Assembly: GCA_934518555.1 (NCBI GenBank)
Contig: CAKSXW010000021.1
Coordinates: 1-30,078, forward strand
Source of the DNA: an uncultured Faecalibacterium sp.
GTDB lineage: Bacteria; Bacillota; Clostridia; Oscillospirales; Ruminococcaceae
Direction of reading: 5' to 3'
DNA: 30,078 nt
The notes under the pieces are model-generated. The model made no database searches. It was not told the origin of the DNA and worked only from the letters and a program-made list of their open reading frames with translations. A program made the translations under genes and the position numbers. Shown piece by piece: positions 1 through 30,078 of this stretch (positions within the stretch are counted from its first letter, which is position 1; the number at the start of each line of letters is the position of its first letter).

Positions 1-39
1 CAGAAATGCCGCCAGCAGAACGCCGATTTGTTTTTTCAT
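1..39 (-). CDS. Start of an exported protein, cut by the window edge
   Basis: Only the first 13 codons are inside the window. They read MKKQIGVLLAAFL, which is a typical start of a signal peptide: a lysine pair followed by a hydrophobic stretch. An AGGTGG ribosome binding site lies just upstream and overlaps the stop codon of the preceding lipoprotein gene, with 3 bases between stop and start. The two genes are therefore almost certainly co-transcribed and translationally coupled. Function cannot be told from this fragment. Confidence 0.6.
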   Translation of the reverse strand, partial: MKKQIGVLLAAFL

Positions 40-42
40 CGT

Positions 43-861
43 TTACCACCTGTTGTTGAAGAGCAGGTCGGTGCCGTTCAGGCTCAGGGTACTTACGTCA
101 TCTCCCACATCGCCCGGGTGCTCATTCGGGATCAGCACAGCAGTGTCCTCGGTGCCGTCGTCCCAGAAAAGGCTTACGGTATCGCCGTCCACCATCCACT
201 GACCGGTATACACGCTGTCAGAATCAAAGCCGTAAACGCCGTCCCCCAGATCTTTCTGGCCATGCAGGATGAAGCCGTGGTTGGGGTAGAAGTTGAGGTA
301 CAGGTGCTCTTCGTCCAGCCGCCACTGCCGGTACATCAGCACGCAGGCGTTGTGCAGATCCTCGTCATCGGTGTAGTCGGAGCGGATGTAGTAGCTTTCA
401 AAGGAGCTTGCATTTCCGATCAGGAACGCTCTTCCGTCCTCGATGATCTCCACGCTGTTAAAGACATTCTCCTCCATATGAAGGCTCAGGAAAGGCACAT
501 CGTCCGGGCCGACGTCAAAGCCCTCAAAGTTGTAGGAGCACCCCAGCATGGGGTAGGCGGTGTAGGTGTCCTCGGTGGAGCCGTATTCCTCGTGCATTTC
601 CACCGTGCCGTCGGAATGGATCTGATACCAGTTTTCTGAGGTGTAGTCTCCTCGCTCATACCAGATCCAGTCGTCCAATGCCTCTCTCTGTTCATCACTC
701 AGCTGGGCCGCAGCGGCAGTATCCGGGCTTTGTGCCGAAGAGGCCGCTTCCTCCGCTGCCGAGCCGGAAGAAGGCTCCGCAACGTCTCCTCCGCAGGCAG
801 AAAGGCAGATGCTCAGCGCCAGCAGCAGGCTCAGGGCAGCAATGGTCTTTTTCTGTTTCAT
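43..861 (-). CDS. Putative lipoprotein of unknown function
   Basis: This encodes a 272-residue exported protein. The N-terminus has a Lys-rich start, a hydrophobic segment and a lipobox ending LSAC, so Cys23 should be lipidated and the protein anchored on the outer face of the membrane. A Ser/Ala/Glu-rich linker follows (about residues 27-60). The rest is acidic and rich in Tyr, Trp and Asp, with repeated short strand-like stretches such as YTGQWMVDGDTVSLFWDDG, suggesting a beta-rich extracellular domain. I do not recognise the family. The ATG at 861 was chosen because AGGAGG lies directly upstream and the signal peptide begins there. An upstream in-frame start would add a non-signal-like extension. 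The gene lies downstream of the LuxR-type regulator but behind a terminator, so separate expression is likely. Confidence 0.8.
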   Translation of the reverse strand: MKQKKTIAALSLLLALSICLSACGGDVAEPSSGSAAEEAASSAQSPDTAAAAQLSDEQREALDDWIWYERGDYTSENWYQIHSDGTVEMHEEYGSTEDTYTAYPMLGCSYNFEGFDVGPDDVPFLSLHMEENVFNSVEIIEDGRAFLIGNASSFESYYIRSDYTDDEDLHNACVLMYRQWRLDEEHLYLNFYPNHGFILHGQKDLGDGVYGFDSDSVYTGQWMVDGDTVSLFWDDGTEDTAVLIPNEHPGDVGDDVSTLSLNGTDLLFNNRW

Positions 862-908
862 GGTATTCCTCCTTCCTTTTTTCCGGGATTTTTGTTCAGA
901 TAAAACAA

Positions 909-947
909 AAAGATCCACGTTACACCTTTAATGTAGCGTAGATCTTT
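909..947 (-). terminator. Intrinsic terminator after the LuxR-type regulator
   Basis: AAAGATC pairs with GATCTTT at the base, and most of the intervening arms also pair, giving a stem of about 15 pairs with a small A/T-rich loop. Reading on the minus strand it is followed by CTTTTTGTTTTAT. It lies between the stop of the regulator gene and the start of the lipoprotein gene. Confidence 0.75.
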
Positions 948-969
948 CTGAAATGCTATTAACCTGAGG

Positions 970-3465
970 TTAGTATTTTTTTGCAAACAATTCTGCCAGC
1001 CGGGCACGCTTTGTGCGTGTGCCGCCGCCTATGCCCAGCTTGGAATAAAGCTGGTTGGTGTACTGCTTCACAGTGCCTTCAGAGAGGAACAGCCGGGCAG
1101 CGATCTCTTTGTTGGTGCAGCGGTCGGCAATGAGCCTTGCCAGCGTAAGCTCCCGTTCTGTCAGCCGGGCAGCCGCTTCGGGCAGTGCCTCGCTGCGGTT
1201 CAAGGCCCGGCAGCGTTCCTCCTGGGCTCTGCCCAGGGCAAGGATGCGCCGGACAGCGTCGGCATAGGGCCCCTCCTGCGCTGCCTCCAGCAAAGGCTCC
1301 AGGTACCGGAAGTTTTCTGCAAAGGGCACTACAAAGCCGTCCGGGGCGGCCTGAGCCAGAGCCTGTTCCAGCAGGCTGATTCCCTCATCCTGCCGGCCCA
1401 GCCGGGCACAGGCTGCCGCCATCTGGATCCGCAGATGCAGGGCCACAAGGTCATAGTGAAGGGCCTCGCACATGGCCAGCAGTCCCGGGCCGCGGCCCAG
1501 CACCCGTGCCCAGGCACCCTGTGCCAGATACACCTGATTTTCGATCAGCTCGATCATGGGCTTGCCGGGGGCCAGGGTGTTGACGGTATCCATGCGGTGG
1601 GCGGCGTACACCTCCGGGATGCTGTCTGTCTGCCCCCGCAGGGCGTAGTAATAGGCGCAGATGGCGTTGAACAGATTGCGCCATGCCATATTGTGCTGCC
1701 GGAGCATCTCTTCCCGCCGTACTTCCAGCGGGACCCGGGGCGTGTAGGGCCCGCAGAGGGACAGCCGCCACGCCAGAAAATCACAGCAGAGGGCCATATT
1801 GGTCTGACCGTTGCCCTCGATCTGTGCATAGGCACGCTCCAACAGGATCTGCGCATCGTCGAACCGCCCCTGCTGCAGATCCGCCTCTGCCCGCATGATG
1901 GTCTCCGCCCCCATGCCGTGCCCGTTGGTGATCTTATAATAGTGGGGCATACACTCATCCATCTCCGCCAGTTCCCGGTCCAGCTGACCGGGCTGACGGT
2001 GGAACATCATCAGCACCGAGGGAGAGCCGAAGGTCCATCCGCCGCTGTTCTGGATGCTGATGGCCGGGTGGGACATCTGTGCACTGGCGCTGCGGTGCAG
2101 GCGGCTCATGGCAGAGATATCATTGTACATGAGAAAGCTCAGGATCAGGTCGCACTCTCCCAGAAGGCTGCCTTTTTCTTCCTGAGACCACTCCGGATGC
2201 TCTGCCACCGTGGTCAGCAGAAGCTGCTTCAGCTCCATCATTTTGGGGATCTGCCGCCAGTTGAACATACAGCGCATCAGCACCAAAATGGCAAAGGGGT
2301 GCTGCTTGAGGGTCTCCACCGGGCAGCGACCCAGCCGTTCCAGCAGTTCCGCCGGGTCAAGGGAGGTCAGCAGGATCCCGGCATCCCGTTCAATGACCTG
2401 CAGCGCTGCATCGTAATCTTTGCACGCCTCGTAGGCAGTCAGGGCGTGGAGATACTGCCCCTTTGCCTCATACCACGCCCCGTACCGTTCCCGGCAGGCG
2501 TTCTGCTTTTCCGGTGCCAGCCGGGCAAACAGCCGCTCGGCACATTCCTTGAGCATATGGTGGAACCGGAAGGTCCTTCCGTCCGGCAGACGGGTCACGA
2601 AGGCATTCTGCTCGGTCAGGGTCAGCAGCATCTCCTCTGCCTCCGGCATTTCGGTCACAGCCCGTGCCATTTCCACCGTAAACTCATCCGCAAGCCCCAT
2701 CACAGCCAGAAACTCCTGCTTTCTCGCCGGCAGGTTTTCCAGCATGGCCGCTGCGAACATGGAGTAGATGTCTGCGTCCTCCCCCAGCAGGATGCCACGC
2801 TCCGCTAAAGAGTGGAGGTTCAGATAGATGGCAGAGAACCACCCCTCGCAGGAGCGCAGAAGGCTTTCCACCTGCGCCTCTGTCAGGTCTATGCCGCAGC
2901 GGTGGGCGTAGTGGGCAAGCTCCGTATGGTTGAGCCGCAGCTGCTCCTTGCCAATGCGGTGCAGGCGGTGCCCCAGCCGGAGGATCTCCTCTTTGGGCAG
3001 AAAGTTGTTCCGGCTTGCCACGATCAGATGGACATTCTCCGGCAGGCGGTTTGCCAGCCCACACAAGAACTTTGCCGTCTTTTCGTCCTTTAGCAGGTGG
3101 AAATCATCCAGAAACAGGTAGCAGGGCGTGTTCCCTGCCAGCACCATGCACAAATCATCCATCAGCTGGGCCGCACTGCTGGCATCTTCCGGGTATTCGC
3201 AGCCTGCCAGGGCCGTCAGCCCTGCTGCCCCAAAAGCATTCTGTACGCTTTTCCAAAAGATAGAGCGATTGTCGGAGTAAATATTCACTCGCAGGATGAC
3301 TGCATTTTCCGTCTGCCTGCGCTGGTTCAAAAACCAGTTGACCGCCGTGGTCTTGCCATAACCCATGGGAGCCACCACCGCCGTCAGTGTGCTGGCCGGG
3401 ATGGGGCGCAGGGTCTCCTGCACCCGCTCGGAAATATAGATCGCATTCAGGTCCAGCTTCCGCAT
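970..3465 (-). CDS. MalT/LuxR-family ATP-dependent transcriptional regulator
   Basis: This encodes 831 residues with the architecture of the LAL/MalT class of STAND regulators. The N-terminal NTPase has a Walker A motif APMGYGKTT at about residues 32-40 and a Walker B-like LFLDDFHLL near residue 110. A long helical, TPR-like middle follows. The C-terminus is a LuxR helix-turn-helix with LTERELTLARLIADR and the recognition segment NKEIAARLFLSEGTVKQY. Such proteins are switched on by ligand and ATP and then oligomerise on promoters; the inducer here is unknown. The ATG at 3465 has AAGGAG eight bases upstream; an ATG seven codons earlier is less well placed. Flanking genes encode exported proteins, which could be targets (inference). 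Its own terminator follows at 909-947. Confidence 0.9.
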   Translation of the reverse strand: MRKLDLNAIYISERVQETLRPIPASTLTAVVAPMGYGKTTAVNWFLNQRRQTENAVILRVNIYSDNRSIFWKSVQNAFGAAGLTALAGCEYPEDASSAAQLMDDLCMVLAGNTPCYLFLDDFHLLKDEKTAKFLCGLANRLPENVHLIVASRNNFLPKEEILRLGHRLHRIGKEQLRLNHTELAHYAHRCGIDLTEAQVESLLRSCEGWFSAIYLNLHSLAERGILLGEDADIYSMFAAAMLENLPARKQEFLAVMGLADEFTVEMARAVTEMPEAEEMLLTLTEQNAFVTRLPDGRTFRFHHMLKECAERLFARLAPEKQNACRERYGAWYEAKGQYLHALTAYEACKDYDAALQVIERDAGILLTSLDPAELLERLGRCPVETLKQHPFAILVLMRCMFNWRQIPKMMELKQLLLTTVAEHPEWSQEEKGSLLGECDLILSFLMYNDISAMSRLHRSASAQMSHPAISIQNSGGWTFGSPSVLMMFHRQPGQLDRELAEMDECMPHYYKITNGHGMGAETIMRAEADLQQGRFDDAQILLERAYAQIEGNGQTNMALCCDFLAWRLSLCGPYTPRVPLEVRREEMLRQHNMAWRNLFNAICAYYYALRGQTDSIPEVYAAHRMDTVNTLAPGKPMIELIENQVYLAQGAWARVLGRGPGLLAMCEALHYDLVALHLRIQMAAACARLGRQDEGISLLEQALAQAAPDGFVVPFAENFRYLEPLLEAAQEGPYADAVRRILALGRAQEERCRALNRSEALPEAAARLTERELTLARLIADRCTNKEIAARLFLSEGTVKQYTNQLYSKLGIGGGTRTKRARLAELFAKKY

Positions 3466-3514
3466 CGTTTCTGCTCCTTTTCCCATCCTGAGACGGGTAT
3501 GTTCCTTTAAACGC

Positions 3515-3523
3515 AGTATACCA
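3515..3523 (-). promoter_or_regulatory. Extended -10 promoter for the LuxR-type regulator
   Basis: On the minus strand the sequence reads TGGTATACT, a TGn extended -10 with hexamer TATACT, about 50 bases upstream of the chosen start codon. No good -35 is present, which is common for extended -10 promoters. Confidence 0.45.
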
Positions 3524-3609
3524 TAAATCAGAAAAAGGTGCATCTTGTTTTTCTTCCAGTTCGTCCCAGCAGAATGCGCCCACAAAGGCCTATGGGTCCA
3601 TAAAAGGCA

Positions 3610-3640
3610 AAGCGCCCTGCCGTGTCCCGGCAGGGCGTTT
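3610..3640 (-). terminator. Intrinsic terminator, 10-bp GC stem
   Basis: CGCCCTGCCG (3613-3622) pairs with CGGCAGGGCG (3628-3637) around a 5-base loop, and A/T flanks extend the stem. It lies 20-50 bases past the stop of the secreted-protein gene at 3663. The tail is T-rich on both strands, so it may also stop readthrough in the opposite direction. Confidence 0.75.
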
Positions 3641-3662
3641 TGCTTGATGCGTGATAGCGTTT

Positions 3663-4139
3663 TTACTCTGCAATGGGCATGGTCTGATAGAACCAATCTG
3701 CGATGGCCTTGCGGGTGTTGGAGAAGAACTTCTTCACCGGGCAGGCAGCACTGCGTGCCTCCTGCTCCAGATCTGTGCCTGCAGGGAAGTTGCGGATGAC
3801 GGTATATGCCACCGACTGGGGCGGCAGCGACATCATCACAGCTTGGTCGTGCACCACACAGATCTGCTCACCTACTGCAAGGGTAGCAGGGTCGGAACTG
3901 GTCTTTTCATCATGGTCCTGCCAGACGGTGCTGTCGGTGACGATCATCTCATAGGATTCCTGATCTTCTGCGGACACCAGAACCGTCTCCACGGTGCCGT
4001 CCTCGGTGCGGCTGATGCTTTCTACGGTGCCGTAGTAGTAGAGCCGCTTGGAAAACAGTGCCGAGGCAGAGGGCAGTGCGCTGACGCTGAGCAGCAGCAC
4101 TGCAAGCAGACAAACGAACGTGCGACTGGTCTTTTTCAT
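3663..4139 (-). CDS. Small secreted protein of unknown function
   Basis: This encodes 158 residues. The first 28 form a signal peptide (MKKTSRT, then a run of Leu/Val/Ser ending SASA), and no lipobox Cys is seen, so the protein is probably secreted or attached by other means. The mature part starts near LFSKRLYYYGTVESISR and looks like a small beta domain (GTVETVLVSAEDQESYEMIVTD), followed by a C-terminal helical region containing a Cys. I do not recognise the family. The start was chosen for the GGAGG site and signal peptide. The gene stands alone between two terminated units, with its own terminator at 3610-3640. Confidence 0.75.
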   Translation of the reverse strand: MKKTSRTFVCLLAVLLLSVSALPSASALFSKRLYYYGTVESISRTEDGTVETVLVSAEDQESYEMIVTDSTVWQDHDEKTSSDPATLAVGEQICVVHDQAVMMSLPPQSVAYTVIRNFPAGTDLEQEARSAACPVKKFFSNTRKAIADWFYQTMPIAE

Positions 4140-4194
4140 AAAAAGCCTCCATTTTTCATGTTGCAGCGGAGTGTACGGCACTCCCGGATGCCTT

Positions 4195-4203
4195 ATTTTA
4201 CCA
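4195..4203 (-). promoter_or_regulatory. Possible extended -10 promoter
   Basis: The minus strand reads TGGTAAAAT about 55 bases upstream of the secreted-protein start. It fits a TGn extended -10. A second weaker hexamer (TACACT) lies closer to the gene, so the choice is uncertain. Confidence 0.3.
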
Positions 4204-4305
4204 CACCTGCCGTTGGATTTCTATATCCAGGCTTAACGGGCCAGGAAGCATGGCAAAAAAGCAGCTGCGTAATAGGTTCTGCCGGGGCCGTTACGGCTGG
4301 GCCTT

Positions 4306-5160
4306 TCAGGTCTTGGGCTGGTACCGGATGCTGGATACATTATAAATGGTCACAAAGGCCTTGGGGTCCTCCCGGTTGATGAAGTTCATCAGCTTCTGGT
4401 ACTCGCTTTTGTCTACGATAGTAATGATCTCGTTGTGCTTTTCAAAGTTGTATGCGCCTATGGCCTCATACATGGTGGCACCGCTGTGCAGGTCCTCGAT
4501 GATAAACTTCCGGAGGGCCTCCTCCTTTTCGGTGATGATGCAGACCCGGCGTTTGATGCTGTTGTCAAAGATGAAATGGTCCAGCACTATTCCGTTGAAG
4601 TAGGTGCCCAGGATACTCAGCACCACGGTCTTTTTATCGTAGACCAGGGCAGCCGAAAGAGACACGCACATTCCTGCAAGGGACATGGCTTTTCCCAGCT
4701 CCATGTGCAGGTACTTGTTCAGGATCTTGGCCACGATGTCCAGTCCACCGGAGGATGCATTCCGGTTGAAAAGGATGCTCAGACCGATGCTGACCACCAG
4801 GATGTAGCAGACCACATCCAGCTCCTGGCTGCCGGTGATGGACTCGGCGTTGGGGAACAGCTTTTCAAAAAGCCCCAGGAACACCGACAGCAGGATGCTG
4901 GTGTAAATGGTCTTGGCGCCAAACTCCTTTCCGCAGGTGAAAAAACCGATGATCAACAGGATGGTGTTCAGGATCATGGTAATGGCCGACAGGGGCAGAG
5001 GCACAAAATTGGACAGCACGATGCCCAGGCCGGAAATGCTGCTGATGGATGTGTGGCTGGGCACCAGAAAAAAGTAAACTGCTGCCGCAATGATGGCAAC
5101 GGCCCCGGTAAGCACCAGGCCTTCCTTTGCCAGCTCCTTGGAATTCAACTTTTTGTTCAT
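4306..5160 (-). CDS. YitT family membrane protein with C-terminal DUF2179 domain
   Basis: This encodes 284 residues. Five to six hydrophobic segments span about residues 15-190, including the family-typical NRNASSGGLDIVAK stretch. A soluble C-terminal domain (about residues 205-280, with EKEEALRKFI and GATMYEAIGAYNFEKHNEI) matches the DUF2179 domain that closes YitT proteins. Length is normal for the family. The biochemical role of YitT proteins is not established; they sit in the cytoplasmic membrane and the C-terminal domain resembles a small regulatory or binding domain. GGAGGAG immediately precedes the ATG at 5160; an upstream in-frame start would bypass this site. The gene is monocistronic in layout. 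Confidence 0.9.
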   Translation of the reverse strand: MNKKLNSKELAKEGLVLTGAVAIIAAAVYFFLVPSHTSISSISGLGIVLSNFVPLPLSAITMILNTILLIIGFFTCGKEFGAKTIYTSILLSVFLGLFEKLFPNAESITGSQELDVVCYILVVSIGLSILFNRNASSGGLDIVAKILNKYLHMELGKAMSLAGMCVSLSAALVYDKKTVVLSILGTYFNGIVLDHFIFDNSIKRRVCIITEKEEALRKFIIEDLHSGATMYEAIGAYNFEKHNEIITIVDKSEYQKLMNFINREDPKAFVTIYNVSSIRYQPKT

Positions 5161-5194
5161 TTCTTCTCCTCCAAACATTCCGTGTGGTATGGGT

Positions 5195-5223
5195 AGTATA
5201 ACATAAGCCGTGCAAACAAGGAA
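5195..5223 (-). promoter_or_regulatory. Sigma-A type promoter for the yitT-like gene
   Basis: The -10 is TATACT (5195-5200 on the minus strand). A weak -35, TTCCTT, lies 17 bases upstream. The predicted start of transcription is about 25 bases before the ribosome binding site. Confidence 0.4.
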
Positions 5224-5256
5224 GAGCCTCCCGGCTGCCGCTGCCTTTTGTGCCGC

Positions 5257-5297
5257 AAAAAGCGCAGCTTCCGTCCACCGGGAACAGAAGCTGCGCC
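5257..5297 (-). terminator. Intrinsic terminator of the redox operon
   Basis: GCGCAGCTTC (5262-5271) pairs with GAAGCTGCGC (5287-5296), and on the minus strand the stem is followed by TTTTTG. It lies about 50 bases past the stop of the TlpA-like gene. Confidence 0.8.
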
Positions 5298-5346
5298 TTT
5301 TATGGTCTATGGAGGTTCCCTGCTCTGCAGGGAGAAATGGAGATGC

Positions 5347-6216
5347 TTACTTTGCGCTGTCCTTTGCCAGGGCCTGGTCGATGGTCTTTTGGAGAGCTGC
5401 CAGGTTCTCCTCCTTGTCGATGCCTCCCAGCAGGGGCTGGCCCACTACATTGCCCTCCCGGTCAAAGACATAGGTGGTGGGGAAGGCCATGATCCCCAGT
5501 GCAAAGGTGCCGGCCTCGCTGTTGGCGTCAAAGTAGATGTTGCGGTAGTCGGCCCCTGCAGCGGCCAGCAGCCGCTTGGCCTCCTCAATACCCTGCTGGT
5601 TGCCGTCCAGGGTCTCGGTGTTGATGCCGATAAGCTGGCCTCCCTGCTCCTTTACCTTGCTGCTGAGGGCCTGCAGGTCATCCAACTCCTCCACGCAGGG
5701 CTTGCAGCCGTTGAACCAGAAATTCACCACCGTAAAGGCGCTGTTGGCAAACAGGCTGTTGTCCACCGGGTTGCCCTCCAGGTCACTGCCCTGGAACTGG
5801 GGGAAGGCGTTGCCCTGGGCAGCGGCTCCGGTGGAGGCAGCGGTGTCACTGGCGGCAAGGCCAGCGATCTTTTCCTCGATGTCCCGGATCTTTTCGGCGT
5901 CGGCGGTCAGGGTCTTGTACTCCTCCTCCGAGAACTGATCCTTGGCCTTTTCCACGGCATTCAGCAGAAAATCGCCGTAGTTGCTGCCCAGGGTCTCCTC
6001 GGTGACGTTCTTATCCATGGAGGCAAAAACCTTTTCCCACAGGGTGTCGTTGGCGGCCAGGATCTGGTTTTCCTCCTCCAGGTAGTCGGCCTCGGTCTTG
6101 GTCTCTGCCTTGCTGGCAGCCTCCGAAGTGGAGGAAGAAGGGGTCTGGCCGCAGGCAGCCAGGGAGAACAGCAGCACCAGGCTGAGCAGCAGAGCAATGA
6201 TAGCATTTCGTTTCAT
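5347..6216 (-). CDS. TlpA/thioredoxin-fold lipoprotein
   Basis: This encodes 289 residues. A lipoprotein signal peptide ends SLAAC, so Cys22 should be lipidated. Residues 40-125 form a charged helical segment not present in plain TlpA proteins. A thioredoxin-like domain follows (about 135-285) with the active site CKPC at 171-174 in NFWFNGCKPCVEE and the cis-proline loop AFPTTYVFD (Pro246). Proteins of this type reduce or oxidise disulfides outside the cytoplasmic membrane. The start overlaps the stop of the upstream Fe-S gene by four bases (ATGA), indicating translational coupling. Together with the CXXC peptide and the polyferredoxin it forms a three-gene unit, in which it is probably the terminal thiol-active partner (inference). 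Confidence 0.92.
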   Translation of the reverse strand: MKRNAIIALLLSLVLLFSLAACGQTPSSSTSEAASKAETKTEADYLEEENQILAANDTLWEKVFASMDKNVTEETLGSNYGDFLLNAVEKAKDQFSEEEYKTLTADAEKIRDIEEKIAGLAASDTAASTGAAAQGNAFPQFQGSDLEGNPVDNSLFANSAFTVVNFWFNGCKPCVEELDDLQALSSKVKEQGGQLIGINTETLDGNQQGIEEAKRLLAAAGADYRNIYFDANSEAGTFALGIMAFPTTYVFDREGNVVGQPLLGGIDKEENLAALQKTIDQALAKDSAK

Positions 6217-7118
6217 GAGTTGACTCCTTTGTTGATGTTAGGATCGGTCTCCGGGGCAGAGCGGTCGCCCAGCCCGAATCTGTATTGGATGGCTTCCGTG
6301 GGGCAGGCGTTGATGCACATCCCACAGCGGATGCATTCCGCATGGTTGGGGGTTTTGGTGATGTCCACGTCCATTTTGCAGGCCTTTGCACAGGCCCCGC
6401 AGGACACGCATTTGCCGGGGTCCACCTGCATCTGGAACATGGACACCTGGTTCAGCAGGGCGTAAAAAGCCCCCAGAGGGCACAGCCATTTGCAGAAGGG
6501 GCGGTAGAAGAACACGCTGCCCAGCACCACCGCCAGCAGGATGCAGGCCTTCCAGGTAAACAGCTTGCCCAGGGCCGCACGGATGCCTGCGTTGGTCAGG
6601 GACAGGGGGATGGCCCCTTCCAGCACCCCCTGAGGGCAGAGGTACTTGCAGAAGAAGGGGTCCCCCATGCCCATGGAGTTCACCGCCAACGCCGGCAGCA
6701 GCACCACCATCACCAGCAGGATGCCGTACTTCAGGTACCGCAGAGGCTTTAGCTTTTTGGTGGAGAGCTTAGGGGACGGGATCTTATGCAGCAGCTCCTG
6801 GAACCACCCAAAGGGGCAGAGAAAGCCGCAGATGAACCGGCCCAGCACCACCCCCAGCAGGATCAGCATTCCGGTGATGTAGTAGGAGAACCGGAACTTG
6901 GAGGACCCCACCACCGCCTGAAAGGCGCCGATGGGGCAGGCCCCGGCGGCACCGGGGCAGGAATAGCAGTTGAGCCCCGGCACACAGAGGTGCTTGCCTG
7001 CCCCCTGGTACAGGGTCCCTTTTGCAAAATTAGGCAGGTGCAGGTTGGTCAGCAGGGTGGCCCCTGCCTGGACCCAGCCCCGGAACCTGGCCAGAAACGG
7101 TCGATTTTTCTTATCCAA
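6213..7118 (-). CDS. Polytopic 4Fe-4S membrane protein (NapH/polyferredoxin type)
   Basis: With the chosen TTG start this is 301 residues. It has four or five membrane segments (about 78-100, 132-150, 190-207 and shorter ones). Three CxxxCP repeats lie at membrane borders: CGFLCP (97-102), CKYLCP (157-162) and CKWLCP (209-214). The N-terminal loop has Cys45, Cys51, Cys54 and Cys61. Two classical 4Fe-4S ferredoxin motifs are at 237-247 (CVSCGACAKAC) and 262-272 (CIRCGMCINAC). Such proteins carry electrons across or along the membrane. The TTG at 7118 overlaps the end of the CXXC-peptide gene and has GGAG ten bases upstream; a GTG three codons earlier is possible. Its stop overlaps the ATG of the TlpA-like gene. 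Confidence 0.9.
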   Translation of the reverse strand: MDKKNRPFLARFRGWVQAGATLLTNLHLPNFAKGTLYQGAGKHLCVPGLNCYSCPGAAGACPIGAFQAVVGSSKFRFSYYITGMLILLGVVLGRFICGFLCPFGWFQELLHKIPSPKLSTKKLKPLRYLKYGILLVMVVLLPALAVNSMGMGDPFFCKYLCPQGVLEGAIPLSLTNAGIRAALGKLFTWKACILLAVVLGSVFFYRPFCKWLCPLGAFYALLNQVSMFQMQVDPGKCVSCGACAKACKMDVDITKTPNHAECIRCGMCINACPTEAIQYRFGLGDRSAPETDPNINKGVNS

Positions 7119-7254
7119 TGCCCACACACTCCATACACAGCCGGATGGCCTTTGAAAATACGGTAGCAGCCTCGCCACGCCACAGGCCAAAGAGGATCAT
7201 CAGCACCCCGGCGGCCAGCAAAAGCAGCTGCACTTGTTTTTTTGTTCGGAACAT
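7111..7254 (-). CDS. 47-residue CXXC membrane peptide, CD1871A type
   Basis: A short gene with a perfect AGGAGG site before its ATG. The product has a basic start (MFRTKKQ), one hydrophobic helix (about residues 8-25), then GLWRGEA and a tail ending CMECVGIG with Cys40 and Cys43. This matches my memory of the small CD1871A family of CXXC proteins found in clostridia beside 4Fe-4S membrane proteins and thioredoxin-like proteins. Its stop overlaps the start of the polyferredoxin gene, making it the first gene of the operon. The exposed CXXC is likely to exchange electrons or thiols with the neighbours (inference). It is easily missed by gene callers because the polyferredoxin reading frame runs through the same bases. 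Confidence 0.85.
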   Translation of the reverse strand: MFRTKKQVQLLLLAAGVLMILFGLWRGEAATVFSKAIRLCMECVGIG

Positions 7255-7281
7255 GGTTGCCTCCTGTTGTTTGATGGCACC

Positions 7282-7287
7282 AGTATA
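7282..7287 (-). promoter_or_regulatory. Probable -10 of the redox operon
   Basis: TATACT on the minus strand, 28 bases upstream of the first start codon. No recognisable -35 is found at the proper distance, so an activator, possibly the divergently encoded response regulator, may be needed (inference). Confidence 0.35.
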
Positions 7288-7341
7288 CCCCCCAGGGCAT
7301 AAAATTTCTGCTAAGAAAAACTTAACACAAATCTTATCCCC

Positions 7342-7363
7342 TTCTGCTACAATCTGTTATAAT
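7342..7363 (+). promoter_or_regulatory. Extended -10 promoter for the two-component genes, with flanking direct repeat
   Basis: TGTTATAAT (7355-7363) is a perfect extended -10. There is no clear -35. The 8-base word TTCTGCTA occurs at 7306-7313 and again at 7342-7349, and CTTA words are spaced 12 bases apart between them (7321 and 7333). Such tandem words are typical of OmpR-class regulator sites, so autoregulation and control of the divergent operon are plausible. Confidence 0.5.
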
Positions 7364-7392
7364 GAAGAAAAACAAATCAGATGGAGGCTCTC

Positions 7393-8070
7393 ATGCGTCT
7401 TTTGGTCATAGAAGATGAACGCTCCCTACGGGAGGACATAGCAAAAAAGCTGCGGCTGTCCGGCTACGAGGTGGACAGCTGCGGCGACGGCGAAGCTGCC
7501 CTGGAGGCCCTGGAGGCAGAGCGGTACGACCTGGTGCTGCTGGACCTGAACCTGCCCAAGGTGGACGGCATGACGGTCCTCCGCACCCTCCGGAGCCGGG
7601 ACCTGGAGACCTGTGTGCTGATCCTTTCGGCTCGCAGCGAGATCGCCGACAAGGTAGAGGGGCTGGACGCCGGGGCCAACGACTACCTGTCCAAGCCCTT
7701 TCACCTGGCAGAGCTGGAGGCCCGGGTCCGGAGCCTGACCCGGCGCAAGTTCATCCAGCAGGATGTGTGCCTGTGCTGTGGGCGGCTGTCCCTGAACACC
7801 CGGAACCGGGTGGCCACTGTAGACGGCCAGCCCCTGGCCCTGACCCGGAAGGAGTGCGGTGTGCTGGAATACCTGCTGCTGCACCAGGGCCGCCCTGTGA
7901 GTCAGGAGGAGCTGATGGAACACGTTTGGGACGGCAGTGTGGACCAGTTCAGCAACTCCATTCGGGTGCACATGTCTGCCCTCCGCAAAAAGCTCCGGGC
8001 CGCCTTAGGCTACGACCCCATCCGCAACCGCATCGGAGAGGGCTACCAGCTGGAAGGAGGACCCCAATGA
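7393..8070 (+). CDS. OmpR/PhoB-family response regulator
   Basis: This encodes 225 residues. The receiver domain (1-115) has the acidic pair at IEDE, the phospho-acceptor Asp51 in VLLDLNLP and the conserved Lys101 in LSKPF. The C-terminal winged-helix DNA-binding domain (about 125-223) contains LTRKECGVLEYLL and SNSIRVHMSALRKKL. The ATG at 7393 has GGAGG five bases upstream; an ATG four codons earlier lacks a site. The stop overlaps the histidine kinase start (ATGA). The pair is divergent from the CXXC/Fe-S/TlpA operon and shares a 138-base control region with it, so that operon is its most likely target. Confidence 0.95.
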   Translation: MRLLVIEDERSLREDIAKKLRLSGYEVDSCGDGEAALEALEAERYDLVLLDLNLPKVDGMTVLRTLRSRDLETCVLILSARSEIADKVEGLDAGANDYLSKPFHLAELEARVRSLTRRKFIQQDVCLCCGRLSLNTRNRVATVDGQPLALTRKECGVLEYLLLHQGRPVSQEELMEHVWDGSVDQFSNSIRVHMSALRKKLRAALGYDPIRNRIGEGYQLEGGPQ

Positions 8071-9227
8071 AACGCTTCTCTTTGCAATGGAGGATCACCC
8101 TGCTGACGGCCCTGCTCATCGCCTGCGCCTGCGTGACCCTGAACCTGCTGCTGTACCGCTCCGGTGCCACCGGCATGGACTCCCTCAACGGCTTTATGAT
8201 GCAGTACCAGCCCGGCAGCTCCGAGGCCCTGACCATTGAGATCCCGGCAGACGAGATGTCCAACCTTCTGGTGCATTTTTCCCAGCAGGTCTACGACGCC
8301 AAAGCTGTGTTTGGCCGCAAGGGCTGGTGCATCACCGCTGTGGTGACCCTGCTCAGTGCTGCCATTGCCTATTTTGTCAGCGGCCGGGCCCTGAAGCCTT
8401 TGCAGCAGCTTGCCCGGCAGGCAGAAAAGGTGAACCAGGACAGCATCGCCTCCACCCGGCTGGACGGCACCACCGTCCGGGAGTTCCAGCAGCTGAGCCA
8501 GTCGGTGAACCAGATGCTGGACCGCCTGGCCCAGTCCTTTGAGCTGCAGCGGCAGTTTGCAGGCAACGCCGCCCATGAGCTGCGGACCCCCCTGGCCATT
8601 TTGCAGACCAAGCTGGAGCTTTTTGCCGAGGAGCACCCAGACCTGGACCCGGACACCGCCCAGCTGGTGGGCTCCCTCCGGGAACAGATCAACCGCCTGA
8701 CCGCCCTGGTCCGCACCCTGCTGGAAATGAGCAACCTGCAATCGGTGGCCCGGAACGAGCACATCGACCTGGCCCCCCTGGTGGAGGAGATCCTGACCGA
8801 CCTGACCCCCCTGGCCCAGAAAAATCACATTGCTCTGGAGCAGGATTGCCAGGACCTGCAAATGGTGGGCAGCGATGCCTTGATCTACCGGCTGGTGTTC
8901 AACCTGGTGGAAAACGGCATTAAATATAACCGCCCCGGGGGCCGGGTCCAGGTCACTCTCCAGGCCCAGGGCGGCTGCGCCCAGCTGCGAGTGTCGGATA
9001 CCGGCGGCGGCATCCCGGCTGCCTGCCAGACCAGCATCTTCCAGCCCTTTTTCCGGGTGGACAAATCCCGCAGCCGGGAAATGGGAGGCGTAGGCCTGGG
9101 GCTGGCCCTGGTACGGGAGATCGCCGCAGTCCACGGAGGCACGGCGGCAGTGGAATCCAGCTCCCCCAACGGCACCACCTTTCTGGTAACTTTGCCTTTG
9201 GAGCAGCCCGGGCCCTCTGTTTTGTGA
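8067..9227 (+). CDS. Membrane sensor histidine kinase
   Basis: This encodes 386 residues. There are two membrane helices (about 10-30 and 87-105) with a short extracytoplasmic loop of about 55 residues between, so the sensor part is small. A HAMP-like linker (106-158) leads to the HisKA segment with the phosphorylated His170 in AAHELRTPL. The ATPase domain has the N box NLVENGIKYN (279-288), the G1 box DTGGGIP (311-317) and the G2 box GGVGLGLAL (340-348). AAGGAGG precedes the start, which overlaps the response-regulator stop by four bases. It is the cognate kinase of that regulator. The stimulus is unknown; a redox or cell-envelope signal fits the neighbourhood (inference). Confidence 0.95.
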   Translation: MKRFSLQWRITLLTALLIACACVTLNLLLYRSGATGMDSLNGFMMQYQPGSSEALTIEIPADEMSNLLVHFSQQVYDAKAVFGRKGWCITAVVTLLSAAIAYFVSGRALKPLQQLARQAEKVNQDSIASTRLDGTTVREFQQLSQSVNQMLDRLAQSFELQRQFAGNAAHELRTPLAILQTKLELFAEEHPDLDPDTAQLVGSLREQINRLTALVRTLLEMSNLQSVARNEHIDLAPLVEEILTDLTPLAQKNHIALEQDCQDLQMVGSDALIYRLVFNLVENGIKYNRPGGRVQVTLQAQGGCAQLRVSDTGGGIPAACQTSIFQPFFRVDKSRSREMGGVGLGLALVREIAAVHGGTAAVESSSPNGTTFLVTLPLEQPGPSVL

Positions 9228-9255
9228 TATTCATCCAAAAAACTCCACAAAGCAT

Positions 9256-9284
9256 TTGTAAAATCAGCGGTTCTGTGCTATTCT
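9256..9284 (+). promoter_or_regulatory. Sigma-A promoter for adenine deaminase
   Basis: TTGTAA (9256-9261), a 17-base spacer and TATTCT (9279-9284). It lies 29 bases past the kinase stop and about 65 bases before the deaminase start. No purine-riboswitch core was seen in the short leader. Confidence 0.55.
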
Positions 9285-9354
9285 ATTGAAAACGGCGGCA
9301 GGGCCCGGGACTTTCCCCGGCCCCCAAACCCGGAGAGACAGACAGGAGATCGCT

Positions 9355-11118
9355 ATGCAGACAAAGATGCTGAAACAGCAGATCGCAGCTGCCAGGGGGG
9401 ATATCCCTGCGGACCTGGTGCTGAAGAACGCCCGGATCGTCAATGTGTTCACCCACGAGATCGAGGCAGGAGACGTGGCGATCCAAGGGGACCGGATCGT
9501 GGGCGTGGGCCGCTACAGCGGCGTCACGGAACGGGACCTGCAGGGCCAGTACCTGTGCCCGGGCTTGATCGACGGGCATATCCACATAGAAAGCTCCATG
9601 CTCTGCGGCCCGGCCTTTGAGCAGGCAGTACTGCCCCACGGCACCACCGCCGTCATCACCGACCCCCACGAGATCACCAATGTGGCCGGAACCGACGGCC
9701 TGGAGTTTATGCTGGAGACCACCCGGGGCCTGGACCTTTCGGTGTACTTTATGCTGCCCTCCTGCGTGCCTGCCACCGACCTGGACGAGTCCGGTGCTGT
9801 GCTGGAGGCCGAGGCCCTGGCCCCCTACTACCAGGACCCCCGGGTGCTGGGGCTGGCAGAACTGATGAACTCCTACGGCACCGTGCGTGGGGATGCCCAG
9901 ATCCTGGAAAAGCTCCGGGACTGCGCCGCCGCCGGAAAGCTGGTGGACGGCCATGCTCCCCTGCTCAGCGGCCGGGAGCTGAACGCCTACGTTGCCGCCG
10001 GGGTCCAGTCGGACCACGAGTGCTCCACCCTGGAAGAAGCCCTGGAAAAGCTCCGTCGGGGCCAGTACATCATGATCCGGGAGGGCACTGCCGCCAAGAA
10101 CCTGGACGCCCTGCTGCCCCTGTTCCGGGAGCCCTACTGCGACCGCTGTATGCTGGTGACCGACGACAAGCACCCCGGGGACCTGCTCCGGGGCGGCCAC
10201 ATCGACTACAGCATCCGCAAGGCCATCCGGGCCGGGGTGGACCCGGCCATTGCCGTAAAAATGGGCAGCCTGGTCCCGGCACGGTACTTCGGCCTTGCCC
10301 GGCAGGGTGCTGTGGCACCGGGCTACGCCGCCGACCTGGTGGTGGTGTCGGACCTGGAGCAGTTCACGGTGGAAAGCGTTTACAAAAAAGGCCGCCTGGT
10401 GGCCCGGCAGGGCCAGATGCTCCAGCCTGCTTCCCTTGCAGTGGACACCGCCCGGTTTGCCCGGGTGCTGGACTCCTTTGACATGGACCAGATCACCCTC
10501 CGGGACCTGGAGCTCCCGGCCTCCGGCAGCCTGGAACGGGTCATCTGCCTGACCCCCCATGAGCTGATGACCCAGGAGCAGATCCTGCCCTTCTGCCAGC
10601 ACCCCGGCACCGCCCCCGGGGTGGATGTAGCTCACCAGGTGGTAAAGCTGGCAGTCTTTGAGCGGCACCACCACACCGGTCATGTAGGCCTAGGCTTTTT
10701 GGGCAACTACGGCCTGACCTGCGGTGCCGTGGCCTCCAGCATCGCCCACGACTCTCACAACCTGATCGTGGCAGGCACCAACGACGCCGATATGGTGCTG
10801 GCTGGCAATACAGTGCGTAAAAACAAGGGTGGTCTTGCCTTTGTAGCGAATGGAAAGGTCATTGGGGAGCTGGCTTTGCCGGTGGCTGGCCTTATGAGCA
10901 CCGAAAGTGCCCAGGCAGTGGACCAGCAGGTCCAGGCCCTGAAGGCCGCTTTGAAGGCCAGCGGCATCTCTGAGGACATCGACCCCTTTATGACCCTGGC
11001 CTTTGTGAGCCTGCCGGTGATCCCCAAGCTGCGGCTGAACACCTACGGCATCGTGGACGTAGAGCAGCACACCATCGTCCCGGCAGTCTTTGACCCGGAC
11101 CCCTCTGCAACAGAATAA
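9355..11118 (+). CDS. ade: Adenine deaminase
   Basis: This encodes 587 residues, the usual length of the AdeC-type enzyme that turns adenine into hypoxanthine and ammonia in purine salvage. Metal-ligand motifs typical of the amidohydrolase fold are visible: GHIHIESSML (about 74-83) and TDPHEITNV (about 102-110), with downstream HAPLLSG and SDHE. The C-terminal half contains GLGFLGNYGLTCGAVASS and SIAHDSHNL, which are family hallmarks. AGGAG precedes the ATG at 9355. The gene has its own promoter and is followed by a strong terminator shared with the convergent alcohol dehydrogenase. Arginine is written almost only as CGG, like most genes here. Confidence 0.96.
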   Translation: MQTKMLKQQIAAARGDIPADLVLKNARIVNVFTHEIEAGDVAIQGDRIVGVGRYSGVTERDLQGQYLCPGLIDGHIHIESSMLCGPAFEQAVLPHGTTAVITDPHEITNVAGTDGLEFMLETTRGLDLSVYFMLPSCVPATDLDESGAVLEAEALAPYYQDPRVLGLAELMNSYGTVRGDAQILEKLRDCAAAGKLVDGHAPLLSGRELNAYVAAGVQSDHECSTLEEALEKLRRGQYIMIREGTAAKNLDALLPLFREPYCDRCMLVTDDKHPGDLLRGGHIDYSIRKAIRAGVDPAIAVKMGSLVPARYFGLARQGAVAPGYAADLVVVSDLEQFTVESVYKKGRLVARQGQMLQPASLAVDTARFARVLDSFDMDQITLRDLELPASGSLERVICLTPHELMTQEQILPFCQHPGTAPGVDVAHQVVKLAVFERHHHTGHVGLGFLGNYGLTCGAVASSIAHDSHNLIVAGTNDADMVLAGNTVRKNKGGLAFVANGKVIGELALPVAGLMSTESAQAVDQQVQALKAALKASGISEDIDPFMTLAFVSLPVIPKLRLNTYGIVDVEQHTIVPAVFDPDPSATE

Positions 11119-11121
11119 CAA

Positions 11122-11170
11122 AGCGGAGCTGCCGCACCCTGGATCTTCCGGTGCAGCAGCTCCGCTATTT
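11122..11170. terminator. Bidirectional terminator between convergent genes
   Basis: AGCGGAGCTGC (11122-11132) pairs with GCAGCTCCGCT (11156-11166). The plus-strand tail is ATTTTGGTTTTA and the minus-strand tail is TTGTTATTC, so it serves adenine deaminase well and the alcohol dehydrogenase less strongly. Confidence 0.8.
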
Positions 11171-11198
11171 TGGTTTTATGGCAGTTTCCAGCCGTCGG

Positions 11199-12233
11199 TC
11201 AGCACTCCACCGCCACCTTGATGACCCCGTCCTGTTTGGACTCAAAGAGGGCATAGGCCTCCGGGATGCGGCGCAGGGGGTAGGTGTGGGTGATGAGGGG
11301 CTCTGTGTCCAGCTTGCCCTCCTGGATCAGCCGCAGGGTAGTCTGGCAGTCGCAGCCGTCCACGCCGCCGGTCTTGAAGGTCAGGTTCTTGCCGTACATC
11401 TCCGGCAAGGGCAGGACCTGGGGCTGATCGTAAAGGGCCACCACCGTCACGATGGCGTTGGGCCGGGCGCACTCCCAGGCCAGCCGGAAGGTGGTGGGAG
11501 CCCCTGCCACCTCCAGCACCACATCTGCCCCACCGTGGTCACTATGGGCCTGGACAAAGTCCCGGCACTGCTCCGGCGACACCGTCAGCACCTCCGGGTA
11601 ATGCTGCCGGATAAACCGGACCCGGCCCTGGTCCTTTTCACACAGGATGATCCGCTTGGGCTTTTGCAGCATGACGCACAGCAGGGTGCAGATGCCAGTG
11701 GGGCCTGCCCCGATGATCAGCACCGTGTCCTCCGGGGTGATCTCCGAGATCCGGGCGGCCCAGTAGCCCGTGGCCAGCACATCCCCCACCAGCAGGGCCT
11801 GCCGATCGGTGACGCTGTCCGGGATCTTGTTCAGTCCCTGGTCCGCAAAGGGCACCCGGACATACTCTGCCTGGCCGCCGTCGATGCGGCAGCCCAGGGC
11901 CCAGCCGCCGTTGTGGTCGGTGCAGTTGTTCACATAGCCCTTTTTGCAAAAGAAGCACTCTCCGCAAAAGGTCTCCACGTTCACCGTCACCCGGTCCCCG
12001 GGCTTCACATGGGTCACTGCACTGCCCACCTGCTCCACCACGCCTACCATCTCGTGGCCCACGGTAATGCCCGGCACTGCCCGGGGCACGCTGCCGTGTT
12101 TGATGTGCAGGTCACTGGAACAGATGCTGGCAAGGGTCACCTTGACAATGGCGTCCCTCTCGTGCTGCAGCACCGGCTTCGGTTTTTCCACCAATTCAAA
12201 TTTCCCTGGGGAAACATAGGTATAGGTCAGCAT
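11199..12233 (-). CDS. Zinc-dependent medium-chain alcohol dehydrogenase
   Basis: This encodes 344 residues of the MDR superfamily. Catalytic zinc ligands are Cys38 (SICSSD) and His60-Glu61 (GHE). The structural zinc site has Cys90, Cys93, Cys96 and Cys104 in CGECFFCKKGYVNNC. The NAD(P)-binding Rossmann motif is IGAGPTG (about 174-180). It should oxidise a secondary alcohol or reduce the matching ketone or aldehyde; the substrate cannot be told, though the sequence resembles the threonine or butanediol dehydrogenase branch. GGGAG lies before the ATG at 12233; a start seven codons earlier is less likely. The gene has a long leader of its own. Confidence 0.93.
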   Translation of the reverse strand: MLTYTYVSPGKFELVEKPKPVLQHERDAIVKVTLASICSSDLHIKHGSVPRAVPGITVGHEMVGVVEQVGSAVTHVKPGDRVTVNVETFCGECFFCKKGYVNNCTDHNGGWALGCRIDGGQAEYVRVPFADQGLNKIPDSVTDRQALLVGDVLATGYWAARISEITPEDTVLIIGAGPTGICTLLCVMLQKPKRIILCEKDQGRVRFIRQHYPEVLTVSPEQCRDFVQAHSDHGGADVVLEVAGAPTTFRLAWECARPNAIVTVVALYDQPQVLPLPEMYGKNLTFKTGGVDGCDCQTTLRLIQEGKLDTEPLITHTYPLRRIPEAYALFESKQDGVIKVAVEC

Positions 12234-12460
12234 GATCTTCTCCCTTTCTCCCAAGCCGCCCTGGGCGGCGTGGTCCTGTTTGGTCCCATTCTACCACGGC
12301 TTGCCCGGATAGAAAAGAGGTCCGGGGCAAAATCTGCTCTCCCGGGGCACACAGTACCCTCCCATCCTTTTTGTTTTTTCGAGGAACACCTTCTATTATA
12401 GAGGAGGTGCTGCCGGGTCACGATCAGATCCCGGTAAAATCTATTTCCGGTTTTTCTGCA
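12234..12460 (-). promoter_or_regulatory. Leader and promoter region of the alcohol dehydrogenase
   Basis: Two candidate -10 elements on the minus strand: TGGTAGAAT (12288-12296, extended -10) and TATAAT (12395-12400). A perfect GCCGCCC-T-GGGCGGC palindrome (12255-12269) lies about 20 bases before the start codon, close to the ribosome binding site, and could be an operator or a translational hairpin. No gene was found in this stretch. Confidence 0.4.
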
Positions 12461-12501
12461 AAAAAATGCCCCCGGGGAGCTTTTTGCGGCTCTCCGGGGG
12501 C
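12461..12501 (-). terminator. Strong intrinsic terminator of hsp20
   Basis: A 13-base stem (12468-12480 with 12489-12501, one mismatch) of G+C-rich sequence, followed on the minus strand by ATTTTTTTG. It lies 40 bases past the Hsp20 stop. Confidence 0.9.
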
Positions 12502-12541
12502 ATCTTATGTACGTTGTGCCTTGGCGCACATCACCGACGTT

Positions 12542-13006
12542 TTACTCGATGGCGATCAGGTTGGGGTTCTCAGGCAAAGCCTTGGTCTGCTGGGGGCTGG
12601 GCAGCTGGACGTGCAGGACACCATCCTCGAACTTGGCGTGGATGTCCTCCTTCTTCACATCACCCACATAGAAGCTGCGGGCGCAGGTGCCGGAGAAGGT
12701 CTCGCGCCGCACATAGCGGCCCTTCTTGTCCTTTTCGTCGTTAGAGTGGCTGCGGACGGCCTGAATGGTCAGGTAACCGTCCTGCAGGTCCATCTGAACG
12801 TCCTCCTTCTTGCAGCCAGGCAGATCAACGTCCACTTCGTAGCCGTTGTCCGTCTGCTTTACATCGGTCTTCATCATGTTTGCACCACGCTTACCAAAGG
12901 CGTCATGGGCCTCACGGTTCATAGCACGCTCCAGTGCAGCGTCATTCCAGAACGGATCGAAGAAATCATCGAACAGGTTTTCATGGAAAACAGTCGGCAT
13001 AAACAT
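12542..13006 (-). CDS. Hsp20/alpha-crystallin small heat-shock protein
   Basis: This encodes 154 residues. The N-terminus has a Phe/Asp-rich arm (FDDFFDPFW) and the alpha-crystallin domain covers about residues 45-140, with NGYEVDVDLPGCKKEDVQ and the closing FEDGVLHVQLP strand. These proteins hold unfolding proteins in a soluble state and form oligomers in the cytoplasm. GGAGGT lies eight bases before the ATG at 13006; a second in-frame ATG two codons later is possible. Transcription starts from a consensus promoter overlapped by a CIRCE operator, so the gene is expected to be repressed by HrcA and induced by heat. The gene is monocistronic with a strong terminator. Confidence 0.95.
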   Translation of the reverse strand: MFMPTVFHENLFDDFFDPFWNDAALERAMNREAHDAFGKRGANMMKTDVKQTDNGYEVDVDLPGCKKEDVQMDLQDGYLTIQAVRSHSNDEKDKKGRYVRRETFSGTCARSFYVGDVKKEDIHAKFEDGVLHVQLPSPQQTKALPENPNLIAIE

Positions 13007-13122
13007 AAAACATACCTCCAATCCCGGCGTTCGGGTCGGGTATAAAATTACCTTTTGAAGCTCCTTACAAGGGGCTTTCCGGAGCGCCTTGCGGCTCTCC
13101 GTTTGCCCTTCCTCCTGAGCAC
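13007..13122 (-). promoter_or_regulatory. Structured 5' leader of hsp20
   Basis: The predicted transcript has a leader of about 115 bases. On the minus strand it holds a hairpin GGAGAGCC-GCAA-GGCGCTCC (one mismatch, GNRA-type loop), a second hairpin with arms AAGCCCCTT and AAGGAGCTT (one mismatch) and short GGTA/TACC and CCCG/CGGG stems close to the ribosome binding site. An RNA thermometer is conceivable but I do not recognise a known class. Confidence 0.3.
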
Positions 13123-13128
13123 GCCCCT

Positions 13129-13171
13129 GTTATAGCACAGGTTTTTAGCACTGTCAAGCAGAGAGTGCTAA
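13129..13171 (-). promoter_or_regulatory. CIRCE operator overlapping a consensus sigma-A promoter
   Basis: TTAGCACTG-N9-GAGTGCTAA at 13145-13171 matches the HrcA operator (TTAGCACTC-N9-GAGTGCTAA) at all but one base. On the minus strand the -35 TTGACA (13152-13157) lies inside the operator, followed by a 17-base spacer and the -10 TATAAC (13129-13134). HrcA binding would block polymerase directly. Confidence 0.93.
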
Positions 13172-13174
13172 AAT

Positions 13175-13243
13175 TCACAGAAGGATAATATTTTTATCAC
13201 AGCTTATGCGATTTTCCAAGATTTCAGCCGCTTCTTCGTTCAT
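13175..13243 (-). CDS. Possible 22-residue micro-ORF
   Basis: A short frame beginning MNEEAAEILENR with AAGGA five bases before the ATG. It ends four bases before the CIRCE element and starts 36 bases after the DUF2500 gene. The product is acidic and helix-prone at its start. It may be a real small peptide, the remnant of a longer gene, or chance. Confidence 0.22.
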   Translation of the reverse strand: MNEEAAEILENRISCDKNIILL

Positions 13244-13279
13244 TTTGTTCCTTATCGGCAGAGCGCCGGGGGCAGTTCA

Positions 13280-13648
13280 TCACAGATCACTCCTCCGCAC
13301 AAAGCCCAGATACCGGGTACCCTGAAAGCTCAGCTCCCCGGTGTCGCCTTCTACAAGCATTCCGTAGTCCGAACCATCTACTTCAAGTTCCATACGGTCA
13401 CCGCTTTCCACCTGAAAGGTCACATAATAGGTCGTGAACGTATGTGCCATCGTATTATCCGTATGATGGTGGGAAACATCCATCCGCTTGGCCACCACTG
13501 TGGCCCGGACCGTGAGCCGGGGCGAATGGTTGTTCTTGTTCCAGGTTAAAAGGTTGCTGATCAGGGTAAACAGGATCATGCCAAATACCAGCAGGAACAC
13601 CAAGGGAAACAGAACACTAAAGAACATATCAAAGCCGCCGTAAAACAT
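13280..13648 (-). CDS. DUF2500-like small membrane protein
   Basis: This encodes 122 residues. One membrane helix lies near the start (about residues 8-32, MFFSVLFPLVFLLVFGMIL) and the remaining 85 residues form a soluble beta-rich domain with TVRATVVAKRMDVSHHH and YYVTFQVESGDRMELEV. This layout and the RATVVAKR...YYVTF pattern fit the DUF2500 family, whose function is not known. GGAGGAG precedes the ATG and overlaps the end of the upstream gene, which stops 3 bases before this start, so the two are translationally coupled. No good terminator is visible after it before the Hsp20 promoter. Confidence 0.8.
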   Translation of the reverse strand: MFYGGFDMFFSVLFPLVFLLVFGMILFTLISNLLTWNKNNHSPRLTVRATVVAKRMDVSHHHTDNTMAHTFTTYYVTFQVESGDRMELEVDGSDYGMLVEGDTGELSFQGTRYLGFVRRSDL

Positions 13649-13651
13649 GGT

Positions 13652-13999
13652 TTACTCCTCCAAAATTTCTTCCAACATCTCTTTCAGGTCCGACAAAAAG
13701 GCCTCCTCCCCCAGAGTGTTCATCTTAAAGAACACTGCCTGGCTGCCGCCTGCCGTAATGGCAGACAGACGGATGGGCCCCTCCCCGTTCTGGAACAGGG
13801 TCAGGGTCAGGCTCAGACGGTTGCCCCCTGCCATACTGTACCGCTCAAACACCCGGACGCTGCACCGGGCCTCGCCGTCCTTGAAGTCGCTGCCGGCTTC
13901 CAGCTCTGCCGACCAGCTGCTGTCCGGGATGGCTTTTTCCAGCCTGCGGAGCAGGGTGTCGAAATTCTGGTTGCGGATGGTCTTTTCCAAAATGGCCAT
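13652..13999 (-). CDS. DUF6054-like small cytosolic protein
   Basis: This encodes 115 residues with no signal or membrane segment. It has an N-terminal helical part (MAILEKTIRNQNFDTLLRRL), a beta-rich middle (CSVRVFERYSMAGGNRLSL, GPIRLSAITAGGSQAVFF) and a C-terminal acidic helix (FLSDLKEMLEEILEE). The pattern reminds me of DUF6054 proteins, but I am not certain. A GGAGG site precedes the ATG. It is the first gene of a two-gene unit with the DUF2500-like protein. A weak TATTCT hexamer lies about 25 bases upstream. Confidence 0.7.
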   Translation of the reverse strand: MAILEKTIRNQNFDTLLRRLEKAIPDSSWSAELEAGSDFKDGEARCSVRVFERYSMAGGNRLSLTLTLFQNGEGPIRLSAITAGGSQAVFFKMNTLGEEAFLSDLKEMLEEILEE

Positions 14000-14060
14000 G
14001 GTCGTTCCTCCTTTGCGTCGTTCCGGCCTCTTTACTCAGAATACGATCGGGGGCTGTCTG

Positions 14061-14447
14061 TCATTGCAGGTTTTTGGCGTTTTTCCGCAGCTTGGGGGCA
14101 GTGGCCCGGTAGCTCATGTCCATCACCAGCTTCAGGGGCTCTGCCGCCGCACTGCCGTCCAAGGCGGCGGTGATCCAGTGGTCCTTATTCATGTGGTAGG
14201 CCGGGAAAAACCCCGGCTCTGACCGCAAAGAACCTATGAGGATGGGGTCACACTTCAGGTTCACAATGTCCACCACCCTCTGCCCCGGCAGCCCCAGTTT
14301 GCTGCCAGGCACCCGAGTGACCAGGGCAAACCATTTCCGGTTATTGGGGTGGCGGAACACCGCCGACTCCGGCGTGTCCCTCCAAGGGTAGTCCGGCTCC
14401 ACGCTGTAGGTGTCCAGGATCCATTCTTCCAGCTCCCTCCGGGTCAT
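14061..14447 (-). CDS. MmcQ/YjbR family protein
   Basis: This encodes 128 residues, the normal length of the family. Hallmarks are TYSVEPDYPWRDTPESAVFRH near the start, NRKWFALV, DIVNLKCDPILIGSLR and the closing AYHMNKDHWITAAL. The fold is CyaY-like and is often annotated as DNA-binding, but its role is not established. AGGAGG lies just before the ATG at 14447; the open frame continues upstream without a plausible start. The gene stands 62 bases before the DUF6054-like gene and could be transcribed with it. Confidence 0.9.
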   Translation of the reverse strand: MTRRELEEWILDTYSVEPDYPWRDTPESAVFRHPNNRKWFALVTRVPGSKLGLPGQRVVDIVNLKCDPILIGSLRSEPGFFPAYHMNKDHWITAALDGSAAAEPLKLVMDMSYRATAPKLRKNAKNLQ

Positions 14448-14513
14448 AGGGCCTCCCTCCTTTGCAGTTGTTTTTCTTATTGTACCATGTTTTTTGCCCC
14501 CGGAAAAGAGGCC

Positions 14514-14555
14514 AAAAAAGCCGGATGCCCTGTAGGTTTCTCCAGGACACCCGGC
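14514..14555 (-). terminator. Intrinsic terminator after the acetyltransferase-like gene
   Basis: A 13-pair stem (14520-14532 with 14543-14555) that is fully paired on the minus strand when two G-U pairs are allowed, followed by TTTTTT. It lies about 150 bases past the stop of the acetyltransferase-like gene; the bases between contain no gene that I can support. Confidence 0.85.
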
Positions 14556-14701
14556 GGTCTTATGCAAAAAACAGATGGAACGGGGCTCTCAGCGGTCCGC
14601 AGGGACGCTGGCCTTGACCTGCAGCAGCAGCAAAAAGAACAGCATGTGCCTGATCCGGAAGTGACCGGAAATTCCCCTGGCAGCCTGCGCTCCATTCTGC
14701 C

Positions 14702-15196
14702 TCAGCCCTGGCTGCACAGGTCCTTCCACCGCTCTGCCGGGATCACCGGCTCGGTGACAAAGGCCTCTGGGTCCGGGGCCAGCACGTGCCGGGTCACCTG
14801 AAAGAGCTTGTTGGCGTCGCAAAGGATGCACTTGGCATCGCCAAATTTCGTATTCTTGGCGGCACCGCAGTCCAGGTAGGCCTGCTCCAGCTTTACAAAC
14901 TCCTCCGAGATATGGGGCTGGTCCGCATTGTAGTGGCGGCGCATATAAACAGTGTGGCGGTCCCCGGCCTGGTCCACCACCGTCAGCTTCAGGGGCTTAT
15001 CCGTAAGCCGATGGGGCACGTTCAGCACCTCCTCCACGCTGTGGATAAAGGTGTTCCGGGCATGGGTGACCCCCAGCAGCAGCACCTTGCCCTGGGCAGA
15101 CCGCAGCCGGTCGTAGCAGCCCCCGGGGGTGCAGGGGGTGTTGGCCTCCATCTCCCCGGCCACATAGGCCTCTGCCCCTTTGCCGTAGGCTGCCAT
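14702..15196 (-). CDS. Half-length AAC(3)-like N-acetyltransferase (N-terminal half missing)
   Basis: The 164 residues match the C-terminal half of the aminoglycoside 3-N-acetyltransferase (YokD/AAC(3)) fold: AAYGKGAEAYVAGEM, the conserved GKVLLLGVTHARNTFIHSVEE and the closing FGDAKCILCDANKLFQVTRH. Full-length members are about 260-270 residues, and the MAAYGKG start aligns with an internal position just after the HPTHS-type motif that carries an active-site His. That motif and the acetyl-CoA-binding N-terminal half are absent, and no matching coding sequence lies upstream. Nevertheless an AAGGAG site and a promoter precede the ATG. It may be a truncated gene that gained a new promoter, or a shortened functional variant. 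Classical drug resistance is unlikely. Confidence 0.75.
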   Translation of the reverse strand: MAAYGKGAEAYVAGEMEANTPCTPGGCYDRLRSAQGKVLLLGVTHARNTFIHSVEEVLNVPHRLTDKPLKLTVVDQAGDRHTVYMRRHYNADQPHISEEFVKLEQAYLDCGAAKNTKFGDAKCILCDANKLFQVTRHVLAPDPEAFVTEPVIPAERWKDLCSQG

Positions 15197-15221
15197 GCTG
15201 CTTCTCCTTTTGTTTTTTTCT

Positions 15222-15250
15222 ATTGTACCGTCTCTCTCCGGACAAAACAA
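15222..15250 (-). promoter_or_regulatory. Promoter of the half-length acetyltransferase gene
   Basis: TTGTTT, a 17-base spacer and TACAAT on the minus strand. The -35 overlaps the tail of the upstream terminator. The leader to the ATG is about 25 bases and includes AAGGAG. Confidence 0.5.
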
Positions 15251-15312
15251 GCCCCACCCTCCGGGCCGCCTTTGCCCTCCCCGGGGAGGCAAGGCCCTGA
15301 AAGGTGGGGCTT
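15245..15312 (-). terminator. Long double-stem terminator after the TraX gene
   Basis: AAGCCCCACC pairs with GGTGGGGCTT (15249-15258 with 15303-15312), and an inner palindromic stem (TTGCC...GGCAA around CCCCGGGG) stacks inside. On the minus strand the tail is GTTTTG. The first arm starts 4 bases past the TraX stop. Confidence 0.8.
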
Positions 15313-15315
15313 TGG

Positions 15316-16086
15316 TCAACGGTTTACAAAACTCAGCACCAGGAACAGCAGCAGCATGTGCACCGGGTAGAACCCGTAGCAGGCGTACTGGAAGGGCTTG
15401 CTGTGGTAACCCTGCCGCCCACGGTAGAGCCAGATGGGCACCAGAGCCAACAGCGACAGCCCCTGCTGGCACAGCTCAAAGTCCATGCCCAGCAGCTGCA
15501 CCGGGTACACCAGGCCTCCCAGCAGCTCCACATTCAGCCAGTACAAGGCCAGCACCTGCCCCAGCAGGCACCACCAGGTCCGCTGCCGGAAAAAGTAGAA
15601 CACAAAGATGGTCAACACGCCTACGCCGTAGTAGTCCACCATGCACAGGGTGCCCAGAGCTGCCCCAGCCAGGACCACCCCGGCCGACACCAGCACATAC
15701 GCCCAGGTCTTTTGGGTTTTGCGGGCCTTTTCCATCAGGTGGATGCCCAAAAGCCCCATCAGCAGGGTCCAGATCACATTCTGGTGCACCGGGTAGAACC
15801 AGGTGCCGCCGTACATCAGGTCAAAGGGCACCTCTGCCACCACTGCAAACAGCAGCATCCGCAGGGCGTATTTTTTAAAGTCGTGGGTGTGGAAGTAGCC
15901 CTCCACCGCCAAAAACGCAAAGATGGGATAGGCCAGCCGCCCGGCGCAGGTCAGCCATTCCTGGGCCGGCAACAGGGTGGCCCAGAGATGGTCCATCAGC
16001 ATCAGGGTCATGGCGATGAGATGGAGTGCCGCTGCGCTCAGGTCCCAGCGGACTGCGGCAGTGGGTCTGATGGAATTGGTTGACAT
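15316..16086 (-). CDS. TraX family integral membrane protein
   Basis: This encodes 256 residues with seven or eight hydrophobic helices. Family features include MTLMLMDHLWATL, GRLAYPIFAFLAVEGYFHT, VAEVPFDLMY, FYPVHQNVIWTLL and the C-terminal YGFYPVHMLLLFL. TraX is named after a plasmid protein that acetylates pilin, but chromosomal Firmicute members occur alone, and the family resembles membrane acyltransferases. There is no pilin or transfer gene in this window. A GAGGT site lies eight bases before the ATG at 16086. The gene is monocistronic with its own terminator. Confidence 0.92.
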   Translation of the reverse strand: MSTNSIRPTAAVRWDLSAAALHLIAMTLMLMDHLWATLLPAQEWLTCAGRLAYPIFAFLAVEGYFHTHDFKKYALRMLLFAVVAEVPFDLMYGGTWFYPVHQNVIWTLLMGLLGIHLMEKARKTQKTWAYVLVSAGVVLAGAALGTLCMVDYYGVGVLTIFVFYFFRQRTWWCLLGQVLALYWLNVELLGGLVYPVQLLGMDFELCQQGLSLLALVPIWLYRGRQGYHSKPFQYACYGFYPVHMLLLFLVLSFVNR

Positions 16087-16157
16087 GGGATGTTACCTCG
16101 TCTTGGTCGAAATTTAGTTCCTCTGTCTGGAATACGAACGAGCCCCATCCAGAATTG

Positions 16158-16189
16158 CAGCCCCGGCAGATTTTTTGCTGCCGGGGCTG
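16158..16189. terminator. Strong 12-bp stem terminator
   Basis: CAGCCCCGGCAG (16158-16169) pairs perfectly with CTGCCGGGGCTG (16178-16189) around an 8-base T-rich loop. It lies 10 bases past the stop of the 51-residue membrane protein gene and so ends that transcript, although the minus-strand tail (CAATTCTGG) is short on T; the plus-strand tail is also T-rich further on. Confidence 0.7.
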
Positions 16190-16199
16190 TCTTGCCGCT

Positions 16200-16355
16200 T
16201 TATTTTTTCTGCTGCGTGGAGCCCAGACACAACAAGCTGGACCCCAGGCAGAACCACACCACCGCTGTGGAGTGGTCCTGGCTGTTGGCAAAGTTCAGTG
16301 CCGCTACCAGGTAAAACAGGATGGCACTGAGATAAAACAGGTTGGCTTTTTTCAT
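16200..16355 (-). CDS. 51-residue two-helix membrane protein
   Basis: The product begins MKKANLFYLSAILFYLVAAL and has a second hydrophobic segment (STAVVWFCLGSSLLCLGS), so it should form a small helical hairpin in the membrane with a QQKK tail. GGAGGT lies just before the ATG. I do not recognise a named family, though such tiny proteins are common in this group of bacteria. It is separated by about 50 bases from the 3' end of the inverted-repeat segment at 16405-16789 and is probably on the same transcript. This resembles the layout of some large structured RNAs that work with a small membrane protein (inference only). Confidence 0.7.
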   Translation of the reverse strand: MKKANLFYLSAILFYLVAALNFANSQDHSTAVVWFCLGSSLLCLGSTQQKK

Positions 16356-16404
16356 GGGACACCTCCGTTTTTTGCACAAGCATCTGCACCTTCCGCTTTG
16401 GGGC

Positions 16405-16789
16405 GACCGGCTATTCTGGATACGGCAAGAGGCCGATGCAGCTTCCACCATTTGCTCTGCCGGCAGCAGCAAGGTGCAGGCACCTTACCCCTGCCAGCGG
16501 AAAAAGGCCCATAGAGATCTATGGTGCTCTTGTATTTCAAAAGGGCCTGCTTGCCCATGGAGACGTCAGCACGGAAGCAGGGATGTGAGAAAGGGCAAAG
16601 GACGTTTTCAGCGCAAGAACGGCGGGCGATGGCCAAAGCGGCGATGGCTGCTGGTTCTCATTTCTCTTGCTGGCTCGTAAGGTGAGCCGGACCGAAAACT
16701 TCCTTGCGGAACTGTGCAGCCTTATCGTTCATCTGCACCTGAACCGATGTACGCATTCTCTTGTCTTGCCGCACCCAGAATAGCCGGTC
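16405..16789 (-). ncRNA. Candidate structured RNA (or mobile-element remnant) bounded by 26-nt inverted arms
   Basis: Arms at 16405-16430 and 16764-16789 are inverted copies that differ at two positions. On the minus strand both differences become G-U pairs, so a transcript would close with a complete 26-pair helix; on the plus strand they are A-C mismatches. Inside are local hairpins: 16724-16748 (eight pairs, one bulge), 16700-16711 (TTCC-GCAA-GGAA on the minus strand), 16672-16688 (GGCTC/GAGCC), 16509-16524 (CCATAG/CTATGG) and 16469-16488 (eight pairs). It begins 9 bases after the stop of the 212-residue protein gene and lies upstream of the 51-residue membrane protein. I compared it by memory with RNase P, tmRNA, SRP and 6S RNA and saw no match. 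No flanking target duplication is visible. It also answers what fills the 440 bases without a clear gene. Confidence 0.5.
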
Positions 16790-16797
16790 AGAGGGCC

Positions 16798-17436
16798 TTA
16801 TGCCTGGAGGCTTTCCAGGTAGGTCTCAAAGGCATCGGCAAAGCTGGCATTCACGTCAAAGGGGGCGGCGTAGTCCACCTTGGAGGTCACCAGGCACAGG
16901 TCGATGCGGTTGGAGGTCTCGTCAGCCTGCTGGTTCAGCTTGGTCAGGGCCGCACGAATGACCTTGCGGTCGTAGTTGATGGTGGTCACACGCTTTACGT
17001 CGCAGCAATAGGAGATCTGGTTGCCCTCGGCGTTGAAGCGGTAGCCGGTGCCGCCGCCGGAAAGCATCTGCTCAGAGCTCCGCAGGTCGTTCATCCGCTT
17101 AAAGGTCCGGGCCACGCTCTGCCGGGCGGTGTTCAGACTCACCTGGCTGTCCATGTCCAGGTCCAAAGCGTCCTTGGCCCGGCGGATGGCGGCAAAGAGC
17201 TTGGCCTTTTCCTCCAGCAGGTACAGCATGAATTGGGCGATCTGGGTGATCTGCTCCGAATATTCGGTCTGGGGCACATCCATCACCGTCTCGTCCTGGG
17301 CCTCGGCCATGACCTTGTGGCGCAGATAGGTGTTGGCTACCTTGGTCACGTTGGCGTCACATTCCAGGATGCCCTGGGCTTCGTCCAGCAGGGCCTGGAG
17401 TTTGTTCTGGTAGCGGAAGGCTTCTTTCAGATTCAT
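16798..17436 (-). CDS. Unrecognised helical cytosolic protein
   Basis: This encodes 212 residues with no signal or membrane segment. It is mainly helical: MNLKEAFRYQNKLQALLDEA, then a segment with ITQIAQFMLYLLEEKAKLF, a long charged helix ALDLDMDSQVSLNTARQSV, a short region with GGGTGYRFNAEGNQISYCCDV, and a C-terminal KVDYAAPFDVNASFADAF part. The mid-region GGGTGYRF...DVKRVTTINYD looks like a beta hairpin. I cannot assign a family. GAGGTGG precedes the ATG at 17436. The stop lies 9 bases before the arm of the inverted-repeat segment, and no ordinary terminator follows, so readthrough into that segment is likely. Confidence 0.75.
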   Translation of the reverse strand: MNLKEAFRYQNKLQALLDEAQGILECDANVTKVANTYLRHKVMAEAQDETVMDVPQTEYSEQITQIAQFMLYLLEEKAKLFAAIRRAKDALDLDMDSQVSLNTARQSVARTFKRMNDLRSSEQMLSGGGTGYRFNAEGNQISYCCDVKRVTTINYDRKVIRAALTKLNQQADETSNRIDLCLVTSKVDYAAPFDVNASFADAFETYLESLQA

Positions 17437-17531
17437 GGAGTTCCACCTCGTTTTCCGTTTTCTCTGGTTTCTATTGAATCATATTTTGGGGCAAAAGGCA
17501 ACGGTCTTTTTTTTGCTTTGCCTGCCACAGA

Positions 17532-17570
17532 CAAAACGCCCACCCCGGTGTTCAAAGCCGAGGTGGGCGT
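17532..17570 (-). terminator. Intrinsic terminator after the 84-residue gene
   Basis: CGCCCACC (17537-17544) pairs with GGTGGGCG (17562-17569) with a partly paired inner stem; the minus-strand tail is TTTTG. It also separates the 84-residue gene from the 212-residue gene. Confidence 0.75.
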
Positions 17571-17612
17571 CTTGCTTTTGCTGTAATACGAACTGTACGA
17601 GGATATCAGAAT

Positions 17613-17867
17613 TTAGCCGGCCACCCGATCGGTACGGCCTGCCTCCAGCATATAACGCAGGAAGCCGGTAACGTCGGCAGGGTCGGTGACGGTGATGTCA
17701 AAGCCCTTCTTGGGGGCCACGTCCATCATCCGCAGCATGGAGGATGCAGTGGCATCCTTCTTCAGGTCGCAGGTCTTGCCGTCATCCAGATGGAGCAGCA
17801 CGCTGCCACGGCTGGCAGAGACCTGATGCATGAAACGATCTTTATCAAAATATTCGATGCGAAGCAT
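17613..17867 (-). CDS. Unrecognised 84-residue protein
   Basis: The product begins MLRIEYFDKDRFMHQVSAS and continues with a beta-like GSVLLHLDDGKTCDLK, a helix TASSMLRMMDVAPKK and a second strand-helix unit ending VTGFLRYMLEAG. It is small, soluble and mixed alpha/beta, in size and topology a little like HPr, but I see no phospho-His motif and do not assign it. GGAGGGG lies before the ATG at 17867; the longer open frame upstream crosses the divergent control region and is not credible. The gene is divergent from the AraC-type regulator. Confidence 0.7.
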   Translation of the reverse strand: MLRIEYFDKDRFMHQVSASRGSVLLHLDDGKTCDLKKDATASSMLRMMDVAPKKGFDITVTDPADVTGFLRYMLEAGRTDRVAG

Positions 17868-17988
17868 AAAAACCCCTCCTGTAAAAATGGTATATGTTAC
17901 ACGGGCCGCCCTGCATCCCTGCCGCCGGGCCAGGCCCGGCACAGGAAAAAAGCGGCGGAAAATAGCGGTGTTCCCCGGCGGCTGGGGC

Positions 17989-18017
17989 TTGTGTTCCCCG
18001 GGCTCCGGTGCTATACT
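17989..18017 (+). promoter_or_regulatory. Promoter of the AraC-type regulator
   Basis: TTGTGT, a 17-base spacer and TATACT (18012-18017), with TG at 18009-18010 making it an extended -10 promoter. The leader is about 125 bases long. The bases between here and the divergent 84-residue gene contain a GCCGGGCC-type palindrome near 17925-17940. Confidence 0.5.
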
Positions 18018-18147
18018 GAGCTTAGAAGCTCTGGTAGAATAATACCACAAAGCCACCGCTGATAATAGAAGAAAACCGCATATTTCGTACAACAAAACCG
18101 TCACGGTCGAAAAACAATCACTGCATTGCGGAAAGGAACTGGTGAAT

Positions 18148-19080
18148 ATGGCATATCTAGCCAACGGTGCATCTTTCTCCCGGGGCCGGGTGGGTCTGAC
18201 CAGTGCCGCCCAGGTAGTGGCGGATGCTGATGGACGGGAGCAGACCCAGCATGGCACCCCCTTGTTCCCCATTGCCTGCTACGCCGAGGACCTGGCCCTT
18301 TACTCGGTGGCCTGGCACTGGCACGAGGAATTTGAGTTTATCCTGGCGGCCCTGGGGCCCATCCATGTGGACGTGAACAAGACCCACCTGACCCTGCAGA
18401 CCGGCCAGGGGGTGTTCGTCAACTCCGGTGCCCTCCACGCCGTGGAGCCCTCTGAGGGCCGGGCCATGCTCCACTCCGGGGTGTTCCAGCCCCGGCTGGT
18501 AGGCGGCATGGACACCATCTTTTGGCAAAAGCTGGTGCGTCCCCTGCTGCAGCCCGGGGCTCCCCCCTTCTTTTTGCTGGATGAGGCGGTGCCCTGGCAG
18601 CGGCAGGTGCTGGTGTACCTGCGAGAGGCCTGGAAGGGGGTAGCCGACGAGCCCTTTGATTACGAGAACTGGGTGCGGTACCACTTGACCTCTGCCCTGC
18701 GGCTGCTGAGCATCCAGTGCGTCGGCGGCAAGGTCCAGGTATCGGAGCAGGAGCAGATCGCCTCCGAGCGGATGAAGCAGATGCTCCGGTATGTGGAGGA
18801 GCACTACGCCGAGGAGCTGACGGTGGCAAAGATCGCCGACTGCGTAGCCCTCAGCGAAAGTGCCTGCCTCCGCAGTTTCCGGCAGTTTCTGGGCATCACC
18901 CCCATCCAGTACGTCAAGCAGTTCCGGGTGGAAAAAGCCGCCGAGCTGCTCCGCACCACCCGGCTCAAAACCGGGGAGATCGGGCTGGAATGCGGCTTTT
19001 CCGACGGCAGCTACTTTATCAAGACCTTCCGGGAGATCAAGCACTGCACCCCCCGGGAGTACCGCATCCGGTTTTGCTGA
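18148..19080 (+). CDS. AraC-family transcriptional regulator
   Basis: This encodes 310 residues. The N-terminal half contains a cupin-like ligand-binding domain (WHWHEEFEFILAALGPIHV, GQGVFVNSGALHAVEP). The C-terminal 100 residues hold the double helix-turn-helix: LTVAKIADCVALSESACLRSF and TGEIGLECGFSDGSYFIKTF, ending TPREYRIRF. Regulators of this layout often control sugar or glycan genes in response to a small ligand. An AAAGGA site lies ten bases before the ATG at 18148; a GTG two codons earlier is too close to it. No target operon is adjacent, since the divergent gene encodes an 84-residue unknown. Confidence 0.93.
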   Translation: MAYLANGASFSRGRVGLTSAAQVVADADGREQTQHGTPLFPIACYAEDLALYSVAWHWHEEFEFILAALGPIHVDVNKTHLTLQTGQGVFVNSGALHAVEPSEGRAMLHSGVFQPRLVGGMDTIFWQKLVRPLLQPGAPPFFLLDEAVPWQRQVLVYLREAWKGVADEPFDYENWVRYHLTSALRLLSIQCVGGKVQVSEQEQIASERMKQMLRYVEEHYAEELTVAKIADCVALSESACLRSFRQFLGITPIQYVKQFRVEKAAELLRTTRLKTGEIGLECGFSDGSYFIKTFREIKHCTPREYRIRFC

Positions 19081-19091
19081 TCCCCCCACGC

Positions 19092-19137
19092 AAAAAGCCC
19101 CCTGGGAGCGTTTTACGCTCCCAAGGGGCTTAGGCTT
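19092..19137. terminator. Bidirectional terminator between AraC-type gene and sfsA
   Basis: A 16-base stem (19095-19110 with 19116-19131) with one mismatch and a TTTTA loop. The plus-strand tail is AGGCTTTTA and the minus-strand tail is TTTGCG. Confidence 0.85.
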
Positions 19138-19143
19138 TTATGG

Positions 19144-19809
19144 TCATCCCTGCCGCTGTTCTGTGATCTCCAGCGTATCTCTGCCCACACGACAGAGCAG
19201 AAACAGCACCTGCACCCCTGCCGCCTTTGCCTGGGCCAGGGCGGTGCCAAACTCCGGCTGGGTGTCCACATTGGGGCGCACCTGAGTGACCCCCTCCATC
19301 TGGACCACAAAGGCCACGGTGCACTGGTACCCGGCCTGCTGGGCCAAGGTCAGCTCGTGGAGGTGCTTTACCCCTCGCTCTGTAGGGGCATCGGGAAAAT
19401 AGCCGATGCCGTCCACTTCCAGGGTGCAGCCTTTTACCTCCAGCAGATACTTCTGGTCTCCCTTTTCCATATAAAAGTCGATGCGGGATTTTCCGTAGGG
19501 ATACTCCGGCCTTACAAGGTCGTAGCCCTGGGCCGCCAGCCACTCTGCCACCACCTTGTTGGGGGCCTGGCTGTCCATATTCACCCAGCCCAGCCCCTGT
19601 TTGTACACCGCCACCAGGTCGTATTTTGTCTTGCGCTTGGGGTTGTCCGACACTTCCAGCCGCACTGCCGCACCCGGCGGCAGCAGTTCCTTGCACCGCC
19701 CGGTGTTCTTTACATGGACAGTCTCCACGGTGCCGTTCACCTCCACATGGGCGATGAACCGATTGGGGCGGTCTATAAAAATGCCCTCTGCGATCTCTCT
19801 GTATTTCAA
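19144..19809 (-). CDS. sfsA: SfsA family DNA/RNA nuclease
   Basis: This encodes 221 residues, close to the usual family length. Landmarks are FIDRPNRFIAHV near the start, HVKNTGRCKELL, DLVRPEYPYGKSRIDFYME and the nuclease-like core LLEVKGCTLEVDGIGYFPDAPT, then RGVKHLHELT. SfsA was first described as a sugar-fermentation stimulation protein and was later reported to have nuclease activity; its core resembles the PD-(D/E)xK fold (Asp in RIDF, Glu-x-Lys in LEVKG). The start codon is TTG, with GGAG six bases upstream. It is the last gene of a minus-strand run that includes the polymerase and YolD. Confidence 0.93.
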   Translation of the reverse strand: MKYREIAEGIFIDRPNRFIAHVEVNGTVETVHVKNTGRCKELLPPGAAVRLEVSDNPKRKTKYDLVAVYKQGLGWVNMDSQAPNKVVAEWLAAQGYDLVRPEYPYGKSRIDFYMEKGDQKYLLEVKGCTLEVDGIGYFPDAPTERGVKHLHELTLAQQAGYQCTVAFVVQMEGVTQVRPNVDTQPEFGTALAQAKAAGVQVLFLLCRVGRDTLEITEQRQG

Positions 19810-19862
19810 AATCTCACTCCATTTTTTGCGTAACCTGGTCTTTTTGCGGCATTCCGGCAGCC

Positions 19863-20051
19863 TCAGCTGCCCATAGCCAGGAGCACCAGAACCACCACCA
19901 CCGCAATGGCGATGAAGCAGCCGCAGCCGCTGCCGTCTCCCCCACCGCCGCCACCGCCGGACGAGCCGCCGAAGTTGCGGTTGAAGGCCGTCATGTACTG
20001 GGCATAGCCTGCGGCACCCTTGCCAAAGTAGCCGTAATCACCGTTTGCCAT
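19863..20051 (-). CDS. 62-residue Gly-rich protein with C-terminal membrane anchor
   Basis: The product begins MANGDYGYFGKGAAGYAQYM and continues with TAFNRNFGG, a Gly/Ser-rich linker (GGSSGGGGGGGDGSG), a Cys pair (CGC) and a C-terminal hydrophobic helix (FIAIAVVVVLVLLAM). It is therefore probably tail-anchored with a Tyr/Gly-rich cytoplasmic head. I have seen similar short proteins in clostridia but know no function. GGAGG lies before the ATG at 20051; the open frame extends upstream without a better start. It sits between the YolD-like and sfsA genes, about 55 bases from each. Confidence 0.75.
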   Translation of the reverse strand: MANGDYGYFGKGAAGYAQYMTAFNRNFGGSSGGGGGGGDGSGCGCFIAIAVVVVLVLLAMGS

Positions 20052-20106
20052 TGCGTTTTTCCTCCCTCTGAAGTTTTCTGCTTCTTCCGAGGTCATTTTA
20101 CAAAAA

Positions 20107-20592
20107 CTACAGTCCCATAAAAGTCCCTTCCGCAATTTCTTCTCCGCTGACTTCCACCAGGTCCTCAAAGGGCACCACAGTGCCGCCGATCTGCAAGGTA
20201 CGGAACACCGGGTCCATGCGGTCCACCTTTCCGGTCAGGGTGATATAGCTGCCCACCACCGGGACCTCCGGGTGGGCGGTGTCCTCCTGGAAGTACCGCA
20301 CCGTGATGGTCATGCCCTTGGCCACCTGCGTCAGCTTATGGGACAGGGCCGACACTTCTTCCTCCGTCAGGATGCGCCTTGTCACTCGCTCGGTGCGCTG
20401 CTTTTCGGCGGCAAGCTGCTCGTCATACCCTCGCAGCGGAGAAAAGGGTGAAAAGATCTTGGCCCGGTTCTGAAGGGTCATGCGGGGGTGCTTGCGGAGG
20501 GATTCCTCGGTCTGGGGCCGCTCCCTCTCCAAAATATCCCCGTACTTCCGGGCAGTTTCCAGCCCGGCCTTGCTATTTTTGTAGTTTTCCAT
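20107..20592 (-). CDS. YolD-like protein
   Basis: This encodes 161 residues. The N-terminal part is charged and helical (KNSKAGLETARKYGDIL), followed by MTLQNRAKIFSPFSPLRGYDEQL, and the C-terminal half is a small beta barrel: VGSYITLTGKVDRMDP, RTLQIGGTVVPFEDLVEV. That pattern (tolerated YolD-type domain with an IPxxDIxxI-like end) is found beside Y-family polymerases in Firmicutes and their phages, where YolD is thought to assist the polymerase much as UmuD does. The gene starts 20 bases inside the polymerase gene end, with GGAGGT before the ATG at 20592, so the two are coupled. Confidence 0.85.
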   Translation of the reverse strand: MENYKNSKAGLETARKYGDILERERPQTEESLRKHPRMTLQNRAKIFSPFSPLRGYDEQLAAEKQRTERVTRRILTEEEVSALSHKLTQVAKGMTITVRYFQEDTAHPEVPVVGSYITLTGKVDRMDPVFRTLQIGGTVVPFEDLVEVSGEEIAEGTFMGL

Positions 20593-22090
20593 CGGGACCT
20601 CCTGCCGGGCCGCCTGCGCTGTGGCCACCGATCTGGCCATTGCGCTGGCGCATGGTGGCACCTTCCTCGTAGCTGCTGGCTTTCAGCACGGCGTTTTTGC
20701 CGTACTTGTTCTTGATGCCCAGCATGGCCTGCTGGAGCTTTTTCTCCTTTTCCAGCTTTTGGGTGTCGGTGAAAAAGTCCACCTGATACACTCCCTGGTC
20801 CGGGGTGACCTTGTTGGCGTTGAGGGTGATGCGCCGCACCGTCAGCGCCGGGTCGGTGATACGCTCAAACAGCTTTGCGCTTTCGTTGATCAGAGTGCTG
20901 CCCAGATTGGTGGGAGCATCGAACCGGACGGTGCCGTGGGCCGCCTTGGGGAGGACCCTGCCATAGCGGTCGGTCTGGGTCAGGCCACGGTAGCCCCCCT
21001 TGTCCACGTTCTCCCGGTCGTAGCCCACCTCCAGGGTGATGGATTCCGTTACCAGCTTCTTTTCCGTGAGCCGGAACATTAAAATTTCCGCCATCTCCCG
21101 GACCACGAGCTTGGCTTTTTCGTTGGGGTAGGGGCAGGTCAGCACCTGCCCTTCGCTGATGCTGTTGGTGCTGGGCTTGTAGCTTTTGATCTCGGCCAGG
21201 CCGCAGGGCTCATAGCCCCATGCGTGGTCAATGAGAATTTCCGCATCCACGCCAAAAATCTCATACAAACGATCTTCCCCCTGGAGGGAAAACCGTGCCA
21301 GGTCCCCCATGGTGTAGATGCCATGGGCTTCCAGCCGCTTGACAGTGCCGGGGCCTGTCATCCAGAAATCCGTCAGGGGGCGGTGGTTCCACAGCAGATA
21401 CCGATAAGACTGCTCATCCAGCTGGGCAATGCGGACGCCGTCCTTGTCCGGGGGGATACGCTTTGCCACGATGTCCATGGCCAGCTTTGCCAGGTAGAGG
21501 TTGGTGCCAATGCCTGCCGTGGCGGTGATGCCGGTGGTGTTCAGCACCTCCTGCACCATGGTCATGGCCAGCTCGTGGGCATCCATGTGGTAATAGGGCA
21601 GATAGCCCGTTACATCAATAAAAACTTCGTCGATGGAGTAGGGGTAGATGTCTGCCGGGGACACATATTTTAAATAGGTCTTGTAGATCTGGGTAGAAAC
21701 GTCCAGATACCGCTGCATCCGGGGCGGCGCAACGATATAGCGCAGGCCCAGGGCCGGGTCTGCCTTCAGGGCGTTGGCATCAAAGGAAGTGCTGGCAAAG
21801 TGGTACTGGCCGTCCTCTCCCCGGACTGCTCTATGCTGCCGGATGGCAGTTTGCATTCGCTGGGCGTTGACCTCCCGGACCCGCTGGACCACCTCAAAAA
21901 GCCTTGCTCTGCCGGAGATTTTATGGGCTTTCAAAGAGGGGGACACCGCCAGGCAGATGGTCTTTTCGGTGCGGTGGGGGTCCGCCACCACCAGGTTGGT
22001 GGTGAGGGGATCCAGATGGCGGTCTACGCACTCCACCGAGGCATAAAAGCTCTTCAGGTCGATGGCCAGATAGGTGCGCTGCGGTGCCAT
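20573..22090 (-). CDS. Y-family DNA polymerase (UmuC/UvrX type)
   Basis: This encodes 505 residues. Catalytic acidic residues are visible: Asp11 in AIDLKSFYASVE and Asp154-Glu155 in YSIDEVFIDV. The helix-hairpin region is GTVKRLEAHGIYTMGDLARF, and the little-finger domain with C-terminal extension follows (SISEGQVLTCPY onward). These polymerases copy across damaged template with low fidelity. The length and partner gene match the Bacillus UvrX/YqjW group. GGGAGG lies before the ATG at 22090. The end of the gene overlaps the YolD-like gene by 20 bases. A near-consensus promoter drives it, and I see no clear LexA box (CGAAC-N4-GTTCG) in the 80 bases upstream. Confidence 0.95.
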   Translation of the reverse strand: MAPQRTYLAIDLKSFYASVECVDRHLDPLTTNLVVADPHRTEKTICLAVSPSLKAHKISGRARLFEVVQRVREVNAQRMQTAIRQHRAVRGEDGQYHFASTSFDANALKADPALGLRYIVAPPRMQRYLDVSTQIYKTYLKYVSPADIYPYSIDEVFIDVTGYLPYYHMDAHELAMTMVQEVLNTTGITATAGIGTNLYLAKLAMDIVAKRIPPDKDGVRIAQLDEQSYRYLLWNHRPLTDFWMTGPGTVKRLEAHGIYTMGDLARFSLQGEDRLYEIFGVDAEILIDHAWGYEPCGLAEIKSYKPSTNSISEGQVLTCPYPNEKAKLVVREMAEILMFRLTEKKLVTESITLEVGYDRENVDKGGYRGLTQTDRYGRVLPKAAHGTVRFDAPTNLGSTLINESAKLFERITDPALTVRRITLNANKVTPDQGVYQVDFFTDTQKLEKEKKLQQAMLGIKNKYGKNAVLKASSYEEGATMRQRNGQIGGHSAGGPAGGPDGKLQK

Positions 22091-22132
22091 GGTCTCTCCC
22101 TCCCCTTTTTGCAAGATACAACTTTTTATTTT

Positions 22133-22161
22133 ATTATAATAAATCTTTACGCTGTTTTCAA
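22133..22161 (-). promoter_or_regulatory. Near-consensus promoter of the polymerase operon
   Basis: TTGAAA (22156-22161), a 17-base spacer and TATAAT (22133-22138) on the minus strand, in an A/T-rich stretch. It should be strong unless repressed. Confidence 0.8.
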
Positions 22162-22194
22162 GAGGGAGCGGCGATATTTGCCGGGGCCCGGACA

Positions 22195-22244
22195 ACAAAA
22201 CAGGAGACCTGCCTGCTCGCTGCTGCGGCAGAAAGGTCTCCTGT
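22195..22244 (-). terminator. Intrinsic terminator after trpB2
   Basis: ACAGGAGACCT (22200-22210) pairs perfectly with AGGTCTCCTGT (22234-22244); the minus-strand tail is TTTGTTG. Confidence 0.8.
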
Positions 22245-22280
22245 CTCTTGCTTTAGGTTCCGGAAGGGATGCCGGGGCGG

Positions 22281-23669
22281 TCAGAACTGGTTGCCCGGGA
22301 ACTGGGGGATGCCGTCAAAGCCCTTTTGCAGGTCCGCATCCGTGGGGATATAGTCGGTCATCTTGCCCTCGTGGAACTTCTCGTAGGCTACCATATCAAA
22401 GTATCCGGTGCCGGTGAGGCCAAAAACGATGGTCTTTTGTTCCCCGGTGTCCTTGCACTTCAAGGCCTCGTCGATGGCCACCCGGATGGCATGGCTGCTT
22501 TCCGGGGCAGGCAGAATGCCCTCGATCCGGGCAAACTGCTCAGCGGCTTCAAACACGGCGGTCTGCTCTACACTAGTGGCCTCCATCAGGCCGTCGTGGT
22601 ACAGCTGGCTCAGAATGCTGCTCATGCCGTGATACCGCAGACCTCCTGCGTGGTTGGGGCTGGGGATAAAGCCGGAGCCCAGGGTGTACATCTTTGCCAG
22701 GGGGCACACCATGCCGGTGTCGCAGAAGTCATAGGCGAACTTGCCCCGGGTAAAGCTGGGGCAGCTGGCAGGCTCCACGGCGATAAAGCGGTAATCTGCC
22801 TCCCCCCGGAGCTTTTCGCCCATAAAGGGGCTGATGAGGCCGCCCAGGTTGCTGCCGCCGCCGGCGCAGCCAATGATGATATCCGGCTTGACCCCCAGCT
22901 TTTTCAGGGCTGCCTGGGTCTCCAGACCAATGACGCTCTGGTGCAGCAGCACTTGGTTCAGCACGCTGCCCAGCACATACCGATACCCCGGGGTGGAGGT
23001 AGCCACCTCCACTGCCTCGCTGATGGCGCAGCCCAGGCTTCCGGTGGTGTCCGGGTGCTCTGCCAGGATCTTGCGGCCCACCTGGGTGGTCATGCTGGGG
23101 CTGGGGGTCACAGAGGCACCGTAGGTCCGCATGACCTCCCGGCGGAAGGGCTTTTGCTCGTAGCTCACCTTTACCATGTACACCTTGCAGTCCAGCCCAA
23201 AGTAGCTGCAAGCCATGGACAGGGCCGTGCCCCACTGGCCGGCTCCGGTCTCGGTGGTCACGCCCTTCAGGCCCTGCTTTTTGGCGTAGTAGGCCTGGGC
23301 GATGGCACTGTTGAGCTTGTGGCTGCCGCTGGTGTTGTTGCCCTCGAACTTATAGTAGATTTTGGCCGGGGTGCCCAGGGCCTGCTCCAGCCGATAGGCA
23401 CGGCACAGGGGGCTGGGGCGGTACATCCGGTAGTATTCCCGGATCTCTGCCGGAATGGGGATAAAGGCGGTGGTGTCGTCCAGCTCCTGCTGCACCAGCT
23501 CATCGCAGAATACTCCGTTCAGCTCCTTAGCGGTCATAGGCTGGAGAGTGCCGGGGTTCAGCAGGGGGGCAGGCTTATTTTTCATATCGGCCCGCACATT
23601 GTACCATGCGGTGGGCAGCTCCGATTCTTCCAGGTAGAACTTGTAGGGGATGTTTGCTTCGGTGTTCAT
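22281..23669 (-). CDS. trpB2: TrpB2-type tryptophan synthase beta subunit
   Basis: This encodes 462 residues, the longer TrpB2 class rather than the 390-400 residue TrpB1 that pairs with TrpA. The PLP lysine is Lys118 in TSGSHKLNSA, the phosphate loop is GCAGGGSNLGG (267-277), and ETGAGQWGTALS is the family substrate loop. The enzyme joins serine (or phosphoserine in some members) with indole to make tryptophan. There is no trpA or other trp gene here, so it may salvage indole (inference). The ATG at 23669 was chosen because AAGGAC precedes it and the upstream frame belongs to the leader. A T-box leader controls it. Confidence 0.95.
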   Translation of the reverse strand: MNTEANIPYKFYLEESELPTAWYNVRADMKNKPAPLLNPGTLQPMTAKELNGVFCDELVQQELDDTTAFIPIPAEIREYYRMYRPSPLCRAYRLEQALGTPAKIYYKFEGNNTSGSHKLNSAIAQAYYAKKQGLKGVTTETGAGQWGTALSMACSYFGLDCKVYMVKVSYEQKPFRREVMRTYGASVTPSPSMTTQVGRKILAEHPDTTGSLGCAISEAVEVATSTPGYRYVLGSVLNQVLLHQSVIGLETQAALKKLGVKPDIIIGCAGGGSNLGGLISPFMGEKLRGEADYRFIAVEPASCPSFTRGKFAYDFCDTGMVCPLAKMYTLGSGFIPSPNHAGGLRYHGMSSILSQLYHDGLMEATSVEQTAVFEAAEQFARIEGILPAPESSHAIRVAIDEALKCKDTGEQKTIVFGLTGTGYFDMVAYEKFHEGKMTDYIPTDADLQKGFDGIPQFPGNQF

Positions 23670-23715
23670 AGTGCTTGTCCTTTCCGGGTCCGGGACCCTT
23701 TCTTGCGGGACAAGG

Positions 23716-24017
23716 AAAAATAAAACGCCCCTGTCCCAAAACACGTTCGTGCATTGGGACAAGAGCGGAAAATACACTCCTGCGGTGCCACCCAATCTTG
23801 GCAGGTATGACCCTGCCCTCTCGTGATATGCCAACACATACCGGCTTTGTTAACGGAGACGCTCTCCGTCGCCCCTACTGTGCGCCTTGCAGCGCAGTTT
23901 GGTTTGCCCTCAAAAGCCCATTCCCACCAACATCTGCCTTGCGCCGGTCTCAGCCTGCCCGGCACTCTCTGTAAAAGCAGGGGGATCGCAGTGGTACTTA
24001 TGCTTTCTCTCTGGTTT
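23716..24017 (-). promoter_or_regulatory. T-box leader, probably tryptophan-specific
   Basis: On the minus strand the T-box core GGGTGGCACCGCAGG (around 23779-23793) is followed by a 14-pair terminator (23726-23739 with 23754-23767) and a T-rich tail (23716-23725). Upstream lies about 200 bases able to form the Stem I region, starting AAGTACCACTGCGAT. Such leaders read the charging of one tRNA; uncharged tRNA favours the antiterminator and the downstream gene is expressed. Tryptophan is inferred from the trpB2 gene and from a UGG in the segment GGGAATGGGCTTTTG, which is a candidate specifier but not proven. Confidence 0.9.
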
Positions 24018-24023
24018 GGCTGC

Positions 24024-24052
24024 ATTTTATCACTTCACGAAAATGAAGTCAA
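24024..24052 (-). promoter_or_regulatory. Promoter of the T-box/trpB2 transcript
   Basis: TTGACT (24047-24052), a 17-base spacer and TAAAAT (24024-24029) on the minus strand, with transcription expected to begin near 24017. From here to 24138 I see only a weak GCCAC/GTGGT hairpin with a TTTTT tail (about 24090-24105) that may end the P1-peptidase transcript. Confidence 0.8.
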
Positions 24053-24138
24053 GAGTTTTTTTGGAAATTTTTCTTGCAGTTTCCAAAAAGTACCACTTTG
24101 TGGCAGCCCCGGGGCAAGTGCGGCCCCTCCGCAGAGGG

Positions 24139-25176
24139 TCAGGCCTTCTTTTTCAAAAGCTCCGTCAGGCAGGGAATGGTCCGGCCATGGTATCCGGTGA
24201 CGGTCTCGGCGTGGAGCAGACTGCTGAGAACGCTTTCCTCCACGCACTCTGCCACCGCCCGGAACAAAGGGTTGATGGCGTCATCATGGAGCATGGTCAT
24301 GGGCAGCAGAGCCTTGTCCGAGTAATGGGGCACCCGGTTGGCGGTGGTAAAGGCGATCACGATCTCGCCGCTGCCGTTGCCGCAGTAGGACCCGGTACGG
24401 GAAAGCCCCACCAGTGCCCGGTGGCACAGCCGCCGCAGCTGCCGCTCAGTGAGGGGAATATCGGTGGCCAGCACCGTGATGATGGAGCCTTTGTCCTCAT
24501 GGGGCGGCAGTTTTTCTTCCAGCAGGGTGTGGATGGGGGTGCCCGCCACCAGCAGGTCGTCCAGCAGGGCATGGTTGGAGAGCACCAGTGCCCCCAGGGT
24601 GTAGGGGGCTCCGTCCAGCTCCACCACCCGGGAGGCAGAGCCGATGCCGCCCTTGAGGCTGTGGCAGCGCATTCCACGCCCGGCCCCTACGGCACCCTCG
24701 GCAAAATCCGCCCGGCAGTCTGCCAGGGCGGCAAGCACATGGTCCTCCGTCACATGGAGGCCCCGGATGTCGTTGAGGGTGCTGTCGTTGCACTCACAGA
24801 CCACCGGGTTGACGCTGCCGGTGGTCTCGCAGATATCGGGGCATTTTTCCAGCATATATTTTACCAGCGCCGTCTGGGCAGTGCCCACGCTGAGGGTGTT
24901 GGTAAAAAGGATGGGGGTCTCCAGGGTGCCCAGCTCGTCGATCTGCACCAGGCCTGTGGTCTTGCCATAGCCGTTGATGACATGGCTGGCTGCCAGCACC
25001 TTTTCGTGGTACACATCCCCCGGGTGGGGCAGCAGGGCCGTTACGCCGGTCTGGACCCCACCCTCTGCCAGGGTGCAGTGGCCCACCGTCACCCCCGGCA
25101 CATCGCTGATCTTATCCAAGGGGCCCTTGGGCAGTGTGCCCACCTGAAAGCCCCACTCGTTTCCTACGATCCCCAT
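24139..25176 (-). CDS. P1 (DmpA) family N-terminal-nucleophile aminopeptidase
   Basis: This encodes 345 residues. Family landmarks are ISDVPGVTVGHCTL near the start, GVTALLPHPGDVYHEK, SVGTAQTALVKYML, GAGRGMRCHSLKGGIGSASR and LVLSNHALLDDLLVAG. The self-cleavage site is GSIITVLATDIPLTERQLRR, where Ser231 after Gly230 is expected to become the nucleophile of the beta chain. Known members release D- or L-amino acids or beta-amino acids from peptides; the specificity here cannot be told. No signal peptide is present. AGGAGG precedes the ATG at 25176. The gene has its own promoter. Confidence 0.93.
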   Translation of the reverse strand: MGIVGNEWGFQVGTLPKGPLDKISDVPGVTVGHCTLAEGGVQTGVTALLPHPGDVYHEKVLAASHVINGYGKTTGLVQIDELGTLETPILFTNTLSVGTAQTALVKYMLEKCPDICETTGSVNPVVCECNDSTLNDIRGLHVTEDHVLAALADCRADFAEGAVGAGRGMRCHSLKGGIGSASRVVELDGAPYTLGALVLSNHALLDDLLVAGTPIHTLLEEKLPPHEDKGSIITVLATDIPLTERQLRRLCHRALVGLSRTGSYCGNGSGEIVIAFTTANRVPHYSDKALLPMTMLHDDAINPLFRAVAECVEESVLSSLLHAETVTGYHGRTIPCLTELLKKKA

Positions 25177-25236
25177 GGCAAATCCTCCTGTATCGGCCTT
25201 GCTGCAGTTCTGCCGCAGCACATCCCGTTTAAGAGT

Positions 25237-25245
25237 ATCATAGCA
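25237..25245 (-). promoter_or_regulatory. Extended -10 promoter of the P1-peptidase gene
   Basis: TGCTATGAT on the minus strand, a TGn extended -10, about 60 bases upstream of the ATG. A weak TTGGAA lies slightly too close to act as a normal -35. Confidence 0.4.
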
Positions 25246-25292
25246 TTTCTCTTTCCAAAAGTAAACGCCGCACCGCAAGGCCCCGGCCCTGC

Positions 25293-25331
25293 AAAAAGGC
25301 CCCGGTTCCTTGCAACAGAAACCGGGACCTT
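25293..25331 (-). terminator. Intrinsic terminator after the C69 dipeptidase
   Basis: AAGGCCCCGGTT (25296-25307) pairs with AACCGGGACCTT (25320-25331) with one mismatch; the minus-strand tail is TTTTTG. Confidence 0.85.
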
Positions 25332-25360
25332 TTACGATCTTATTTCAGGAGTGCGGAGGC

Positions 25361-26938
25361 TCAGCCTGCCTGACGCAGCACCGACTGGAACCATGCACGG
25401 ACACCGTACTTGGTCTGCAGGGTCTTGAACATCGCCACGGTGACGGTGTGGACCTTATTGCTCATGGCATTGCTGGCGGTGGTGGCAGCCTTCTGCTTTG
25501 CTTCCAGGCTGTCTGCGGCAGCCACCTTTGCCTTGGTCTTTCGGAAGTCCTTCAGGATCTGCTTCTGGAGCTGGGCGTAGGTGGTCTTGACCGCTGCCTT
25601 GTCCTGGTCCGAAACATTGCCGTAGGTCAGCAAGTTGGACAGGGCATCCCGTGCGCCGTAGAAAGAATCGGTCCAGTTTTCCGGGTAGGTGTAGTATCTG
25701 CCCTTCTGGTCCTTGTACCAGACCCCCTCCGTGGGCTGCTCCTCAGAGCGGGTCACGGTGCCGGGAGACACCTTGTAGCAGGCAGCGGTATCGGTGGTCA
25801 GCAGCGGATAGTAGGGCACAAACACGTTGTAAACGTTGTCGTCAAAGGCGGTCCACTCCACCAGTGCGGTATTCAGCTCCCCCTCTGCGCTGACCTGGAA
25901 CACATGGGTCTCCACGTTGCCGGTCTTGGCAATGGGCTCCGTCTCAAAGAAGCCCAGCACGTCCTCCACCGAGAACTTTTTGGTCAGCTTGATGTTGGAC
26001 CACACCGGAACGATCTGACCATTCTCGTCCACATTGCTCATTGCAAAGTCGTTTTCGGTGTAGTTGTCTGCGGTAAAGGTGTCCACGCCGTTCAGGTAGT
26101 TGAGACCGGCAGCCATCCGGGGAGATGCGCTGTCACCGTTGTAGGAGGCAGTCAGGTCGATGACGTTGGCAGCGGCATCTCCCACAAAGGTGCCGGCCTT
26201 CTGGGCCACTTCCACCAGGTTTGCGGAGGCGACCACATTTTCGGTGTCATCCAGGTCGATCTTGCCGATGGCGGCAACATTGGGCTGCATAAAGGCAACA
26301 CTGGAGGACAGCTTCAGGGCGATGTAGGTGTGGCCGGTGAGGTTCTCCACAAACCAGGTCTCGTTCTGGTCTGCAATAAACACGCCGGAGCCGCCGGCTG
26401 CACCGGTGGTGTCGTAGATGGAGGTCAGCAGGGCCACGCCTTCCCGGGCGGTGGCAGCCTCACTGAGCAGGACCGTGGTGATCTCGGCTTCTTCAATGCC
26501 GTTGTCCACATAGGGGTCCACTGCCAGAACAGCCTTCGTGCCGTAGAGGGACTCCGTAGCGGAGACCATGACGCCCTTTTCGTTGGTGCCAGCCTCCTCA
26601 TAGGGGGTGTGGTCGTGGGTGCCGTCACAGTCCGGGCAGACCCCCAGGGCGTTGTCGTCCCGGCGTGCCGTGTAGCTGTAGCTGTCGTGGGTAAAGGTGT
26701 AGCTGAAGCCGTAGCAGCCGTTGTAGACCTCCCCAGCCTTGTGCTTGCCAGCTGCACTGACGTAGTACAGCTTGTTGTAATCGTTGGTGCCCAGGTCCTC
26801 AATACGCCCGAACATGGTGGTGCCATCCTCGGTCAGGTCACTGCCAACGTAAAGTGCTGTGCAGGCAGAAGCCGAACAGACCATGCTGAGCGTTGCCATG
26901 GTAACGATGACTGCTGCCGCAATTTTTTTGAATATCAT
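25361..26938 (-). CDS. Secreted C69-family dipeptidase
   Basis: This encodes 525 residues. The first 25 form a signal peptide ending SASA, and cleavage would expose Cys26 of CTALYVGSDLTEDG, which is the N-terminal nucleophile expected of C69 (PepD-type, Ntn hydrolase) enzymes; this Cys is not in a lipobox because -3 is Ala. Downstream landmarks are MFGRIEDLG, GTNEKGVMVSATESL and GSGVFIADQNETWFVENLTG. The enzyme should cleave dipeptides outside the cell or at the surface. The C-terminal 100 residues are helical and Lys-rich with no membrane anchor. GGGGAG lies before the ATG at 26938, and a consensus promoter lies upstream. Confidence 0.93.
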   Translation of the reverse strand: MIFKKIAAAVIVTMATLSMVCSASACTALYVGSDLTEDGTTMFGRIEDLGTNDYNKLYYVSAAGKHKAGEVYNGCYGFSYTFTHDSYSYTARRDDNALGVCPDCDGTHDHTPYEEAGTNEKGVMVSATESLYGTKAVLAVDPYVDNGIEEAEITTVLLSEAATAREGVALLTSIYDTTGAAGGSGVFIADQNETWFVENLTGHTYIALKLSSSVAFMQPNVAAIGKIDLDDTENVVASANLVEVAQKAGTFVGDAAANVIDLTASYNGDSASPRMAAGLNYLNGVDTFTADNYTENDFAMSNVDENGQIVPVWSNIKLTKKFSVEDVLGFFETEPIAKTGNVETHVFQVSAEGELNTALVEWTAFDDNVYNVFVPYYPLLTTDTAACYKVSPGTVTRSEEQPTEGVWYKDQKGRYYTYPENWTDSFYGARDALSNLLTYGNVSDQDKAAVKTTYAQLQKQILKDFRKTKAKVAAADSLEAKQKAATTASNAMSNKVHTVTVAMFKTLQTKYGVRAWFQSVLRQAG

Positions 26939-26988
26939 AACAGAACTCCCCTCCAATTTCGTTTCAACGTACCTCGTTGATGTGACGC

Positions 26989-27017
26989 ATTATACACCCA
27001 TTGCGAATAAAATGCAA
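26989..27017 (-). promoter_or_regulatory. Strong promoter of the C69 dipeptidase gene
   Basis: TTGCAT (27012-27017), a 17-base spacer and TATAAT (26989-26994) on the minus strand, giving a leader of about 45 bases. An A/T-rich GAATAAA/TTTATTC hairpin between this promoter and the LysR stop may end the LysR transcript. Confidence 0.85.
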
Positions 27018-27050
27018 GTATATTTGAAGAATAAATCTTTTATTCGTTTT

Positions 27051-27950
27051 TTAATGAATTATATTCATTTCTTTCGACCGCTGCCGGGTGGATCTCAGAT
27101 ATTCCAGCAGCGTCTGGCTCACCACCGAGCTGGCGGTACGGGAAAAGGCCAGCCCCAATGTCCGGCAGCAGGCAGGCTCCAGGGGCAGCTGCACCACCCC
27201 GGGGCAGCCAAAGGCTTCCATCACCAGCGCCTGGGAGACGGTGACCCCCAGGCCGCTGCGGACAAAGGCCATGATCAAGGGGTCGTCCCGGAAGCTGTAG
27301 ACGATGTCCGGCTTTACGGGGCACTTCAGCAGCAGGTGCTGGATGTCGTTGTTGCAGCCGGGGGTCTCCATGATCAAGGGGTACCGGAACAGCTGGGGCA
27401 GGGTGACCCGGCCCTGGGCTGCCAGAGGGTGGCCCACAGGCACCACCGCACACAGGGGGTCATCCAAAAGGGGATAGAAGGTCAGGTCATCGGCGGCAAT
27501 GGCGGACAAAAAGCCGCAGTCCACCTGACCGTGAACGATCCAATCCCGGATCTCGTCGTAGTTGCCGTCCAGGATCTCCACCTCCACCTTGGGGTAGTTC
27601 TGCCGGAAATACCCCACCACCTCCGGCATCCAGAGGGTGGTGATGCTGGAGATGCTGCCCACTCGCAGCTTGCCCTCCACCTTATGGTTGATGTCGAAGG
27701 CCGCCTGCCGCAGGCGGTCTTTTTGGTTTGCCAGCTCCTGGATGTAGGGCAGCAGCCGGGTGCCGCTGTCGGTAAGGCTCACGCCCCGGTTGATACGGGC
27801 AAACAGCTGCACCCCCAGTTCTTCTTCCAGCCCGGCCATCATCTGGCTGATGCCGGACTGGGTATAGTTCAGTGCCTCCGCTGCTTTGGAAAAACTGCCC
27901 GTTTCGCATACCTTCAAGAATATCTCGTAGCGGTCCTTTTGTTCTCGCAT
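27051..27950 (-). CDS. LysR-family transcriptional regulator
   Basis: This encodes 299 residues. The winged helix-turn-helix occupies about residues 5-65 (FLKVCETGSFSKAAEALNYTQSG, then GVQLFARINRGVSLT), followed by a linker helix and the two-lobed effector domain from about residue 90 (KLRVGSISSITTLWMPEVV, DCGFLSAIAADDLTFYP, GLGVTVSQALVMEAF). GGAG lies eight bases before the ATG at 27950; a GTG three codons upstream overlaps that site and is unlikely. It is divergent from the sodium-dependent transporter gene, which is the usual layout for a LysR regulator and its target, so it probably senses the transported amino acid (inference). Confidence 0.94.
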   Translation of the reverse strand: MREQKDRYEIFLKVCETGSFSKAAEALNYTQSGISQMMAGLEEELGVQLFARINRGVSLTDSGTRLLPYIQELANQKDRLRQAAFDINHKVEGKLRVGSISSITTLWMPEVVGYFRQNYPKVEVEILDGNYDEIRDWIVHGQVDCGFLSAIAADDLTFYPLLDDPLCAVVPVGHPLAAQGRVTLPQLFRYPLIMETPGCNNDIQHLLLKCPVKPDIVYSFRDDPLIMAFVRSGLGVTVSQALVMEAFGCPGVVQLPLEPACCRTLGLAFSRTASSVVSQTLLEYLRSTRQRSKEMNIIH

Positions 27951-27984
27951 TGCAAACACTCCATAAGTAAAATTTATAGGTCGT

Positions 27985-28041
27985 AGTAAATTTATTCGGT
28001 TTACTGATATGATACTTCATGTTATCCTATGTTACAATAGG
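27985..28041. promoter_or_regulatory. Divergent control region with inverted repeats and transporter promoter
   Basis: AGTAAA-N9-TTTACT (27985-28005) is a perfect inverted repeat and fits the T-N11-A style of LysR sites. CCTAT-N6-ATAGG (28026-28041) is a second inverted repeat that straddles the extended -10 TGTTACAAT (28030-28038) of the transporter gene. No good -35 is present, consistent with the need for an activator. Confidence 0.5.
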
Positions 28042-28073
28042 TTTTTAGGAAATAGGATAGGAGTTTAAGAATC

Positions 28074-29465
28074 ATGGAAAAGAAAGCAAGCAGCTTCTCC
28101 GGGCAAATCGGATTTGTCCTTGCTGCCGCCGGAAGTGCGGTGGGTGTCGGCAACCTGTGGCGGTTCCCGTACCTTGCCGCAAAGGATGGCGGCGGTTTGT
28201 TTTTGCTGGTGTATCTGGTGCTGGTGCTGACCTTCGGTTTCACCCTGCTCACCTCGGATATCGCCATCGGACGCCGCACCAAGCAGAGTGCCATCTGCGC
28301 CTACGAGACCATGCGCCCCAAGTGGAAATTCCTCGGCATCCTCACCTTTCTGGTGCCCGTCCTCATCATGACCTACTACGCAGTCATCGGCGGGTGGATC
28401 ACGAAATATGCGGTGGTCTACCTCACCGGGCAGTCTGCTGCCGCTGCCGAGGACGGCTATTTTACCAGTTTTATCACCTCGCCGGTGTCGCCCGTGGTGT
28501 TCGCTCTGCTGTTCATGGGCGTAACGGCTTTCATCGTGTACAATGGCGTGGAGGGCGGCATTGAGCGGGTGTCCCGCTACATGATGCCCATCCTGCTGGT
28601 GCTTGTGGTCGTGATTGCGGGCTACGCCCTCACCCTGCGCCACGAGGACGCCTCCGGGCAGATGCGCACCGGTCTGGAAGGTCTGCGCTACTACCTGACC
28701 CCGCACATGGAAGGGCTGACCGTCAGCCGCTTTTTGCAGATCTTGCTGGACGCCATGAGCCAGCTGTTCTTCTCCCTCAGCGTGTCCATGGGCATTATGA
28801 TCACCTACGGTTCTTACGTCAAACCGGAAGTAGACCTGAACAAGGCGGTGAATCAGATCGAGATCTTCGATACAGGCGTGGCTCTGCTGGCCGGTGCCAT
28901 GATCATCCCCGCCGTGTATGTATTCTCCGGCACCGAGGGCATGAGCGCCGGTCCCAGCCTGATGTTCGTCTCGCTGCCCAAGGTGTTTGCCGCTATGGGC
29001 AAGGCTGGTACCTTCGTGGGCATCCTGTTCTTCGTCACCGCCATTTTTGCCACCCTGACCTCCTGCATCTCGGTGCTGGAATCCATCACCGCCAACTGCA
29101 TGGAGATCTTCCACTCGGGCCGCAAAAAGACGGTGCTTGTGCTGGCGGTCATTTATCTGGCCGCTTCTGCCATCATTGCGCTGGGTTACAGCATCTTCTA
29201 TTTTGAGGTACAGCTGCCCAACGGCTCTGCGGCTCAGCTGCTGGATATCATGGACTACGTCAGCAACAGCGTCATGATGCCCTTCATTGCCCTGCTGTCC
29301 ACCATCCTGATCGGCTGGGTCATGACGCCGGATTACGTCATTGATGAGATGCAGCGCAACGGCGAGACCTTCCGCCGCAAAAAGCTCTACCGGGTGATGA
29401 TCCGCTATGTTGCCCCGGTGATGATGCTGGTGCTGTTTTTGCAGTCCACCGGGATCCTTGCTTAA
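28074..29465 (+). CDS. Sodium-dependent (NSS/SNF) amino-acid transporter
   Basis: This encodes 463 residues with 11 hydrophobic helices. The first helix has the family signature GFVLAAAGSAVGVGNLWRFPY, including the unwound GSAVGVGN segment that binds sodium and the substrate. Other landmarks are TYYAVIGGWITKY and a helix-6 SLSVSMGIMITYGSY. Bacterial members such as TnaT and MhsT carry tryptophan or other hydrophobic amino acids with sodium; specificity here is unproven. AGGAG lies ten bases before the ATG. Arginine codons are mostly CGC (about 13 of 16), while neighbouring genes prefer CGG, so the gene may have a different history. A strong terminator follows. Confidence 0.95.
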   Translation: MEKKASSFSGQIGFVLAAAGSAVGVGNLWRFPYLAAKDGGGLFLLVYLVLVLTFGFTLLTSDIAIGRRTKQSAICAYETMRPKWKFLGILTFLVPVLIMTYYAVIGGWITKYAVVYLTGQSAAAAEDGYFTSFITSPVSPVVFALLFMGVTAFIVYNGVEGGIERVSRYMMPILLVLVVVIAGYALTLRHEDASGQMRTGLEGLRYYLTPHMEGLTVSRFLQILLDAMSQLFFSLSVSMGIMITYGSYVKPEVDLNKAVNQIEIFDTGVALLAGAMIIPAVYVFSGTEGMSAGPSLMFVSLPKVFAAMGKAGTFVGILFFVTAIFATLTSCISVLESITANCMEIFHSGRKKTVLVLAVIYLAASAIIALGYSIFYFEVQLPNGSAAQLLDIMDYVSNSVMMPFIALLSTILIGWVMTPDYVIDEMQRNGETFRRKKLYRVMIRYVAPVMMLVLFLQSTGILA

Positions 29466-29478
29466 AAGGCCAAAGCAA

Positions 29479-29523
29479 AAAGGGAGCTCTGTCACGGACG
29501 AAGATCCGGGCAGAGCTCCCTTT
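29479..29523. terminator. Bidirectional terminator between transporter and antiporter genes
   Basis: AAAGGGAGCTCTG (29479-29491) pairs perfectly with CAGAGCTCCCTTT (29511-29523). T-rich tails are present on both strands, best on the minus strand (TTTTTGCTTT). Confidence 0.88.
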
Positions 29524-29542
29524 GCGTTTCTCTTATGATGCC

Positions 29543-30078
29543 TTACTGGCCTTCCGGCCCTTTGCAGACATCCCCCCATTGCCCACCGCTTTCCCCTTTC
29601 TTCAGCAGCCTTTTATAGCTCAGATCCATGGCAAAGGCACCAAGGGGAGCCGTCAGCACGATGGCCAGCACCGCCACGGTAAGCACCGTATCGCCGCAGG
29701 CAAAGCCCAGTGCCAGCGGAATGCCGCCAATGGCAGCCTGCACGGTTGCCTTGGGGGTGTAGGCCATCATGGCGAAAAGCCGCTCCTTTTTGCTCAGGCT
29801 CGTGCCAAGAAGGCACACAAAAACGCCCAGCATCCGGAATACCAGCGCGCCCACGATCAAAAGCAGCGCCTTTGCGCCCACCTTGCTCAGATAACCGATG
29901 TTCACCGTTGCGCCCACCAGCACAAACAGGAACACCTCGGCCGCCACCCAGAGCTTGCCGTATTTTACCGAGAGCCTTTTTGCCACTACCTCTCTCTTTT
30001 TCTGCAGACCGATGCCGATAAACATAATGGCGATCAACGCCGAGAAGGTGATGGCGGTGGTCAGGGCATCCTCCGCTG
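29543..30078 (-). CDS. Cation/proton antiporter, C-terminal part, cut by the window edge
   Basis: The open frame runs off the right end of the window without a start, giving about 177 residues. Hydrophobic helices and the stretch TPKATVQAAIGGIPLALGF followed by VLAIVLTAPLGAF are typical of the last helices of CPA-family sodium/proton antiporters. The C-terminus is a short hydrophilic tail. It should exchange sodium or potassium for protons at the membrane. The gene converges on the NSS transporter. The TTG and ATG codons near 30037 and 30025 are internal, because the conserved part continues upstream of them. Confidence 0.85.
   Translation of the reverse strand, partial: AEDALTTAITFSALIAIMFIGIGLQKKREVVAKRLSVKYGKLWVAAEVFLFVLVGATVNIGYLSKVGAKALLLIVGALVFRMLGVFVCLLGTSLSKKERLFAMMAYTPKATVQAAIGGIPLALGFACGDTVLTVAVLAIVLTAPLGAFAMDLSYKRLLKKGESGGQWGDVCKGPEGQ

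Follow-up and report, generated by a model that had tools for sequence, protein, structure and literature searches.

The window, the whole 30,078-nucleotide stretch of an uncultured Faecalibacterium sp. contig that was analysed, carries on its minus strand a gene for a 212-aa protein (17436-16798), followed by a 385-nt structured RNA element (5' end 16789, 3' end 16405), a small ORF read from the sequence (16355-16200), a GC-rich hairpin (16189-16158) and a TraX-like gene detected by Pfam scan. The 212-aa gene lies immediately upstream of the RNA as its partner and ends at 16798, with the RNA starting 8 nt past the stop, so its placement directly after a stop codon in the original prediction was right. 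The surroundings are partly collinear with three Faecalibacterium genomes, whose versions of the protein share 87-88% identity with that of the window. Elsewhere in the window, 14702-15472 encodes an aminoglycoside 3-N-acetyltransferase-type domain that scored over the Pfam cut-off and far below the NCBIfam resistance-gene cut-offs.

The two ends of the RNA form a closing helix (P1) from 26-nt arms at 16764-16789 (5' arm) and 16405-16430 (3' arm) that lie 333 nt apart and are 92% (24/26) complementary, as originally described from the inverted copies. The two mismatched positions are G-U on the minus strand and A-C on the plus strand, again as first read. Folding of the minus strand (16395-16800) gave -178.5 kcal/mol with a z of -6.0 against dinucleotide shuffles, compared to a weaker z of -2.9 for the plus strand, with 0/100 shuffles folding as well on either strand. 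The most conserved part of the RNA, just inside the 5' arm, is the core CCGGUUCAGGUGCAGAUGAACUAUAACGCUGCAC (16714-16744), an H-type pseudoknot in which GUUC pairs with GAAC (S1, 16741-16744 with 16727-16730) and GUGCAG with CUGCAC (S2, 16733-16738 with 16714-16719). Both the pseudoknot and the tie to the upstream gene were absent from the first reading and were found here. Beside the pseudoknot, duplex prediction placed the 5' side of a putative short helix, P2, at 16746-16749, with its predicted 3' side held in a conserved word, AAAUGGUGGAAGC (16441-16453), recognised by alignment. The anticipated GCAA tetraloop hairpin is present as UUCC-GCAA-GGAA (16700-16711; sequence and fold), along with a GGCUC/GAGCC hairpin (16672-16688) that is also found in closer relatives and reads GACUC/GAGUC in locus L021. 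By eye, many short UUCG/AUCG-like words with a spacing of about 10 nt occupy the 3' half of the RNA (16500-16640) in the window and relatives, and a word ACAUCUCCAU/GACGUCUCCAU recurs there in both.

Searches against known RNAs agreed with the initial failure to recognise one. Rfam 15 gave no family at the gathering threshold anywhere in the window, with only five weak miRNA/snoRNA/sRNA matches at E ≤ 5; the ROOL and GOLLD models had no match in the window and ARAGORN detected no tRNA or tmRNA there. No tandem repeat family of at least 12 nt, a feature of type III antitoxins, was found within 16405-16789, and a Pfam scan of 10 neighbouring window proteins revealed no adjacent reverse transcriptase, as would be a retron feature. 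The open-licence literature returned nothing for KEAFRYQN, DUF6847 or 3KDQ and, among the titles listed, none on the gene-RNA pair; its one paper mentioning DIP1984 does so, in the passage considered, as a plasmid ORF only.

The 212-aa protein matched no Pfam family at E ≤ 1 and no NCBIfam or PADLOC family, with weak, scattered PADLOC matches in single members only, and no toxin fold was found for it. For 37 members, PF20935 was absent among the matches listed (best 25 of 43 families). A PDB sequence search with the window family gave no match, and neither PDB nor BFVD yielded a Foldseek match at E ≤ 0.001; the fold is tentatively predicted to be DIP1984-like. An RNA-level cause for the invariant N-terminus, KEAFRYQN, was considered and is unsupported, as its codons vary. 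This N-terminus (MNLKEAFRYQNKL) is shared by a 76-aa ORF whose C-terminus is different and basic (L050:2782-3010) and by a truncated gene (L048:5001-5120), both read as recombinant or remnant genes.

A total of 50 genome and 17 viral loci were fetched with the 212-aa protein. By blastn the RNA matched the majority of the genome loci and a single viral one, most strongly near AATGCGTACATCGGTTCAGGTGCAGATGAACGAT and in the arms, and in the listed loci the element starts within tens of bases past the stop. When viral contigs were scanned with an exact-match pattern of the core, 12/12 matches adjoined the gene, six of them on contigs already known by protein; one locus (L084) has only 42 nt upstream and lies on the same contig as L061, which has the gene. 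A second pattern applied to 295 genomes of the order gave two matches, both adjoining the gene. This pattern was strict and missed seven of the nine gene-positive order genomes, and the core was present downstream of the gene in all nine. The gene and the RNA are adjacent across these loci. A clean empty site was not obtained, as one genome (G691) has no gene but a rearranged neighbourhood. Against phage and plasmid records the RNA gave short blastn matches only (8-13% coverage), and the window protein was absent from INPHARED phages.

P1 was compared across 60 of 68 downstream segments (seven without a recognised core and one that was too short were dropped) by searching for pairing between the stretch ahead of the core and the 3' region. 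Helices of at least 15 pairs were found in 54/60 loci, and z was ≤ -3 against shuffles in 52/60. Under symmetric inverted-repeat scoring, which does not favour G-U, the score was at least 11 in 55/60 loci, compared to a mean of 7.8 and a maximum of 11.0 in a control of one base-shuffle per locus. The arms differ widely among loci, each with its own matching complement, as for GTCAACTGCCGTTTCGGATGCGGCGGGG (L019), CCGTGCCTTGTGTCTGAAAACAAA (L042) and TCGGCTGTCTTGTTCAGGGCGAAAGTG (viral L061), and P1 is kept by compensatory change. The 43 distinct helices comprised 1043 Watson-Crick, 69 G-U, 25 A-C and 34 other pairs. G-U exceeded A-C (binomial p 3e-6; 28 loci vs 9), a p-value that is indicative because the loci share ancestry and that treats pairs and loci which are not fully independent. 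This excess bears out a strand hunch that had rested on two positions: selection acts on base pairing in the strand that is transcribed. In viral loci such as L054, L060 and L061 the 5' arm can instead form a local hairpin (AGACAACUUCGGUUGUCU in L054), with which the closing helix may therefore compete.

For the pseudoknot, 48 distinct cores were aligned without gaps, after removal of 12/68 segments without the anchor and of identical cores. Paired cells made up 98.1% compared to 88.9% in shuffles, and double changes were seen at 5/10 pairs (3.0 in shuffles) and in 39 cells (8.5 in shuffles). Sliding the partners by 1-3 columns lowered pairing to 23-46%. At the first S1 pair, 38 cores have G-C and 10 have C-G; the first S2 pair occurs as G-C, A-U, C-G, G-U and U-A, and the second as U-A or C-G, while further pair types were no higher than in shuffles (9 vs 8.9). 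The anchor (TTC and GAA plus C or G) fixes much of S1 and nothing of S2, and part of the invariance seen at the other three S1 pairs is therefore built in. The pseudoknot is kept by compensatory change. From the genome and viral loci, L016 and L038 (contig ends), L048-L050 (N-terminus only) and L058 and L059 (near-copies of L057) were excluded. L075, L078, L085, L090-L092 and L094 stayed outside the helix and pair counts because the script required M-x-L/I-KEAFR at the start; the core is present in six of these and in the partial gene L095, with the pattern match in L085 sitting further downstream. L091, L092, L094 and L095 have a G-U end pair, which the anchor excludes.

The pair is patchily distributed, with the protein in 9/295 genomes of the order and 5/31 of the genus, and the RNA structure is kept in dozens of relatives and viral contigs despite differing letters. 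Genes for tRNA lie within the fetched stretch of 8/23 viral loci and 8/34 genome loci, a count in which L074 and L062 are one contig. In L025, 31 tRNA genes surround the gene-RNA pair (880-4345 and 9941-10610), resembling a large-phage tRNA array. An XRE-type gene family was present in 21/84 sources compared and was convergent to the RNA in several; such helix-turn-helix genes (PVIDLVATGxNIRRLR) were seen in L004 (5975-6361, minus strand), L006, L028, L017, L021 and L023, and in L004 the longest ORF overlaps the 3' arm of the RNA.

A parallel gene-RNA arrangement is found in DUF6847 (PF20935; 3kdq), where the gene order is the same and a non-coding, RNA-like stretch with shared words again follows the stop of DUF6847/DIP1984 genes. 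The PF20935 search of phylum genomes gave 24/398 over the cut-off, and DUF6847 was present in 371/72,556 plasmid records; DIP1984 genes lie on Picosynechococcus, Paracoccus, Streptomyces and Psychrobacter plasmids and an Enterococcus phage contig. We compared 22 representatives, omitting six that were near-identical (L100, L109, L117, L120, L121, L125) and L126-L131, which had no clean ORF. The DUF6847 pseudoknots come from a structure search and not from blind alignment. In 15/22 representatives, as counted by eye, a G-N-GA-R word precedes the best pseudoknot by no more than about 10 nt, and the stems vary yet match, as in ACCC-G-CCAACU-GGGU-G-AGUUGG (L116), AACCU-U-GCUCAC-AGGUU-AA-GUGAGU (L118) and AGCU-AA-CCAACG-AGCU-AAAAC-UGUUGG (L110). 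Individually, 13/22 beat at least 38/40 base shuffles and 9/22 fell short of this mark, including the Paracoccus and Enterococcus phage loci; on the Streptomyces plasmid (L112), AACCG-A-GGGCCGG-CGGUU-A-CCGGCCC was equalled by 0/40 shuffles. An AGGGnGGG word follows in 25/29 DUF6847 loci and is missing from the Psychrobacter and phage loci, and some stretches have a hairpin that by eye resembles a tRNA T-arm. In the 11 loci searched against Rfam, none of these stretches had a match.

By prediction, the window family may have the DIP1984-like fold of DUF6847, and in both families the stretch carries an H-type pseudoknot close to its 5' end; a pseudoknot right after the stop was found for the window family and, for DUF6847, in the 13/22 representatives and L112. 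However, the window protein is about 60 aa shorter, profile comparison gives no link, and the DUF6847 words (GCGAGNNC, AGGGnGGG and, in some, the T-arm-like hairpin) differ from those of the window. The sole strong PDB match for DUF6847 was 3kdq, and the solved DIP1984 protein structure was released in 2009 as 'functionally unknown'. DIP1984 has a possible link to RNA repair; RtcB co-occurred in 14/22 DUF6847 genomes (of the 24 over the cut-off) compared to 15/28 without, with no clear enrichment. Tandem DUF6847 genes about 2 kb apart were seen at L099/L109 and L100/L108, each gene with its own diverged stretch and the second without the AGGGnGGG word.

It is likely that the stretch of about 385 nt makes a structured RNA, and the relatives, the compensatory changes in arms and core and the strand-specific tolerance of G-U support the minus-strand RNA originally proposed. 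By a narrow margin over an even chance, we favour the view that the segment is the RNA half of a two-part cassette, co-transcribed with the gene, released, and assembled into a ribonucleoprotein with the encoded DIP1984-like protein, so that the RNA is predicted to work together with the product of the upstream gene. The gene transcript would run on into the RNA, and the closeness of the RNA to the stop (8 nt) makes co-transcription likely. As P1 joins both ends of the RNA, a double-strand nuclease could then free it from the mRNA tail; precursors that RNase III processes, pre-rRNA among them, likewise have an RNA enclosed by a long helix, and by analogy with them the RNA may be excised. The protein would have its putative site at the best-conserved parts, P2 and the pseudoknot. 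The target might be translation or tRNA metabolism, a weak guess prompted by the tRNA genes near some copies and the T-arm-like hairpins in some DUF6847 RNAs.

ROOL RNAs are larger than the window RNA, and HEARO RNA is encoded beside IsrB. In the passages of PMC12286853 considered here, ROOL and GOLLD are large RNAs of unassigned function in phages and prophages, often by tRNA islands, and pseudoknots are reported for ROOL. The window RNA resembles them in being large, in its pseudoknot (ROOL) and in the viral setting and nearby tRNA genes of some of its copies; it differs in that the same passages describe ROOL without an identified protein partner, and GOLLD is larger (PMC12286853). Also described there are OLE, a large bacterial RNA working with proteins, and HEARO RNA, which acts bound to the protein IsrB (PMC12286853). 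OapA of OLE is a membrane protein, in contrast to the window system, which also differs from HEARO/IsrB in that no nuclease family was found for it, and the window RNA has no Rfam match to either.

The chief rival to a released ribonucleoprotein is a 3' UTR autoregulatory element, in which the RNA stays in the mRNA and the stability or translation of that mRNA is adjusted, either by the protein it encodes or by a helix/pseudoknot that blocks exonucleases. The start within tens of bases past the stop and the restriction of pattern matches to sites beside the gene both fit this reading, and such motifs are known, among them the L17 downstream element, which in the part of PMC2864571 considered is a conserved structure past a stop codon within potential 3' UTRs, like the window RNA although after a different gene. 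In our judgement, however, simple feedback would hardly call for a few hundred nucleotides that combine a long closing helix with a pseudoknot and further conserved words, and we regard this explanation as possible but unlikely.

We consider it improbable that the pair works on its own as a toxin-antitoxin or anti-defence conflict module, with the RNA and the protein neutralising one another or a factor of the host. Its patchy occurrence, its carriage on viral contigs (and that of DUF6847 on plasmids) and the finding, by neighbour comparison, of no third partner common to all loci are what such a module would lead one to expect, but the window protein matches no PADLOC family and no toxin fold was found for it. 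In type III systems the antitoxin is a tandem-repeat RNA encoded before the toxin, whereas this RNA is a single unit after its gene. A riboswitch-like leader of the small ORF was suggested by a ribosome-binding-site-like GGAGG and an ATG within about 50 nt of the 3' arm; it was rejected as very improbable, since one genome (G692) keeps gene and RNA with the ORF not detected, and in other relatives other genes, some convergent, follow the RNA. Least credible of all is the alternative named at the outset, a decayed miniature mobile element, or else a chance inverted repeat. Such elements typically have long inverted repeats, but the RNA occupies one place, after the same gene, in 3/3 Faecalibacterium genomes searched (the two matches per genome being the two ends of that place). 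Dispersed copies with conserved terminal repeats were not found in these genomes, and the arms are not such repeats, as they differ between species yet stay complementary, with G-U in excess of A-C.

The co-transcribed RNA-protein cassette that we favour may extend further: we give about even chances to DIP1984-fold proteins and 3'-encoded pseudoknot RNAs making up one class of RNA-protein machine that is ancient, mobile and phylum-spanning, with the window RNA as its gut-bacterium/phage branch and the pair unrecognised by the RNA and protein libraries searched. The tie between a conserved RNA and a single uncharacterised protein family provides a first testable role for both. With the DUF6847 parallel, the arrangement is no longer confined to gut Firmicutes and viral contigs but also takes in cyanobacterial, proteobacterial and actinobacterial plasmids. 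Should the protein and RNA form a particle, bacteria would have a ribonucleoprotein of a new kind; should they not, the structures that follow these stop codons still make up a new class.
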